Source: Tessaracoccus sp. OH4464_COT-324 (lineage in GTDB: Bacteria > Actinomycetota > Actinomycetes > Propionibacteriales > Propionibacteriaceae). From it: a stretch of 64,000 nt of DNA. Below, in pieces: positions 1 through 64,000 of the stretch. A program made the position numbers and the translations under genes. The notes under the pieces are model-generated. The model ran no database searches. It saw only the letters and a list, made by a program, of their open reading frames with translations, and had not been told where the DNA came from. The DNA is taken from contig NZ_RQYZ01000010.1 of NCBI RefSeq assembly GCF_003932855.1, positions 1-64,000 of the forward strand, given 5' to 3'. Position 1 is the stretch's first letter. The number at the start of each line of letters is the position of its first letter.

Positions 1-189
1 GCTCTCCCGGTTTCGGGGCGGGCTCTCCCGGTTTCGGGGCGGGCTCTCCCGGTTTCGGGGCGGGCTCTCCCGGTTTCGGGGCAGGCTCTCCCGGTTTCGG
101 GGCAGGCTCTCCCGGTTTCGGGGCAGGCTCTCCCGGCTTCGGGGCAGGCTCTCCCGGCTTCGGGGCAGGCTCCCCCGGCTTCGACGAAT
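1..189 (-). repeat. 21-bp tandem repeat coding PAPKPGE heptads
   Basis: Eight full 21-bp units (1-21, 22-42, and so on to 148-168) and a diverged ninth (169-189) follow each other without gaps. Units differ at one or two positions: the last bases are CGG in units 1-3 and CAG in units 4-8, and TTTCG becomes CTTCG in units 7-8. On the minus strand each unit reads EPAPKPG in frame with the anchor M protein, so it builds a rigid proline-rich stalk. The array probably continues beyond base 1. Near-identical units suggest copy-number change by slippage. Confidence 0.95.
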
Positions 190-2344
190 CCAATTGCTCC
201 AACTCCGCCCGACCCTCAGGACCGACCGCCACGAGCAACTCGCCGGAGGCAGCGTCCACTGCGGCCGTCTGCGGGGCAGACACCTTGGCGTAGCCGAGAC
301 GCAACCGGTATAGGCCGGGCTTGGTGAACGCCCAGCCGACGTGAGCGTGCGTCGGATCCGGGATCAGGATCTCCCGAGGTTGCCCCTCCGCGCTGCCGAG
401 CTTCACCGTCGGATCTCCCCCCAGGATTCCTTCCTGGAAGAGAACGACCCGCCCAGGTCCCGAAACATCCAGCAGCCGGAGCGTCAACCCGCCGGGTACC
501 GCTGCGTAGTCGATCGAATCAGTGCTATAGCCGGGCCACACCAACCCCGGTTGCTGGCTAAAGGGCAACACCCAGGTTGGCTCCCCAACCGGAGCGAGGA
601 TGGCGTCCCAAGCCGGCCTCTCCAGCGCGCTGCGGCGCATCAATTTGGCCGCGTCTGGCACCCCAAGCGCCACCTCCTCGACGGCTCGATCCACCGACAC
701 CTTGTCATAGAGACGCGTGTCGTCCTTGACCACCATACGAAGCTCGCCATCCGCCAAACGGGCAGCAATATCGACATGACCGTCGTCGAGCAGCTTCCGT
801 CCGCCCACCAGCGCACGGGGTTGGTCGCTGGGTGGTGGGGCCGGCTCGTCGCCAGGAGCGCCACCGCTTCCCGAGTCGTCCTCGTCTCCCGGCTTATCAC
901 CCGTGGCCCCACCTTCCGCCACAAGCGTTCCCTGTGCGGTGTAGGTTTCACCCGGTGTGTACGAGTCGGTGAGATCAATATCGATGCCCGCCATGTTCTT
1001 CACCAACGGATGCGGGCGCAGATGCAACACCACGGCTGAACCCTCCATCCATGAGTCCAGGTAGCCGATCAGCGACAGGGTCTTCTCACCCGTAGCGTTC
1101 ACGGTGTGCCGAAGCGCGACGGACTTACGCTGACCGCCCTCGTAGGACGCCAGATCGACGCTGCCATGGAAAGCCCGCGAGAACTCAATCGTGATACGTT
1201 TGCTGTCCAGATTCTGTTCACCGGGCGCAACAGTGACCTGGGCCGTAATGTCACCGGGAATTGATCGCTCGGTTCCTGCAAACGCCGGGCTAGCCGCTGG
1301 TGTCTTGGGCGAAGGTTCACCTGCTTCAGTGGTGGTGCCGCCAGGAGACTTGCCGTCTGCGGCCAGCGTGGCCGACGTCCATAGCGTATCTTCGGATTCG
1401 TCCACCACCGTCACCTGATAGTTCCCCACCTCGGCGCTCAGCACCTCGGTGAAGGCTGCGACACCGCCCACCAACTCGACCTCGGCCAGATGGTAGCCAT
1501 CGACGGTGAATTTGGCCCTGCCTTTAACGTCGCGCCCTAGATCGACGCTCAGTTCGTGCAACGCTCCCGTCGAAGGTTTGATTGAGAAGGTGGGCTGTTC
1601 AGCCTTCGATGCCGAACTACTAGTTTCCAGCACCATGTTCGGCTCGTTTCCGCCCACCTGCCAGCGCAATGTGTGGTCCTTACTGCTCAGCAGCTCTCCC
1701 GTCTTCGCGCGCGCGGTGGCCCGGTAGGTCAATTCGTAGCGCCCAGGCTTACCGAACACCGTGTAATTGTGGGTGTGCATACCTGGTGAGAGGATCGAGC
1801 TTCGGTAACGAGGATCGGAGGAGCTGAACATTCGTCCCGCGTGCCCTGGCGTCTCGTCATCACCGGGGGCCCAGGAGAACATCTCAACTCGTCCCGGCCC
1901 GTCGACTTTGACCAGGTCAAGCGTGAAAACCGCGTCTCGGAACTGCTCGACGGGGATGTCGGTATCGGCCCCGAACCCTGCCCAGATCGGCGCATTGCGC
2001 GGCCCAGCCACGGCCGGGCCCATGTACCAAGAGGTGTTGGCACCCAGGAAGTCAAGCTCCCGAGCCGTTGGACCAACCTCCAGCAGGTAGTGGCTCGGGC
2101 CGACTCTGCCAGTGCGGTGGCTCAGGTAATTGATGGTTTGGTCAACCGGGTAGGTGTTTCGCGAGAACTCCGACCGCAGATCGAACCGCCCATCAGTGAA
2201 GAATACCTTGGGCGAATCGACGTGCGCCGATTTGGCCACGACCAACTGAGTGTCCTCGGCGCCTGCGATGGAGACGCCAGAGAAACCCAGCCCAGCGACG
2301 AGCAACGTCGCCAACGTGGAACGCATTCGTTTGCTAAGCAGCAT
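1..2344 (-). CDS. Choice-of-anchor M surface protein, N-terminal part (3' end outside window)
   Basis: Secreted surface protein; 781 codons are open from the ATG at 2344 to the window edge, so the C-terminus is missing. AGAAAGAG lies just upstream of that ATG; a second in-frame ATG is at 2326. Residues 1-30 look like a signal peptide (hydrophobic LATLLVAGLGFSGVSIAG). Two choice-of-anchor M modules are visible: about residues 38-235 (starts AHVD, ends with HTHNYTVFGKPGRYELTYR) and about 510-690 (GHVDIAARL, WVLPFSQQPGLVWPGY, THAHVGWAFTKPGLYRL). A linker with Ig-like stretches lies between them. From about residue 718 the chain is PAPKPGE heptads. The family is known from actinobacterial cell-wall proteins linked to zinc/manganese ABC transporters; a Zur-like box sits 42 bases upstream. 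A metal-related role is inferred from family and box only. The anchor itself cannot be seen. Confidence 0.85.
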   Translation of the reverse strand, partial: MLLSKRMRSTLATLLVAGLGFSGVSIAGAEDTQLVVAKSAHVDSPKVFFTDGRFDLRSEFSRNTYPVDQTINYLSHRTGRVGPSHYLLEVGPTARELDFLGANTSWYMGPAVAGPRNAPIWAGFGADTDIPVEQFRDAVFTLDLVKVDGPGRVEMFSWAPGDDETPGHAGRMFSSSDPRYRSSILSPGMHTHNYTVFGKPGRYELTYRATARAKTGELLSSKDHTLRWQVGGNEPNMVLETSSSASKAEQPTFSIKPSTGALHELSVDLGRDVKGRAKFTVDGYHLAEVELVGGVAAFTEVLSAEVGNYQVTVVDESEDTLWTSATLAADGKSPGGTTTEAGEPSPKTPAASPAFAGTERSIPGDITAQVTVAPGEQNLDSKRITIEFSRAFHGSVDLASYEGGQRKSVALRHTVNATGEKTLSLIGYLDSWMEGSAVVLHLRPHPLVKNMAGIDIDLTDSYTPGETYTAQGTLVAEGGATGDKPGDEDDSGSGGAPGDEPAPPPSDQPRALVGGRKLLDDGHVDIAARLADGELRMVVKDDTRLYDKVSVDRAVEEVALGVPDAAKLMRRSALERPAWDAILAPVGEPTWVLPFSQQPGLVWPGYSTDSIDYAAVPGGLTLRLLDVSGPGRVVLFQEGILGGDPTVKLGSAEGQPREILIPDPTHAHVGWAFTKPGLYRLRLGYAKVSAPQTAAVDAASGELLVAVGPEGRAELEQLDSSKPGEPAPKPGEPAPKPGEPAPKPGEPAPKPGEPAPKPGEPAPKPGEPAPKPGEPAPKPGE

Positions 2345-2386
2345 GCATGCTCTTTCTAGGTTAGTTCGATGCCGGGCGAACCCCGC

Positions 2387-2405
2387 AATGAAAACGACTA
2401 TCATT
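2387..2405 (-). promoter_or_regulatory. Zur-like operator upstream of the anchor M gene
   Basis: The 19 bases AATGAAAACGACTATCATT have inverted ends AATGA/TCATT around an AT-rich core. On the minus strand this reads AATGATAGTCGTTTTCATT, which resembles the TGAAAAtcgTTTTCA type of actinobacterial Zur boxes. It lies 42 bases before the start codon, where a promoter would be. Zinc control fits the known link of this surface-protein family with zinc uptake, but no regulator gene is in the window. Confidence 0.5.
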
Positions 2406-2492
2406 AGTCTTATCATGTGGCGGGGTTCTGGGACAACCTAGAGACACCAAACAAAATCAGCCCCACCGCAACGGCGAAGGCCAGCGCACGGC

Positions 2493-3530
2493 TCAGGCGA
2501 GCAAGGCCTGCCCAGGTCCGTCACCCGGCGCCACTTCGCCCAACACCCAGGCGTCGATACCGCGGCCGGCTAGGCAAGCCAGCGCCCCCGGAACGGAGGA
2601 AACCGGCAGGATCGCCACCATGCCAACGCCCATGTTCAAAGTGGCGTCCACGTCCTCCTGTGTAAGCCCGCCGACCTGCTGCACCAGCTGGAAGATGGGC
2701 GCCGGCGTCCACGAGGCGCGGCTGAGCCGAGCAGTCAGCCCAGGCGGGATGACCCGGGCCAGGTTGTTGGCCAGACCTCCACCGGTGATGTGGCTGAAGG
2801 CGTGCACCTCCACCTCATCAATCAGCGCCAGAACATCCAATGCGTACACCTTCGTCGGCTCCAGCAGTTCCTCCCCCAGCGTGCGTCCCAGTTCCTCGAC
2901 CGGGCGTTCCAGCGACCATCCAGCCTGTTCCAACAGCACGTGGCGCACCAGGGAATAACCGTTGGAGTGCAGGCCCGAAGAGGCTAGACCGACGACAACA
3001 TCGCCAGCCACCACGCGATCCGCCCCCAAGATGCGCGACTTCTCCACTACTCCGGTCGTTGCCCCCGCGACGTCATACTCGCTAGGGCCCAGCAGGCCCG
3101 GATGCTCAGCAGTCTCGCCTCCGACGAGCGAGCAGCCTGCAGCGACGCAGGCCTGGGCTATACCCCCGACGATAGCGGCGATCCGCTCCGGCACCACTTT
3201 GCCGCAGGCTATGTAATCGGTGACGAACAGCGGCTCCGCTCCCGTGACCACTATGTCGTCAACCAACATCCCAACCAAGTCGAAGCCGATGGTGTCGTGC
3301 TTGTCCAGTGCCTGAGCGATGGCCACCTTGGTGCCCACACCGTCGGTTGAGCTGACCAGCACAGGGTGCGACATCTTTTTGAACGCGCTCGCGTCGAAGA
3401 ACCCGGCGAAGCCGCCCAATCCACCCAGCACCTCCGGGCGGCTGCTGGCCGCTACCGAGGTCTTCATCAACTCCACAGCGCGATCACCCGCAGCGATGTC
3501 CACTCCGGCGCGGGCGTATGCGTTGGTCAT
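2493..3530 (-). CDS. purM: Phosphoribosylformylglycinamidine cyclo-ligase (AIR synthetase)
   Basis: Cytoplasmic enzyme of de novo purine synthesis that closes formylglycinamidine ribotide to aminoimidazole ribotide using ATP. The 345-residue product is of normal length. MTNAYARAGVDIAAGDRAV is the usual PurM opening, so the start is the ATG at 3530 rather than the longer frame. Visible motifs are STDGVGTK (about residue 60), GFDLVGMLVDDIVVTGAEPLF and GGETAEHPG (most family members have GGETAEMPG). The ATG overlaps the purF stop codon as ATGA, so purF and purM are translationally coupled in one operon read from purF. The gene downstream, the anchor M protein, has its own leader. Confidence 0.97.
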   Translation of the reverse strand: MTNAYARAGVDIAAGDRAVELMKTSVAASSRPEVLGGLGGFAGFFDASAFKKMSHPVLVSSTDGVGTKVAIAQALDKHDTIGFDLVGMLVDDIVVTGAEPLFVTDYIACGKVVPERIAAIVGGIAQACVAAGCSLVGGETAEHPGLLGPSEYDVAGATTGVVEKSRILGADRVVAGDVVVGLASSGLHSNGYSLVRHVLLEQAGWSLERPVEELGRTLGEELLEPTKVYALDVLALIDEVEVHAFSHITGGGLANNLARVIPPGLTARLSRASWTPAPIFQLVQQVGGLTQEDVDATLNMGVGMVAILPVSSVPGALACLAGRGIDAWVLGEVAPGDGPGQALLA

Positions 3531-5005
3531 TTGGTCTCCTTGGTGACGAGGTGGAGCAGACGCGCCTGCTCCGGCGGAATCGGGACAGGATATTCGCCGT
3601 CGAAGCAGGCCCGGCACAGGTTCTCACTCGGCTGGTTCGTCGCCGCAACTAGCTCGTTCAGCGAGACGTAGCCCAGCGAGTCGGCGCCGATCGAACGGCA
3701 CACGTCCTCCACGCTCAGCCCGGGAGAGATCAACTCTGCCCTAGTCGCGAAGTCTATGCCATAGAAACAGGGCCACTCCACAGGCGGCGACGAGATGCGC
3801 ACGTGCACCTCCTTCGCCCCGGCCTCCCGCAGCATCCTGACCAGCGCACGCTGTGTGTTGCCTCGCACGATCGAGTCATCAACGACGACGAGCCGCTTCC
3901 CCTCGATCACCTCGCGCAGCGGGTTCAATTTCAGCCGGATACCGAGCTGCCGGATGGTCTGCGAGGGCTGGATGAACGTCCGACCGACATAGGCGTTCTT
4001 CACCAACCCGAGCCCGAACTCGATGCCTGACTCCAGCGCATAACCAATGGCCGACGGGGTGCCAGAATCAGGCGTCGGGATCACCAGATCCGCCTCAACG
4101 GGGTGTTGGCGGGCCAAGCGACGTCCGATGTCGACTCGGGCAGCGTGGATCCCTCGCCCCGCGATCCGGGTGTCTGGGCGAGCCAAGTAGACGTACTCGA
4201 AAATGCAGCCCTTCGGTCTGGGCTCGGCGAAACGCATACTCCTGAGCCCGGCCCCGTCAATAGCGAGGAACTCCCCTGGCTCGATCTCGCGCACGAAAGA
4301 GGCGCCGACGATGTCCAGCGCAGCGGTTTCGCTGGCCACCACCCACCCCGACTGCAGGCGGCCGAGAACCAGCGGGCGGACGCCCTGCGGATCCCGCGCG
4401 GCATAGAGCGTCTGCTCGGTCATGAACACCAGTGAGAAAGCGCCGACGAGACGGGGCAGCACCGCGAGCGCGGTCTTCTCCAGCGGGAGATCGCTGTAGG
4501 ACGCCAGCAGTGCCGTAACCAGCGCGGTGTCGGAAGTGGAGTCCATCCGCGCGTCCTTACGCGGCACATCGGCCTCCGGCGAACGCTCCTTCAGCCAATC
4601 GGTGAGCTCCGCAGTGTTGGTCAAGTTGCCGTTGTGGGCGAGTGCCAAGCCCGTGCCGTCGTCAAAGGATCGGAAAGTGGGCTGCGCATTGTTCCAGGTG
4701 GACGAGCCCGTGGTGGAGTAGCGAGTGTGCCCCACCGCCATCATGCCCGGCAGCGACTTCAAGGTGGACTCGTCGAACACTTGGGCCACGAGACCCATGT
4801 CCTTGTAAACCATGATCCTCTCGCCGGTGGACACCGCCATCCCAGCTGACTCCGTGCCCCGGTGCTGCAGCGCAAACAACCCGAAGTAGGCAAGCTGGGC
4901 CACATCCTCGTCGGGAGCCCAGACGCCAAATACCCCACACTCGTCACGCGGCAGCCGTTCGGTGAGGCATGGATCCAGGGTGAGTTGACCGTCAGGTTGA
5001 GCCAC
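3527..5005 (-). CDS. purF: Amidophosphoribosyltransferase
   Basis: First committed enzyme of purine synthesis: PRPP plus glutamine gives phosphoribosylamine. The 492-residue product is the Bacillus type with a propeptide: Cys23 in RDECGVFG is the expected N-terminal nucleophile after cleavage of residues 1-22. The N-terminal half is the glutaminase (YFGLFALQHRGTESAG, AHNGNLTN) and the C-terminal half the phosphoribosyltransferase with the PRPP loop VVVDDSIVRGNT. Cysteines in GCIFEYVY, PCFYGIDF and NLCRACFDGE fit the iron-sulfur cluster of this type. The start is a GTG at 5005; an in-frame ATG is absent nearby. A TAGGAT hexamer lies six bases upstream, which suggests a leaderless mRNA, though AGGA within it could also act as a weak ribosome site. 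Promoter of the purF-purM pair. Confidence 0.97.
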   Translation of the reverse strand: MAQPDGQLTLDPCLTERLPRDECGVFGVWAPDEDVAQLAYFGLFALQHRGTESAGMAVSTGERIMVYKDMGLVAQVFDESTLKSLPGMMAVGHTRYSTTGSSTWNNAQPTFRSFDDGTGLALAHNGNLTNTAELTDWLKERSPEADVPRKDARMDSTSDTALVTALLASYSDLPLEKTALAVLPRLVGAFSLVFMTEQTLYAARDPQGVRPLVLGRLQSGWVVASETAALDIVGASFVREIEPGEFLAIDGAGLRSMRFAEPRPKGCIFEYVYLARPDTRIAGRGIHAARVDIGRRLARQHPVEADLVIPTPDSGTPSAIGYALESGIEFGLGLVKNAYVGRTFIQPSQTIRQLGIRLKLNPLREVIEGKRLVVVDDSIVRGNTQRALVRMLREAGAKEVHVRISSPPVEWPCFYGIDFATRAELISPGLSVEDVCRSIGADSLGYVSLNELVAATNQPSENLCRACFDGEYPVPIPPEQARLLHLVTKETK

Positions 5006-5011
5006 GATCTC

Positions 5012-5017
5012 ATCCTA
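5012..5017 (-). promoter_or_regulatory. -10 hexamer TAGGAT of purF (leaderless type)
   Basis: TAGGAT on the minus strand ends six bases before the purF GTG. This spacing would put the transcription start at or next to the start codon. No clear -35 box is seen. Confidence 0.4.
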
Positions 5018-5114
5018 GCCCCCACAACCTTGAACACCTATCCCACGAAACAGATGCGCCATTGCCCCCGACAGCTGACCAAATTGGCAGCCGCCGGGGG
5101 CAATAGCTAGTTGC

Positions 5115-6008
5115 TCAGCCCTTAACACCTCCGGCCGTCAAGCCAGAAACGATGTACTTCTGCAAGAACATGAACAACAGGATCACCGGAATGGCAGCCA
5201 ACACCGCACCCGCCGCGAACAGCGACCAGGGCGCGTTGCGGTCATCGGACGCCCACACGTACAGACCGACGGCCAGAGTGTAGTTCTCCGGACGCTGCAG
5301 TACCACGCGCGCGAGAATGAACTCGCCGTAGGTACCGACGAAGCTCAGCAGGCCCACGACCGCCAGGATCGGCGAGACCAGCCGCATGATGACGCCCCAG
5401 AAGATCTGTGCGTGCGTCGCCCCGTCGATCTTCGCGGCCTCGTCCAGCTCCTTCGGGATCGTATTGAAGAAGCCGTACATGAGGAACGTGTTGGCCCCCA
5501 GCGCCCCGCCCAGGTAGACGAAGATCAGGCCGAGATGCTCGCCCAACCCAATCACCGGGAAGATGTCCTTGAGCGTGAGCAGCAGGAGGAAGATCGCGAC
5601 GACGGCCAGCATCTGCGGGAACATCTGGATGATCAGCAAGAAGGTGAGCCCACCGCGCCTTCCGCTGAATCGGAAGCGGCTGAACGCGTAGGCCGCCGAC
5701 GCCGCCATCAGCACCGTTGCGATCGCGGTCACCGATGAGACGTACAGCGATTGCAGCATCCAGCGCGGGAAATCCGTCCCCATCAGCTTCGCGTAGTGCT
5801 CGCCCGTGAAGGCCCGGAACAGCTCGTTCGAGCCAGTCAGGGTGCCCGACGGGTTGACCGAGGCGGAGAACACGTAGAGCAGCGGCAGCACGCAGTAAAC
5901 GATGAACAGTAGCGCGAAGATGTGCTTCCAGCCGACAGCCTTGAGCCACCGCCAGAAGCGGGTGCCCGTGGAGAGCCGGGTTTTGGAGGTAACTGTTGGA
6001 GCGCTCAT
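5115..6008 (-). CDS. malG: Maltose/alpha-glucoside ABC transporter permease, MalG type
   Basis: Inner-membrane subunit of a carbohydrate importer (CUT1 family). The 297 residues contain about six membrane helices (for example HIFALLFIVYCVLPLLYVF) and the EAA loop ELDEAAKIDGATHAQIF that docks on the ATPase. The end, YIVSGLTAGGVKG, is the usual MalG C-terminus. I choose the ATG at 6008, which shares one base with the malF stop and has GAGGAG eight bases upstream; a GTG one codon earlier is possible. It is the last gene of malE-malF-malG. No ATPase (MalK/MsmX) gene is in the window, so a shared one elsewhere is expected. Confidence 0.93.
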   Translation of the reverse strand: MSAPTVTSKTRLSTGTRFWRWLKAVGWKHIFALLFIVYCVLPLLYVFSASVNPSGTLTGSNELFRAFTGEHYAKLMGTDFPRWMLQSLYVSSVTAIATVLMAASAAYAFSRFRFSGRRGGLTFLLIIQMFPQMLAVVAIFLLLLTLKDIFPVIGLGEHLGLIFVYLGGALGANTFLMYGFFNTIPKELDEAAKIDGATHAQIFWGVIMRLVSPILAVVGLLSFVGTYGEFILARVVLQRPENYTLAVGLYVWASDDRNAPWSLFAAGAVLAAIPVILLFMFLQKYIVSGLTAGGVKG

Positions 6009-7570
6009 CACATGATCTCCTCAAGCTTGCGGGTCTGGCGGAAGCCAAGCCACGAGACGATACCCACCACCACGAAGATGATGATCGACAGCGCGCTCGC
6101 CAGACCGTACTGCTTCTCGCTTTCGAAGGACATCGCGTAGACCATGGAGATGAGGATGTCGGTGGCGCCCACGTTGAACGGTGCCCCCGCGTAGTTCGGG
6201 CCACCGTCGGTCAGCATGTAGATCAGCGAGAAGTTGTTGAAGTTGAAGGCGAACGACGCGATCAGCAGCGGCGCCACGGAAACCATCAGCATCGGCAGCG
6301 TCACGTTGAAGAAACGACGAATCGGGCCAGCTCCGTCCATTACGCCGGCCTCGGTCAGCTCGCCCGGGATCGCTTGGAGCGCGCCCGTGCAGACCAGGAA
6401 CATGTACGGGAACCCGAGCCACAGGTTCACCATCAGGATCGATACCTTCGCGAGGAACGGATCGCCCAGCCAGTTCACAGCCGCGCCGCCCAGCAGGGTC
6501 TCGTTGACGAAGCCGAACTGCCGGTTGAGCATGCCACGCCATACCAGCGCTGCCAGGAAACCCGGGAAAGCGTAGGGCAGGATGAACAGCGCCCGGTAGA
6601 CCACCCGCCCCTTGACCCGCGGGTCGTTGAAGACCACGGCAATCAGCAGGCCCAGCGCGAACGTGGTGAGCACCGAGAGGATCGCGAAGGCGAACGTCCA
6701 GCCCAGAGAGCCGAGGAAATATCCCGCCGCGTCCGGGTTTGTGAACAAGAAGGAGAAGTTCTTCAACCCGACGATGACGCGCCAGCCCGGTTCCAGTTTC
6801 TTGCCGTTGTCGGCGACGTAGTTGCCGATCGAGTCGTCGGCCGAGTAGACCGTTCCTTCGACATCGGTGAACTTGTCTGCGGACTCGTCATAGGACAGCT
6901 GGGGCAGCGACTGGGTTGCCGTGGTGCCGTTTCGGGTGCGCAGCGATCCCTGCTCTGGGTCTTCGCTGATCGCCACCCTGAGCCCCAGCACTTCCTCCTG
7001 GCGCTGGGTGAGCTGCGGCAGGGTGAGGACCGTGTAGCCCTCTGCTGCGGTGACCCGGTCGCCCTCGACGGTGGCTCCGGTCAGCTCGGCTAGCGGCTGC
7101 TGGGCGGTTCCCGCCTGCGCCTTCCCGTCGCGCACCACCGCGAGGCCGAGTACGCCGTCGCGCTCGATGACGCTCACCGGGTAGGAATCGGTGGTGTCCA
7201 CCTCAGAGGTCGCCAGGATCTGCTTGACGGCGGCAGCCTTGGTGTCGTTGTGTCCATCACCGTAGTTGGTGAATGCGACGAAACCCGTCATGCCCATCAC
7301 GTAAACCTGATAGACAGCGAGGAAGATAAGACCGGGATACAGGTACTTCGCGGGGATCGCTCGACTGGAGAAGTAGACATAGTCAGCAATGACCAGACTG
7401 ACCACAAGGAAGGACAGGATCGCCCATTCGCCGAGCGCGTAGGTGGCCATGACCCCGTACAGGCCCAAGGCGTTGACGAGCAGCATCAGAATAAGCTTCA
7501 CGTAGAAGCCGGGCCTACTGATGTCTCTTGCATGTGAGAGTGGAGGCGTCTCCACTGACGACTTACTCAT
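6008..7570 (-). CDS. malF: Maltose/alpha-glucoside ABC transporter permease, MalF type
   Basis: Membrane permease partner of MalG; 520 residues, close to the length of E. coli MalF. After three N-terminal helices there is a large soluble loop (about residues 90-260, starting GFVAFTNYGDGHNDTK), the P2-type loop that in E. coli contacts the binding protein. The C-terminal half holds further helices and the EAA loop GELTEAGVMDGAGPIRRFF. Start is the ATG at 7570; it is separated from malE by 71 bases that hold a strong hairpin. The stop codon touches malG. Expression probably follows the malE promoter, controlled by the divergent LacI-type gene. Confidence 0.93.
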   Translation of the reverse strand: MSKSSVETPPLSHARDISRPGFYVKLILMLLVNALGLYGVMATYALGEWAILSFLVVSLVIADYVYFSSRAIPAKYLYPGLIFLAVYQVYVMGMTGFVAFTNYGDGHNDTKAAAVKQILATSEVDTTDSYPVSVIERDGVLGLAVVRDGKAQAGTAQQPLAELTGATVEGDRVTAAEGYTVLTLPQLTQRQEEVLGLRVAISEDPEQGSLRTRNGTTATQSLPQLSYDESADKFTDVEGTVYSADDSIGNYVADNGKKLEPGWRVIVGLKNFSFLFTNPDAAGYFLGSLGWTFAFAILSVLTTFALGLLIAVVFNDPRVKGRVVYRALFILPYAFPGFLAALVWRGMLNRQFGFVNETLLGGAAVNWLGDPFLAKVSILMVNLWLGFPYMFLVCTGALQAIPGELTEAGVMDGAGPIRRFFNVTLPMLMVSVAPLLIASFAFNFNNFSLIYMLTDGGPNYAGAPFNVGATDILISMVYAMSFESEKQYGLASALSIIIFVVVGIVSWLGFRQTRKLEEIM

Positions 7571-7593
7571 TTCTATCCATAACCGTTCTTGGA

Positions 7594-7629
7594 ATGGGGG
7601 CGGGCTGACTCAGCGCAACCCGCCCCCAT
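7594..7629 (-). promoter_or_regulatory. malE-malF intercistronic hairpin
   Basis: Eleven-base perfect arms ATGGGGGCGGG and CCCGCCCCCAT flank a 14-base loop between the malE stop and the malF start. No T-run follows on either side, so it is more likely an mRNA-stabilising or partial-termination element than a full terminator. Such elements keep binding-protein levels above permease levels in other maltose operons, such as the repeat between E. coli malE and malF. Confidence 0.7.
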
Positions 7630-7641
7630 GATCACCGTGGA

Positions 7642-8898
7642 TCAGAACTTCGCCTTGATGTTTTCCACCATCGCGGTCCAGGCAGCCGCCGGGTCTGCCG
7701 CGGTGCCGTTCAGGATCTGCATCTCGGTGTTGCCCCAGAACTCCCAGACGTAGCCCATCTCGGCGATGGCCGGCATCGGCTGGCCGGACTTGCCCGCTTC
7801 GTCGAAGCCCTTGATCAGCGGGTCATCGATGGCGGAGGCAGAGGCGGTCAGAGCGGGAGCACGGCCACCCATCTTGTACAGCAGGTCCTGGGCTTCCTTG
7901 GATGCGGCCAGGTCGAGGAACGAGTTAGCCAGCAGCGCGTTCTTGGAGTGCGCGGAGACAAAGATGCCCTGGACTCCGAGGAACGGCGCAGAGGACTGGG
8001 GGCCGGCAGCCGGGACGGGCAGAACGCTGATGTCCATACCAGCTTCCTTGAAAGCGGTAGTGTTCCAGGGCCCGGTGATCATGTAGGCGGACTTGCCGTC
8101 AAGGAAGAGCTGCTTGGCCTGGTCGGCACCGATGTCGGCGGACAGCACACCTTCCGCAGCAAGCTTCTTCAGGTAGTCGGCGAAAGCCTGGCCCTCGGGG
8201 CCGGCCATGCCGAGCTCGTTGGTGTACTCGCCGTTAGCCATCTTGAACACGGGGGCGCCGAACGAGGTCTGCAGCGGGTACAGGTGGTAGGCGTCACCCT
8301 GCGCCCCCTGCTGGATCAGCACCGGGTACTCGGAGCCTTGAATGGTCTTGCCCTGAGCGATCAACTCGTCGAAGGTGGCCGGGGTGTCCTGGGCCAACTT
8401 GTTGTTGCGCACCAAACCGATGTTCTCCATGGCGTAGGGCACGCCCCACACCTTGCCGTCGAGCGTCATAGCGGAGACGGCGGCCGGGTTGAAGTCGGCG
8501 GCCTTGGAAGCGAAGTCGACCGGCGAGATGACGCCGTTCTTGACCAGCTTGCCCACACCGTCGTGCGCGGTGATAACAAGATCCGGCCCCTGGCCGGTGG
8601 CCGCCTGGGCCACGAGGTCGTTGGCGATGTCGTCAACGGGCTTCTGCACGACGTCGAGTTTGAAGCCGTGTTTGCTGGCTAGCTCTTCGCCGAACTTCTT
8701 GAACATCGGGGCGCGGGTATCGTCGGCCCAGATCACGAGGCTACCGCCCTCCATCGCGGGGGCGGAGCTGGTCTGGCTGGCGGGGGACGACATCTTGTCA
8801 TCCGGCGACGCGCTCGGGGTGGTGGAAGCGCCACCGCCGCTGCAGGCGGACAGCAGCACGCAGACGCCAGCTGCGAAAGCAACCATGCTCTTACGCAT
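7642..8898 (-). CDS. malE: Maltose/alpha-glucoside ABC transporter substrate-binding lipoprotein
   Basis: Extracellular sugar-binding protein of the MalEFG importer, 418 residues. The start is the ATG at 8898 with AGGAGA seven bases upstream; the longer frame upstream is not used. The signal peptide MRKSMVAFAAGVCVLLSAC ends in the lipobox LSAC, so the mature protein is lipid-anchored at Cys19, followed by a Ser/Pro-rich linker. The solute-binding fold (SBP_bac family) starts at GGSLVIWADD; MENIGLVRNNKLAQ and SAYMITGPWNTTAF are typical of maltose-binding proteins. First gene of the operon. The exact sugar (maltose, maltodextrin, trehalose) cannot be told from sequence; the neighbouring GH13 glucosidase favours alpha-glucosides. 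Confidence 0.93.
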   Translation of the reverse strand: MRKSMVAFAAGVCVLLSACSGGGASTTPSASPDDKMSSPASQTSSAPAMEGGSLVIWADDTRAPMFKKFGEELASKHGFKLDVVQKPVDDIANDLVAQAATGQGPDLVITAHDGVGKLVKNGVISPVDFASKAADFNPAAVSAMTLDGKVWGVPYAMENIGLVRNNKLAQDTPATFDELIAQGKTIQGSEYPVLIQQGAQGDAYHLYPLQTSFGAPVFKMANGEYTNELGMAGPEGQAFADYLKKLAAEGVLSADIGADQAKQLFLDGKSAYMITGPWNTTAFKEAGMDISVLPVPAAGPQSSAPFLGVQGIFVSAHSKNALLANSFLDLAASKEAQDLLYKMGGRAPALTASASAIDDPLIKGFDEAGKSGQPMPAIAEMGYVWEFWGNTEMQILNGTAADPAAAWTAMVENIKAKF

Positions 8899-8919
8899 AG
8901 GGAATCTCCTTTGATCGTC

Positions 8920-8937
8920 GGGCCAGCTAGCTGGCCC
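8920..8937 (-). promoter_or_regulatory. Perfect 18-bp palindrome in the malE leader
   Basis: GGGCCAGCTAGCTGGCCC is a perfect palindrome 22 bases upstream of the malE start codon and just before the ribosome binding site. Possible roles are an operator downstream of the promoter or an mRNA hairpin. It does not look like the LacI-type sites further upstream. Confidence 0.6.
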
Positions 8938-9020
8938 TTTGGGACGCTCTTGCGCCCAACTACGTGGACCAACTCTAACCCCCCGGTAGTCCGCGTCGCA
9001 ATGTGTCTTTCGGTAAGCTA

Positions 9021-9053
9021 CGAAAGCGTTACAAGTCATTGCGCAACGGTTGC
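9021..9053. promoter_or_regulatory. Candidate LacI-family operators in the divergent mal promoter region
   Basis: Two palindromic sites lie between malE and the regulator gene. Site 1, CGAAAGCGTTAC at 9021-9032, has the AA-GC-TT core of LacI/CcpA-type operators. Site 2, GCAACGGTTGC at 9043-9053, is a perfect odd palindrome (GCAAC-G-GTTGC). Their place between the two divergent transcripts fits control of both by the adjacent regulator. Confidence 0.5.
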
Positions 9054-9095
9054 CGCAGCACTAAGGTTGGGGATCAACAAATCTTCGGAGGACCA

Positions 9096-10073
9096 ATGGC
9101 GATCACGACGACTCTGGCAGACATTGCCGCTGCCGCGGGGGTTTCGACCGCAACCGTTTCCCGGGTGATGAACCGCAAACCTGGCGTCCGCAGCTCCACC
9201 CGTGAGGCCGTACTACGCGCTTTGGAGCAAGCCGAGTACGAGGTGCCCACGCAGCTGACGAGAAATCTCGTCGCCGTGCTGGTTCCCGAACTGTCCAACC
9301 CATCCTTTCCCCAATACGCGCAAGAACTCACCCAGTTGCTCTTCGCCGCGGGATACGCGGCAATCGTCTGCCCCGCAGGCCAAGGCGGATCGTCCGAAGC
9401 CCAATACTTGGACACGTTGCTCGACTCGGACGTCTGCGGGATCATCTCCGTCTCCGGCGCCTCGGCCGACGCCCTCGCCTCCAAGGTGCCCTACGAACGC
9501 CTGCTCGACTCCCGAATACCCTCAGTGTTCATTAACGGCTCGCCCGAAGGGATAGCAGCCCCCTTCTTCTGCGCCGACGATGCAGTCGGAGTGCAGCTCG
9601 CCGTCGAGCACCTGCGCAACCTCGGCCACGAACACATCGGCCTGGCTGTCGGGCAGCCACGCTTCCTGCCCACCAGACGCAAGACCGCCGCCTTCCTGGC
9701 GCTCGGCTTCGACGAACAACGCGACGTCGTGAGCACCGAGTACACCGCCGACGGCGGCGCCCGGGCCGGACGCCGCCTGCTCGCGAACGGGCACACCGCG
9801 ATCGTCGCAGGCTCCGACGTAATGGCAATGGGCGCGATCCAGGATGCCCAGGCGCAAGGCCTGAACGTTCCGGGCGACTTCAGCGTCGTCGGCTACGATG
9901 ACTCCCCCATCACCCGGCTCACCCAACTGACCACCGTGCGCCAGCCGGTGAACCCCATCAGCGAGGCCGCAGTCGCGACCCTGCTGAACATCATCCGCGG
10001 TGAAGAGGTAGCGGCAGGTGAACTCCTCTTCGCCCCCGACCTCACCATTCGAGCAACGACAGGACGACCATGA
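9096..10073 (+). CDS. LacI-family transcriptional regulator of the mal/alpha-glucoside locus
   Basis: Cytoplasmic DNA-binding repressor, 325 residues. The N-terminal helix-turn-helix and hinge are clear (TLADIAAAAGVSTATVSRVM, residues about 5-25), followed by a periplasmic-binding-protein-like effector domain with the typical end SVVGYDDSPITRLTQLTTVRQP. The start is the ATG at 9096 with GGAGG five bases upstream. The gene is divergent from malEFG and its stop overlaps the glucosidase start as ATGA, so regulator and enzyme are co-expressed. By position it should sense maltose or a breakdown product and control both transcripts; this is inference. Candidate operators are at 9021-9053. Confidence 0.9.
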   Translation: MAITTTLADIAAAAGVSTATVSRVMNRKPGVRSSTREAVLRALEQAEYEVPTQLTRNLVAVLVPELSNPSFPQYAQELTQLLFAAGYAAIVCPAGQGGSSEAQYLDTLLDSDVCGIISVSGASADALASKVPYERLLDSRIPSVFINGSPEGIAAPFFCADDAVGVQLAVEHLRNLGHEHIGLAVGQPRFLPTRRKTAAFLALGFDEQRDVVSTEYTADGGARAGRRLLANGHTAIVAGSDVMAMGAIQDAQAQGLNVPGDFSVVGYDDSPITRLTQLTTVRQPVNPISEAAVATLLNIIRGEEVAAGELLFAPDLTIRATTGRP

Positions 10074-11680
10074 CACCAAGCTGGTGGCGCGACGCCGTCA
10101 TCTACCAGATCTACCCCCGCTCCTTCGCCGACTCCGACGGCGACGGCTACGGCGACATCCGGGGCATCATCTCCCGCCTAGATCACGTGCGCGATTTGGG
10201 CGTCGACGCGGTGTGGCTATCCCCCTTCTACCGTTCCCCCATGCGCGACGCCGGCTACGACGTGGCGGATTACCGCGACATCGATCCCCTGTTTGGTGAC
10301 CTCGCCGACGCGGAGGCCCTGATCGCGGCCTGCCACGAGCGTGGGCTGCGGATCATCGTGGACCTCGTGCCCAACCACACCAGCAGCGACCACGTCTGGT
10401 TCCAGGAAGCACTCGCCGCCGGTCCCGGCTCTCCCGAGCGCTCGCGCTACCACTTCCGCGACGGCCGCGGGCCCGCCGGCGAGTTGCCGCCCAACAACTG
10501 GACCTCGATCTTCGGCGGCAAGGGCTGGACCCGGCTCGTTGACGCCGACGGCCACCCCGAACAGTGGTATCTCCACATCTTCGACGTCACCCAGCCCGAC
10601 CTGAACTGGGACAACGAGGATGTGCGCGCCGAGTTCGACGATATCCTGCGCTTCTGGTGTGACCGCGGCGTCGATGGTTTCCGCGTTGACGTGGCGCACT
10701 CCCTGGTCAAGGCGCCCGGCCTGCCCGACGAGACCGAGGAATACCGGCTGCTCAGCGGCTCCCCCAGCCCCAAGTGGGACCAGGACGGGGTGCACGACGT
10801 GTACCGCCGTTGGCGCCGGGTCCTCGACGGCTACGGCGAACGCATCCTCGTGGCCGAGGCCTGGGTGGACAGCCCCGAGCGCCTGGCCAGGTATCTGCGC
10901 CCCGACGAGATGCACACCGCGTTCAACTTCGACTTCCTCACCAGCAGCTGGTCTGCCAGCGAGTACCGCAAGCGGATCGCCGCATCGCTGGCCGCCGACG
11001 GCGCGGTGGGCGCGCCCACAACCTGGGTACTCTCCAACCACGACACCGTACGCCACGTGTCACGCCTGGGCCGCGCGGAGAACCCCGGCGCCCACGTCGA
11101 AGGAATCGGCCCCGACGACCCGCAGCCCGACTACGAGCTGGGGCTGCGCCGCGCTCGCGCTGCGACGACGATGGAACTCGCGCTGCCCGGGTCGGTGTAC
11201 CTGTACCAGGGCGAGGAACTTGGCCTACCCGACCACACGTCGCTGCCGCACGAGTACCGCCAGGACCCGGCTTGGTTTCAGTCGAACCACGAACAGGTAG
11301 GTCGCGACGGGTGCCGCGTACCGCTGCCTTGGGAAGCCGACTCCCCCGCCCTGGGCTTCTCCCCGACGGGCGCGACGTGGCTACCGCAGCCGGAGCGTTA
11401 CCGCGAACTCGCGGCGGATCGGCAGTCCGGAGTCGAGGGCTCCACGCTGGAGCTGTACCGTCTCCTGATCCGTCTGCGGCGAGAGCTCGGCCTGGGCAGC
11501 GGCGAGTTGCGCTGGCTCGATGGCTACCCCGACGGGGTGGTCGCCTTCACGAACGCGGGCGTCACGGTACTGACCAACGTCTCCGCCGATGACGTGGCAC
11601 TGCCTGCGGGCGAGGTGCTGGCCGCCAGCGAGCCCCTCCACGGGGTGCTCCCCGCCGGCGCCGCATGCTGGCTGCGCTGA
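10070..11680 (+). CDS. aglA: Alpha-glucosidase, GH13 family
   Basis: Intracellular glycoside hydrolase that releases glucose from alpha-glucosides brought in by MalEFG. The 536 residues have no signal peptide. The GH13 blocks are complete: WWRDAVIYQIYPRSF (residue 5 on), DLVPNHTS (98-105), GFRVDVAHSL with nucleophile Asp207, LVAEAW with acid/base Glu263, and LSNHDTVRH with transition-state Asp325. This pattern fits the oligo-1,6-glucosidase/alpha-glucosidase group; whether it prefers maltose, isomaltose, sucrose or trehalose is not readable. ATGA overlap with the regulator; a strong hairpin terminator follows. The symbol follows common usage in actinobacteria. Confidence 0.9.
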   Translation: MTPSWWRDAVIYQIYPRSFADSDGDGYGDIRGIISRLDHVRDLGVDAVWLSPFYRSPMRDAGYDVADYRDIDPLFGDLADAEALIAACHERGLRIIVDLVPNHTSSDHVWFQEALAAGPGSPERSRYHFRDGRGPAGELPPNNWTSIFGGKGWTRLVDADGHPEQWYLHIFDVTQPDLNWDNEDVRAEFDDILRFWCDRGVDGFRVDVAHSLVKAPGLPDETEEYRLLSGSPSPKWDQDGVHDVYRRWRRVLDGYGERILVAEAWVDSPERLARYLRPDEMHTAFNFDFLTSSWSASEYRKRIAASLAADGAVGAPTTWVLSNHDTVRHVSRLGRAENPGAHVEGIGPDDPQPDYELGLRRARAATTMELALPGSVYLYQGEELGLPDHTSLPHEYRQDPAWFQSNHEQVGRDGCRVPLPWEADSPALGFSPTGATWLPQPERYRELAADRQSGVEGSTLELYRLLIRLRRELGLGSGELRWLDGYPDGVVAFTNAGVTVLTNVSADDVALPAGEVLAASEPLHGVLPAGAACWLR

Positions 11681-11685
11681 AAGCC

Positions 11686-11722
11686 GAAGGAGGGGCCGTC
11701 CCTGAGGAGCGGCCCCTCCTTC
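11686..11722. terminator. Bidirectional terminator between glucosidase and YhgE/Pip genes
   Basis: Perfect 13-base arms GAAGGAGGGGCCG and CGGCCCCTCCTTC with an 11-base loop lie between two convergent genes. Confidence 0.85.
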
Positions 11723-11743
11723 TTCCGTCCGATATCGCTCAGG

Positions 11744-13924
11744 TCACCGGGGGCGGACGGAGAAGGCGAAGTCCGCAGTGGACTTAGACGTCACCATCGG
11801 CGGGTGCAGGTCGCGCATCCTGAACCGCTGTCGCCGGCGCACTAGCAGGACCGACACCGCCGTCGAGGCTACGAAGATCGCGCCCAACACGCCGATGCAC
11901 ATCCAGTAGGTGCTCAGCTGTCCACCGGAGATGGCCACCCGGAACGCAGTCACCGAATACCACATGGGTGAGACCGGCGCGAGCGCCCGGAAGAAGGGCC
12001 CGAGCATCGTCACGGGGAACACGCCCCCGCAGGCGGCCAGCTGCAGAACAAGCCACACCAGGAAGATGGCTGTCTGTGGCGAGCCGGCAGCGATCCGTAC
12101 GGCGTAGGCCAAGGCGATGAAGCTGAGCGACGCGACGGTGAGCAGCAGCAGGTACAGCCACGGGTGAACCGGATCAATGCCGAGCAGCGGCCACAACCCC
12201 AGTCCCATCGCGAGCGCACCCACCAGGCTGACCGCGGCTAGCGGCCCGAGACCGGTCGCAGCGATCCTGAGCGGATTGCCCCGGCCGGTCAGCGCGCGCC
12301 CGGAGATGGTGCGCACCACGAGGAAAGCCGAAACCGTGACAATCCACAACGCGATCGAAAAGAACATCGGAGCCAGTCCGCGACCGTAGTACTTGGCGTC
12401 GTGGTCCACCACCTGCTCGAACTCGACGGGCGAACTCATCGTTACGGCAAGGCTCTGCTGCTCCGCGTCGGTCAGGTCGGGCAGGCGCTTGGCTCCCTCG
12501 TCCAGGCCCTCGGCCAGCTTGTGCGCTCCCTCGGCGAGCTGCGGCATGGCCGTGTTCAGAGTTCCGATGGCGTCGGACAGCTTGAGCGCGCCGTCCAGGG
12601 CCTGCGGCGCGGCTGCCGCCAGCTCACGGGCGCCCCCGGTGAGGGACCGTAGCGCGTCACGCACGTCTGTGAGGGAGCCGTCCACCTGCTTGGTGCCCTC
12701 GCTGATCCGCTCCACGCCGCCTGCGGCAGCTTCCGCCGAGGTCCGCGCGTTGTCGAGCGCGGCCGTGGCGCCACGCGCCGCGCCCTCGACGTCCACGCTG
12801 TCCAGCTGAGCCTTGATGGCGCTGGCAGAACTTTCCACCGCAGCAATCCTCTCCGCAAGCTGGTCGAGGATGCGGCGATCCTCCGCCAACTCGTTCAGCA
12901 GGTCTTGCACGTTCGGATCCTCCGCCAGCTCGGGGTGGGTCGCGAGCAGCGCCTGCCCGGCTCGACTCGCCTGGTTGCTGTGGTGGCGGTGCTTGATGAG
13001 CAGCCCGGTCTCTCCGCCGGTGATAAGTGCGTGATCCGCCACTAGCTGCTGGGCCTGCTGCCGGGCTGCGGGAATGGTCTCCAGCGAGTGCGTGGCCAGC
13101 TGACTCACGTAGCCGGCGGCGGTGCGCACCTCACCCACGGCGCTGGCGGTGTTCACGCCGATGGTGAGCGCACCGTCGCGCACCTTCCCCATGCCCTCCC
13201 CAGCTTGGTCGATCGCTCCCTCGACCTTGGTGAGGTTCTCCTCGACCCCGGCGAGCCCGCCCTTCGCGGCAGCCACGCGCTCCGCTGCGCCGGTTACCTC
13301 GTCGTGCAGCAGGGCTACCCCGGAGGTCACCTTGTCGAGACCGTCGGAAAGGTGACCAGCTCCCGTGGCGGCGCCCACCATGCCGTTCTTGATCTGGTCG
13401 AGGGAGCCGAAGAGCGCCCGGAAGTAGGCGTCGGCCACGCTGGCGTCGAGGGTTTTAGCGAGCGCATCCTCCGCTTTTCCGGTCAGGGTGCCGATGATGA
13501 AGCCGTTGGCGTCGTCGCGATGCAAGATGAGCTTGGCCCTCCTTGGGTCGTAGTTGCCGACGCTGGTCAGGTTTGCGGAGAAGTCCTCGGGCACGGTGAT
13601 GGTCATGAAGTATTCGCCGTCGGCCAGGCCGCTCGCTGCTTCATCATCGTCGTCGAGGAACACCCAGTCGAAGACCGGACGGTCCTTAAGCGCCTGTACG
13701 AACTGCTCGCCTCCGCGGACCTCTACCGACTCGAACTTGGCGGGCCGATCGTGATTGACTACCGCCACCCGCACCTGGTCGATGTTGTCGTAGAGGTCCC
13801 AGTTAGCGGCCAGGTAGATACCGCCATAGAGGCTCGGAACCAGCAGGATGAAGACCAGCGCCACCCGACTCAGACCCTTGAACCTGCGGAACTCGTAGCG
13901 CAGGAAATGACTGATCGCACTCAA
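11744..13924 (-). CDS. YhgE/Pip family membrane protein (ABC-2 type exporter-like)
   Basis: Large membrane protein of 726 residues. It has one N-terminal helix (ALVFILLVPSLYGGIYLAA), a long extracellular part rich in predicted coiled coil (about residues 160-500), and at least five C-terminal helices of the ABC-2 kind starting near SIALWIVTVSAFLVV. This is the layout of YhgE/Pip proteins, related to phage infection protein Pip and to the ESAT-6 secretion protein EsaA. The start is a TTG at 13924 that overlaps the stop of the ATPase gene, so the two are coupled. Together with the ATPase and TetR gene upstream it forms a three-gene operon; export of a toxic or lipid-like compound is a guess from context. 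Confidence 0.85.
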   Translation of the reverse strand: MSAISHFLRYEFRRFKGLSRVALVFILLVPSLYGGIYLAANWDLYDNIDQVRVAVVNHDRPAKFESVEVRGGEQFVQALKDRPVFDWVFLDDDDEAASGLADGEYFMTITVPEDFSANLTSVGNYDPRRAKLILHRDDANGFIIGTLTGKAEDALAKTLDASVADAYFRALFGSLDQIKNGMVGAATGAGHLSDGLDKVTSGVALLHDEVTGAAERVAAAKGGLAGVEENLTKVEGAIDQAGEGMGKVRDGALTIGVNTASAVGEVRTAAGYVSQLATHSLETIPAARQQAQQLVADHALITGGETGLLIKHRHHSNQASRAGQALLATHPELAEDPNVQDLLNELAEDRRILDQLAERIAAVESSASAIKAQLDSVDVEGAARGATAALDNARTSAEAAAGGVERISEGTKQVDGSLTDVRDALRSLTGGARELAAAAPQALDGALKLSDAIGTLNTAMPQLAEGAHKLAEGLDEGAKRLPDLTDAEQQSLAVTMSSPVEFEQVVDHDAKYYGRGLAPMFFSIALWIVTVSAFLVVRTISGRALTGRGNPLRIAATGLGPLAAVSLVGALAMGLGLWPLLGIDPVHPWLYLLLLTVASLSFIALAYAVRIAAGSPQTAIFLVWLVLQLAACGGVFPVTMLGPFFRALAPVSPMWYSVTAFRVAISGGQLSTYWMCIGVLGAIFVASTAVSVLLVRRRQRFRMRDLHPPMVTSKSTADFAFSVRPR

Positions 13925-14703
13925 CTCCGGCTCCCTTCTTCGGCGTCTGCGGCAGCATTCGAGTTGCGCAGGGCGTCACGGATCACTTCCGGATCAACGC
14001 TGATGGGCTGGTCGGAGACCTCGACGACGGTGCGGGCGCGGTCGATCAGCACGGTCGAGGCGGAGCGCAGGTTAGGCAGCCGCACGATGGTGGTGCCGGC
14101 GGGCGCGGCGTCGGCGTCATTCACGGTGGCGACGACGACGGCATCCTGAGTGCGGGCGATGTGGTCGAGCAGCTGGTAGAGCACCGGCTGCTGCGCCGTG
14201 GGCACCAGGGCGTCGGCATCGTCGAGCGCGACGACGCATGCTTCGCGAATGAGGGCCAGGCAAACTGCAGCCACGGCGCGCTCCAGCGGGGTAAAGGTCT
14301 CCATCTCAATGGCACGGTCGAAGCGAATGCCCAACACGTTCTCCAACTCGGTGAATCTAGCCAAACCTCGCTTAGGTCGGATGCCCTCCAGGAAACAGCG
14401 CTCGTAGATCGATTCCCGCAGCGTGAGTCGGTCCTCCGGCACCACGTAATTGCCGAGCCGGGCGACACTGGTGATCTGCATCGCTCTGCGCGGCGAGTCT
14501 ATGGCGTCAACGCCGCCAATCAGGAGGGAACCGCTGACGCCACGCATGCGGCCGGTGAGGGCGAGCAGCAGGCTGGACTTTCCGGTGCCTTCTTCGCCTT
14601 CCACGAGGCACAGGCCCGGATTGAGTTCGAGGTCAAGCGGTCCGAATACGCGGCCGAGGCTGGCTTCGGCTTCCAGCCGGTGTACGGTCAGGAGTGCGGT
14701 CAT
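13921..14703 (-). CDS. Degenerate ABC transporter ATP-binding protein paired with YhgE/Pip
   Basis: 260-residue cytoplasmic protein with an ABC-type Walker A (EGEEGTGKSSLLLALTG, about residue 33) and Walker B-like strand ACVVALDDADAL, but without a recognisable LSGGQ signature: the expected place reads TPLERAVAAVCLALIREA. The Walker B glutamate is replaced by Asp-Ala-Asp. It may bind ATP but hydrolyse poorly, or act with a partner. Start ATG at 14703 overlaps the TetR stop (ATGA); its own stop overlaps the TTG of YhgE/Pip. The pairing of a small ATPase with YhgE/Pip under a TetR gene suggests a regulated export machine. A longer upstream frame is a shadow of the TetR gene. Confidence 0.75.
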   Translation of the reverse strand: MTALLTVHRLEAEASLGRVFGPLDLELNPGLCLVEGEEGTGKSSLLLALTGRMRGVSGSLLIGGVDAIDSPRRAMQITSVARLGNYVVPEDRLTLRESIYERCFLEGIRPKRGLARFTELENVLGIRFDRAIEMETFTPLERAVAAVCLALIREACVVALDDADALVPTAQQPVLYQLLDHIARTQDAVVVATVNDADAAPAGTTIVRLPNLRSASTVLIDRARTVVEVSDQPISVDPEVIRDALRNSNAAADAEEGSRS

Positions 14704-15299
14704 GACAGCAGCCCCCTCATTGAGAGACCGATGATCTCTGCCACGTCCTCGATACTGAAAATCTCGGGAGCGGCCACGCGGTCCCTGGCGAAGGTTCCGA
14801 GCAGCGCGAGCCCGCCCAGCACTGCCCTGCGCAGCTGGTGCGCAGGCAGGTGGCCGGTGGCCGGGTGCTGAGCGAGGGCGTCGGTGACTCGGCCGGTCCA
14901 GGTGGCGAGCAGCCGGGTGTAGGTGGGGCGCACCTCCGGCTCGCGGGCTGCCAGGGCCCGGAGCTCGGTGAACAGTGACTGCTCGGCGGGCAGGGCGAGC
15001 ACCCCCTGGACGAGCACGCCGGACAAGGCCCGGGCGACGTCCCCATCGGTGGCCTCGTCCAAGGCGGCCATCAGCTCGGCATGGAGAGATTCGAAGAAGG
15101 TCTCCACTCGTGTCGCACACACCGCCGCGTACAGCTCAGGCTTTGAGGCGAAGTTGGAATATACCGCGCCCTTCGTGAACCCGGCTTCGTCGCTGATCAT
15201 CTTCAGGCTCGCGCCCTCGTAACCGTGCTCGGTGAAGATCTTGTCCGCTGCGGCCACCAGCTTGCGCTGAACGTCGCTGCGGGCGGGTCTGCTTACCAT
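14700..15299 (-). CDS. TetR-family transcriptional regulator
   Basis: Cytoplasmic repressor of 199 residues. The N-terminal helix-turn-helix is typical (FTEHGYEGASLKMISDEAGF, then TKGAVYSNFASKPELYAA); the rest is the ligand-binding helical domain. I choose the ATG at 15299, five bases after GGAG; a GTG two codons earlier sits too close to that site. First gene of the operon with the degenerate ATPase and YhgE/Pip. A strong inverted repeat at 15311-15337, directly before the start codon, is the likely autoregulatory operator. The ligand is unknown. Confidence 0.9.
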   Translation of the reverse strand: MVSRPARSDVQRKLVAAADKIFTEHGYEGASLKMISDEAGFTKGAVYSNFASKPELYAAVCATRVETFFESLHAELMAALDEATDGDVARALSGVLVQGVLALPAEQSLFTELRALAAREPEVRPTYTRLLATWTGRVTDALAQHPATGHLPAHQLRRAVLGGLALLGTFARDRVAAPEIFSIEDVAEIIGLSMRGLLS

Positions 15300-15310
15300 A
15301 ATCACTCCAA

Positions 15311-15337
15311 TACCATCGGTCTTGAATACCGATGGTA
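15311..15337. promoter_or_regulatory. TetR-type operator
   Basis: Ten-base perfect arms TACCATCGGT and ACCGATGGTA are separated by seven bases, 12 bases upstream of the TetR start codon. Length and position are typical of TetR autoregulation. Confidence 0.75.
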
Positions 15338-15509
15338 CTCAATCTCGACGGCATCGCCTAATCGGTCGCTCACCGGACCTGACGATTTCGTGCCAATCCC
15401 GCACCCACCACTGACGAACCTCGGCTATTCGTGTATGAATAGATGTGTTGGTTCGTGTATCTTGCAGTGTTGCGATGCGCGAGTTGGGACGATTGAAAGG
15501 AAACCGGCG

Positions 15510-15767
15510 TTGACTGAGATCACCGTCCCAGTTGGTTCGACCATTGGCCTGCACGCGCGCCCTGCCCGATTGATCGCCCAAGCTGCGCAGACCTTCGACG
15601 CGCAGATCATGCTCTCCTACAACGGCCACAGCGTCATCGCCATCTCCCCGCTCATGATCATGTCCCTCGGAGCTGAGCACGGAGCCGAGGTCACCGTTTC
15701 CAGCGACGACGAGGCCGCAACCCGGGCGATCGCGGATCTCATCGCTCAGGACCTAGACGAGGCCTGA
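15510..15767 (+). CDS. ptsH: Phosphocarrier protein HPr
   Basis: Small cytoplasmic carrier that passes phosphate from enzyme I to PTS EIIA domains. The 85 residues begin at a TTG (15510) with AAAGGA upstream. This start puts the active histidine exactly at position 15 (GLHARPA) and a serine at 46 (VIAISPLMIMSLGA), both canonical; Ser46 is the HPr-kinase site in Firmicutes, but such a kinase is often absent in actinobacteria. No other PTS gene is adjacent. The nearest partner in the window is DhaM (57783), which has its own HPr domain. Upstream, a 9-bp direct repeat TTCGTGTAT occurs at 15428-15436 and 15452-15460. A hairpin terminator follows. Confidence 0.93.
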   Translation: MTEITVPVGSTIGLHARPARLIAQAAQTFDAQIMLSYNGHSVIAISPLMIMSLGAEHGAEVTVSSDDEAATRAIADLIAQDLDEA

Positions 15768-15878
15768 ACCGGCCCCGCCGCAGAAGGCCGGGCCGCGGAT
15801 CGCTCAACCCGGTGAGCTGGCCTTCCACAGCCTTGGCCAACCAGCGCAGCCAGCCGCCGCTGAGGACCCACCTCGCCT

Positions 15879-15908
15879 CCTGCCCGGAGCATCCTCGCTC
15901 CGGGCAGG
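15879..15908. terminator. Bidirectional hairpin terminator after HPr
   Basis: Perfect 12-base arms CCTGCCCGGAGC and GCTCCGGGCAGG with a six-base loop, followed by GTTCTC, lie between the convergent HPr and aspartase genes. The arms are identical to those of the terminator at 59972-60007. Confidence 0.8.
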
Positions 15909-15923
15909 GTTCTCGTGACGGCC

Positions 15924-17408
15924 CTAGTAGTCGTGCCGCCGATCCGAGCGGTCCAGCTCCTGCTCAATGGCTGCGATCAACTCAGGCGTCATCTTCGGCA
16001 TCGACTGCGTCTCCGGACCTTGGTTGCTGAGGCTCTGCGGGTTCAGCAGCTCGTCCACCTGCTGCTCCGTCAGCAGACCCCGCTCCACCACCAACTGGCG
16101 AATCTCTCCCTCGCCGCGCAGCGCGGCCTTGGCGAGATCCGCAGCCGCCTGATAGCCGATCGTCGGCGACAGCGCCGTGACCACACCAACCGAGGACTGC
16201 ACCATCCGGCGCAACCGGTCGCGGTTGGCAACGATCCCGTCGACACAGTTGATGCGCAACGTGCGGATGGCCCGCCTGAGCCATGTCACGTTCTGCAGGA
16301 TCATGTGTGCCATCACCGGCTCGAAGGCGTTCAGCTGCAGCTGGCCGCCCTCCGAAGCCATCGAGACCGTCACATCCGAACCCGCGATCACGTAGGCCAC
16401 CTGGGTGACCGCCTCCGGGATGACCGGATTTACCTTGCCCGGCATGATCGACGAACCTGCTTGCTTCGCCGGCAGGCTGATCTCCCCCAAACCGGCCTGC
16501 GGGCCCGAGGAGAGGAGCCGCAGGTCGTTGCAGATCTTGCTGATCTTCATCGCGTTGCGCTTCAGCGCCGACGAAACGAGCATGAAAACCCCGGTGTCGC
16601 TCGTCGCCTCGATCAGATCATGTGCCGTGCGCAGCCGGTGTTCGCCCGTGATCTCGCGTAGGTGTCGCATCACCGCCGGCGCATAGTCCTCGTGCGCCGT
16701 GATACCCGTACCGATCGCCGTCGCCCCCAGATTCAGCTCGCTCAGCGACGGCAGCGTCTGCTCCAGCAGCTGAACGTCCTCGCCCAGCGTCGATGCGAAA
16801 CCGTGGAACTCCTGGCCGAGCGTCATCGGCACAGCGTCCTGCAGCTGGGTACGCCCAACCTTCAACACGTCACGGTACTCCCGGCCCTTCAGGTGGAAGG
16901 AGTACTGCAGAAGCTGCAGCTCCGCGATCAGCTTCCGAATTCCCGCCGCCACCGCCAGCTTCACCGCCGACGGGTAGGTATCGTTCGTGGACTGCGCCCG
17001 GTTCACATGATCGATCGGGTGCAGGTAAGCGTAGTCGCCCTTCTCGCGCCCCGCCAGCTCCAGCGCACGGTTGGCGATCACCTCGTTAGCGTTCATGTTG
17101 GAACTCGTGCCTGCCCCACCCTGGATCACGCCGACGATGAACTGATCGTGCAGCGCTCCCTCGATGATCTCCTGGCAGGCCTGATCGATCAGGTCGGCGC
17201 GCTCGTCGTCCAACTCGCCCAGGTCAGCGTTGGCTCGCGCCGCGGCCTGCTTCACCTGCGCGAAAGCCACCACGAAATCCGGGTAGATCCCGATCGGCCG
17301 TCGGCTGATCGGGAAGTTGTCCACGGCTCGCGCCGTGTGCACGCCCCAGTAGGCGTCCGCGGGCACCTCGTACTCGCCGAGAGAGTCCCGCTCGATCCTG
17401 ATGTTCAT
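15924..17408 (-). CDS. aspA: Aspartate ammonia-lyase
   Basis: Converts L-aspartate to fumarate and ammonia, feeding a fumarate-reducing or propionate-type fermentation. The 494 residues carry the fumarase/aspartase signature GSSIMPGKVNPVIPE, DHVNRAQSTNDTYPS and IEATSDTGVFMLVSSALKR. The run KICNDLRLLSSGPQAGLGEI and the end VVERGLLTEQQVDELL resemble aspartase more than fumarase C. The start is the ATG at 17408 (MNIRIERDSLGEYEVP, the family opening); a longer upstream frame is a shadow of the dipeptidase. A 25-30 residue charged tail extends past the usual end. It lies two bases after the M20 dipeptidase stop, so both are probably co-transcribed. Fumarase activity is a less likely alternative. 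Confidence 0.88.
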   Translation of the reverse strand: MNIRIERDSLGEYEVPADAYWGVHTARAVDNFPISRRPIGIYPDFVVAFAQVKQAAARANADLGELDDERADLIDQACQEIIEGALHDQFIVGVIQGGAGTSSNMNANEVIANRALELAGREKGDYAYLHPIDHVNRAQSTNDTYPSAVKLAVAAGIRKLIAELQLLQYSFHLKGREYRDVLKVGRTQLQDAVPMTLGQEFHGFASTLGEDVQLLEQTLPSLSELNLGATAIGTGITAHEDYAPAVMRHLREITGEHRLRTAHDLIEATSDTGVFMLVSSALKRNAMKISKICNDLRLLSSGPQAGLGEISLPAKQAGSSIMPGKVNPVIPEAVTQVAYVIAGSDVTVSMASEGGQLQLNAFEPVMAHMILQNVTWLRRAIRTLRINCVDGIVANRDRLRRMVQSSVGVVTALSPTIGYQAAADLAKAALRGEGEIRQLVVERGLLTEQQVDELLNPQSLSNQGPETQSMPKMTPELIAAIEQELDRSDRRHDY

Positions 17409-17410
17409 CA

Positions 17411-18739
17411 CTATCCCTTCGACAGGTTGTTCAGTAGCAGTGCCTCGGCGTGCGCGGCCTTCGCGAAGTCGTCGAGACTGAGCGATTCGTCTATTCCATG
17501 CATCCGAGAATGCGGATCGACCACCGCGGTGCACAGCACCAGCGCGCCCGGGTTGCGCTGCGCCAGCTCTCCGACGATCGGGATCGACCCGCCGCAGCCC
17601 ATCTCCACCGGCTCGACGCCGAATGCCTCCCGCAGCGCGTCCACCGCCGCCCGAGCGCGCTCATCCGTCAGCTCGGTTCGGCTGCCCGCGCTGCCGCGGC
17701 CGAACTCCAACTCCAGCTGCGCACCCCACGGCACGTTGCGCTCCAGGTGTGCCCGCAGCGCCTCCTGTGCCCGCCCCGGGTCGTCGGCGGGCGCCAGCCG
17801 GACACTCACCACGGCGCGCGCCTGCGCCACCAACACGTTCGCCACATCCTTCACCGGCGTGGCGTCGATCGCCAGCACCGACGCCGTCGGCTTGGTCCAC
17901 AACCGGGCCGCCGCCGGGCCGTCACCGATGAGCTGCACCCCGTCAAGCAACCCCGTCTCCGTGCGCAGCCGCTCATCGGAGTAGTCAACGGCTACGTCGT
18001 CGCTGGCCACCAGGCCCGCGACCGCGACGTTGCCACGGTCGTCGTGCAGCGTGGCCAGCAGACGGCTGAGCGCGGTGAGCGCGTCGGGCACCACCCCGCC
18101 GAACGCGCCCGAGTGCATCGGCGTGCGCAGGGTCCTAACCGTGACGGTGACGTCAATGAGACCGCGCAGCATCGTCGTCAGGCTCGGCGTGCCCACCTCC
18201 CAGTTGGTGGCGTCTGCGATGACGAACACGTCAGCCGACAGCTCGTCGGTGTACTTGTCGAGGATCGCCGCCATCGTCGGTGATCCCTGCTCCTCCTCGC
18301 CCTCGATCAGCAGCTTCACCCCCACCGGCGGCCGGCCACCGAACGCCCGCAGCGCCGCCAAATGGACAGCGAACCCACCCTTGTCGTCCGCGGTGCCCCG
18401 GCCCCAGAGGCGGCCCGCGCGCTCCTGGGCTTCGAAGGGCGCGCTCGTCCACTCGGCGACCTCGCCGGTGGGCTGCACGTCGTAGTGGGCGTAGAGCAGC
18501 ACGGTGGGCTGGCCCGCAGGCGCAGGGAAATTCGCGTACACCGCGGGCTTGCCGCCCGCCTCCAACATCCGCACCTCACCCGCGCCCACGTCGCCGAGCA
18601 GCCGGGCTACCTCGCGGGCGGCGGCGAGCACATCGTCGTGATGCTCGGCCAAGGAGGACACGGACGGAATGGCCACCAGGCGCTTCAGATCGTCGATGAC
18701 GCCGGGGAGGACTTCGGTTACAGCAGCAGAAATGGTCAC
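17411..18739 (-). CDS. M20 family metallo-dipeptidase
   Basis: Cytoplasmic zinc peptidase of 442 residues that probably cleaves dipeptides. Metal ligands of the M20/M25/M40 family are present: YAHYDVQP (about residue 84), GTADDKGG (about 115), EGEEEQGSP (about 147) and DPHSRMHGIDES near the end. The lid or dimerisation insert lies at about 205-320 (TPMHSGAFGG). The start is a GTG at 18739 with TAGGCT seven bases upstream, a leaderless-type promoter. Followed after two bases by aspA; together they could take peptides from extracellular proteolysis to aspartate and fumarate. Substrate specificity (for example carnosinase-like) is not readable. Confidence 0.88.
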   Translation of the reverse strand: MTISAAVTEVLPGVIDDLKRLVAIPSVSSLAEHHDDVLAAAREVARLLGDVGAGEVRMLEAGGKPAVYANFPAPAGQPTVLLYAHYDVQPTGEVAEWTSAPFEAQERAGRLWGRGTADDKGGFAVHLAALRAFGGRPPVGVKLLIEGEEEQGSPTMAAILDKYTDELSADVFVIADATNWEVGTPSLTTMLRGLIDVTVTVRTLRTPMHSGAFGGVVPDALTALSRLLATLHDDRGNVAVAGLVASDDVAVDYSDERLRTETGLLDGVQLIGDGPAAARLWTKPTASVLAIDATPVKDVANVLVAQARAVVSVRLAPADDPGRAQEALRAHLERNVPWGAQLELEFGRGSAGSRTELTDERARAAVDALREAFGVEPVEMGCGGSIPIVGELAQRNPGALVLCTAVVDPHSRMHGIDESLSLDDFAKAAHAEALLLNNLSKG

Positions 18740-18746
18740 GCCTTGC

Positions 18747-18752
18747 AGCCTA
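18747..18752 (-). promoter_or_regulatory. -10 hexamer TAGGCT of the M20-aspA operon (leaderless type)
   Basis: TAGGCT on the minus strand ends seven bases before the GTG start codon, fitting transcription that starts at the codon. Confidence 0.45.
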
Positions 18753-18802
18753 GCGGCCCACCCATGCGGCCGCAGGACGACGGGGCAGCTTGAAGACTGT
18801 TT

Positions 18803-18816
18803 CGAAAGCGCTTTCG
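18803..18816. promoter_or_regulatory. Perfect CGAAAGCGCTTTCG palindrome
   Basis: A perfect 14-bp palindrome of LacI/CcpA operator type, 64 bases upstream of the M20 dipeptidase start. The 16 bases TGTTTCGAAAGCGCTT at 18798-18813 recur exactly at 54401-54416. The rest of this 200-base gap between purL and the dipeptidase holds no gene that I can see. Confidence 0.55.
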
Positions 18817-18939
18817 GGGCAGGGCGGGACCCCAGCAGCCATCCCCTGCGCTGGGCGCATAGGCCGGATGCCGGAAGGCTTTTTGCCCAGCCGGCGCACC
18901 GGACCCGGGCCGGGCCTCAGCGACGGGCGTGGCGCGGAA

Positions 18940-21189
18940 TCAGCTGAACGCTGCCGGGATCGGCGCCGCCCAGACGTCCCTGGCGTCGGCCAGGGGAATG
19001 CTGAGGTGGCCGACGAAATCCAGCTGGTCGCCACCCACCTCGCCGATGCGAGCAGCGGGAACCCCGTGCTGCGCCGCCAGCTCCGCGAACCTCTCCTCGT
19101 TCCCCACAGGCAGCGACACCACAGCGCGCGCCGCAGACTCGCTGAACAGCGCCACCGTCGGATCCTCAACGGGCAGCGTCACCCGGCAGCCCAACCCGGA
19201 GTGGAAGGCGCTCTCAGCGACGGCCACCGCCAACCCGCCCTCGGACAGGTCGTGCGCGGAGGACAGGATGCCTTCCCTGGCCGAGGCCCGGCACAGCTTG
19301 CCGAGCGCGATCTCCTCCTGGAGACGAACCTTAGGCGGGAACCCACCCAAATGCCCGTGCACGGCTTCGGCCCAGATGGAGCCGGAGAGCTCCTCGTCGG
19401 TGGTGCCCAGCAGCCAGACGGCGTCGCCCTCGGCGCGGAAACCCGAGCGGATTCGGGTGCGGACGTCGTCGATCACGCCAAGCACACCAATAGTGGGCGT
19501 GGGCAGAATGGGAGCCGAACCGGTCTGGTTATACAGCGAAACGTTGCCACCGGTGACGGGGGTTCCCAGCTCGCGGCAGGCGTCAACCAGGCCGAGGATG
19601 GTCTCGACGAACTGCCACATGACGCTCGAATCCTCCGGCGAACCGTAGTTGAGGCAGTCGGTGATGGCGACGGGCTCGGCCCCGCTGACCGCCACGTTCC
19701 GGTAGGACTCGCTGAGCGACAGCTGAGCACCCAGATAGGGGTTTAGCAGCGTGAAGCGAGAATTGGCGTCCAGCGACAGCGCGATGCCCAGCCCGGTAGC
19801 CTCGTCAATACGGATCATGCCCGCGTCCTCGGGCTGCGCCAGCACGGTGTTGCCCCGCACGTAGCGGTCGTACTGCCTGGTGACCCAGGTCTTATCGGCG
19901 ACGTTGCCGTGGGCGAGCACCCGCTCTAGCGCATGCCGCAGTCCCTCCGGCGAGTTGTCCCGCGGCAGCCTTTCCGCCCGGTTGGCGTTCAACTCATCAA
20001 TCCAGCCCGGCCGGTGGTAAGGCCGCTCGTAGACTGGGCCATCGTGCGCCACCGTCTTCGGGTCCACGTCGACGATGGTCTCGCCATGCCAGTCGATGAT
20101 GAGCCGGTCGCCCTCCGTGACCTCGCCGATCACGGTGGCCTGGACATCCCACTTCCCGCAGATCGCCATGAAGGTGTCGACGTTGTCCGGCGCCACGACC
20201 GCCATCATGCGCTCCTGAGATTCGCTCATCAGAATCTCTTCGGGCTTCAGCGACGGGTCGCGCAGCGGCACCAGCTCCAGGTCAACGTGCATGCCCCCGT
20301 CGCCGGCGGAGGCGAGTTCGCTGGTCGCACAGGAGATGCCTGCGGCGCCGAAGTCCTGGATTCCCGTGACGATGCCTGCCTGGAACAGCTCCAGGGTGCA
20401 CTCGATCAGCAGTTTCTCCATGAACGGGTCGCCCACCTGGACGCTGGGGCGCTTCGCCGGGCCGTCAGCGTCGAAGGTCTCGGAGGCGAGGATCGAGGCG
20501 CCCCCGATGCCGTCACCGCCGGTGGCCGCCCCGAAGAGGATCACCTTGTTGCCGACACCCGAGGCGTGCGCCCGATGCAGGTCCTCGTGCCGCAGCACGC
20601 CGACGCACAGCGCATTGACCAGCGGGTTCGCCAGGTAGCTCTGGTGGAACTGGACCTCGCCGCCGATGTTGGGCAGGCCCAGACAGTTGCCGTAACCGCC
20701 TACGCCGGACACAACTCCCGGCAGCACGCGCGCAGTGTCTGCGGCGTCAAGCGGGCCGAAGCGCAGCGAGTCCATCACCGCGATCGGGCGCGCACCCATC
20801 GCCAGAATGTCGCGCACGATGCCGCCCACGCCGGTAGCCGCGCCCTGGTAAGGCTCGACGTAGCTGGGGTGGTTGTGGCTCTCCGCCTTGAACGTGACGG
20901 CATAGCCCTGGCCGATGTCCACGACGCCCGCGTTCTCCCCGATGCCTGCGAGCAGCGGCCCACGGGGGGTGTCCTGACTCAACTCACCGAACCGCTTCAG
21001 GTGAATCTTGGAGGATTTGTAAGAACAGTGTTCCGACCACATCACGGAGTACATGGCCAACTCCGCGGCGGTGGGCCGCCGCCCGAGGATCTCCCTGATG
21101 CGCGCATACTCGTCGTCCTTGACGCCCAGTGCCGCGTAGGGTTGCTCGACCTCGGGGGTGTTCGACGCATGATCAACGGTATCTACCAC
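18940..21189 (-). CDS. purL: Phosphoribosylformylglycinamidine synthase subunit PurL
   Basis: Synthetase subunit that makes formylglycinamidine ribotide from FGAR using ammonia delivered by PurQ with PurS. At 749 residues it is the small three-subunit type without a glutaminase domain, which matches the separate purQ and purS at 24049-24959. Visible motifs include [16 protein letters not shown] (from about residue 46), [33 protein letters not shown] and [17 protein letters not shown] in the C-terminal repeat. The start is a GTG at 21189; the only promoter-like hexamer (TAGAGT, 21198-21203) lies eight bases upstream, so it may be leaderless. The gene stands alone, divergent from the YcaQ-like gene. 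Confidence 0.97.
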
Positions 21190-21280
21190 AAGATGTAACT
21201 CTATCGGGTTTACCCCCAGTGCACCCTCCGATCCGGCGACCGCAGGGCAGCTCGGCAGTGCCCCCGGCAGGGGACACGAC

Positions 21281-21286
21281 TACACT
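21281..21286 (+). promoter_or_regulatory. -10 hexamer TACACT of the YcaQ-like gene (leaderless type)
   Basis: TACACT ends six bases before the ATG at 21293 and there is no ribosome binding site between them. Confidence 0.4.
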
Positions 21287-21292
21287 TCATGT

Positions 21293-22468
21293 ATGCGACT
21301 CGATAGAGCGCGCCGCATTGCGCTCACGGCCCAGGCTCTGGCTTCCCCCAGGCCCAAGAGGGTCACCCACTCGGCCTTTCTGAAGCTGTTCGACACGATC
21401 GGGCTCTCCCAAATCGACTCGATCAACGTACTCGCCCGAGCGCACCTGATGCCGGCGTACTCCAGGCTGGGCGGCTACGACGTGGCGCACTTCGAGCGAG
21501 CAGCCGCGGCCGCAGAACTGGTCGAGGTCTGGGCGCACGAGGCCACGATCGTTCCGACGGCGACCCGCCACTGGCTGCGGCCGAGAATGGCGCGCGCAGC
21601 CGAGCACCCATTCTGGGCCGCGCCGCTGGCCGAGTATCCCCGCCTGGCGGAGGGCATCGTCGAGACCATCGGGCGCGACGGGCCGCTGACCGCCCGTCAG
21701 CTTCAACTGCGGTTCCGTGCCCCCGACGTGCCAAAGACCAGCTGGGGCTGGAACTGGTCCGTCGTGAAGCGCGTGTGCGAGGCGCTGTTCGCGCTCGGAC
21801 GGCTCACGGCCTTGCGCCGCACTCCCACGTTCGAGCGACTCTACGACCTGCCGGAGCGCGCTTTCGGCCCACTGCCCCCGCCGCCGGGCGCAGCAGAGGC
21901 GACGGCGGAGCTGGTTCGGGCGGCCAGCAAGGCCCTGGGCATCGGCTCTCTCAACTGTTTCGCCGACTACTACCGACTCCGGAAGGCCGATACGCGCGCA
22001 GCGGTGCAGGAACTACTCGCCACGGGCGAGTTGGAGCGTGTTCGCGTGCAAGGTTGGGACGACGAGCTGTTCCTGCGCACCGATCACGAGGCGCGCCGGG
22101 TGCGGGCACGGGCCCTGTTGGCCCCCTTCGACCCGCTGGTATTCACACGCGGGCGGCTGCTTCAACTCTTCGGGATGCACTACCGCATCAGCACCTACAC
22201 GCCTGCTGCCAAGCGGCCGTACGGCTACTACGTGCTGCCATTCCTGCTGGGTGATCGGCTCGTCGGACGCACCGACCTGAAAGCGGATCGCGCAACTGGG
22301 CGCCTGCTGGTGCGCACCGCCTTTGCCGAGGAAGAGGCCCCGCCCGACACGGCGCGCGAACTGGCAGCGGAGTTGGCCGAGCTTGCTGCTTGGCTGGGCT
22401 TGGGCCAGATCACGCTGGCTGACGACGCAGCAGGCGACCTAGTGGACGCGCTGGCCAAGGAGCTCTGA
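21293..22468 (+). CDS. YcaQ/AlkX-type winged-helix DNA glycosylase
   Basis: 391-residue cytoplasmic protein of the HTH_42/YcaQ superfamily, whose studied members remove bulky or crosslinked alkylated purines from DNA. The catalytic motif is of the Q-x-D kind: Gln40 and Asp42 in GLSQIDSINVLARAH, as in E. coli YcaQ, not the Q-x-Q of AlkZ. Repeated winged-helix modules and the typical blocks WEW-type HEATIVPTATRHWLRP, LLAPFDPLVFTRGRL and YYVLPFLLGDRLVGRTDLKAD are present. The start ATG at 21293 has no ribosome site. Single gene ending in a strong terminator. Housekeeping-type repair is the likely role; no biosynthetic cluster that would need self-protection is nearby. Confidence 0.85.
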   Translation: MRLDRARRIALTAQALASPRPKRVTHSAFLKLFDTIGLSQIDSINVLARAHLMPAYSRLGGYDVAHFERAAAAAELVEVWAHEATIVPTATRHWLRPRMARAAEHPFWAAPLAEYPRLAEGIVETIGRDGPLTARQLQLRFRAPDVPKTSWGWNWSVVKRVCEALFALGRLTALRRTPTFERLYDLPERAFGPLPPPPGAAEATAELVRAASKALGIGSLNCFADYYRLRKADTRAAVQELLATGELERVRVQGWDDELFLRTDHEARRVRARALLAPFDPLVFTRGRLLQLFGMHYRISTYTPAAKRPYGYYVLPFLLGDRLVGRTDLKADRATGRLLVRTAFAEEEAPPDTARELAAELAELAAWLGLGQITLADDAAGDLVDALAKEL

Positions 22469-22567
22469 GGCCCCACGCCCCCGCGACAACGTCACCCGGC
22501 CTATTCGTGCGTCGCGCTGAAGCGTCGTAGTGCCTCAATCCCGTGAACGGGGCAGGCAACGCGACCG

Positions 22568-22618
22568 AGCTGCCCCACCCGGCCGCGCGATGAGCGAGGT
22601 ACACCGGGTGGGGCAGCT
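22568..22618. terminator. Bidirectional terminator hairpin
   Basis: Perfect 15-base arms AGCTGCCCCACCCGG and CCGGGTGGGGCAGCT with a 21-base loop separate the convergent YcaQ-like and anti-sigma-like genes. Confidence 0.75.
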
Positions 22619-22629
22619 GTCGCTAGGGC

Positions 22630-23457
22630 TCAACTCACTCGCTTAAGCAGCGCGTCGAAACCGTACTCGTCGGCCGAAAGGCTCCGCCCGATCAGCTCCC
22701 TGACCTTCTTCTCCACCTCCGCGTCCTGCGCCCACAGCACGACGGTCAGCTTTCCAGGGTTGCTGTAGTCGTCGAACATTGCGATCGGCCCCTTATCCTG
22801 GAAGAGGGAGTCGAGCGCTTTCCTGGCCTTAGCAAAACGCTCTTCGGCTGCCTCATCGTCACCGTTTGGGTTGTAGGGGACGGGATCAACCTTCTCGGAG
22901 ACCTCCGCTCCTGCGGGAGCCTCACGCGACGGCAACGCCGTCAACGTCAACTCTCCCTTCTCGCTGTCGAAGGAACCGAGCACCCAGACATCGTCGGCCC
23001 AACGAGTACCCGAGACCTCTTCAGCACCGATTTTTACCCAGTCCACTTCGCCCAGAACGCTGGGCCCCGTGCACTGCGGCGGGTAGGAAGTGAGCAAGAC
23101 CTGGCACAGCTTCGGGTGTGAGTCCCCCGGGCTTTGCAAGATAGTCACCTTGCCTGCGACCTGACCGGCAGGTTTCGGTTCAGCCGGAGACTGCTGGGTC
23201 TGCGGCTTCCCGCTCTGAGTTTTCTCCGTTTGGTTACCGGCCTGGAAGACGGTCGCGTTCGAAAACACCTCTGGCGTCGGTGCGGCGTACTGATTCTGTT
23301 GCATGAGAACTCCTCCCACTGCGAGTGCGAGCGCGCAGGCTCCCGTGGTTCCGCCGATTATCGCCTGACGTCGACCACGACGTCGCCGAACAGACTGAGC
23401 GATTCCGGCCGGATCCATCTCGGGCGCCAGCCCATTCATTGCCTTGTTAAGATCCAT
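22630..23457 (-). CDS. Membrane protein encoded with an ECF sigma factor (possible anti-sigma factor)
   Basis: 275-residue protein with a short cytoplasmic N-terminus (about residues 1-30, ending in RRRRGRR), one membrane helix (AIIGGTTGACALALAVGGVLM, about 31-51) and a large outside part with a Pro/Gln-rich linker and two cysteines (KLCQVLLTSYPPQC). No known domain or zinc-binding HxxxCxxC motif is seen. The ATG at 23457 has AAGGA eight bases upstream and lies six bases after the sigma factor stop, so the two are co-expressed. In SigE-family loci such a gene often acts on the sigma factor or carries its sensing domain; the role here is inference. Confidence 0.7.
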   Translation of the reverse strand: MDLNKAMNGLAPEMDPAGIAQSVRRRRGRRQAIIGGTTGACALALAVGGVLMQQNQYAAPTPEVFSNATVFQAGNQTEKTQSGKPQTQQSPAEPKPAGQVAGKVTILQSPGDSHPKLCQVLLTSYPPQCTGPSVLGEVDWVKIGAEEVSGTRWADDVWVLGSFDSEKGELTLTALPSREAPAGAEVSEKVDPVPYNPNGDDEAAEERFAKARKALDSLFQDKGPIAMFDDYSNPGKLTVVLWAQDAEVEKKVRELIGRSLSADEYGFDALLKRVS

Positions 23458-23462
23458 GATCA

Positions 23463-23927
23463 CTATCCTTCCTGGATGTCGACCAGCTGCTTCAAAGCAG
23501 CCAGTCCACGATGAATGTGGGTTTTTGCTGTTCCTTCCGGAATGCCGAGCGTCTTCGCAACTTCCGGGATAGTTAGGTCGTCGAAGTATCGAAGCGTCAC
23601 CGCGGCACGTTGAGGACGGCTAAGTGAACGCAACGCACGAGCCAAGTCCAGGCGACGTTCCACATCGCCGCCCGACAGTATCTGGTCGCGCACCTGCTCC
23701 ACAGGTTTCTCATGCCAACTGCTACGCCGCCACCAAGAGATATATGTGCGGTGAATCGCCTTGCGAACGTACCCTTCGAAGCGATCATCCTCGCCGTTGT
23801 AGCGGCTGAAGCATTTGACCAGAGCCGTCTGTACCAGGTCCTCGGCATGCTGCTTATCGCCGGTCAGCAGCCAAGCAGACCGCAGCAGCCTGCTTCCTCG
23901 GTCCTGCACAAACTGATCGAAACTCAT
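23463..23927 (-). CDS. SigE-family ECF RNA polymerase sigma factor
   Basis: 154-residue alternative sigma factor. Region 2 lies at about residues 1-70 (FDQFVQDRGSRLLRSAWLLT, then HAEDLVQTALVKCFSR) and region 4 at about 93-150 (LPRAAV-like SRPQRAAVTLRYFDDL, GIPEGTAKTHIHRGLAALK). The second of two adjacent ATGs (23927) has the better spacing, five bases after AGGAGG. The gene precedes the membrane protein at 22630. A TGAAAC-18-CGTT pair at 23949-23976 upstream fits an autoregulated ECF promoter. The stimulus is unknown. Confidence 0.88.
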   Translation of the reverse strand: MSFDQFVQDRGSRLLRSAWLLTGDKQHAEDLVQTALVKCFSRYNGEDDRFEGYVRKAIHRTYISWWRRSSWHEKPVEQVRDQILSGGDVERRLDLARALRSLSRPQRAAVTLRYFDDLTIPEVAKTLGIPEGTAKTHIHRGLAALKQLVDIQEG

Positions 23928-23948
23928 CATTACCTCCTCACCTTGTTA

Positions 23949-23976
23949 AACGCTGCGGGGCCAGCCAACCGTTTCA
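23949..23976 (-). promoter_or_regulatory. Candidate autoregulatory ECF promoter
   Basis: On the minus strand TGAAAC (23971-23976) and CGTT (23949-23952) are 18 bases apart and end about 22 bases before the sigma gene start. The -35 resembles the GAAC core and the -10 the CGT core of ECF promoters. Confidence 0.4.
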
Positions 23977-24014
23977 GCACATGCCAACTTTTTTCTTGAA
24001 ACTGCACATGAAAA

Positions 24015-24036
24015 AAGGCCACCGCACGGTGGCCTT
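24015..24036 (-). terminator. Intrinsic terminator of the purS-purQ transcript
   Basis: Arms AAGGCCACCG and CGGTGGCCTT with a two-base loop. On the minus strand the stem is followed by a run of T (A6 at 24011-24016 on plus), directly after the purQ stop. It also separates purQ from the sigma factor promoter. Confidence 0.9.
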
Positions 24037-24048
24037 CTTCACACCTAG

Positions 24049-24723
24049 TCAGGAGCGGTTTTGCAGGAAACTGAGCAGTGAAGCAAAGAGTCTGCTGCCG
24101 TCAAGCGACGCGCCAGTCAACTCCTCGACGTTGTGTTCCGGGTGCGGCATCAAACCCACGACGTTGCCACGCTTGTTGGTGATGCCCGCGATGTCGTTGG
24201 CCGAGCCGTTCGGATTGTCGATGTAGCGGAACACCACCTGGTCATTGTCTTCGAGACGTCGAAGCACGTCGGGCGCGGCCTGGAAGTTGCCCTCGCCGTT
24301 TTTCAGCGCAATCGTGATCTCCTCCCCGGGCTCGAAGGCGCACGTCCACACCGTGTCCTTCGTCTCCACCCGGAGCCGCTCGTCGCGGCAGATGAACTGC
24401 TGGCCGGCGTTGCGAATCATCGCGCCCTCCAGCAGGTGAGCCTCGCACAGCATCTGGAAGCCGTTGCAGATGCCGAGCACCGGCATTCCCTTGCCCGCCG
24501 CATCGATGACGCTGTCCATGATCGGGCTGAACCTTGCAATGGCACCACAGCGCAGATAGTCGCCGTAGGAGAAGCCGCCTGGCAGCACGATCGCATCCAC
24601 CCCGTCAATCGAGTCGGAACCGTGCCACAACGCGACGGCCTCGGCGCCGCTCAACCGAACCGCGCGCAGTGCGTCGTGGTCGTCCAGGGAGCCGGGAAAG
24701 GTGACAACACCAACCCTGGTCAT
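24049..24723 (-). CDS. purQ: Phosphoribosylformylglycinamidine synthase glutaminase subunit PurQ
   Basis: Class I glutamine amidotransferase that supplies ammonia to PurL. The 224 residues include the nucleophile elbow [15 protein letters not shown] (Cys about 86) and the His-Glu pair in [11 protein letters not shown] near the C-terminus. [21 protein letters not shown] is the usual start. The ATG at 24723 overlaps the purS stop (ATGA), so the two subunits are coupled. A strong intrinsic terminator follows. PurL is encoded 5 kb away rather than next door. Confidence 0.97.
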
Positions 24724-24959
24724 TCGGCCACCACTTCAAAGGATTCGATGACGGTGTTTGCCAGCAGCCGTTCGGCGGCCTCACCGATTCGGGCGAGCAC
24801 CTCGTCGGTGATCTGCCCCTCTACCTCAATCTCGAACCGCTTTCCCTGGCGGACCGTCAGCCCTTCGAACCCTAGGCGACGCAAGGCCCCAGTTACGGCC
24901 TTGCCCTGCGGGTCAAGAATCTCGGGTTTCGGCATGACGTTGACGACCACACGTGACAT
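24720..24959 (-). CDS. purS: Phosphoribosylformylglycinamidine synthase subunit PurS
   Basis: 79-residue small subunit that bridges PurQ and PurL in the ammonia-channelling complex. [19 protein letters not shown] and [19 protein letters not shown] are classic PurS blocks. The ATG at 24959 gives the normal length; the longer frame upstream is a shadow of purC. TAGCAT lies seven bases upstream and no ribosome binding site is present, so the purS-purQ message may be leaderless. Confidence 0.96.
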
Positions 24960-24966
24960 GACAACC

Positions 24967-24972
24967 ATGCTA
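24967..24972 (-). promoter_or_regulatory. -10 hexamer TAGCAT of purS-purQ (leaderless type)
   Basis: TAGCAT on the minus strand ends seven bases before the purS ATG, inside the 61-base gap after purC. Confidence 0.4.
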
Positions 24973-25020
24973 ACGGCAATTCCCTGCTCGGGCGTAGCCA
25001 ACGGCACGCGCGAACGCCCC

Positions 25021-25887
25021 TCAGTCGGGAAGCCTACCCGTGATGCGGCGGAAGGCCTCCACGTAGCGCTCTCGGGTGGCTGCCACCACGTCGGCGGGCA
25101 GCTCGGGCGGCGGCCCGACCCGGTCCCAGCCGGAGTCGTTCGCCAGCCAGTCGCGCACGAACTGCTTGTCGAAGCTGGGCAGCGACTCCCCCGGCGCCCA
25201 GCGCTGCGCATCCCAGAACCGCGACGAGTCCGGGGTCAGCACCTCGTCGGCCAGCACCAGTTCGCCCTCGCGCAGCCCAAACTCGAACTTCGTGTCCGCC
25301 AGGATAATGCCGCGCGACGCGGTCAGCTCGGCTGCCCGGGAGTAGAGTTCCAGTGTCCGCTGCCGCAATCGCTCGGCCAGTTCGGTGCCGTGCAGGTCGA
25401 CGATGGTGGCGAAGTCCACATTCTCGTCGTGCCCACCCGCTCCCGCCTTGATGGCGGGAGTGAAGATGGGTTCCGGCAGCCGGTCGCCGTCGCGTAGGCC
25501 GGCCGGCAGCGCGATGCCACAGACGGTCTGTTGTCTCAGGTACTCCGCCCAGCCGGAGCCCGTGAGGTAGCCGCGCGCCACGCACTCAACCGGCACCATA
25601 TCGAGCTTCTCGACGATCACGGCCCGGCCGGCCACGGCCTCCGGCACCGCCGTCGAGACGACGTGGTTGGGCACCCCAGCGAACTCCTCAAACCACCAGG
25701 AACTCAGCTGGGTGAGAATCGCGCCCTTCCCCGGGATCCGGGTGGGCAGCACGTGATCAAAGGCTGAGATGCTGTCGGTGGCCACCATCAGGTAGCAGGG
25801 CTTCCCGTCGTGTTCGAAGTCGAAAAGTTCGCGCACCTTCCCAATATGCCTGAGCGGCAGTCCGAGGGCTTCTTGATACTGGCTCAC
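25021..25887 (-). CDS. purC: Phosphoribosylaminoimidazole-succinocarboxamide synthase (SAICAR synthetase)
   Basis: Joins aspartate to carboxyaminoimidazole ribotide using ATP. The 288 residues are the longer, yeast-like form common in actinobacteria. Motifs: HIGKVRELFDF (about 15-25), MVATDSISAFDHVLPTRIPGKG, VECVARGYLTGSGWAEY, and ILADTKFEFGLREGELVLADE, with DSSRFWD. The start is the GTG at 25887 whose bases overlap the stop of the upstream MFS gene (GTGA), so translation is coupled to the transporter; long frames further upstream are shadows. The purine-pathway use of aspartate gives a possible link to the aspartate supply elsewhere in the window. Confidence 0.95.
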   Translation of the reverse strand: MSQYQEALGLPLRHIGKVRELFDFEHDGKPCYLMVATDSISAFDHVLPTRIPGKGAILTQLSSWWFEEFAGVPNHVVSTAVPEAVAGRAVIVEKLDMVPVECVARGYLTGSGWAEYLRQQTVCGIALPAGLRDGDRLPEPIFTPAIKAGAGGHDENVDFATIVDLHGTELAERLRQRTLELYSRAAELTASRGIILADTKFEFGLREGELVLADEVLTPDSSRFWDAQRWAPGESLPSFDKQFVRDWLANDSGWDRVGPPPELPADVVAATRERYVEAFRRITGRLPD

Positions 25888-27110
25888 CTCGGCATCGTAT
25901 CCCGGCGCTGCTCGGAACGCGGCAGCGTCTCCGGCGCGGCCAACCAGCTGGCCGCCCCCAGAAGGAGAATGGCGCCGCTCAGCCCGAAGGCCAGCCCGTA
26001 GCCGGAGGCGTCCACGAGGTAGCCGGCCGCCAACGGGCCGAGGATCGCCCCGACATCGGTCACCATCTGCGACACCGCAATCACCCGCCCTCCGGAACGC
26101 TCGCTGCCGATCACATCGGCCACGACGGCGTTCATGGCTGGGCTGCACACACCCGTGCCCAGCCCGCCAAGCAGGCACACCACCAGCGCCACCCAGGCGT
26201 TGGGTGCCTGCCCGAGCAGGGCCAGGAACAGACCGGAAGCGGCCAGGCCAATGACCGAGGTTCCCCTACGCCCAACCCGGTCGGCGTAGCTCGACGCGAC
26301 GGGCAGCGCCACCGCGTTGCCGATCGCGTAGACCGCCATCGCGGCGCCAGCTAGCCATTCCTCCGCGCCCAGCACGCGCACGATGAGCAGTGGGGTCAAG
26401 ACAAAACGTACCCCGAAGTTCCCCCAGCCGTTGCCGAAGGAGCCCACCAGGTTGGCCCAGAAGGCGCGATTGCGCAACGCCTCGCCGAGGGGCATCTCCC
26501 GCTTGGCTTCTTCCGCGTCCGCCCTCGACGACACCGTGGCCGGCATGAACAGCGCCATGACCAGGCCCGCGAAAACCAGCATCGCCGCATAGGTGAGGAA
26601 AATCACCCGCACCCCGAAACCGGCCATCAGTCCGCCGAACGCGGGACCGATCACATTGCCAACCAGGAAGGATCCGCCGTAAAGCGCAGAGACCCGCCCG
26701 CGCATGTGCACCGGCGCGATCCGGATCAGCAACCCCATCGAGGAGACAGTGAACATCACCGAGCCGACGCCGCCGAAGGAGCGAAACAGCAGCAGCGACC
26801 AGTAATCCTCGGCAAAAGCGATCAGCGTGGTGGACAGGGCACACAACCAAATGCCCCACACGTAGGTTTGTTTCTCGCCGATTCGGTTGGCGATGGCGCC
26901 CGCCGGGGTAGCCCACAGCAGCCGAATGATGGCGAACGAACTCATAAGGAAACTGGTCGCGGTGACTGCGGCGTCGGGGAACACGGCGGCCGCCTTGTCC
27001 GCTACGAAGGTGGGCAGCACCGGCGCCATCAGGCCGAAGCCCAAGGCGATCAAGAACGCGGCCCCCACCAGCACCCAGACGGTGGGAGGTAGTTGTTTGT
27101 CCAACCTCAC
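25884..27110 (-). CDS. Major facilitator superfamily transporter
   Basis: 408-residue membrane protein with about 12 helices in two halves. The loop 2-3 motif is present in relaxed form (GAIANRIGEKQTYVWG) and its repeat in the second half is SSYADRVGRRGTSVIG. FGGVGSVMFTVSSMGLLIRI and GPAFGGLMAGFG resemble drug or metabolite efflux members (DHA1-like). The start is probably the GTG at 27110; a TTG two codons later is possible and no good ribosome site is seen for either. Its stop overlaps the purC start, so it is the first gene of a two-gene operon with purC. Export of a purine-related or other compound is possible but not shown. Confidence 0.85.
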   Translation of the reverse strand: MRLDKQLPPTVWVLVGAAFLIALGFGLMAPVLPTFVADKAAAVFPDAAVTATSFLMSSFAIIRLLWATPAGAIANRIGEKQTYVWGIWLCALSTTLIAFAEDYWSLLLFRSFGGVGSVMFTVSSMGLLIRIAPVHMRGRVSALYGGSFLVGNVIGPAFGGLMAGFGVRVIFLTYAAMLVFAGLVMALFMPATVSSRADAEEAKREMPLGEALRNRAFWANLVGSFGNGWGNFGVRFVLTPLLIVRVLGAEEWLAGAAMAVYAIGNAVALPVASSYADRVGRRGTSVIGLAASGLFLALLGQAPNAWVALVVCLLGGLGTGVCSPAMNAVVADVIGSERSGGRVIAVSQMVTDVGAILGPLAAGYLVDASGYGLAFGLSGAILLLGAASWLAAPETLPRSEQRRDTMPR

Positions 27111-27198
27111 CCGGTTAGTTTCGTCCTAAGCGCGTCAACGCGCAATTCCCCCGCGTCGGGGATCCCTAGCAGCAGCAGCCAAGCTAACATCCGGGATT

Positions 27199-28416
27199 AT
27201 GCTTCACAGAGATCTCCCAGCCGACTGGCTACGCGTCGAGCTTCGCACGGCGCTGGCGTTGGGTGTCTTCGGCTGCCTGATGGCCTGCCTCAGTTGGCAG
27301 GCCGGAATCCGGTTGTTCAATACGCACCTCGGGCTCCAGATGCTCGGCTCCTGCCTCATGGTTGTACCCCTGGTGTGGCGACGACGTTACCCGCTGTCGG
27401 CGGCACTCAGTACACACGTCCTGTACATCCTGGTGGCGAATCTCACCGGCATTGATATCTACGCTTCACAGATCGCGTTGTTCCTGGCGTTCTACTCCAT
27501 CGGGGCCTGGTCCGCGCGCAGGTCAGCCGCACTGGTAGTGCGCATCCTCATCGCCACGGTAATGTTCGGCTGGCTGGTGCTAGCCGCGCTGAACGGGCTG
27601 GAGGAGTCGCTGGGCGCCAAGGAACTCGGGGTCCGAGATTTCCTGGCCTTCTTCGTACTACAGGGCGCCATCAACGTGGCCTTCTACGCAGGAGCCTGGG
27701 TCTTCGGCAACCGTTCCTGGCAGGAGTACCTCGTGCTCACCGAACTCAGGCAGGCACGTCAAGACATTGAACAGTTGCAGGCCGAGGTCGTCGGGCACGC
27801 CATCGAGCAAGAGCGAGTGCGGATGGCGCGCGAGCTGCACGATGTCGTCGCCCACCACGTGACCTTGATGGGGGTGCAGGCTGCGGCAGCCCGTCGCCTG
27901 CTCGCCCGCAACCATGATGGGGCGGTGGAGGCGCTGAAGCAGGTCGAGGCCGGGGCGCGCCAGGCGGTCAAGGAACTGCAGCACCTGGTCCTGACGCTCA
28001 GGGAATCCGATGCCGACACATCCGGGCTGCCCACCGTCGACGATGTGCGCCGGCTGGTCGCGGAGGCGAACACACCGACACGACCCACCACATTCGAGGT
28101 GATCGGCGGCCTGCCCCCGCTCACGCCGTCGTTGGAACTCACCATTTACCGCCTCGTGCAGGAGGCCCTAACCAACGCCACCAAACATGCCGGGCCCACC
28201 GCCAGCGTCGCGGTGCGGCTGCGCAACCTCGGCCAGGTGCTTGAGTTGGAGATCTCCGACGATGGGCTGGGCCACGCGACGCAATTGCCCGGCACCGGAA
28301 CCGGTCTGATCGGAATGCGCGAACGAGTGGCCGCAGTCGGGGGCACACTGGAGACCGGGCCGAAGCCGCTCGGCGGGTTCCGGGTACGGGCCCAGCTGCC
28401 GTTGGGAGAGAAATGA
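27199..28416 (+). CDS. Two-component sensor histidine kinase, NarL/DesK type
   Basis: 405-residue membrane kinase. The N-terminal half has about five to six helices (residues about 15-170) with short loops, so it senses within or near the membrane. A coiled coil (about 180-205) leads to the HisKA_3 motif ERVRMARELHDVVAHHVTLM with phosphoacceptor His214, then the HATPase domain (QEALTNATKHAGP, then GTGLIGMRERVAAVGG). The ATG at 27199 has no clear ribosome site; TAACAT at 27185-27190 suggests a very short leader. The stop overlaps the response regulator start (ATGA). The exporter genes directly downstream are likely targets. Confidence 0.9.
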   Translation: MLHRDLPADWLRVELRTALALGVFGCLMACLSWQAGIRLFNTHLGLQMLGSCLMVVPLVWRRRYPLSAALSTHVLYILVANLTGIDIYASQIALFLAFYSIGAWSARRSAALVVRILIATVMFGWLVLAALNGLEESLGAKELGVRDFLAFFVLQGAINVAFYAGAWVFGNRSWQEYLVLTELRQARQDIEQLQAEVVGHAIEQERVRMARELHDVVAHHVTLMGVQAAAARRLLARNHDGAVEALKQVEAGARQAVKELQHLVLTLRESDADTSGLPTVDDVRRLVAEANTPTRPTTFEVIGGLPPLTPSLELTIYRLVQEALTNATKHAGPTASVAVRLRNLGQVLELEISDDGLGHATQLPGTGTGLIGMRERVAAVGGTLETGPKPLGGFRVRAQLPLGEK

Positions 28417-29063
28417 TTCGAGTGCTCCTCGTCGACGATCAGTCCCTGATCCGCGCCGGGTTCAAAACCATCCTGGAGACAGAAGCGGACATCCAGGTGG
28501 TGGGTGGGGCGAGCAACGGTTTGGAGGCCCTGGCCCTGGCCGAGGAACTGTCTCCCGACGTGATCTGCATGGATGTGCAGATGCCGGAACTCGACGGTAT
28601 CGAGGCCACCCGACGGCTCGCCGCGGCGGGCTGCCCGGCCAGTGTCCTGATCCTCACCACCTTCGACCGGGACGACTTCCTCTTCGAGACCCTGCGCGCC
28701 GGCGCGTCGGGGTTTCTCCTCAAAACGGCGGAGGCCGAACAGCTCATCGACGCGGTGCGAGTCCTTGCCCGCGGCGAAGGCTTGCTGTCTCCCCAGGTGA
28801 CGCGACGCGTCATCGGGAGATTCGCGGCCGCCAGCGCCCCCACCGGGGCATCCGCCGATCAACTCACCGAACGAGAGCACGCCACCTTGATACAACTGGC
28901 CCGCGGCCTCAGCAACTCCGAGATCGCGGCCGAACTGTACGTCAGCCCGGAGACGGTCAAAACGCACGTATCCAACATCCTTGCCAAGCTGGGACTGCGC
29001 GACCGGGTCAACGCGGTCATTTGGGCCTACGAGAACGGCGTGGTATCCCCCAGAAGCCGCTGA
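28413..29063 (+). CDS. Two-component response regulator, NarL/LuxR type
   Basis: 216-residue regulator. The receiver domain has phosphoacceptor Asp54 (DVICMDVQMPELDG), acidic pocket VDD at residues 7-9 and switch/Lys residues in LILTTFD and GFLLKTAEA. The C-terminal LuxR helix-turn-helix starts near LTEREHATLIQLARG and contains SNSEIAAELYVSPETVKTH. Coupled to the kinase gene by an ATGA overlap. The ABC exporter pair that starts 79 bases downstream is the obvious candidate target. Confidence 0.93.
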   Translation: MIRVLLVDDQSLIRAGFKTILETEADIQVVGGASNGLEALALAEELSPDVICMDVQMPELDGIEATRRLAAAGCPASVLILTTFDRDDFLFETLRAGASGFLLKTAEAEQLIDAVRVLARGEGLLSPQVTRRVIGRFAAASAPTGASADQLTEREHATLIQLARGLSNSEIAAELYVSPETVKTHVSNILAKLGLRDRVNAVIWAYENGVVSPRSR

Positions 29064-29129
29064 TTCCCCCAACCGGGGGAGGCCCGGATTTCCCCCCTAT
29101 GCGGGAAGCAGAATGCACCCGGGCCGCAA

Positions 29130-29135
29130 TAGCGT
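29130..29135 (+). promoter_or_regulatory. -10 hexamer TAGCGT of the ABC exporter (leaderless type)
   Basis: TAGCGT ends seven bases before the ATG at 29143. GGGG between them is a poor and too close ribosome site. Confidence 0.35.
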
Positions 29136-29142
29136 GGGGTAC

Positions 29143-30021
29143 ATGATCAGCGTAAGAAATGTTCACCGGTTCTTCGGCGACAAGCACGTCCTGAAGGACA
29201 TCTCATTCGACATCAAGCCTGGCCTGATGACCGGCTTCGTCGGCGGAAACGGCGCCGGAAAGACCACCACCATGCGCATCATCCTCGGCGTGCTCGCCGC
29301 CAGCCAGGGTGAGGTGCTCGTTGATGGGCGCCCGATCGGCGCGGAGTACCGCGCGCACGTGGGATACATGCCCGAAGAACGCGGCCTATATCCGAAGATG
29401 AAGGTGATCGACCAGCTCGTCTACCTGGGGCAATTGCACGGCGCCACCGCAGCTGCCGCCCGCTCGCGGGGCCTGGAGTTGCTGGAGCGCCTGGGAATGG
29501 TGGGCAAGCCCACCGACACCCTGGAATCGCTTTCCCTCGGCAACCAGCAGCGCGCGCAGATTGCCGCGGCCCTCGTTCACCAGCCGAACGCTTTGATCCT
29601 CGACGAGCCGTTCTCCGGCCTCGACCCAGATGCGGTGGACGCCACCGTCCAAGTTCTGCGTGAAGTGGCGGCCACCGGCGCACCCGTGCTGTTCTCCTCG
29701 CATCAGCTCGACGTCGTCGAGCGGCTGTGCGACGAACTCGTCATCATCTCCGCAGGCGAGATCCGCGCCCAGGGTACCCGCGCCCAGCTGCTGGCCAGCG
29801 ACAACGGCCGCGACTGGGAAATGGTCCTCGCCGGCGACACCGGCTGGGTGCGTGATCTGGTCCCGGTCGTCGAGTTCGACGGCGGCTACGTACGTTTCCG
29901 CGCCGACGACGCCACCGCAGCCAACCGGGTACTGACCGAGGCCCTCGCCCGGGGCACGGTCAGCAAGTTCCAGCAGGTGCAGCGCAGCCTGCACGAGATG
30001 TACAAGGAGATCACGAAATGA
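29143..30021 (+). CDS. ABC exporter ATP-binding protein, NatA type
   Basis: 292-residue cytoplasmic ATPase. Walker A is GGNGAGKTTTMRI (about residue 34), the signature is LSLGNQQRAQIAAAL (the LSLGNQQR form usual in NatA-like ATPases), Walker B is ALILDEPFSGLDPDA, and the switch His lies in VLFSSHQLDVVE. A C-terminal extension of about 80 residues (from DWEMVLAGDTGW) is typical of this group. I use the ATG at 29143 (MISVRNVHRFFGDKHVL); upstream in-frame ATGs overlap the preceding gene. Its stop overlaps the permease start (ATGA). Confidence 0.9.
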   Translation: MISVRNVHRFFGDKHVLKDISFDIKPGLMTGFVGGNGAGKTTTMRIILGVLAASQGEVLVDGRPIGAEYRAHVGYMPEERGLYPKMKVIDQLVYLGQLHGATAAAARSRGLELLERLGMVGKPTDTLESLSLGNQQRAQIAAALVHQPNALILDEPFSGLDPDAVDATVQVLREVAATGAPVLFSSHQLDVVERLCDELVIISAGEIRAQGTRAQLLASDNGRDWEMVLAGDTGWVRDLVPVVEFDGGYVRFRADDATAANRVLTEALARGTVSKFQQVQRSLHEMYKEITK

Positions 30022-31121
30022 GCAACGAAACCATCCGCCCCAGCTTCTGGGCCACCGTCGGCATCGTGGCCAAGCGCGAGGTCGTGACCCGCTTCCTGTC
30101 GAAGTCCTTCCTAATCTCCACGGGCATCATGCTCTCCATCGTGTTGCTCAGCAGCATCTTCCTACCCAAGATAGGTGACCTGCTCAGCGGGGAGAGCACC
30201 GTCGCGGTTACCCGCGAACTGGCGCCCAGGCTGCAGGGCGCCCCTAACGTGGTGGTCGAGATCGTCGCCGACGAAGCGTCCGCCCGCGAGCAGGTTCGCA
30301 CCTCGCAGGCAGACAGCGCGGTCGTCGCGGACGCCACGAACCCCATCGGGCTCAAAGTACTGGGCCTGCGCGAGGTCGATTCCACCGTCATGCGCGCGCT
30401 GGCCACCCACCCCAACGTGGAACTGTTGGATCCAGACGCGCCCCACCCCGCCGTCGCGTACATCACCGGCATCGGCTTCGGCATGGTGTGGATGATGTCC
30501 GCAATCACGTTCGGGATGAGCATCGCCCAGTCCGTGGTGGAGGAGAAGCAGACCCGGATCGTCGAGATCCTACTCGCCGCGATCAACTCGCGGGCGCTGC
30601 TCACGGGAAAGATTCTCGGCAACTCCGCAGCAGCGCTCGTTCAGGTGGCCCTCATCGTCGCTGCCGTGCTGATCGGCCAAGCGGTCAACGAGGAGTCCTT
30701 CCCGCTGCAGGGCATCGCCACACCGCTGGTCTGGTTCATCGTGCTGTTCCTGGTCGGCTTCGTCATGATCGCCGCGCTGTACGCTGCCGCAGCCGCTCTG
30801 GTGTCGCGTTCCGAAGATCTGGGCAGCGCAACCCAGCCGATGATCTGGCTGGTGATGCTGCCCTACTTCGCGATGGCCTTCGCACCCACCAACCCGACGC
30901 TGCTCAAGGTGATGACCTACATCCCCTTCTCCACCCCGGTTGCGGTGCCGATGCGCATCTTCCTGGACCAGATAGCACCCTGGGAACCCTATCTGGCTCT
31001 GGCACTCCTGATTTTCTCCACCGCGGCGATCATCGCGCTGGCCGCAAAGATCTACAGCGGTGGGCTGCTGCGCACCGGCAAACGGGTCAAGATTGCTGAA
31101 GCTCTCCGCTCGGCGGAGTGA
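30018..31121 (+). CDS. ABC-2 type exporter permease, NatB type
   Basis: 367-residue membrane protein: one N-terminal helix (FLISTGIMLSIVLLSSIFLP), an outside domain of about 120 residues, and about five C-terminal helices starting near YITGIGFGMVWMMSAITFG. EEKQTRIVEILLAAINSRALLTGKILG is the conserved cytoplasmic segment of NatB/YhaP-type permeases (ABC2_membrane_3). Encoded with the NatA-type ATPase through an ATGA overlap and downstream of a two-component pair, a common arrangement for cation, antibiotic or lipid-stress exporters. The substrate is not known. Confidence 0.9.
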   Translation: MSNETIRPSFWATVGIVAKREVVTRFLSKSFLISTGIMLSIVLLSSIFLPKIGDLLSGESTVAVTRELAPRLQGAPNVVVEIVADEASAREQVRTSQADSAVVADATNPIGLKVLGLREVDSTVMRALATHPNVELLDPDAPHPAVAYITGIGFGMVWMMSAITFGMSIAQSVVEEKQTRIVEILLAAINSRALLTGKILGNSAAALVQVALIVAAVLIGQAVNEESFPLQGIATPLVWFIVLFLVGFVMIAALYAAAAALVSRSEDLGSATQPMIWLVMLPYFAMAFAPTNPTLLKVMTYIPFSTPVAVPMRIFLDQIAPWEPYLALALLIFSTAAIIALAAKIYSGGLLRTGKRVKIAEALRSAE

Positions 31122-31128
31122 GCCGGAC

Positions 31129-31169
31129 AAACGACGGCGGGGCACTGCAAAGCCGCCCCGCCGTCGTTT
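31129..31169. terminator. Bidirectional terminator between exporter and purB
   Basis: Perfect 15-base arms AAACGACGGCGGGGC and GCCCCGCCGTCGTTT with an 11-base loop. The A/T ends give a T-tract on both strands for the two convergent transcripts. Confidence 0.9.
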
Positions 31170-31186
31170 CAGCTGCTCAGCGCATT

Positions 31187-32614
31187 TCAGAGCACCGAAC
31201 CCGGCTCGTAGCGGGCGGCCTCCGAGTGGCGCGCGACGACCTCACCCACCCGCGCAACGAGGGCCGCCACCTGTGCCTCGGCCATGCCCGCCAGGTCGAG
31301 CGGACGGGTGACCAGCGCGTCGAGTTCCGCACGGCTCATCCTCAGGCGGGCGTCGGCCGCCAGCCGGTCGAGCAGATCGTTGTGCCCACCCGCGCGCATC
31401 CCCAGCGCGACGCCTACCGCATGCTCCTTGATGGCTTCGTGGGCCTCCTCACGCCCGACTCCTCGCCGTACCGCCGCCATCAGCACCTTCGTCGTGGTGA
31501 GGAACGGCAGGTACCGGTTCAACTCGGCCTCCACTACAGCGGGAAAAACTCCGAAATCGGCCAGGACAGTAAGAAAGGTCTCGAACAGCCCATCCAGTGC
31601 GAAGAAGGCGTCCGGCAGCGCCACCCTGCGCACCACGGAGCAGCTGACGTCGCCCTCGTTCCACTGGTCACCCGCCAGCTCCCCCACCATCGAAACGTAC
31701 CCACGCAGGATCACGGCCAGCCCGTTCACACGCTCGCAAGAGCGGGTGTTCATCTTGTGGGGCATCGCCGACGAGCCCACCTGTCCTTTCTTGAACCCCT
31801 CCGTGACCAGCTCATGGCCAGCCATCAGCCGAATGGTGGTAGCCACGTTGCTGGGCGCCGCCGCAACCTGAGCGAGCGCCGTCACCACGTCGTAGTCGAG
31901 GCTGCGTGGATACACCTGGCCAGTCGAAGTGAGCACCGCGTGGAACCCCAGTTCCTCACTAACCCACCTCTCCAGCTGGCTGAGCTTTTGAACGTCGCCG
32001 CCCAGCAGATCCAGCATGTCCTGTGCTGTTCCCATGGGGCCCTTGATGCCTCGGGCCGGGTAGCGGGCGATCAGTTCCTCGACCCGGGCGAGCGCGACGA
32101 GCAGTTCGTCGGCGGCCGTCGCGAAACGTTTACCTAGGGTGGTGATCTGGGCCGCAACGTTGTGCGAGCGACCGGTCAGCGCGAGCGAGCCGTGCTCGGC
32201 CGCCAAACGGGCCAGTTGGGCCAACACCGCAACCACGCGATCCCGCACAAGGTGAAGCGAGCGCAGCACCTGGTACTGTTCGATGTTCTCGGTGAGGTCG
32301 CGCGAGGTCATGCCCTTGTGCACGTGCTCATGCCCGGCAAGCGCGTTGAACTCCTCGATGCGGGCCTTGACGTCGTGGCGCGTCACCCGTTCCCGAGCGC
32401 CGATCGAGGCCAGGTCCACGCGCTCGACGACCGCCTCGTAATCCGCGAGCACCCGGTCCATGTCGGCGCCCGCGAAATCGACGCCCAGGTCGCGCTGGAC
32501 CCGCAGCACGCTGAGCCAGAGCCTTCGCTCTGCAATCACCTTCTCCTCTGGCCCCCAGATCTCACGCATCTGCGCTGAGGCATAACGGGTTGCAAGCACA
32601 TTTGGCACACTCAT
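31187..32614 (-). CDS. purB: Adenylosuccinate lyase
   Basis: Cleaves SAICAR and adenylosuccinate, releasing fumarate, at two steps of purine synthesis. The 475 residues contain the superfamily signature GSSAMPHKMNTRSCERVNG (about residue 280) and the upstream His-containing stretches SRDLTENIEQYQVLRS and TGRSHNVAAQITTLGKR. The ATG at 32614 has no ribosome site; TAGGCT lies six bases upstream, so a leaderless mRNA is likely. Single gene, divergent from a TetR regulator, convergent with the exporter. Confidence 0.96.
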   Translation of the reverse strand: MSVPNVLATRYASAQMREIWGPEEKVIAERRLWLSVLRVQRDLGVDFAGADMDRVLADYEAVVERVDLASIGARERVTRHDVKARIEEFNALAGHEHVHKGMTSRDLTENIEQYQVLRSLHLVRDRVVAVLAQLARLAAEHGSLALTGRSHNVAAQITTLGKRFATAADELLVALARVEELIARYPARGIKGPMGTAQDMLDLLGGDVQKLSQLERWVSEELGFHAVLTSTGQVYPRSLDYDVVTALAQVAAAPSNVATTIRLMAGHELVTEGFKKGQVGSSAMPHKMNTRSCERVNGLAVILRGYVSMVGELAGDQWNEGDVSCSVVRRVALPDAFFALDGLFETFLTVLADFGVFPAVVEAELNRYLPFLTTTKVLMAAVRRGVGREEAHEAIKEHAVGVALGMRAGGHNDLLDRLAADARLRMSRAELDALVTRPLDLAGMAEAQVAALVARVGEVVARHSEAARYEPGSVL

Positions 32615-32620
32615 GGGGTC

Positions 32621-32626
32621 AGCCTA
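32621..32626 (-). promoter_or_regulatory. -10 hexamer TAGGCT of purB (leaderless type)
   Basis: TAGGCT on the minus strand ends six bases before the purB ATG. Confidence 0.45.
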
Positions 32627-32709
32627 ATGTGCCAGGAGTGTTGCCTCAATGGTCGCTAGCCAGGACCCGAAGCGTGCCGTCACCATACGATGTCGTACCC
32701 TTCGGAATT

Positions 32710-33345
32710 ATGGACATACGTGTGGACGGACGCACCACTAGGTGGCAGGCGCACAACATTCAGCGACGCGCCGAGTTGGTGGACGCGGCCCTGCGCGCCA
32801 TTCGACGCCATGGCCCCTTGGTCGGGATGGACGAAATAGCGCATGAGGCAGCCACGTCGAAACCGGTGATCTACCGGCACTTCGGTGATAAGAACGGTCT
32901 GTATTCGGCGATAGTTGACGTCGTGAGTCAGCGGATTTGGGAGCAGCTGGGGCTGGAGGATCCCGCCAAGACGCATCCGCGCCAGCTGGTCCGAGCGCTC
33001 GCGGACACCTACCTCGGCCTCGTCGAGAACGAGCCCGAGATCTACCAGTTCGTGATCAGCCGACCAGCCAACGAGGAGGGCCAGCACCCACTGACGGGGA
33101 TCACGACCCGGATCGGAGACCGGGTCTCGGAGCTTTTCCGCGCCTGGTTGACGAGCAACGGGCTAGACCCCGAACCCGCCAACATCTGGGGGCACGGAGT
33201 CGTCGGTTTCACTCGTGCGGTGGCTGCGCGCTGGATTGTGACCGATCTGCGCCGACCGCGAGCTGATGCGGTGGATTACATCGACAGGTTGCTGGCCCCC
33301 ACCTTCGAGGCGATGCTGGGCCAAGAGCCTGTTAGTCTTTCGTAA
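32710..33345 (+). CDS. TetR-family transcriptional regulator
   Basis: 211-residue repressor. The N-terminal DNA-binding domain reads RAELVDAALRAIRRHGPLVG, then MDEIAHEAATSKPVIYRHFGDKNGLYSAI; the C-terminal part is of the TetR_C type. The ATG at 32710 is preceded by CGGA. A short palindrome TACGA-TG-TCGTA at 32686-32697 just upstream may be its operator. It is divergent from purB by 95 bases. The thioredoxin lipoprotein starts 47 bases downstream in the same direction, but co-transcription is uncertain. Ligand and targets are unknown. Confidence 0.88.
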   Translation: MDIRVDGRTTRWQAHNIQRRAELVDAALRAIRRHGPLVGMDEIAHEAATSKPVIYRHFGDKNGLYSAIVDVVSQRIWEQLGLEDPAKTHPRQLVRALADTYLGLVENEPEIYQFVISRPANEEGQHPLTGITTRIGDRVSELFRAWLTSNGLDPEPANIWGHGVVGFTRAVAARWIVTDLRRPRADAVDYIDRLLAPTFEAMLGQEPVSLS

Positions 33346-33392
33346 GGTTTTCGCCCTCCTCTGCGTTAGCGCCCGGCGGGCAGGCTGGTGCC

Positions 33393-33929
33393 ATGAGAAT
33401 TACTGCACAGCTTTCCCTCGCCGTCGCCGCGACCATCGCCCTGGTTGGTTGCGGAGCCACCGAAGCCAAGATGAGCCCATCCGACGCGATGACGCCGGCC
33501 ATGAGCCAGCAGGCCACCCCCGGCGGACACGGCTCCATGTCGGGCGGCGCGATGACCGAACCCAGCGGGGCCATGAGCGAGCCGAGCGGCGCGATGTCCA
33601 ACTCCACCATGAGCGCACCCGCCTACGTCGACTACGCCGCCTACTCGGCCGACATGAAGAAGTTCTCCGGCCAGCGGGTGGTCCTCTTCTTCGCCGCCAA
33701 GTGGTGCCCAGCCTGCCGAGCTATCGACGAGGCTCTCCTCGCCGATAGCTCCGTCGTCCCCTCGGGCGTGACTTTCGTCAAGGTGGACTACGACGAGCAC
33801 ACCGAACTACGCAAGCAGCACGGCGTCACCGTCCAACACACCTTCGTCGAGGTGGACTCCGCCGGAAACAGCGTGAAGAAGTGGGTGGCCACCAGCCTCG
33901 ACGACGCACTCGCGGGGGCGAAGAAGTAG
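33393..33929 (+). CDS. Thioredoxin-like lipoprotein with Met-rich linker
   Basis: 178-residue extracytoplasmic redox protein. The signal peptide ends in the lipobox LVGC (lipidated Cys20). A linker at about residues 24-76 contains eight Met (27, 33, 37, 49, 54, 61, 68, 73) with a repeated PSGAMS unit and one His. The thioredoxin fold follows from about 80, with active site KWCPACRA (Cys105, Cys108). It is directly followed by dipZ with no gap between stop and start, so DipZ is the likely electron donor or partner. Role: reduction or oxidation of secreted proteins at the cell surface. The Met-rich part might bind copper or serve as a sacrificial oxidation site; both are guesses. Confidence 0.88.
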   Translation: MRITAQLSLAVAATIALVGCGATEAKMSPSDAMTPAMSQQATPGGHGSMSGGAMTEPSGAMSEPSGAMSNSTMSAPAYVDYAAYSADMKKFSGQRVVLFFAAKWCPACRAIDEALLADSSVVPSGVTFVKVDYDEHTELRKQHGVTVQHTFVEVDSAGNSVKKWVATSLDDALAGAKK

Positions 33930-35582
33930 ATGCTGCTGGTCCTGCTGTCCCTGCTCGCGGGCGCGCTCAGCGTGCTGGCCCCCTGCGTGCTTCCCTTCCT
34001 GCCCGTGATCGTCGGCGGTTCGGTTGGCACCGGCTCCCGCCGTCGACCGTACCTGATCGCTCTCGGGCTGACCGTCTCCCTGATCGCGTTCACCCTGCTG
34101 CTCAAAGCGTCCACCGCGCTGATCAATATTGACCCGATGGTCTGGGCCATCGCGTCGGGGGCGCTGGTGGTCATCCTCGGGCTGACGATGCTGCTGCCAG
34201 GGGTCTGGGCTGGCCTCGCTGGCCGGCTCAACCTCTCCGGACGTTCGCACAGCCTGCTGCATTCCGCCAGTTCCTCCGGCCGCGGTGAGACCGTGGGCGC
34301 GGTCCTGACCGGGGCCGCCCTGGGGCCGGTGTTCTCCAGTTGCAGCCCAACCTACGCGTGGGTGATCGCGACGGTGCTTCCCGCCCAGCCTGCGACCGCG
34401 ATGATCTACCTCAGCGCCTACTGTGTAGGCATGGCCGGGACCCTGCTGGCCGTGTCCCTCGCCGGGCGGAAACTGATCGATCGTCTCGGATGGGCTGCTA
34501 ACCCGTCCGGCTGGTTCCAGCGCGTGATCGCGGTGCTGTTCATCGTCGTAGGCGTGCTGGTCGCCACCGGCGTGGACAAGCAGGTTCAGGCCTGGGCGGT
34601 TGACAAACTGCCCGTCATCTCGTCGGTGGAAGAAAACCTCCTGCCTAAGCAGCTGCCGTCGGGGGACGAACCCGCACGCTCCGCCGCGCTCGGCAAAGCA
34701 CCCGAGTTCGAGGGCATCACCGAGTGGATCAACTCCAGCCCCCTCACAATGAGCCAGCTACGCGGCAAACCGGTCCTGATCGACTTCTGGACCTACAGCT
34801 GCATCAACTGCATCCGAACCCAGCCCTATCTCAACGCCTGGTACGACCGCTACCACGACCAAGGGCTGGAGATCGTCGGGGTGCACGCTCCCGAGTTTGC
34901 CTTCGAGCGGATGCCCGAGAACGTGCGCCGCGCGGTGGGCGACGCTGGCATCCGTTACCCCGTCGCGCTGGACAACGACTTCGCCACTTGGCGGGCCTAC
35001 GGCAACCGCTACTGGCCAGCGAAGTACCTGGTCAACGCCGAAGGCGAGGTGGTCTGGACCCACTTCGGCGAAGGGGACTACGACGAGGCGGAAACCCAGA
35101 TTCGTAAGCTGCTCGACGCCCAGGGCCCGACCGCGAGCACCACCGGCGAGGTGCTGACCCACACCCCCGGGCAATCCCCGGAGACCTACCTGGGCACCGA
35201 CCGCGCCGCCGGCTTCGTCGGTGAGCCGGGCCTGAGCGCCGGGGAAAGCACTTTCCGGGCGGCCGAAGAACTGAAGGTAAATCAGTGGACCCTAGACGGG
35301 CAATGGCTGGTCGACAACGAGTCGATCACTGCCGGCCGCGACGGCGCCCGACTGAAGTACCGGTTCACGGGGCGCGAAATGTTCCTGGTGATGAGCGGTC
35401 CCGAGGGCGCCACCGTCGAGGTCAAGAGCAGCGCGCCCGGCCCTGACGTCGTTGACGGTAAGGTGCAAATTTCGGGTTCGAAGCTCTATCGGCTGGTCCG
35501 GCTTCCGGAAGCCAGCCCGGGCGAAACCGTGGAGTTGACATTCAGCGAAGGTGTACGGGCGAATGCGTTCACCTTCGGCTGA
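33930..35582 (+). CDS. dipZ: DipZ-type CcdA-thioredoxin fusion protein
   Basis: 550-residue membrane protein that carries reducing equivalents across the membrane. Residues 1-220 are a CcdA/DsbD transmembrane domain with the two redox cysteines Cys19 (LAPCVLPF) and Cys138 (VFSSCSPTYAW). Residues about 255-400 are an outside TlpA-like thioredoxin domain with CINC at 291-294 (FWTYSCINCIRTQPYL). The C-terminal 150 residues are a beta-rich domain like the carbohydrate-binding-type end of M. tuberculosis DipZ. The start follows the lipoprotein stop directly. A response regulator starts 16 bases after the stop, so lipoprotein, dipZ and the two-component genes may form one operon. Confidence 0.9.
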   Translation: MLLVLLSLLAGALSVLAPCVLPFLPVIVGGSVGTGSRRRPYLIALGLTVSLIAFTLLLKASTALINIDPMVWAIASGALVVILGLTMLLPGVWAGLAGRLNLSGRSHSLLHSASSSGRGETVGAVLTGAALGPVFSSCSPTYAWVIATVLPAQPATAMIYLSAYCVGMAGTLLAVSLAGRKLIDRLGWAANPSGWFQRVIAVLFIVVGVLVATGVDKQVQAWAVDKLPVISSVEENLLPKQLPSGDEPARSAALGKAPEFEGITEWINSSPLTMSQLRGKPVLIDFWTYSCINCIRTQPYLNAWYDRYHDQGLEIVGVHAPEFAFERMPENVRRAVGDAGIRYPVALDNDFATWRAYGNRYWPAKYLVNAEGEVVWTHFGEGDYDEAETQIRKLLDAQGPTASTTGEVLTHTPGQSPETYLGTDRAAGFVGEPGLSAGESTFRAAEELKVNQWTLDGQWLVDNESITAGRDGARLKYRFTGREMFLVMSGPEGATVEVKSSAPGPDVVDGKVQISGSKLYRLVRLPEASPGETVELTFSEGVRANAFTFG

Positions 35583-35598
35583 TGACTACGCTGAGCAG

Positions 35599-36273
35599 AT
35601 GGCTCAGATACTTGTTGTGGACGACGACCCCACCGTGCGTGGGGTCGTCGCCGACTACCTGCGCGCGGCGGGCTACGAGGTTGTCGAGGCCATCGACGGG
35701 CCCAGCGGACTCGCTGCCGCCGAGGCCACCGACCTCGTCGTTCTGGACCTCATGCTGCCGAAGCTCGACGGGCTAGAAGTATTCCGCAGGCTGCGCTCCA
35801 CGGGCTCCCGGGTACCCGTGATCATGCTGACTGCCAAGGACAGCGAGGCCGACCGCATCCTCGGGCTCGAACTGGGCGCCGACGACTACCTCACGAAACC
35901 GTTCAGCCCACGAGAGCTGGTGCTGCGGGTCCAGTCCGTGCTGCGCCGAGCGGGCAACGCCCCGGACTCCGGAGAATTGGTTGACGGCCCGCTCACCATC
36001 GACCTGACCAGCAGAAAGGCCTCCCTGCGCGGCACACCGATCAGCCTCACCCTGCGCGAGTTTGACCTGCTCGCCCACTTCGTCTCCCACCCCGATCAGG
36101 TCTTCTCCCGCGAGGAGCTGATGCAGGCGGTGTGGGGCTGGCGTTTCGGCGACGCGGCCACCGTCACCGTCCACGTGCGCAGGCTGCGCGGCAAGGTGGA
36201 GGACGACCCCTCCAGCCCGACGAAGCTGGTCACCGTTTGGGGGCGGGGCTACCGCTGGGAGCCCGAGCGATGA
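35599..36273 (+). CDS. Two-component response regulator, OmpR/PhoB type
   Basis: 224-residue regulator with a receiver domain (acidic residues in VVDDDP, phosphoacceptor Asp50 in [13 protein letters not shown], Lys in [13 protein letters not shown]) and a winged-helix output domain ([19 protein letters not shown], then [15 protein letters not shown] and [10 protein letters not shown]). The ATG at 35599 restores the usual start AQILVVDDD; the longer frame overlaps dipZ. It lies 16 bases after dipZ and overlaps the kinase start (ATGA). Candidate targets are the redox genes before it and the subtilase genes after it. Confidence 0.93.
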
Positions 36274-37259
36274 TCGTCCCGGTGATGCTGTCGGTCGGGG
36301 CGGCGCTCGTCGTCGGCGCAGCCTCCGCCGTTGTCACCTCAATAGTGGCGAAACGCTCGCTGCGCTGGGCTAGCGTGCTCGGCCCCACCTCCGTGGTGCT
36401 GGCCATCGGGGCGGGGCTCGTCGTCGGCGTGCAGCAGATGGTGGTGAAGTCGCAGCTGCCGCTCATCGTGTTGGCCGCGACCGCCCCCATCGCGGTCCTC
36501 GTGGGCGTCTTCTTGGCCCGGAACTCGCAGCGCCAGGCCGCCGAGGCCAGCGCTGCGCTGGAGCAGGAGCGCGCGCGACGCGCACTTGAGCAGTCCCGCC
36601 GTGAACTGATCGCCTGGCTCTCCCACGACATCCGCACCCCTTTGGCTGGAATCCGGGCCATGGGCGAGGCGTTGGAGGATTCGGTGGCCCCCGACCCCAA
36701 GAGCTATTACCGGGCGATAGTCGCCTCAGCGGAGCGAACGAGCCACATGGTGGACGATCTGATGGCCCTCGCGGCGCTGCACTCGGGCGAGCTGCCGGTG
36801 GCACCGGAGCCGGTAGCACTGGGCGACATCGTCTCGGACCTAATCGCGCAGTTGGCCCCGTTGGCCGAGCGGCGCAACGTACGGCTCGTCGGGCAGTCAA
36901 CCGGCCGCACCGAGGTACTCGCCGACCCGAGACTGCTCACCCGCGCCGCACAAAATGCGCTAGTCAACGCGGTAAACTACACCGCTCCGGGCAGCACGGT
37001 CGAGGCGAGGGTGTCCGCTGAACCAGACCACGTCGTGCTCGAAATCCGGGACAGGTGCGGAGGCATCCCCCCTGCCGACCTCTCACGGTTGTTCGACCCC
37101 GGCTGGCGCGGCGATCAGGCGCGCACCCCCGAAGCCACCGCTGGCTCGGGCCTGGGACTGCCGATTGTGCGCACGATCGCTGTGGCCCACGGGGGCAGCG
37201 CCACCGTGCGAAACGTAGGCGACGGCTGCTGCCTCCGGTTGACGTTACCCCGAGAATAA
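36270..37259 (+). CDS. Two-component sensor histidine kinase
   Basis: 329-residue kinase. Two or three N-terminal helices (about residues 3-27, 36-56 and 62-84) have almost no outside loop, so it is an intramembrane-sensing type, unlike the PhoR class with a large sensor. HisKA has His119 ([16 protein letters not shown]); the ATPase domain shows N-box [24 protein letters not shown] and [18 protein letters not shown]. Coupled to the response regulator by an ATGA overlap. The first subtilase gene starts 118 bases downstream. Confidence 0.92.
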
Positions 37260-37262
37260 GAA

Positions 37263-37314
37263 AAGCCGTGCCACCCGGAAATCGGCACCAGTTGCCGAAA
37301 ACCGTCCACGGCTT
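37263..37314 (+). terminator. Possible terminator after the kinase gene
   Basis: Outer arms AAGCCGTG and CACGGCTT enclose an inner hairpin CGGCA-CCAGT-TGCCG. No clean T-run follows, so termination may be partial. A TAGGCT hexamer nearer the subtilase start (about 37341-37346) is a possible promoter. Confidence 0.4.
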
Positions 37315-37377
37315 CCCAAATCTGCTCTCGGACCCGGCTAGGCTGCATATGGCAACCCCGAGCTTGGAGGGTCCTCA

Positions 37378-40300
37378 ATGAAGAAAGCTTTTGCAGCACT
37401 GGCTGCGACGACACTCGCTCTCACGGGAACTCTGTTCTCGCCCGCCCATGCGGACGTTACCGACGCCCCGCCCCCGCATGCGGTGCTGCGACGAGGCAGC
37501 CAGCCGAGCGATTCCGGCAAGCCACAGAAGGCGCTCGTGATGCTCAAATCGCAGCCCGAGGGCAGAGGCGATGAGGCGGCAGGCTTGGCGGCCGTCGAAC
37601 GCGTAACCCGTCGTTGGAGCCATGTGGAGGGCTTCAAGGTGCGGCGAAAGTTCGGCTCGCTTGTGCACGGATTCTCCGTTGAGTTGCCTCGCCACCAGAT
37701 CCCAAACCTGCTAGGCGACCCTGACATCGAGTCGGTGCGGCCATTGAAAACGTACTATCCGACGATGGCCTCCGCCGGCGACCTGACGAAGAGCACGCAG
37801 GCCCGAAAGAACCTAGGGGTTGACGGCCGCGGCCTCGTCATCTCCGTTATCGATACCGGGATCGACCCCACGCACCAGGACATGCGCCTAGATGACGATG
37901 TCGAGGGGCGTTTGAGGCCAACTGGTAAAGGCACCACTGAGAAGATTCCCTATGGCTGGAACTTCGCCGACGATAACGACAACTTCGTGGACACAACCAG
38001 TTCGATGCACGGCATGCACGTCGCCGGGATCGCTGCAGCCAACGGCGGCAAGGACGCGGATGCGCTCAGTGGCCGGATCAATGGCGTCGCGCCCAACGCC
38101 CAGCTGCTCAGCATGAAGGTTTTCTCCAACGGCCAAGATGGGGGTGCCAGCGAGGACGACATTATCGCTGCCATCGAGAAGTCGGTCGAACTCGGTGCCG
38201 ACGTGATCAATATGTCGCTCGGCATAACCAACGGCACCGAGCAATCCAGCGTCGGCGAGGGGCGCGCGATCGCGAATGCCCAAGCTGCAGGCGTGCAGGT
38301 GATCGTCGCAGCCGGAAATGAGGGCATCAACGGGTCCTTGACCGGCGAAACCGACGACGCGACCGGCCTGCTCGACGACGGCACCGTCGGCTCCCCCGCA
38401 ACAGCACGGGGTGCCCTGAGCGTGGCGAGCGTCAACAACACGCAGTCTTTGGCGCACAAGGCCGTGTTCACCGCGGGCGCCGAGAAGCTGGAGCTGGGTT
38501 ACCAGCTGCAAACCGGCGCCCGCGATGATCAAGAGTACGACATCGTTGCCGCCGGCTTTGGCAGGTTCCCCAGCGACTATGCCTCCGATGACCCGGAGCC
38601 TCACGAAAACGAGTTTCCCAACGGGGTTGAAGGTAAGTTCGTGCTCATTGAGCGCGGAAAGAATACCTTCGCCAAAATGTTCGGCAACGCCATGACGGCG
38701 GGCGCAGCAGGTGTGATCATCTACAACTCGGTAGAGGGTGGAGACCGATATGAGAGCATGTCCGGGGTGGATGATGTCGCCTTGCCGGGAGCATTCATGT
38801 GGCGAAGCCACGGCCTGAAAGTCAAGGAGATGATCGCTGCTCACGGTGGCAGCATCAAGGTGGAACTCACCAGGCAGACGGTGCCCTATCCTCTGGGAGA
38901 CAAGGCCCTCACGCCCTCCGCATTCACCTCCTGGGGAACCGGCCCAGCCCTCGATTTCAAGCCCCAGCTCTCGGGGATCGGTGGTTCGGTCTACTCGACC
39001 CTGAACGGCAACGAGTACGGGGAGGAATCCGGCACGTCCATGGCAGCGCCCCACGTCGCTGGCGCCTTCGCGCTGGGACGCGAGGCCTACGCTAAGCGCT
39101 TCCCCAGCCTGGGCAAGTCGGAAGCCAACGAGCGCCTGCGGATCGCGCTGGCGAATACCGCCCGCATCCTGGAAAACCCAGACAGGGTGCCCTACGCGCC
39201 CCGCCAGATCGGCGCCGGGCTGATCCAGACCGAGGACGCACTGCGCACGAACGTCTTCGCCACCGTCGAGGGTTCGCCCACCGCCGCGTTGCGCGAGGTC
39301 CGGGGCCCACGGACGTTCACCGTCAGGCTCTCCAACCACGGATCGACGGAGCACACGTTCAGCGCGGGCGGCACCTGCGTGCTGGCCGAGTCGCAGACGA
39401 TCAACGGCCCCAACCAGATGAGTTGCAACCCGGCGGAAAGCCTATCCGCCAGCGCCGCCAAGGTTCGGGTTCCCGCCGGGGGCAGCGCCACCGTCGACTT
39501 CACCCTGACGCCGCAGGACGGAAAGGACCACTGGATCCAGGGTTGGGCCACGCTGGCCTCCGACGACGAGACCGCACAGCCGTCGCTTTCCGTGCCCTAC
39601 CTGGGTTTCGTCGGAAACTGGAATGCCGAGCGCATCATTGACGACCCGGAGAACCCCTATTTCGCTCCTCTCTTCGGCGCAGACACCCCGAGCCGCACCA
39701 AGCTCGTCCGACCAGGCATCGGCGGCCCGGAAGAAGCCTTCTGGATGTCCTTCGCCGAGAACGAATCCATCTACCCCATGGTGATGCTGATGCGTTCAGC
39801 TAGCGAGGTCGAGGCCGAGGTGCTGAAGGGCGACAAGACGTGGGTCAAGCTGGGAAGCGACCGGGACGTGCTCCGCCACCGGTTTGTGGAGCTGGATCCG
39901 GACACCGACAATTCGCATCTCCTCTCCACGCTAGGCTGGGATGGCGGGATCTACGATCCTGCCAAGAACGCCTTTGCTAAAACGCCGGATGGTACGGATT
40001 ACGCGGTGAGAATCCGCGCACGGTTGTCGTCTGACTTCGACTGGCAGGTGACGGAACTGCCCTTCAAGGTCGACAACACCGCCCCGGAGCTGAGCCTCAA
40101 CATGACACCCAACCCCGACGGGTCACGCACCTTCATGGTGTATGCCAAGGACGCGCTCTCCGGCTTGATCCCCAGCTCTGGGCAGGCAAGCTTGGTCTCG
40201 CGTCCCAAATTGTCGCTCCCGGTGGAGAACCAGCCCGACGGCAGCTTCAAGGTCACGGTGCCCCCGGACGCCGTCAAGGATAACGACTTCCTGCGCTTGA

Positions 40301-42318
40301 CGGTCCAGGATGAGGCGGGCAACGTCGCGGAGAAGATCGAGTATCTGGGCTCCGCGCCAGTCAAGCTGGTCAACGAGCACCTGTTCAATAAATGGGTTGG
40401 CTCGGATACCGAGCAACAGGTCGCTCCCCGTATTGAGGACGGCGAGATCGTCATGGCGCTCCACGTTCTGGATTCGGTGAAACGGGTCACCGTGAACGGC
40501 CACGAAGCCCGTATTGAGGGCTCAGGCGCCGAAGTCAAGCTTCCGCTGAAGCAGGCGAAGTCTCCCGAGGACGTCAACCGGTTCGAGGTAGTTGCCTTCG
40601 ACGGCAGCGGTCAGCAGATCTATAAAATCGACCCGGAAAATCTCTGGCTGGGCTACGACATCACGCCACCCGAGCTGAAGATCATCAAGATGAACCTCAG
40701 CGACAAAGGCGAGGCGATTCTTGATGAGAACGGCGAGATCGAGATCGAGGCTATTGTCTCCGACGACGTCTCGCCCGTCAGCGACATCGTGGTTTACCAG
40801 GACACCCCCGGTAATCCCATACCCGTGGATGGGAACGGCCGGTTCAAGACGAGGCTGACCTCCAGCGACCTGGTTCCTGCGGTCTTCCTGAATGCGAACG
40901 ATCACGCCGCACAAGGAGCGCTGGTTAATCAGGCGCTGAAGACTTGGCCTGTCTTTAACGAGGCCCCGGATCTGTCTCCGAGGATCGCGTTTGACGACCC
41001 AAACCTGCACCCGATCGCGCCTGAGGCTGGAGCCGTCTTTTTCGTAGACAGCAGTTTCGAGAACCTTGAGTTGATTGACGATGAGGCTACCGGGAATAAA
41101 ATCGCGGCCCGGCTCACGCTCAAGGGACGAATCTTGGGCGCGTTCCAGGACTTCCGGGTCGAGGACAAGGCCGTGAAGCTGGACGACAACGGCCGGTTCG
41201 AAGTGCCGATCAATCTGGTGAATGGCATCACCAAGGTGGGCATCGAGATCCAGCAGGACGCAAGCAACTGGGCTGAATCGAGCCTCACCTTCCTCTTCGA
41301 CAGGAACCTGCCTGACTACTCGTTCGCGACTGATCCCCGGGTGGCCTCTGACGGCGCTATCTATCTGACGTCACCCAAGGATGTTCGCGTCTCCGGCGAG
41401 GTGTCCGACGATGAGTTCGGCTACGCCTTGAAGCTCAATGGTTCAGTGATACGCAACTTCCAGAACCTTAACGACCCCGGCGCGGATCGCAACCGGCGCG
41501 CCTTTGACGAGAAGATCCTCGGCAAACCCGGCGAGTTCATGCGGATGAGTTTCTACGACGAGTTCCAAAACGGCTTCGAACGAACCATCCCGTTCGTTTC
41601 CGACGGCCAGGCCCCGCGGCTTGAGCACCAAGGGTTGGCGGCGAGTCAGCTGCTGTCCGGAAAGACCACGATCAGGGTGATCGCGACCGACACAAACCTA
41701 GAGCGGCTGCACCTCACCCTGGACGGCAAACCCCTCGCCGGCAAGGTGGTGCAGGCTGACCACCCCGGGGCCACGTTGACCGTGTACCGCGGCGGCGAGC
41801 CGCAGCCCGCACAGGCCAAGGCGTCCGACGCGCGGAGCGAGATCGTTGTGGAGGCGGAAATCGACAGCGCCAAACTGGCTTCAGGCACCCATACGCTGGT
41901 GCTGCTCGCCGCAGACGCCGCAGGCAACCAGTCCATGGAGAAGCTGCTCTTCCTCGTCAATGCTCCCCCCGTGATCGAGGGACCTGAGTTCCTCATCGTG
42001 GAGGCGAACGACGACGTGAGCGCCGCAAGCAAGGTGTTGGCCGCGCTGAAGGCCGGCTACGTCGCCCGTGACGCGGAGGACGGCGTCCTGCCGCTCACGA
42101 TCTCCTTCGAGCCGTCCACCTTCCAGAAGGGCAGGCAGTATCGGGTGCTGTTGTCCGCCACGGACTCGCTCGGCCAGCGCGTGCAGCGCGAGGTACGTGT
42201 TGAGGTAAGGCCAGCGGGCGACCACAAACCTGGCAGCCCCGGGAAACCAGGCACCCCCGGGAAACCGGTTGGGCCAGGAAAGCCCGGCAAACCGGGCCTG
42301 CCCAAGACCGGGGCCTGA
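37378..42318 (+). CDS. Giant secreted subtilase 1 (S8, lactocepin-like, ends in LPKTGA)
   Basis: 1646-residue extracellular serine protease. Signal peptide at residues 1-25 (cleavage near AHA-D), then an inhibitor-I9-like propeptide (KALVMLKSQPEGRGDE to about 130). The S8 domain has Asp159 ([11 protein letters not shown]), His211 ([10 protein letters not shown]), the oxyanion Asn in VIVAAGNEG and Ser554 ([11 protein letters not shown]). A protease-associated domain is inserted at about 365-500 (GKFVLIERGKNTFAKMFGNA). An Fn3_5-like domain (about 640-740) holds the only two cysteines, 667 and 683. Several Ig-like beta domains follow, then a PGKPG-rich end closing in LPKTGA and the stop, without a hydrophobic sorting tail. 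GGAGGG precedes the ATG. First of three tandem paralogues; here the SPN-DG motif of the other two is lost (reads SFAENESIYP). Confidence 0.93.
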   Translation: MKKAFAALAATTLALTGTLFSPAHADVTDAPPPHAVLRRGSQPSDSGKPQKALVMLKSQPEGRGDEAAGLAAVERVTRRWSHVEGFKVRRKFGSLVHGFSVELPRHQIPNLLGDPDIESVRPLKTYYPTMASAGDLTKSTQARKNLGVDGRGLVISVIDTGIDPTHQDMRLDDDVEGRLRPTGKGTTEKIPYGWNFADDNDNFVDTTSSMHGMHVAGIAAANGGKDADALSGRINGVAPNAQLLSMKVFSNGQDGGASEDDIIAAIEKSVELGADVINMSLGITNGTEQSSVGEGRAIANAQAAGVQVIVAAGNEGINGSLTGETDDATGLLDDGTVGSPATARGALSVASVNNTQSLAHKAVFTAGAEKLELGYQLQTGARDDQEYDIVAAGFGRFPSDYASDDPEPHENEFPNGVEGKFVLIERGKNTFAKMFGNAMTAGAAGVIIYNSVEGGDRYESMSGVDDVALPGAFMWRSHGLKVKEMIAAHGGSIKVELTRQTVPYPLGDKALTPSAFTSWGTGPALDFKPQLSGIGGSVYSTLNGNEYGEESGTSMAAPHVAGAFALGREAYAKRFPSLGKSEANERLRIALANTARILENPDRVPYAPRQIGAGLIQTEDALRTNVFATVEGSPTAALREVRGPRTFTVRLSNHGSTEHTFSAGGTCVLAESQTINGPNQMSCNPAESLSASAAKVRVPAGGSATVDFTLTPQDGKDHWIQGWATLASDDETAQPSLSVPYLGFVGNWNAERIIDDPENPYFAPLFGADTPSRTKLVRPGIGGPEEAFWMSFAENESIYPMVMLMRSASEVEAEVLKGDKTWVKLGSDRDVLRHRFVELDPDTDNSHLLSTLGWDGGIYDPAKNAFAKTPDGTDYAVRIRARLSSDFDWQVTELPFKVDNTAPELSLNMTPNPDGSRTFMVYAKDALSGLIPSSGQASLVSRPKLSLPVENQPDGSFKVTVPPDAVKDNDFLRLTVQDEAGNVAEKIEYLGSAPVKLVNEHLFNKWVGSDTEQQVAPRIEDGEIVMALHVLDSVKRVTVNGHEARIEGSGAEVKLPLKQAKSPEDVNRFEVVAFDGSGQQIYKIDPENLWLGYDITPPELKIIKMNLSDKGEAILDENGEIEIEAIVSDDVSPVSDIVVYQDTPGNPIPVDGNGRFKTRLTSSDLVPAVFLNANDHAAQGALVNQALKTWPVFNEAPDLSPRIAFDDPNLHPIAPEAGAVFFVDSSFENLELIDDEATGNKIAARLTLKGRILGAFQDFRVEDKAVKLDDNGRFEVPINLVNGITKVGIEIQQDASNWAESSLTFLFDRNLPDYSFATDPRVASDGAIYLTSPKDVRVSGEVSDDEFGYALKLNGSVIRNFQNLNDPGADRNRRAFDEKILGKPGEFMRMSFYDEFQNGFERTIPFVSDGQAPRLEHQGLAASQLLSGKTTIRVIATDTNLERLHLTLDGKPLAGKVVQADHPGATLTVYRGGEPQPAQAKASDARSEIVVEAEIDSAKLASGTHTLVLLAADAAGNQSMEKLLFLVNAPPVIEGPEFLIVEANDDVSAASKVLAALKAGYVARDAEDGVLPLTISFEPSTFQKGRQYRVLLSATDSLGQRVQREVRVEVRPAGDHKPGSPGKPGTPGKPVGPGKPGKPGLPKTGA

Positions 42319-42329
42319 GACTGGCACCT

Positions 42330-42364
42330 TCTGGGCTGGCAGAACCCGGTTCTGCCAGCCCAGA
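42330..42364 (+). terminator. Hairpin after subtilase 1
   Basis: Sixteen-base complementary arms (42330-42345 and 42349-42364, TCTGGGCTGGCAGAAC with GTTCTGCCAGCCCAGA) and a tiny loop start 12 bases after the stop codon. No T-run follows, so it may act as an mRNA-end stabiliser or factor-dependent terminator. Confidence 0.65.
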
Positions 42365-42622
42365 GCCATGTAACGATTGGGTAACTCTCATCCTGGTAAA
42401 GACGAGCCGCACCCACCCCGGAAGCCAATTGTTTGCCCTTGTCGTCGCACAAAGCACAGCCAAGCCCGCCCCCTATCACCGGCAAAGCATAGGGTGACCG
42501 CCCAGCAAGCGGGCTGCCCGCAGTCCGGGAAAACCTCCCGAAAGCAAGCGAAGTGGCTTGTTGGCGGATAGTATGCGGCCGTCCAAGCAAGATTCTGTGG
42601 AATCATGAACGAACGGATACAG
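42365..42622 (+). promoter_or_regulatory. Intergenic leader between subtilases 1 and 2
   Basis: About 260 bases with no gene that I can support; together with the hairpin it makes the longest gap in the window. It must hold the subtilase 2 promoter: TAGTAT at 42569-42574 is the best -10 candidate, but no convincing -35 is seen. Short frames here have no ribosome site or protein character. Confidence 0.4.
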
Positions 42623-45600
42623 ATGAAAAAAACGATGGCATCGCTGGCGGCGTTTACGCTGGCGGCTTCCGGGGTGCTTGCCACCCCCGCCTTCGCGGAC
42701 GAGAGTACTGAGCCCCCCGCTCAGCCCAGTGTCGTGGCGCCTGTCGTCGACGCTGAGGAGGCGCCGGTGGATCAGCCGCGGCGCGTGCTCGTCATGCTGA
42801 AGCACCAGCCCGAGGGGAAGGGCAACGAGTCCGAGGGCCTCGCTGCCGTGGAGCGGGTGCTGGGCCGTTGGCAAGATACCGATGGGTTCAGCGTTCGCCG
42901 CAAGTTCGGCACCCTGGTCAACGCTTTCTCCGCGACGCTGCCGGAGAGCCAGATTGATGCGCTAGCTGCCGACCCTGACGTCGAATCGGTCAAGGTCCTC
43001 AAGGTCTTCTACCCGACGCAGCAGACCGCTGGCGACCTCTCGAAGAGCACCTCCGCTCGTAAGAACCTGGGTGTGGATGGCCGGGGCCTCGTCGTCTCGG
43101 TGATCGACACCGGCATTGACCCCACCCACCGCGACATGCGGCTGGATGACGGAGTACCCAAGAAGCTGAAGCCCAAGGGTAAGGGCGCCACTGACAAGGT
43201 GCCCTACGGTTGGAACTACGCCGACGATAACGACAATTTCGTTGACTCCACCAGTTCGATGCACGGCATGCACGTCGCGGGAATCGTCGCGGCGAATGGC
43301 GGCCCTGACGCCAATGTCACCACCAACGGCAGGATCAACGGCATAGCGCCCAACGCCCAGTTGCTCAGCATGAAGGTCTTCTCCAACAACGAAGAGCTCA
43401 CGGGCGCGCAGGAAGACGACATCATCGCGGCCATCGAGGACTCGGTGAAACTCGGCGCGGACGTGATCAACATGTCTCTCGGCTCACCGAATGGTACGAA
43501 CCAATCCGCAGTCGGTGAGGGTCGCGCCATCGCCAACGCACAAGCCGCCGGTGTCCAGGTTGTAGTTGCCGCGGGCAACGAGGGCCTCAACGGCTCGCCC
43601 AGCACCAACACCACCGACCTGACCGACAAGCTAGACGACGGTACCGTCGGTAGCCCGTCAACTGCTCACGACGCCCTCAGCGTCGCCTCGGTGAATAACT
43701 CCCAACTCATCGCCTCTACCGCCGAAGTCGCCGCCGCAGGCCAGACGGAGAAGGTGGGTTACCAGCTCCAGTCCGGCGAGACCGATGACGAGGCGCACAC
43801 GCTGGTGTTCGGAGGTTTGGGCAAGCCGGATCAGATCCCGGCCAACGCGAAGGGCAACTACGTCCTCATCCAGCGGGGCGAAATCGCCTTCACGGAGAAA
43901 TTCGACAACGCCATCGCCGCTGGAGCTACCGGCGTGATCATCTTCAACTCTGCTACCGGTGGTGACAAGTTCCAGGGCATGGCCGGAGTAGGCTCCTACA
44001 AGATTCCGGGCGCCTTCATGTTCCACTCCACCGGTAAGCGTCTGGAGAAGCTGATCCAAGACAACCCGGGCGGCGTCACTATCAAGTTGACCGAGGAGTC
44101 TCTCTCCCTTCCCCTGGGCGACGTAGCACTGACCCCGTCGGACTTCACCTCGTGGGGATCCGGTCCAGCGCTCGATTTCAAGCCGCAGATCGCGGGCATC
44201 GGTGGCTCGGTCTACTCCACGTACAACGACAATTCCTACGGAACCTCGTCTGGTACCTCAATGGCAGCCCCACACGTTGCTGGCGCTTTCGCCTTGGGAC
44301 TGCAAAAGTACGAGGAAAAGTTCAGCGGACTGAACGACGTCCAGCGTAACGAGTTGCTGCGCGTGGCGATGTCCAACACAGCGTTGATCCTGGAAAAGGG
44401 CGGTGTTCCCTTCGCCCCGCGCCAGATCGGTGCGGGTCTGGTGCAGACCGAGGACGCGATCAATAGCAACGTGTTCGCTACCGTGGATGACTCCCCCACC
44501 GTCGCCCTGCGCGAGGTCAAGGGTGCACGCACCTTCACCGTGACCTTGAACAACAAGGGCGACAAGGCTTACACCTTCACCACCGACGCGACTTGCGGTG
44601 TGCAGGAGTCCCAGCAGGCTGCCCAGGCCAACACCACCTCCTGCAGTGATGCCGAGAAGGCCGTCGCTGCCAAGAGCGAGGTGACCGTCCCTGCCGGCGG
44701 GACTGCTACTGTCGACTTCACGGTCACTCCCGCAGGGAACACCCCGCACTGGCTCCAGGGCTGGGTGAAGCTCGCGTCCAAGGATGCGGCCCAGCCGTCG
44801 CTGTCGCTGCCGTACCTCGGCTTCGCCGGCGACTGGAACGCCGAGCCCATCATTGACGCTCCCGGCGCTACCCCGTACTACAACGCGTTGCTCGGCCCCT
44901 CGCAGCCCAACCGCTCGACGCTTCTGGCTCGCAGCGTGTACGGCCCCCAGCAAACCACTTGGCTGTCCCCCAACGATGATGGCAGGAACGACGCCATCTA
45001 CCCGGCGATCATGATGCTCCGCTCGGCCAGTGATGCCGAGTTCGAGATCGTGAAAGATGGGGAGGTGCTGACCAAGCTCGGCAGCGCACGGGATCTGCAG
45101 CGCAGGCCGCTCGGCAGGCTTCGCCCCTCCGGTCCCAACGCAGCAGCCACCTTCTTCGACAACCGCTGGGGTGGGCGCATTTACGATGCGGTTAACGACG
45201 TGTTCCAGCTTGAGCCCGACAGCAGTCCCGGCGCTTACACCTACCGGGTGCGGGCGAGACTCTCCGAGGACTTCCCCTGGCAGACCTACGACTTCAACTT
45301 CGGGATCGACAACACCGCTCCCAAGGTCGAGTTGAGCTTCCAGGAGAATGCCGATAAGTCGAGGCTGTACACCGCCAAGGTAACGGAAACGGGTGCAGGT
45401 CTGTTCCAGAAATCTGCGAGCGCGCAGAGTCCGGTAACCGGTGATTTCTTCGCGACGACCGAAGGACCGAACAACACCTTCACCTTCACGCTCACCCCAG
45501 AGCAGGTGCAGGGCAACGACTACTTCGTCTTCTCGATCATGGACCGGGCGGGCAACATGGGCTCCAAGCTCGAATACCTCAGCGCAGAGCACCTGCTCAT

Positions 45601-47629
45601 CGATACGGATCGCTACAACAAGTGGATTGGAACCATCACCCGAGTCATTGACGCTCCGAGGCGTGTCAATGATCTCGTGACCGTCGATTTCGTGGCCAGC
45701 CCCCAGGTGGCTCGGGTCACTGTCAACGGTGTTGAAGCCCGGCTGGAAGACGGGGAGGGCGAGGCCGAGATCAAGCTTGAGGTAGACAAGAAGAACACCA
45801 TCACCGTCATCGCCTACGATTCGAACGGCGCTGAGCTGTACAAGAAGGAACTCTGGCTTGGGTTGGACCTCACTCCCCCGGTGATCGAGTTCACCGAGAT
45901 CAAGCTGAACGCAAACGGTGAGGTGGTCCTTGCGGACGACGGAACCGTCGAGTTCAAGGCTAAGGTGACCGACAACCTGTCCGGCCCGGATGACCTGCTC
46001 GTTCTGGCAGGCAAGGGTCTTGATGGTGCGGATCTGTTCCCGACCATCGGGGCTGACGGGACCTTCTCAGCGCACGTTCGCCCGAATCCTTCGGATACCG
46101 GACTGGCTCTCGCGGCCGCTGACCACGCCAAGGAGAACACCACCAGCCTCGCCAACATCGGCCGCCTGATCGTACCGATCGCCGGCCGGGCCCCCACTTC
46201 GGGACCCTCGACGATGCGGATCGTCTTCGATGATCCGGATCTCAACTCTCCGGGCGCCCCGTTTGGCGAGCAGGTCTACATCGTCGGTCCCCACAACCTC
46301 GCCCTCACCATGGTCAATGACCGCGCTGAGGGCGAGGAGGTTGCCGCGAAGCTCGCCCTCAAGGGCCGCTTCACCGTGAAACCGCACGCCTTCCGCATCA
46401 AAGGCAAGGACGTGGCGTTGAACGACAAGGGCGAATTCAGTGTTCCCCTCGACCTGGTCAACGGCATCAACAGCGTCGGCTACGAGGTGGTTGAGAAGAG
46501 CGGCGACGACGCCCACGAGGGCAAGTGGCGTTTCTTCTACGACCGCAACCTGCCGGGTTACACGATGAAGACCGACCCTGCCATCGCGTCCGACGGTGCT
46601 ATCTACTTGAAGGCGCAGCCGGCGGAGGTTGCGGTTTCCGGCGAGGTCTGGGACAACGAGTTCGGTTACCGTCTGGAGCTCAATGGCTCCACCGTTAAGG
46701 ACTTCGACAACCTCTGGGATCCCGGCAAGGACGTGAACCGTCGCCCTTACTCCGAGAAGGTCAAGGTTGCCGACAAGGACAACTTCCTGAGGCTGACCCT
46801 GTTCGACCAGCTTGGCAACGGCATCGAGCGTTCGATCCCCTACGTAATCGACGGGGCAGCGCCGACTGTCAAGATCAATGGCATCAAGGACAATGATCTA
46901 GTCTCCGCCAAGCACACTTTCACCGTCGAAGCTGAGGATGACTCGCTGAAGGAACTGACTGTCTGGATCAACGGCAATCAGGTCGACAGCAAGCACATCG
47001 CTAAGACGGCGGTGCACCCAGCGGCTAAGCTCATGACCTTCCGCAACGGCCAACCCGTCGCTGCGGAGGATCCGCAAGAAACCTCCGGTGAGATGCGGCC
47101 CGCGGCTCTGCCGGGCACCGGTAAGAAGGCTTTGTCCATCACCGTCGATCTGGGCGCACTCGGTCTTGACAGCGGAAAGCACGAGCTCCGAGTCCAAGCC
47201 GACGACTACGCCGGCAACAAGACCCTGAACGCCCTGTCCTTCGAGATCAACCACAAGCCGACGATCTCCGGGCCGGACTCCCTGGATGTCACCGTCGAGG
47301 GAGACCCCGCGCAGCAGTACAGGGGCGTGATCGATGCGATCAACGCCGCGTACCAGGTGAGCGACCCGGAAGACGACAAGGCGGGCAAGGCTATCAGCCT
47401 GAAGTTCGACGCCACGAAGATCAAACTGGGTCAGAGCTTCAGCCTCACCCTGTGGGCGGTTGATTCCGCAGGGCAGCGGGTGGAGCGTGAGGTAACCATC
47501 CGCGTGACCGTCAAAGTCAAGCCGGGCAAACCAGGCAAGCCAGGCAAACCCGACAAGCCGGGCAAGCCAGGCAAGCCGGGCAAACCCGGTAAGCCGGGCA
47601 GGCCAGGTCTGCCGAAGACCGGCGCCTAA
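42623..47629 (+). CDS. Giant secreted subtilase 2 (S8, lactocepin-like, ends in LPKTGA)
   Basis: 1668-residue extracellular protease, paralogue of its neighbours. I start at the ATG 42623 ([17 protein letters not shown]), parallel to subtilase 1; an ATG six codons earlier is possible. Signal peptide to about 25 (PAFA-D), I9 propeptide, S8 triad Asp162 ([11 protein letters not shown]), His214 ([10 protein letters not shown]), Ser546 ([11 protein letters not shown]), with a protease-associated insert ([20 protein letters not shown]). The Fn3_5-like domain has the only cysteines, 658 and 674. A calcium-type motif [13 protein letters not shown] follows, then beta domains and one copy of the PTISGPD-type module. 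The stalk is ten KPG-type triplets ending LPKTGA-stop with no membrane tail. It has its own promoter region and a strong terminator. Confidence 0.93.
47519..47608 (+). repeat. 9-bp repeats coding KPG triplets
   Basis: Ten in-frame 9-base units code KPG (one KPD, one RPG) directly before LPKTGA of subtilase 2. Codon use varies between units (AAG CCG GGC, AAA CCA GGC and so on), so the DNA repeat is imperfect while the peptide is regular. It would form an extended wall-spanning stalk. Confidence 0.9.
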
Positions 47630-47640
47630 CAACCAACCGA

Positions 47641-47680
47641 GGGTGGGCCCCAGCTACGCAGCTGGGGCCCACCCCTTTTT
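47641..47680 (+). terminator. Intrinsic terminator after subtilase 2
   Basis: Perfect 15-base arms GGGTGGGCCCCAGCT and AGCTGGGGCCCACCC with a four-base loop, followed by C and five T. Confidence 0.95.
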
Positions 47681-47793
47681 CTTCGACGACGTCAATCGCT
47701 CACTTCCGATGTTCGATCATCCTTTCCCAAGTTTCACGATCTTCATTTCGGCCCTATCCTGTGGTAGTAAGCAAACGATGCGAGGGGACTTTA

Positions 47794-50700
47794 ATGAAGA
47801 CTACGCTGCTAAAGCTTATGGCATTGTCATTGGCGTTATCAGGAAGCGGAATTGCGGCATTCGCCGACGATTCCACTTCACCCACCACTCCTGCCGAAGG
47901 AGCTGCAGAAATCAAAGCGCCGGCTTACCATCCCGAAGTCACCGGCGCACTCGTCATGCTCAAGGAACAACCCGACGGGTTGGGAGATGAGGACGCAGGC
48001 CTGGCGGCCGTTGAGCGGGTGGTGGCCCGCTGGCAAAGCCGGGAAGGTTTCCAAGTCAGGCGAAAATTCGGCGCATTGGTCAAGGGATTCTCAGCAACGA
48101 TGCCACCCGCTCTCATGGCCGAACTCCAGTTCGATCCCGACGTGGCGAGCGTCAGGAAACTCCAAACCTTCTACCCTGCGCTCACGAATGCTGCCCGGCT
48201 CTCCGAGGCTAGCCAGGAAACCCGCCAACGTTTGGGCGTAGATGGCCGTGGGCTCGTCGTAGCAGTGATCGACAGCGGAGTGAACCCACAGCACGAAGAC
48301 ATGCGACTCGACTCGGATGTGACGCCGCGGCTAGCTCGCGACACGAGCATCCCGGGCACCACCGACAAGGTCCCGTTCGGGTGGAACTATTCCGACCAGA
48401 ACGCGTTCTTCACCGAGACGAAGAACGCCTCGCACGGCATGCACGTCGCAGGCATCGTCGCAGCGAACGGAGCAGAAGGCCCCGCCTCCCCCATCGGCGA
48501 CCGAGTAGACGGTATCGCGCCTAACGCACAGATTTTGGCTATGAAGGTCTTCACCAACGACAGCAACAGCCCGAGTGGCTTGGAGGACGACATCATCGCG
48601 GCGATCGAGGACTCCGTGAAACACGGCGCCGACATCATCAACCTGTCGCTTGGTGCACCCAACGGCGTCCAGCAGGTTTCGGTAGGCGAAGGCCGAGCGG
48701 TGGCCAACGCCCAGAAAGCGGGTGTTCAAGTGGTCGCTGCTGCGGGAAACGAGGGCCTCAACGGCTCCCGGACCCGCGATGAGCAAGACATCACCGGCAT
48801 GCTCGACGACGGCACGCTCGGCACCCCCGCCATCACGGGCGAGGCCCTGGCCGTCGCTTCGATCAACAACAGCTCCAGCGACAAGCTCACCCCGTCCTAC
48901 TTCACGTCCTGGGGCACCGGATCCGCCCTACAGTTCAAGCCTGAGATCGCAGGCATCGGCGGAGGCGTCAAATCCACTTACAACAACGGGTACGGCACGG
49001 AGTGGGGCACCTCGATGGCTTCCCCCAACGTCGCAGGGGCATTTGCACTTGGCCTACAGGCCTACCAGCAGCGGTTCCCCGACCTAAGCAAGGCCGAACG
49101 CAACAAGCTGCTGCGCATCGCAATGAGCAACACCGCCAAAGCGCCTAGCGTGGCCGGCGTGCTCGCCCCGCCGCGACAGGTCGGGGCAGGCCTCGTGCAG
49201 ACCGAAAGCGCGATCAATACCAAGGTCTTCGCCACCGTGGCCGACTCCCCCAACGTTGCGCTCGGCGAGGTTCGCGGCAACCGCACTATCGCGGTCAACC
49301 TCACCAACAAGGGCACCAAGCCGTATTCGTTCACTCCCGGCGCAACCTGTGTTCTCCAGGAGAACCACGCTCCCAATGAGCGCAACTACCCCAAGTGCTC
49401 CGCAACGGACACAGTCCGCCACCCCTCCGAGAAGGTGACCGTGGCCCCGGGGAGCAGCACCACCGTCGAGTTCACTCTGGAGGTGCCCGACGCCGCCGCG
49501 CACTGGGTGCAGGGTTGGGTAACTCTCGCCTCGGACGACCGGGAACAGCCTTCGCTGAGCGTGCCCTATCTAGGCTTCGCCGGCGACTGGAATGCCGAGC
49601 CCATCGTCGACGCTCTGGACGGGCCAGGATTCTTCGACGCCTTCTTCTCTGGAAAGACGCACGACCACACCACCCGGCTGATGACGAACATCGAGGGCGA
49701 GGCGCGCCCCACCGCTTGGTTCTCGCCCAACGGCGACGGCCACGGGGACAGCGTCTACCCACGGCTGATGATGCTGCGTTCGGCCAGCGACCTTGAGTTC
49801 GAGGTACAGCGAGACGGCCAGCGCATCATCGGGCTGGGGCAGGGCAGGGATTGGAGTCGGCCGCTGATGCGCAGCGTGCTGGCTTCGAAGTCCTCCGCCG
49901 CCAACTCTGCCTATGCCCACAGCTGGAACGGCAAGCTGTACAACCCCAAGACCGACCAGTTCGATACCGCGGCGGAGGGGCGCTACACCTACCAGGTCCG
50001 CGCCCGGCTTTCTCCCGACTTCGGCTGGCAGGTCACTGACTTCCCGTTGGGCATCGATCTCACAAGACCCAACGTGTCGCTGAGTTTCACCCGCAACGAC
50101 GACGGCTCACGAAAATACACCGTCACCGCGTCTGACGCGCTGTCCGGTGTGCGGGATGTAGTGGCCGAGGATTCCCTTTCCAAGCAGACCTTCACGGTGG
50201 CGTTGGACGGCCCCGACAGCTACTCCTTCACTGTTCCGGCGGATATCGCTCGGACACAGTCCTTCGTCCGCGTCGGTGTCCGGGATCTGGCGGGCAACCT
50301 CGCCAGCGAGACCAGCTCCTACAGCACCAGGACCCTGAGCGTGACCAACCTCGACCGATTCGACCGCTGGGTCGGGGCCGACTCCGATGCGCGAGCCATC
50401 CCCGCCATCGCCGACGATGCCGCGCGCGTCGAGTTCGCGGCCGGCCCCGACGTGGCACGGGTGACGGTCAACGGCGTAGAGGTGGCTCTCGAAGCGGGGC
50501 GCGGCGCGGGCACCGCTCCGCTCTCGGTGGGCAGGAACGACATCGTCGTCGCGGCTCACGCCGCCGACGGAACGCTGCTGGAGGAGCAGCGAATGTGGCT
50601 AGGCTACGACCCTGTTCGACCCACCGTGCAGCTGCGCGCGGGGTTGCTGGACGATAGCGGCAGGCTCACTCCCGACGACGACGGCAGGATCACGCTCGCC

Positions 50701-53046
50701 GGCACCGTCACGGACAACATCACAGCACCGGCCGAGCTGACCCTGCAGATCGCCGGGCAGCCGGTGTCCATTGAGGCCGACGGCTCGTTCGAGTTCGCCT
50801 TCGATCCGGGCGCCGCCGAATACGTCGGCGTGTTCGTGCAGGAGCATGTGAGTGACCATGCGATCGGCAACCTCGTGTCGGCTCGGTGGCCGGTGGCCAC
50901 CCGCCAGCAGTTGACGCACGGCATCCGCATAAACTTCGACGATCCCGCGCTTCAGGCGCAGCGCGCGTTCGGCAAGGCTTTCAACGACGTAACCTCGCGG
51001 TACCGAAACCTAGAGGTGGTGAACGCGGACGCGGTGGGCGACGAAGTGGCGGCCCGCCTACGGGTCACCGGGGCCTTCTCCAAGCGCCCGGCCGCCTTCC
51101 GCGTGGATGGTCAGGCCATCTCGCTGGATGCCTCCAACCGGTTTGAGTTCACTCTCGAACTGGTCAACGGCGCGAAACGGTTCGGCTTTGAGGTCGAGGA
51201 CACTCCCGGCAATCTGATCGCCGCAGGAAGCTGGCGGTTCAACTACGACTCCACGCTGCCGGGCTACACCTTCGACTCTACCCCTGCGGTGAACTCCGAC
51301 GGCGGGCTGTACCTCAAGTCGGCGCCCACGCACGTGGACATAACCGGAGAGGTGTGGGACAACGAGTTCGGCTATCGAATGCTGATCAACGGCTCCGTGG
51401 TGGGCAACTTCACGAACAAGAACGATCCGGGCCTGAACGATGGCCAGCCGATCAACCGTCGCCCATACTCGGAGACGGTAAACGTCGCCCAGGGCGACAA
51501 GTACATGCGGGTCAGGCTGACCGACCTCATGAACAACGGCATCGAGCGGCGCATCCCTCTAGTGCTCGACGAGGTGAACCCCGTAATCAGCCACTCCAGT
51601 ACCCAGCCCGGGCCACTGGTTGACCTGGAGCAGACCTACACCTTCAGAGCTACGGACTCTAACATCGAAAGCCTGGCTGTCAACATCGACGATCAGTCGG
51701 TTCGGGCCGAGGTCGTCCGGGTCAATCCCCGGCGCGATGTGATTGAAGGCGAGTACCGCCACGGCGTCTGGCGCCAGCTGCCCGTCCCGCCCGCGGGTCA
51801 GGCGGTCACTGAGCTGGAGATCGTGGTTCGCCTGGCCGACGTTCCTTCGCTCGCCAGCGGACGCCACGTTATCTCCGTCCTGGCCACCGATAAAGCCGGC
51901 CGGACCGCCAGCTATGACGAGCCCTTCGTGCTCGGAGCGATGCCGACGATCGCTGGCCCGGACACGCTGGTGCTGGCCAACAACGGCAAGCTCGACGAGC
52001 AGGTCCGCAAGGCGTTCACAGCGAAGGACTCGCTGGATCAGCCGCTCGAACTCAAGTTCGACCTGTCCGGGTTGAAGCCGAACCAGGCGGTGGCGGTCAC
52101 GTTGAGCGCCACGGACTCCTCGGGGCGCAAGGCCGAGAAGGTGGTACAGATTACCTTGGACACGGCACCCGAGATCGGTGGAGGAGCCGAGCTGACCGTC
52201 GTGGAGCCGAACCCGACCCGGACGGCAACTCTTGAGGAGCAGGTCCGCGCGGCCTTCCCCGTCACAGATGCGCTCGACGACGCGGCCGGCAAGCCGGTGC
52301 GGCTCGACTTCACCCTGCCCGAGCTGCAGCCCGGGCAGGCTACCGAGGTGACCCTTTCGGCCACCGACTCCCTGGGCCAGGTGACCACGAAGAAGGTGCA
52401 GATCACGTTGAAGGCGCGCCCGCAGATCGTCGGGCCGGACAGACTGCGGATCAAGGGTAGCGCCCCGGCGCTCAATCAGATCCGCGCCGTCTACCGGGCC
52501 ACTGATGCGCTCGGCCAGGTGCTGCAGATAACGTTCGGGCCTGAGCTGGCGCCGGATCAGGAGACCGAGGTGACGCTGCGCGCTGTGGACGAGGACGGCG
52601 TGGTGGCCACCCGGAAGGTTCGAATCCTGCTCGATAGCGCGCCGCTCATTTTCGGCCCGGATGCCGTCGAGCTGGAGCCCGGGGAGGATTACGCGGCAAA
52701 GCTGCGTGCGATCTACCGGGCCTCGGACGTGCTGGATGAGGCCGCGGGCAAGGGGGTGGAACTGCGCTTCACCCTGCCGACGCTGTTGGTCGGTGACGCC
52801 GTGAGCCTGGAGCTGTCCGCCACCGACTCTCTGGGCCAAACGACGCGGCGCGTCGTTTGGGTCAGCCTCAAGGCCACGCAACAGCCGGATCCGACGCCGG
52901 AACCGAAGCCCGTGCCCAAGCCGACGCCGGAACCGAAGCCCGTGCCCAAACCGGACCCCACGCCGGATCCGGAACCGAACCCGGGCAAGACGGTCAAGCC
53001 TCAGCCTCCGGAGAAGAAGCCGGGGCTACCCAAGACCGGCCGATGA
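47794..53046 (+). CDS. Giant secreted subtilase 3 (S8, no PA domain, four C-terminal repeats, ends in LPKTGR)
   Basis: 1750-residue extracellular protease. The ATG at 47794 (MKTTLLKLMALSLALSG) follows GAGGGGACTTTA; an upstream GTG frame lacks a signal peptide start. S8 triad: Asp160 (AVIDSGVNPQH), His214 ([10 protein letters not shown]), Ser407 (WGTSMASPNVAG). The gap between His and Ser is about 150 residues shorter than in its paralogues because the protease-associated insert is absent. The Fn3_5-like domain has the only cysteines, 519 and 535; SPNGDGHGDSVYP follows. At about 1383-1690 there are four tandem modules of about 70-80 residues, each opening like PTIAGPD or PLIFGPD, where the paralogues have one. 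A Pro/Lys-rich stalk ends LPKTGR-stop. Confidence 0.93.
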   Translation: MKTTLLKLMALSLALSGSGIAAFADDSTSPTTPAEGAAEIKAPAYHPEVTGALVMLKEQPDGLGDEDAGLAAVERVVARWQSREGFQVRRKFGALVKGFSATMPPALMAELQFDPDVASVRKLQTFYPALTNAARLSEASQETRQRLGVDGRGLVVAVIDSGVNPQHEDMRLDSDVTPRLARDTSIPGTTDKVPFGWNYSDQNAFFTETKNASHGMHVAGIVAANGAEGPASPIGDRVDGIAPNAQILAMKVFTNDSNSPSGLEDDIIAAIEDSVKHGADIINLSLGAPNGVQQVSVGEGRAVANAQKAGVQVVAAAGNEGLNGSRTRDEQDITGMLDDGTLGTPAITGEALAVASINNSSSDKLTPSYFTSWGTGSALQFKPEIAGIGGGVKSTYNNGYGTEWGTSMASPNVAGAFALGLQAYQQRFPDLSKAERNKLLRIAMSNTAKAPSVAGVLAPPRQVGAGLVQTESAINTKVFATVADSPNVALGEVRGNRTIAVNLTNKGTKPYSFTPGATCVLQENHAPNERNYPKCSATDTVRHPSEKVTVAPGSSTTVEFTLEVPDAAAHWVQGWVTLASDDREQPSLSVPYLGFAGDWNAEPIVDALDGPGFFDAFFSGKTHDHTTRLMTNIEGEARPTAWFSPNGDGHGDSVYPRLMMLRSASDLEFEVQRDGQRIIGLGQGRDWSRPLMRSVLASKSSAANSAYAHSWNGKLYNPKTDQFDTAAEGRYTYQVRARLSPDFGWQVTDFPLGIDLTRPNVSLSFTRNDDGSRKYTVTASDALSGVRDVVAEDSLSKQTFTVALDGPDSYSFTVPADIARTQSFVRVGVRDLAGNLASETSSYSTRTLSVTNLDRFDRWVGADSDARAIPAIADDAARVEFAAGPDVARVTVNGVEVALEAGRGAGTAPLSVGRNDIVVAAHAADGTLLEEQRMWLGYDPVRPTVQLRAGLLDDSGRLTPDDDGRITLAGTVTDNITAPAELTLQIAGQPVSIEADGSFEFAFDPGAAEYVGVFVQEHVSDHAIGNLVSARWPVATRQQLTHGIRINFDDPALQAQRAFGKAFNDVTSRYRNLEVVNADAVGDEVAARLRVTGAFSKRPAAFRVDGQAISLDASNRFEFTLELVNGAKRFGFEVEDTPGNLIAAGSWRFNYDSTLPGYTFDSTPAVNSDGGLYLKSAPTHVDITGEVWDNEFGYRMLINGSVVGNFTNKNDPGLNDGQPINRRPYSETVNVAQGDKYMRVRLTDLMNNGIERRIPLVLDEVNPVISHSSTQPGPLVDLEQTYTFRATDSNIESLAVNIDDQSVRAEVVRVNPRRDVIEGEYRHGVWRQLPVPPAGQAVTELEIVVRLADVPSLASGRHVISVLATDKAGRTASYDEPFVLGAMPTIAGPDTLVLANNGKLDEQVRKAFTAKDSLDQPLELKFDLSGLKPNQAVAVTLSATDSSGRKAEKVVQITLDTAPEIGGGAELTVVEPNPTRTATLEEQVRAAFPVTDALDDAAGKPVRLDFTLPELQPGQATEVTLSATDSLGQVTTKKVQITLKARPQIVGPDRLRIKGSAPALNQIRAVYRATDALGQVLQITFGPELAPDQETEVTLRAVDEDGVVATRKVRILLDSAPLIFGPDAVELEPGEDYAAKLRAIYRASDVLDEAAGKGVELRFTLPTLLVGDAVSLELSATDSLGQTTRRVVWVSLKATQQPDPTPEPKPVPKPTPEPKPVPKPDPTPDPEPNPGKTVKPQPPEKKPGLPKTGR
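52891..52950 (+). repeat. 30-bp direct repeat in the stalk of subtilase 3
   Basis: Two adjacent 30-base copies (52891-52920 and 52921-52950) differ only at the last base. Each codes PTPEPKPVPK. A partial third, diverged copy follows as PDPTPDPEP. Confidence 0.9.
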
Positions 53047-53053
53047 TCCACTG

Positions 53054-53094
53054 ACTGAAGGTGGCGTGCCCCGTTGGGGCACACCACCTTCAGT
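53054..53094. terminator. Bidirectional terminator between subtilase 3 and purD
   Basis: Nineteen-base arms (53054-53072, 53076-53094) with one mismatch and a three-base GTT loop lie between convergent genes. Confidence 0.9.
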
Positions 53095-53137
53095 CTTGCG
53101 TCGACTCGCGGCCAACGGAGCGCGGCTGTCTTTGAGG

Positions 53138-54370
53138 TCAGTGCGGGATGCCGATGTCGCTGCGGTTGAAGCCGTCCGCGAAGTCGACGAGCGCTAGATG
53201 CCCGTAGGCTGCGGTCCGAGCCGCAGCCAAGTCGGCGCCCAGGCCCACCGTGCCCAGGACGCGCCCGCCGACGGCAGTGAGCACCCCGTCAACCATCCTG
53301 GTGCCCGCATGCAGCACGTAGGCATCCGGCCCGTCGTGGGGCAGGACGATCGGACAGCCCGTTTCGGGGGTTCCCGGGTAGCCGCGCGCGGCCGACACCA
53401 CCACGACTGCGGCCCCGTCGCGCCACTCCAGCGGCGGCAGGCGGGTGAGCCCGCCGGTCGCGGCTGCATACAGCACCCCCGCCAGGTCGGTCCTCAGCAG
53501 CGAAAGGACCGCCTGCGTCTCCGGGTCTCCGAAGCGTACGTTGAACTCGATCACTTTGAGCCCCCGGCTGGTGATCGCCAGACCCGCGTACAGCAGGCCG
53601 ACAAAAGGCGTGCCCCGGGCGGCCAGCTCCGCCAGCGTGGGCCGCACTACGCGTTCCATGACCTCTTCCACCAGGCCCGGCTCCGCCCAGGGCAGCGGGC
53701 AGTACGCCCCCATCCCTCCGGTGTTGGGACCCTCGTCGTTGTCGCCGACGCGCTTGAAGTCCTGCGCGGGCAGCAACGCCATCGCCGCAGTGCCGTCACA
53801 GACTGCGAACAGCGAAACCTCTGGCCCGTCCAGGAACTCCTCGATGACGACCCGTCCGCAGGCCTCCGCGTGCGCCAGGGCCTGGTCGCGGTCGTCGGTG
53901 ACCACGACGCCCTTGCCCGCTGCAAGCCCATCGTTCTTCACCACGTAGGGAGGGCCGAAGGCGTCCAGCGCCCGCCGGGCCTCCTCGGCGGTGGTACACA
54001 GGAAAGAGCGCGCGGTAGGCACTCCGGCCGCACTCATCACCTCCTTGGCGAACGCCTTGGATCCCTCCAGCCGGGCGGCGGCCGCCGTCGGGCCAAACAC
54101 CGGAATGCCTGAGGCGAGCAGCCGGTCCCCAACGCCCGCCACCAGCGGCGCCTCCGGCCCCACCACCACCAAATCCACAGCTAGCTCGCGAGCCAACTCC
54201 TCCACGGCCTGAGGGTCCGCCGGGTCAATGTCGTGCAACTCCCCCAGAACCGCCAACCCTGGATTCCCGGGAGCACAGTGCAGTTCGCTACCGTCCGAAA
54301 CCAGCGCGCGGCCAAGCGCATGCTCCCGGCCGCCGCTGCCAAGCAACAAGATCCTCACGCTTGGGTACAT
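53138..54370 (-). CDS. purD: Phosphoribosylamine-glycine ligase (GAR synthetase)
   Basis: Second enzyme of purine synthesis; joins glycine to phosphoribosylamine with ATP. The 410 residues include RILLLGSGGREHALGRAL at the start, the ATP-grasp segments YVVKNDGLAAGKGVVV and DFKRVGDNDEGPNTGGMGAY, and the metal site VIEFNVRFGDPETQ. Start at the ATG 54370; a GTG four codons later would give the commonest PurD N-terminus and cannot be excluded. It is read towards the subtilase terminator. purA and a small membrane gene lie upstream on the same strand, 105 bases away. Confidence 0.96.
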   Translation of the reverse strand: MYPSVRILLLGSGGREHALGRALVSDGSELHCAPGNPGLAVLGELHDIDPADPQAVEELARELAVDLVVVGPEAPLVAGVGDRLLASGIPVFGPTAAAARLEGSKAFAKEVMSAAGVPTARSFLCTTAEEARRALDAFGPPYVVKNDGLAAGKGVVVTDDRDQALAHAEACGRVVIEEFLDGPEVSLFAVCDGTAAMALLPAQDFKRVGDNDEGPNTGGMGAYCPLPWAEPGLVEEVMERVVRPTLAELAARGTPFVGLLYAGLAITSRGLKVIEFNVRFGDPETQAVLSLLRTDLAGVLYAAATGGLTRLPPLEWRDGAAVVVVSAARGYPGTPETGCPIVLPHDGPDAYVLHAGTRMVDGVLTAVGGRVLGTVGLGADLAAARTAAYGHLALVDFADGFNRSDIGIPH

Positions 54371-54405
54371 TACCCACGCCCGTCGCCGGCCACCAGGGCT
54401 TGTTT

Positions 54406-54419
54406 CGAAAGCGCTTCCG
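54406..54419. promoter_or_regulatory. Near-perfect CGAAAGCGCTTCCG palindrome upstream of purD
   Basis: Differs by one base from the perfect palindrome at 18803-18816 and shares 16 identical bases with it (54401-54416). It lies 36 bases upstream of the purD start, in promoter position. Confidence 0.5.
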
Positions 54420-54475
54420 GGACGAGGACACTCCCGGCCCGGCGGTCTTCTCCCCTCCTGCGCTGGCGCGGTGGG

Positions 54476-54697
54476 CTAGCCCTCCAGCCGATCCAGCTCT
54501 GCGTCGATCTCCTTGGCCCGCTGATCCGCCCGCTGGATCAGCAGCCGGAACACGATGATCGCCAGCACAAAGCCCGCGCCCACCGGCACGGCCCACCACC
54601 AGCCCCAACCAATCGCGCCCTGGAAGATGGCGATGAACACCGTCGCCAGCATGAACAGCGCGATCAACGCCACCAGGGAAATCGCCAGAGAGCGCAT
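54476..54697 (-). CDS. Small two-helix membrane protein
   Basis: 73-residue protein of unknown function. Two membrane helices (about residues 4-26, LAISLVALIALFMLATVFIA, and 31-52, WGWWWAVPVGAGFVLAIIVF) are followed by a charged amphipathic tail (QRADQRAKEIDAELDRLEG), which should lie in the cytoplasm. The ATG at 54697 lies two bases after the purA stop, so it is probably co-transcribed with purA. No known domain is recognised. The longer frame upstream is a shadow of purA. Confidence 0.75.
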   Translation of the reverse strand: MRSLAISLVALIALFMLATVFIAIFQGAIGWGWWWAVPVGAGFVLAIIVFRLLIQRADQRAKEIDAELDRLEG

Positions 54698-54699
54698 CG

Positions 54700-57176
<2,477 letters not shown>

Positions 57177-57180
<4 letters not shown>

Positions 57181-57782
57181 TGATCAGCAGCAAGACTGTC
57201 GCTCGATGGCTGACGCGTTATGCGCAGCTCGTCGCCGACAACGAGGCTCACCTGACCGAGTTGGACTCACCCATCGGCGACGCCGACCACGGCGCCAACA
57301 TGAAACGCGGAATGCAAGCGGCGCTTCCCGCGCTGGAGTCCGAGACGATGGGCGGCCAGTTGAAGGGCGTCGCCATGGCGATGCTCAGCAAGGTTGGCGG
57401 TACCAGCGGCCCGCTCTACGGCACGTTCTTCCTGAAGGCAGCCACCGCGCTCGGTGACGCCACCGAGGTGGAGCCGCAACGCTTCGCCTCCGCCCTGCGC
57501 TCGGGGCTCGACGGGCTGATCGCCCGCGGGAAGACCGAGCTCGACGACAAAACGATGGTCGATGCGCTGGCACCGGCGCTGGACGCGCTCGAAGCCGAAA
57601 CAGACTGGTCTGCCGCCACCCGGGCCGCAGCCAAGGCGGCCGCCGCCGGGCGCGACCACACCATCGGGCTGCTGGCGCGCAAAGGGAGGGCGTCCTACCT
57701 GGGTGAGCGCTCCGTCGGGCACATGGATCCGGGCGCGGCCTCGGCCACGCTGCTTTTCGACGCTCTGATTGAGGAGGAGTAA
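57177..57782 (+). CDS. dhaL: Dihydroxyacetone kinase ADP-binding subunit DhaL
   Basis: Carries a tightly bound ADP that DhaM re-phosphorylates and that serves as donor to DhaK. The 201 residues show the metal/phosphate motif LDSPIGDADHGANMKRG (about 29-45), GGTSGPLYGTFFLKAA and GHMDPGAASATLLF at the C-terminus. The first of two adjacent ATGs overlaps the dhaK stop (ATGA). dhaM follows without a gap. Confidence 0.95.
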
Positions 57783-58496
57783 ATGGGAGTCGGCATCGTT
57801 GTAGTCTCGCATTCGCGGGCGCTAGCCGAGGCCGCAGTGGAGTTGGCGGACATCATGGTCCAGGACTCGCGGCCCAAGGTGGCGATCGCCGCCGGCTTGT
57901 CCGACGGCCGATTCGGCACCGACGCCACCGAGATCATGTCCGCCGTGGAGTCTGTCAACGGCCCGGAAGGCGTCGTACTGTTCGTGGACATGGGTTCAGC
58001 CGTGATGAACGCCGAGGCTGCGCTAGAGCTGCTGGGGGTGTCGAGCGAGAAGATCCGCATCCTGGCCGCGCCGTTCGTCGAGGGCATCACCGCCGGCATG
58101 GTTCGGGCAGCGATGGGCGGCTCGGTCGATGCGGTGGCCGCTGCGGCGGAGGGCGTGCTGGATGCGAAACTCGTGGCGTTGGGCCGCACCTCGCTGGCCA
58201 GCAGCGACGCCCCTGCAGAGGATCAGGAGTCGGTCGAGGCGGAGGTGGTGCTGGTCAACGAGGTAGGGTTGCATGCCCGCCCCGCCACCCGCTTGGCGCA
58301 GCTGGCCAGCAAGTTCGACGGCGAGTTGGACGTCTATTTCGAAGACGACGACCCGGCCGACGGGATGTCCGCGATGAGCCTGATGGCGCTTGGCGCGCGC
58401 AAGGGCAGCCGTCTCAAGCTGGTGGCTTCTGGCACCGAGGCGCAGCAGTTGTTGGATGCCGTGGTGGAGTTCATTTCTTCCGGAATGGGCGATTAA
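57783..58496 (+). CDS. dhaM: PTS-type dihydroxyacetone phosphotransfer subunit DhaM with HPr domain
   Basis: Passes phosphate from PEP (via PTS enzyme I) to DhaL-ADP. The 237 residues hold an EIIA(Man)-like domain (1-135) with His10 (VVVSHSRALAEA) and FVDMGSAVMNAE, a short acidic linker, and an HPr domain (about 152-237) with His164 (NEVGLHARPATRL). The third, enzyme I-like domain of E. coli DhaM is absent. Start directly after the dhaL stop. With the free HPr at 15510, two HPr domains are available; enzyme I must be encoded elsewhere. Confidence 0.93.
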   Translation: MGVGIVVVSHSRALAEAAVELADIMVQDSRPKVAIAAGLSDGRFGTDATEIMSAVESVNGPEGVVLFVDMGSAVMNAEAALELLGVSSEKIRILAAPFVEGITAGMVRAAMGGSVDAVAAAAEGVLDAKLVALGRTSLASSDAPAEDQESVEAEVVLVNEVGLHARPATRLAQLASKFDGELDVYFEDDDPADGMSAMSLMALGARKGSRLKLVASGTEAQQLLDAVVEFISSGMGD

Positions 58497-58524
58497 CCAC
58501 AAAGCGTCTCAGTCGTGCCCGGGC

Positions 58525-58530
58525 TAGGCT
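58525..58530 (+). promoter_or_regulatory. -10 hexamer TAGGCT of the DUF3151 gene (leaderless type)
   Basis: TAGGCT ends seven bases before the ATG at 58538. AGGG between them is too close for a normal ribosome site. Confidence 0.4.
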
Positions 58531-58537
58531 ATAGGGC

Positions 58538-58969
58538 ATGACTGAGACGCACCGCAACTTGCTCGCCGCTCAGCAGCGTATAGAGCTGCCTGAGGATCCG
58601 GCCGCTCAGGAAGTCCGGGACTCCGGCAAGGATGGTTTCCTCTCCTTGGTGGCCAAGTACCCGCAGTCGTGTCTGCTGTGGGCTCTGCTGGCGGAAGCTT
58701 CGCTGCGCGAGGACTCCCTGCCCAATTCGATCAGTGCCTACGCTTTCGCCCGCACCGGCTACCACCGCGGTTTGGACGCGCTGCGCCGTAATGGCTGGCG
58801 CGGTTCGGGCCACGTACCGTGGGAGCACGTCCCCAACCGGGGTTTCCTACGGGCGTTGTGGGCGCTCAGCGTCGCCGCTGGCCGGATCGGCGAAACCGGG
58901 GAGCAGCAGCGCTGCGCGCAGTTCCTGCGTGACTCATCCGAGACCGCGTTCCGGGAGCTTGCTGGATGA
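58538..58969 (+). CDS. DUF3151 family protein
   Basis: 143-residue cytoplasmic protein of a family found in actinobacteria, function unknown. The conserved core ISAYAFARTGYHRGLDALRR, then NGWRGSGHVPWEHVPNRGFL, is very characteristic. It is mostly helical, with a TPR-like feel, and the end has QRCAQFLRDSS. The stop overlaps the patatin-like gene start (ATGA), so they are co-expressed. Confidence 0.9.
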   Translation: MTETHRNLLAAQQRIELPEDPAAQEVRDSGKDGFLSLVAKYPQSCLLWALLAEASLREDSLPNSISAYAFARTGYHRGLDALRRNGWRGSGHVPWEHVPNRGFLRALWALSVAAGRIGETGEQQRCAQFLRDSSETAFRELAG

Positions 58970-59856
58970 TTGTCAATGCGCCCGATGTCGCTCTGGTTTT
59001 CGAGGGCGGCGGTATGCGGGCGTCGTTCTCCTCCGGGGTGTTGTCCGCGCTGGTGGAGGGCGGGGTCTTTGCCGGCTGGGTGGGCGGTATCTCTGCGGGG
59101 TCGAGCTGTACCGCAAACTATTTGGTTCGAGACTTGGTGCGCACCCGCAGGTCATTCGTGGAGTTCGCGGCCGATCCGAACTTCGGTGGTTTTGGGTCTT
59201 GGCTGAGGGGCCGCGGGCTCTTCAACGCTGAGTACATCTATGAGCGGACTGCGGCGCCGGATCAGCCGCTACCCTACGACTTCGAAGCTTTCACCAGCAA
59301 CCCGACGGCGTTCGCCATTGGCGCCGTTCGCTGCGCGGACGGGGAGATGGTGTACTGGCAGCGCGACGACGTGCGGGGGCTGCCGGACCTGATGAAACGG
59401 GTGCGAGCGTCGTCGACGATGCCGCTGCTCATGCCGTGGGCCGAAGTGGATGGCGAATTTTACTGTGATGGGGCGCTGGGTCCGACGGGGGGCTTTGCCC
59501 ACGACGCGGCCCGCGCCGCCGGGTTTCGGCGGTTCATCGTCGTGGCGACGAGGCCACGGGGCTACGTAAAGGGCCCACAGCGGGCTCCACGCGCGATGCG
59601 GGCGCTGCTCAGACGGTTTCCGGCGGTAGCGGATGGCTTGCTGGCCCGCAGCGCCAACTACAACCGTTCCCGCGAGGAGTTGTTGGCGCTCGAAACTGCG
59701 GGGGCTGCGCTGCTGATCTTCCCCGACCGGATGCCGATCGACAATTCCGAGCGCGACGTCACGCGGCTGGCGGAAATGTTCGACCTGGGGCTGGCCCAGG
59801 GGCGTCGGGAGTTGGCCAGGGTCCGCGAGTTTGCGGGGTTGCAGGCGTCGGCTTAG
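58966..59856 (+). CDS. Patatin-like phospholipase
   Basis: 296-residue Ser-Asp dyad hydrolase, probably acting on lipids. The oxyanion loop is VFEGGGMRASFS (about 11-22), the nucleophile elbow GISAGSS puts Ser43 in G-x-S-x-G, and the dyad Asp168 lies in FYCDGALGPTGG. No signal peptide or membrane helix is seen. It resembles the YjjU/RssA-like group of bacterial patatins. Coupled to the DUF3151 gene. Ends in a region with a strong terminator. Substrate unknown. Confidence 0.9.
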   Translation: MIVNAPDVALVFEGGGMRASFSSGVLSALVEGGVFAGWVGGISAGSSCTANYLVRDLVRTRRSFVEFAADPNFGGFGSWLRGRGLFNAEYIYERTAAPDQPLPYDFEAFTSNPTAFAIGAVRCADGEMVYWQRDDVRGLPDLMKRVRASSTMPLLMPWAEVDGEFYCDGALGPTGGFAHDAARAAGFRRFIVVATRPRGYVKGPQRAPRAMRALLRRFPAVADGLLARSANYNRSREELLALETAGAALLIFPDRMPIDNSERDVTRLAEMFDLGLAQGRRELARVREFAGLQASA

Positions 59857-59971
59857 GACCTGTTTCGGTAGTCAAGTCGGGCGCCACACACCGGATCGGG
59901 CGGTTCTCCGTCCCTCATACGTCTTGGCCTGTTTCCCCAGCGCAGGAGGCAGGTGTTGAGCCGCCTACCTC

Positions 59972-60007
59972 ATCCTGCCCGGAGCGAGGGCGCTCCGGGC
60001 AGGATTT
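59972..60007. terminator. Bidirectional terminator after the patatin-like gene
   Basis: Fourteen-base perfect arms ATCCTGCCCGGAGC and GCTCCGGGCAGGAT with a six-base loop and a following T4. The inner 12 bases of the arms are identical to the HPr terminator at 15879-15908. The rest of the gap 59857-60098 holds no gene that I can see. Confidence 0.9.
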
Positions 60008-60098
60008 TCGTAACGTCATTCGCCCCGATGTGTCGCGTGGGTCGCGTCTTTCGGCACGTCGGGCCGGTGGCCGAGAATCGCCAGGATTTCAACTAGTT

Positions 60099-60329
60099 TC
60101 AGTCGTCAGCCTGGCGCTCCACGACGAATAGGTCGCCTGGTTGGCAGTCCAGCGCATCGCACAGGGCTGTCAGGGTGGTGAAGCGGATTGCTCGGGCCCG
60201 CTGGTTCTTGAGGATGGACAGGTTAACTGGGGTAACGCCCACCTGCTCAGCCAGCGCGGCCAAAGTGAGCCCGTGTCGCTCCAGCAACTCGTCGAGGCGG
60301 CAGGTGACGCGGTGCATTTCCTCGGCCAT
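60099..60329 (-). CDS. Small XRE/Cro-type transcriptional regulator
   Basis: 76-residue DNA-binding protein, nearly all one helix-turn-helix domain (RLDELLERHGLTLAALAEQV, then GVTPVNLSILKNQRARAIRF and LTALCDALDCQPGDLF). It is like YozG-type regulators encoded next to DUF2975 membrane proteins. Start ATG 60329, one base after the DUF2975 gene stop, so both share the promoter at about 60900-60970, which contains three palindromes of the kind this protein could bind. Confidence 0.9.
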   Translation of the reverse strand: MAEEMHRVTCRLDELLERHGLTLAALAEQVGVTPVNLSILKNQRARAIRFTTLTALCDALDCQPGDLFVVERQADD

Positions 60330-60330
60330 C

Positions 60331-60894
60331 TCAGATCAACCCCTCGGTGTCTTCCTGGATCTCCCGGCCGCGCGCGAAGGCGTCGGCCATCCCGGCTAGC
60401 AGCAGTGCGATGCCCAGCAGAAAGGCTTCCAGGCTGCCGAATTGCTTGGCCCAGAGGATCTCCGACGACGGGTCGAGTCCGCGCAGCACAGCGGCGTGCA
60501 GGAAGCCGTCGGCGAACAGCGGCACCAGGCAGGTCGCGAACGTCAGTGCCGCAGATATCCGCAGCCACAGCGCGTTGCGTTTCCCGAACGGTCTGCCGCT
60601 TGCCACGTCGATGAGCACCCTGGTTAGGCAGTAGAGCGCGCCGACGGCCAACGCGGTGAGCAGCACGCCGCGGGCGAGCACCCAGACCGGCAGGGAGCCG
60701 GGGAGCTGAGCCACATCGACGTATGCGGCCGGCCAGGCCAGTCGATCTGTGGTGTGCTTGATGGGCACCAGCCAGTTGAGCGGTTGTCCGCGTACGAGCC
60801 GGCTAGCAGGGACGACGATCTGCCAGGCCGCGACGGTCAGGCCCACCAGTATGCAGACGATCGCGGCGAATCTGCTGTCCTTCAGTTCTTTCAT
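60331..60894 (-). CDS. DUF2975 family membrane protein
   Basis: 187-residue membrane protein with about four helices (for example FAAIVCILVGLTVAAWQIVV, GVLLTALAVGALYCLTRVLI, ALWLRISAALTFATCLVPLF, AFLLGIALLLAGMADAF). The stretch DVASGRPFGKRNALWLRISA and the end FARGREIQEDTEGLI are typical of DUF2975. ATG 60894 has AAGGAG upstream. It forms an operon with the XRE regulator; the pair is common in Gram-positive bacteria but its role is unknown. Confidence 0.88.
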   Translation of the reverse strand: MKELKDSRFAAIVCILVGLTVAAWQIVVPASRLVRGQPLNWLVPIKHTTDRLAWPAAYVDVAQLPGSLPVWVLARGVLLTALAVGALYCLTRVLIDVASGRPFGKRNALWLRISAALTFATCLVPLFADGFLHAAVLRGLDPSSEILWAKQFGSLEAFLLGIALLLAGMADAFARGREIQEDTEGLI

Positions 60895-60919
60895 GGTCAC
60901 TCCTTCACTCGAAGCCCTA

Positions 60920-60969
60920 TATCGAGAAACGATAGCATCGATTTTCGATGTATGCAACGTTTTTCGATA
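60920..60969 (-). promoter_or_regulatory. Three operator-like palindromes upstream of the DUF2975-XRE operon
   Basis: TATCGAGAAACGATA (60920-60934) is a perfect 5-5-5 inverted repeat; CATCGATTTTCGATG (60936-60950) is a perfect 6-3-6 repeat; ACGTTTTTCGATA (60957-60969) is a partial third copy. All share TCGA-type half-sites about 16-20 bases apart. They sit 25-75 bases before the DUF2975 start and fit autoregulation by the XRE protein. Confidence 0.7.
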
Positions 60970-61067
60970 TGCCGTGCTCCTGCTCGCCCGCGCGGAGAGC
61001 GCCGACTAGGACGATCAATGGGCACGCGCGTAAACTTTCTGCGGCCCAGAACCGAAGAGGAGCTCCC

Positions 61068-62930
61068 ATGCCTAAACGCGACGACCTGCGCAACGTCGCA
61101 ATCATCGCCCACGTTGACCACGGGAAAACCACGCTGGTGGACTCGATGCTGTGGCAGTCCGGCGCCTTCCGCGAGGGCGCGGACATCGACACCCGAGTGA
61201 TGGACTCGATGGACCTCGAACGCGAGAAGGGCATCACCATCCTCGCGAAGAACACTGCGGTCAGGCACCGACGGCCGGACGGCACCGAAGCCGTCATCAA
61301 CATCATCGACACCCCCGGACACGCCGACTTCGGCGGCGAGGTGGAACGTGGCCTGGAGATGGTCGACGGTGTGCTGCTGCTCGTCGATGCCTCCGAGGGG
61401 CCGCTCCCCCAGACCCGTTTCGTGCTGCGCAAGGCGCTCGCCAAACAGCTGCCGATCATCGTCGTGGTGAACAAGGTTGATCGCGCCGACGCCCGGATCA
61501 GCGCGGTCGTCGAGGAGACCTACGAGCTCTTCATGGATCTTATTGATGACGACGCAGCCGACCTGCTCGACTTCCCCATCGTCTACGCATCTGCGAAAGC
61601 CGGCCGAGCGTCGCTCAGCCAACCCGAAGACGGTCAGATGCCCGACTCCGACACACTCCAGCCGCTGTTCGACGCACTCTTCAAACACATCCCCGCCCCC
61701 TCCTACGAGGAGGGCGCGACGCTGCAGGCTCACGTCACGAACCTCGACGCTTCGCCTTACCTCGGCAGGCTCGCGCTGCTGCGCGTCGTGGGCGGCGAAC
61801 TGCGCCGCGGACAGCAGGTGGCCTGGTGCCGCGTCGACGGCAGCGTGCAGACAGTCAAGTTGACCGAGCTGCTGATGACCGAGGCCCTGGAGCGCAAGCC
61901 AGCCGAGGCGGCCGGCCCGGGCGACATCGTCGCCATCGCCGGTATCCCGGACATCATGATCGGCGAGACCATCTCCGACCCTGACAACCCACTGCCCCTG
62001 CCGCTCATCCACGTCGATGAGCCCTCGATCTCCATGACGATCGGCATCAACACCTCCCCCTTGGCTGGCAAATCCGGAAAGAACCTGACCGCTCGTCTCG
62101 TGAAGGCGCGCTTGGATCAGGAGCTAGTGGGCAACGTCTCGATCCGGGTGCACGGCACCGACCGCCCCGACACGTGGGAGGTTCAGGGCCGCGGCGAGCT
62201 GCAACTGGCGATCCTCGTCGAGATGATGCGCCGCGAGTCGTTCGAACTCACCGTTGGCAAGCCCCAGGTGGTGACCAAGATGATCGACGGCACGCTGCAC
62301 GAACCGATCGAGCGACTCACAGTTGATGTCCCCGAGGAGTTCCTGGGCACGGTGACCCAGCTCATGGGCCTCAGGCGCGGACGCATGGCGACGATGGTTA
62401 ACCACGGCACCGGCTGGGTGCGGGTCGAGTTCCTCGTGCCCGCGCGCGGCCTGATCGGCTTCCGCACGGAGTTCCTCACGGAGACGCGGGGCACCGGCAT
62501 CATGCACCACGTGGCCGAGGGCTACGAGCCATGGGCGGGCGACTTCCGCACGCGCCCGACAGGCTCCCTCGTGGCCGACCGCTCCGGCGTCGTCACCTCC
62601 TACGCACTGTTCAACCTGCAAGAACGCGGCACCATGTTCGTCTCCCCCGGCGCCGAGGTGTATGAGGGAATGATCGTCGGTGAAAATCCGCGCGCCGAGG
62701 ACATGGACGTGAACCCCACCAAGGAGAAGAAGCTCACCAACGTCCGCTCCTCCACCGGCGAGGAGCTCGAACGTCTGGTTCCCGCGAGGGTGATGTCGAT
62801 GGAGCAGGCGTTGGAGTTCTGCGCAGGCGACGAGTGCTTGGAGGTGACTCCCGACATCGTCCGCATCCGCAAGGTGGTGCTCAGCGCGAACGAGCGCTCC
62901 AAGATCCGCAACCGGGCAAAAAAGGCCTAG
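61068..62930 (+). CDS. typA: Ribosome-associated GTPase TypA/BipA
   Basis: Translation-factor GTPase of 620 residues that acts on the ribosome during assembly and stress. G1 is [16 protein letters not shown] (about residue 12), G2 region [14 protein letters not shown]3 DTPGHADF, G4 VNKVDR. Domains II, III and V follow, and the TypA-specific C-terminal domain is complete, with [13 protein letters not shown] and [20 protein letters not shown]. Start ATG 61068 after GAGGAG with five bases spacing; the longer frame back to 60948 is not used. TAAACT at 61031-61036 is a candidate -10. Confidence 0.97.
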
Positions 62931-62986
62931 GAATCGCTTCGAAAGTCCCACCTGGCGGCGGAAGCCCGGCGGGGAGGCCTGGATCC

Positions 62987-63592
62987 TCACCCATCCTGGC
63001 TCGTGCACCCGGTCCCGCTACCATCCTCTCCGCGCAACTCAGCCAGCTCACGGCGCAGGTTCTCTCTAGCCGGGGCCTCCCAGTGGGTGCGGCCGTGGCC
63101 CGTGTGAAAGATGTATTCCTGATCGAGTAGGCCCGCGAGGAACCGGACCCGGCCGGCGCGGAACTCCTCGTCGCTCAGTTGCGGTAGCTCGTCGCGAATG
63201 GCCCGCGAGGCGGAGCGATAGGTCTTCCAGTCGCGGGCCAGCGCGCGCATGTCCGCGTCGCTCAGCCTGGCTCCCGCGTCATCGCCGGGGGCGGGGTCGT
63301 GGGTCGCGGTGAGCAGGATCAGCCGGACCACCTCGTCGAGCTCGCCCGGGGTCAGCACGCCGGTCAGCAGCCTACGGGCCACGCGGGCCGAGGCCATCTC
63401 GTCGTCGGGGCTGGTGTTGGTATGCACGGCATCGTGACACCAGAAGGCGATCAGTTCCAAGCGGCTGGCGCCCAACTCAGCCAGCGTCATGAGCCCGTGG
63501 GCCAGGTGACCGTGACCGTGGTAGCGACGATGCGGCTCACGCCACCTGCGGAGCAACTCGTCCTGAATATGCTCTGGCAAACCCGCAGTCAC
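62987..63592 (-). CDS. Predicted HD-superfamily metal-dependent hydrolase
   Basis: 201-residue cytoplasmic protein resembling the COG4339 family. The N-terminal block RRWREPHRRYHGHGHLAHGL and AFWCHDAVHTNTSPDDE supply the expected metal-binding His and His-Asp residues; LLTATHDP gives a further His. The usual family core RxYHxxxH is clear. The GTG at 63592 overlaps the stop of the upstream membrane gene (GTGA), which I prefer over the longer frame to 63640. Substrate unknown. Confidence 0.8.
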   Translation of the reverse strand: MTAGLPEHIQDELLRRWREPHRRYHGHGHLAHGLMTLAELGASRLELIAFWCHDAVHTNTSPDDEMASARVARRLLTGVLTPGELDEVVRLILLTATHDPAPGDDAGARLSDADMRALARDWKTYRSASRAIRDELPQLSDEEFRAGRVRFLAGLLDQEYIFHTGHGRTHWEAPARENLRRELAELRGEDGSGTGCTSQDG

Positions 63593-63972
63593 CACAGTCG
63601 GTTCACCCCGTGTGCCGCTCCCGCGCAAGCTGCGGCCCACAGAAAGCTGACGAAGGTGCCGATGATGAATAGCTCGCCGAGCCTTGGGTCGTTGCCTGAC
63701 CGAAGCTCCGGATACCGCCCGAGACCCTTGAGCCCGAGCACCACCGCGATCCCCCCTGGGAAGCCCGTCATGAGGCTCGCGTAGACGGCCAACCGTTCCA
63801 ACACCCCGATCCAGCGTCCCCCGGGCAGTTTGTCCTGCACCTGTATCAGGGTCGGGTCGGCCTTGGGCCTGGGCGGATCCGCACGCCTGAGCACCGCTCG
63901 GACCACGCCGTTTCCGGAGACGGCCACCAGCGCAAGCACCGTGATCGTCACGCCTTTCAGGATCAACTCCAC
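63589..63972 (-). CDS. Small membrane protein of unknown function
   Basis: 127-residue protein with three or four membrane helices: ILKGVTITVLALVAVSGNGVV at the start, LERLAVYASLMTGFPGGIAVV, and LFIIGTFVSFLWAAACAGAA at the end. The stretch GGRWIGVLERL, then GLKGLGRYPELR, recurs in uncharacterised bacterial membrane proteins, in my memory sometimes as a C-terminal part of larger ones. Start GTG 63972 with AAGGGGG upstream. Coupled to the HD-type hydrolase gene by a GTGA overlap. Confidence 0.75.
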   Translation of the reverse strand: MELILKGVTITVLALVAVSGNGVVRAVLRRADPPRPKADPTLIQVQDKLPGGRWIGVLERLAVYASLMTGFPGGIAVVLGLKGLGRYPELRSGNDPRLGELFIIGTFVSFLWAAACAGAAHGVNRLW

Positions 63973-64000
63973 CCAGCCCCCTTAAGGTAATATCTGAATA

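Follow-up and report, generated by a model that had tools for sequence, protein, structure and literature searches.

An Arachnia-like member of the Propionibacteriaceae, whose genome comprises 2.76 Mb in 217 contigs, encodes proteins of unrelated kinds that end in a stalk, an LPxTG motif, exactly one further residue and a stop codon, and the same ending recurs in other genomes of its genus. We consider it an evenly balanced proposition that the terminal LPxTG-x serves as a minimal sortase signal without a tail, by which these proteins would be anchored covalently to the wall, probably by a class F-like sortase. By common definition a sortase substrate carries a tail with a hydrophobic stretch and charged residues. 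The ending was initially noticed in three subtilases of the window, by which we mean the whole analysed stretch of 64,000 nucleotides, and proved to be genome-wide and not special to subtilases.

Three open reading frames on the + strand of the window (37378-42318, 42605-47629 and 47761-53046) were confirmed to stop one residue past LPKTG, as the initial annotation had described. The first two encode exported subtilases with S8, PA and Fn3-like domains (Pfam, with a signal-peptide rule for export) and the C-terminus LPKTGA, and their terminal signals, located by reading the sequence and by pattern matching, are LPKTG-A-TGA (42298-42318) and LPKTG-A-TAA (47609-47629). The third exported subtilase, with S8 and Fn3-like domains and the C-terminus LPKTGR, was listed from a GTG at 47761; its likely start is the ATG at 47794, where the signal peptide begins, which gives 47794-53046, and its terminal signal, LPKTG-R-TGA (53026-53046), reads KPGLPKTGR-TGA with the residues before it. 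Peptidase_S8 scored 157-168 bits in the three proteins against a Pfam cut-off of 21.8, which makes them members of the S8 subtilases. Profile and sequence comparison relates them to cell-envelope proteinases. Among NCBIfam models the nearest describes an LPXTG-anchored peptidase family, matched with a score far below its cut-off. By eye the stalks differ as had been described, with PGKPG in the first two and PEPKPVPK in the third. The terminators that had been placed after all three stops held up in part: a strong hairpin follows each stop, but the terminator scan found a hairpin with a T-run at 47641-47674 alone (+ strand, 3' of the second stop), while those 3' of the first stop (about 42331-42363, +) and of the third (about 53053-53095, +) were seen by eye, have no T-run reported and are absent from the scan (that of the + strand for the third). 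A response regulator and a histidine kinase lie upstream of the three genes in the same direction (35551-37259, +) and, to judge from their position, are a possible regulator of the subtilases.

Searching the whole genome for LPxTG followed by one residue and TAA or TGA returned 27 matches, against three for the reversed pattern, and LPKTG in the same setting returned 19 against none. Reading each of the 27 places left 23 genes with a stalk, LPxTG, one residue and a stop; the four matches dropped comprised three in frames of 11-19 residues and one in a frame of 150 residues without a plausible start. The number is a lower bound, as TAG stops lay outside the search pattern, and a 24th gene with a TAG stop was met by chance: in the region C1:212500-217500 a long protein with DUF5979 domains ends in LPKTGA-TAG, two genes from a second class F-like sortase copy. 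Subtilases account for six of the 23 genes (three by Pfam, three by alignment). The others encode GH20, GH95 and GH35 proteins, a fucosidase, two 5'-nucleotidases, a thioester-domain protein, an LRR protein, a VWA-like protein just below the cut-off and four proteins with no Pfam match, together with three cut genes and one fragment.

When compared with the canonical sorting signal, the 23 genes have an LPxTG-like motif near the C-terminus and, in 18 cases, a clear N-terminal signal peptide, called by hydropathy and the AxA rule and not by a signal-peptide program; of the other five, three are truncated at contig ends, a fourth is a short fragment and the fifth has none. The hydrophobic stretch and basic residues are replaced by one residue and a stop. 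At C14:24239 (positions 1240-2088 of the region read) a 282-residue frame ending in LPKTGV has no recognisable signal peptide; the gene may begin at another position, or it may be disrupted. Nearly all of the stalks are Pro-rich, many have a high content of Lys, Ser or Thr, and the motif is LPKTG in 19 genes, LPSTG in two and LPRTG in two. The residue following the Gly is V in six genes, C in five, R in four, A in four, S in two, N in one and D in one. Cysteine as the single last residue, present in five of the 23 genes here, was found in only one of the 84 LPKTG-x matches in the other 197 genomes of the family. One ordinary tailed LPxTG protein was found in the genome, in which TIGR01167 gave nine matches at E-values up to 10, two of them over the cut-off.

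Errors in sequencing, assembly or annotation might have produced the endings, or a tail might be hidden by frameshift or read-through, and the genome is indeed fragmented, with the cut genes and the fragment noted above. The 150 bases past each stop were examined by reading every frame to its first stop and recording the best 15-residue hydropathy. No sorting tail was found in any frame 3' of the 23 stops, the highest value being 1.81, compared with 2.15-2.42 for three real tails, and a tail concealed by frameshift or read-through was rejected on this basis. Further members of the genus also have this ending, as do two named genomes (OH887 and P6A17, below), and we regard an artefact as scarcely credible. 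The initial annotation had likewise seen no tail coded after the three stops and had argued against three recent frameshifts; both points agree with the downstream frames, and the second also with the single tail-less group in the tree described below. Spread of a single 3' end from gene to gene by recent copying was considered as well and is disfavoured, since the 15-base motif is spelled in 17 ways among the 23 genes (13 ways among the 19 LPKTG genes).

The spacing between motif and stop is exact. With k residues between LPKTG and the stop, the genome has 19 matches for k=1 and none for either k=0 or k=2. In 198 genomes of the family k=1 gave 103 matches in 32 genomes against five control matches, and these are concentrated in the genus, where 19 of 39 genomes hold 81 of them. 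For k=2 the same 198 genomes gave 12 matches against seven in the control, two of the 12 being k=1 genes that have a second stop. For k=0, a pattern that also allowed TAG, there were 20 matches, 12 of them with TGG and hence no stop, against 32 in the control; one true k=0 stop occurs in the genus. When any residue was allowed at X, the search of related genomes for proteins ending near LPxTG gave 324 matches for LPxTG-x-stop against 85 for the control in the 39 genomes of the genus, distributed unevenly, with 27 each in this genome and in G038 and none in G017, G022 and G034. Seven regions of six other genomes (five within the genus, one of another genus) contained 11 open reading frames (110-952 residues) in which a stalk leads into LPKTGx; by eye, several of them, though not all, start with a signal peptide. 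In a phylum sample of 395 other genomes, searched with Lys at X, LPKTG-x-stop gave 30 matches against 18 for the control, which is near background. Given the excess here and in the genus and the near-background level in the phylum, chance is an unlikely source of the endings. Tailed LPxTG proteins occur family-wide, a TIGR01167 match at E 0.06 being present in 158 of the 198 genomes and in 28 of the 39 of the genus.

The combination of stalk, LPxTG and exact spacing on unrelated proteins argues for selection for the terminal motif. This had been suggested from the three subtilases and is now well supported by the unrelated proteins, the one exact spacing, the many synonymous spellings and the six subtilase paralogues of the genome, all of which keep the motif at 42-49% identity to the first.

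Homologues of the subtilases were used to infer the origin of the ending. C-termini were read for 31 of 76 named homologue loci, of which two were tail-less and 20 tailed by eye, the remaining nine being cut, broken or without a recognisable signal. The two tail-less proteins end in LPSTGR (Arachnia propionica OH887) and MPRTGN (Propionibacteriaceae P6A17). In Cutibacterium porci, Cutibacterium avidum and a Cutibacterium MAG, LPSTG is followed by a hydrophobic, basic tail, and homologues from Actinomycetaceae, Trueperella, Gardnerella, Brachybacterium, Clostridium and Enterococcus have a tail behind an LPxTG-like or variant motif. In a tree of 23 proteins, 17 of them from the 31 loci read and with its root placed for drawing only, the eight tail-less subtilases cluster together (support 100/100) among tailed relatives. 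This grouping is most simply read as a single loss of the tail that preceded the separation of the paralogues of this genome, with the bare motif probably kept since then through deep divergence. Column conservation on the alignment was 0.93 for both motif and stalk, with most stalk columns consisting of gaps.

The tailed homologues would also suit plain secretion, in which the stalk would give the proteins a loose hold and the motif would be left over from a tailed ancestor, as would the finding of related proteins, DsA1 and a 5'-nucleotidase, in the culture medium of Cutibacterium acnes (PMC3224659), an observation that fits partial release from the wall and plain secretion equally. A relic should decay, however, and the motif is intact in the six diverged paralogues and in the tail-less subtilases of OH887 and P6A17 (as LPSTG and MPRTG), and unrelated proteins carry it with the same exact spacing. 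We therefore think plain secretion quite improbable: of the earlier suggestion of a relic, the tailed ancestry stands, whereas a decaying relic is disfavoured.

Searching the genome with PF04203 identified two sortase homologues, one class F-like and one class E-like. The class F-like protein (C1:10160-11029) scored 32.8 bits against a cut-off of 26.6 and keeps the His, Cys and Arg of sortases, which supports its membership; against the class F model NF033748 it scored 53.3 bits, below the curated cut-off of 166, hence class F-like, and that cut-off was passed in 10 of the 198 family genomes. No solved structure was matched by its sequence. A second copy (C1:214641-215183) has no Pfam match and 47% identity to the first. 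Relatives are present in 36 of the 39 genomes of the genus, and all 31 distinct genes (33 loci, two pairs of loci being the same gene) keep the His, Cys and Arg. Because of these kept residues and the wide presence of relatives, the class F-like enzyme appears to be the best sortase candidate. Its role is worded as that of a candidate because class F homologues are nearly ubiquitous in the family (181 of 198 genomes), because a tail-less gene lay near the class F-like gene in one of 15 regions read (a further match there, a 159-residue frame ending in LPSTGSQA, was taken for chance) and because three genomes of the genus have no class F-like match; G039 has 12 LPxTG-x matches against five for the control, yet no class F-like match. 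The same near-ubiquity led us to reject class F presence as a discriminator of tail-less genomes. According to a recent actinobacterial study, class F sortases have no known physiological role, and deletion of all four class F genes of Actinoplanes missouriensis altered none of the phenotypes seen there (PMC13251363), which speaks against the candidate.

The class E-like homologue (C113:114966-115628, within the region C113:98000-117500) is membrane-anchored, has Gln at the Cys site and scored 109.8 bits against the NF033747 cut-off of 160. It adjoins a phosphoribosyltransferase-like gene. Homologues were found in 34 of the 39 genomes of the genus; the Cys is kept in 13 of the 34 and lost in 21, the His is often lost, and both residues are present in five, a pattern that makes this a likely pseudoenzyme family. 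The five genomes of the genus that do not have the gene (G019, G023, G028, G033 and G042) all have tail-less genes, and four of them have 13-14 LPxTG-x matches.

These observations bear on two further explanations. The motif may be cut and joined by another enzyme, either an unrecognised sortase or transpeptidase or a class E-like protein with an intact Cys. The class E-like gene here lies just downstream of two further LPKTG subtilases, while the class F-like gene is unlinked to its putative substrates in all but one of the regions read; moreover, a sortase E-domain protein was taken as the likely housekeeping sortase of propionibacteria (PMC3848858), whereas a review credits C. acnes with a class F sortase only (PMC7913060). 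With Gln at the catalytic site here, a minority of Cys-bearing homologues in the genus and no homologue in the five genomes with tail-less genes, we judge this unlikely, though it deserves some weight. Alternatively, LPxTG-x with its free carboxyl end may be bound uncut and non-covalently by a protein of the membrane, such as the degenerate class E-like homologue, and either held or handed on. Retention of this homologue in most of the genus despite the frequent loss of its Cys would be explained in this way; its absence from the five genomes speaks against it, and Cys loss showed no correlation with the number of tail-less genes (p = 0.26). We hold such a non-covalent reader to be distinctly improbable, and another enzyme, a non-covalent reader and plain secretion together carry about half of the weight.

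Under tail-free sorting by a class F-like sortase, the signal peptide would export the proteins, which would pass fully through the membrane, no C-terminal hydrophobic stretch being there to hold them. The Pro-rich and often Lys-rich stalk may keep the free C-terminus in or near the wall and so take over the part of the tail in retention. Once export is complete, a sortase anchored in the membrane, with the class F-like enzyme as the likeliest candidate, would cut between T and G, release a Gly-x dipeptide and join the Thr to an amine of the wall. Sortases generally need a residue after the Gly, so that this Gly stands in a peptide linkage, and the single residue past the motif could hold it in such a bond, which is also its state in ordinary substrates. 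In other bacteria the hydrophobic tail would accordingly serve for retention; here it has been lost, and partial release of the proteins would be expected. Sorting in the absence of a membrane tail has a tested precedent in AbpA, which ends in LPKTS-AVK, is anchored by SrtB and partly released, and whose last residues place GFP on the wall (PMC4974636). A second published case is sortase A, which joins soluble LPETG-tagged proteins in living cells (PMC3490390). The different anchoring route proposed in the initial annotation is partly right in our view: the ending is probably an ordinary sortase motif used without its membrane tail and not a new chemistry. For Arachnia and its relatives as a whole, we would place slightly short of even the broader proposition that much of the surface is anchored without a retention tail, a class F-like sortase capturing fully exported LPxTG-x proteins.

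Previous counts of C-terminal LPXTG proteins in three propionibacteria were 15, 12 and 18 (PMC3848858), a review gives 19 predicted sortase substrates for C. acnes (PMC8200545), and the recent actinobacterial search for substrates required a transmembrane region and basic residues (PMC13251363). The literature searched, with most subscription papers outside its coverage, contained no account of a genome-wide tail-less LPxTG class and mentioned the single cases of DsA1 and AbpA. Bacteria in which two dozen proteins have the motif but no tail suggest that the tail is naturally dispensable, and that lists of sortase substrates for such bacteria are too short, as searches requiring a transmembrane tail miss such proteins. 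If the proposed route is correct, class F-type sortases would gain a natural set of substrates that tail-requiring rules exclude, and with it a concrete and testable candidate role.

Among known systems, the SGO_0316/SGO_0317 family of LPXTG-anchored serine peptidases and the cell-envelope proteinases share with the window proteins a subtilase domain with PA and Fn3-like domains, but the window subtilases score 254-260 and 187 bits against the family cut-off of 1400, and a sorting tail closes most of the homologues whose C-termini were read (20 of 31). Class F sortases, such as C. acnes SrtF, provide the best model match for the candidate enzyme and share its His, Cys and Arg, but differ in the score (53 bits against 166) and in that no solved structure was matched by sequence. 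The canonical LPXTG signal resembles the ending described here in the signal peptide, the Pro-rich stalk, the position of LPxTG near the C-terminus and the kinds of surface protein that carry it; it differs in the hydrophobic stretch and basic tail. DsA1 of C. acnes, from the same family, likewise has LPXTG without a membrane-spanning domain and charged tail, but its motif lies at residue 411 of 432, with about 17 residues after it, and it is treated as a single protein and not as a class (PMC5527093). AbpA and SrtB of oral streptococci are similar in that an exported protein with LPxT and a very short end, free of a hydrophobic or charged tail, is anchored by a sortase and released in part; there, one protein ending in LPKTS-AVK is served by one adjacent class B sortase gene (PMC4974636), whereas here, with no gene linkage and a class F-like candidate, two dozen proteins share LPxTG and exactly one residue.
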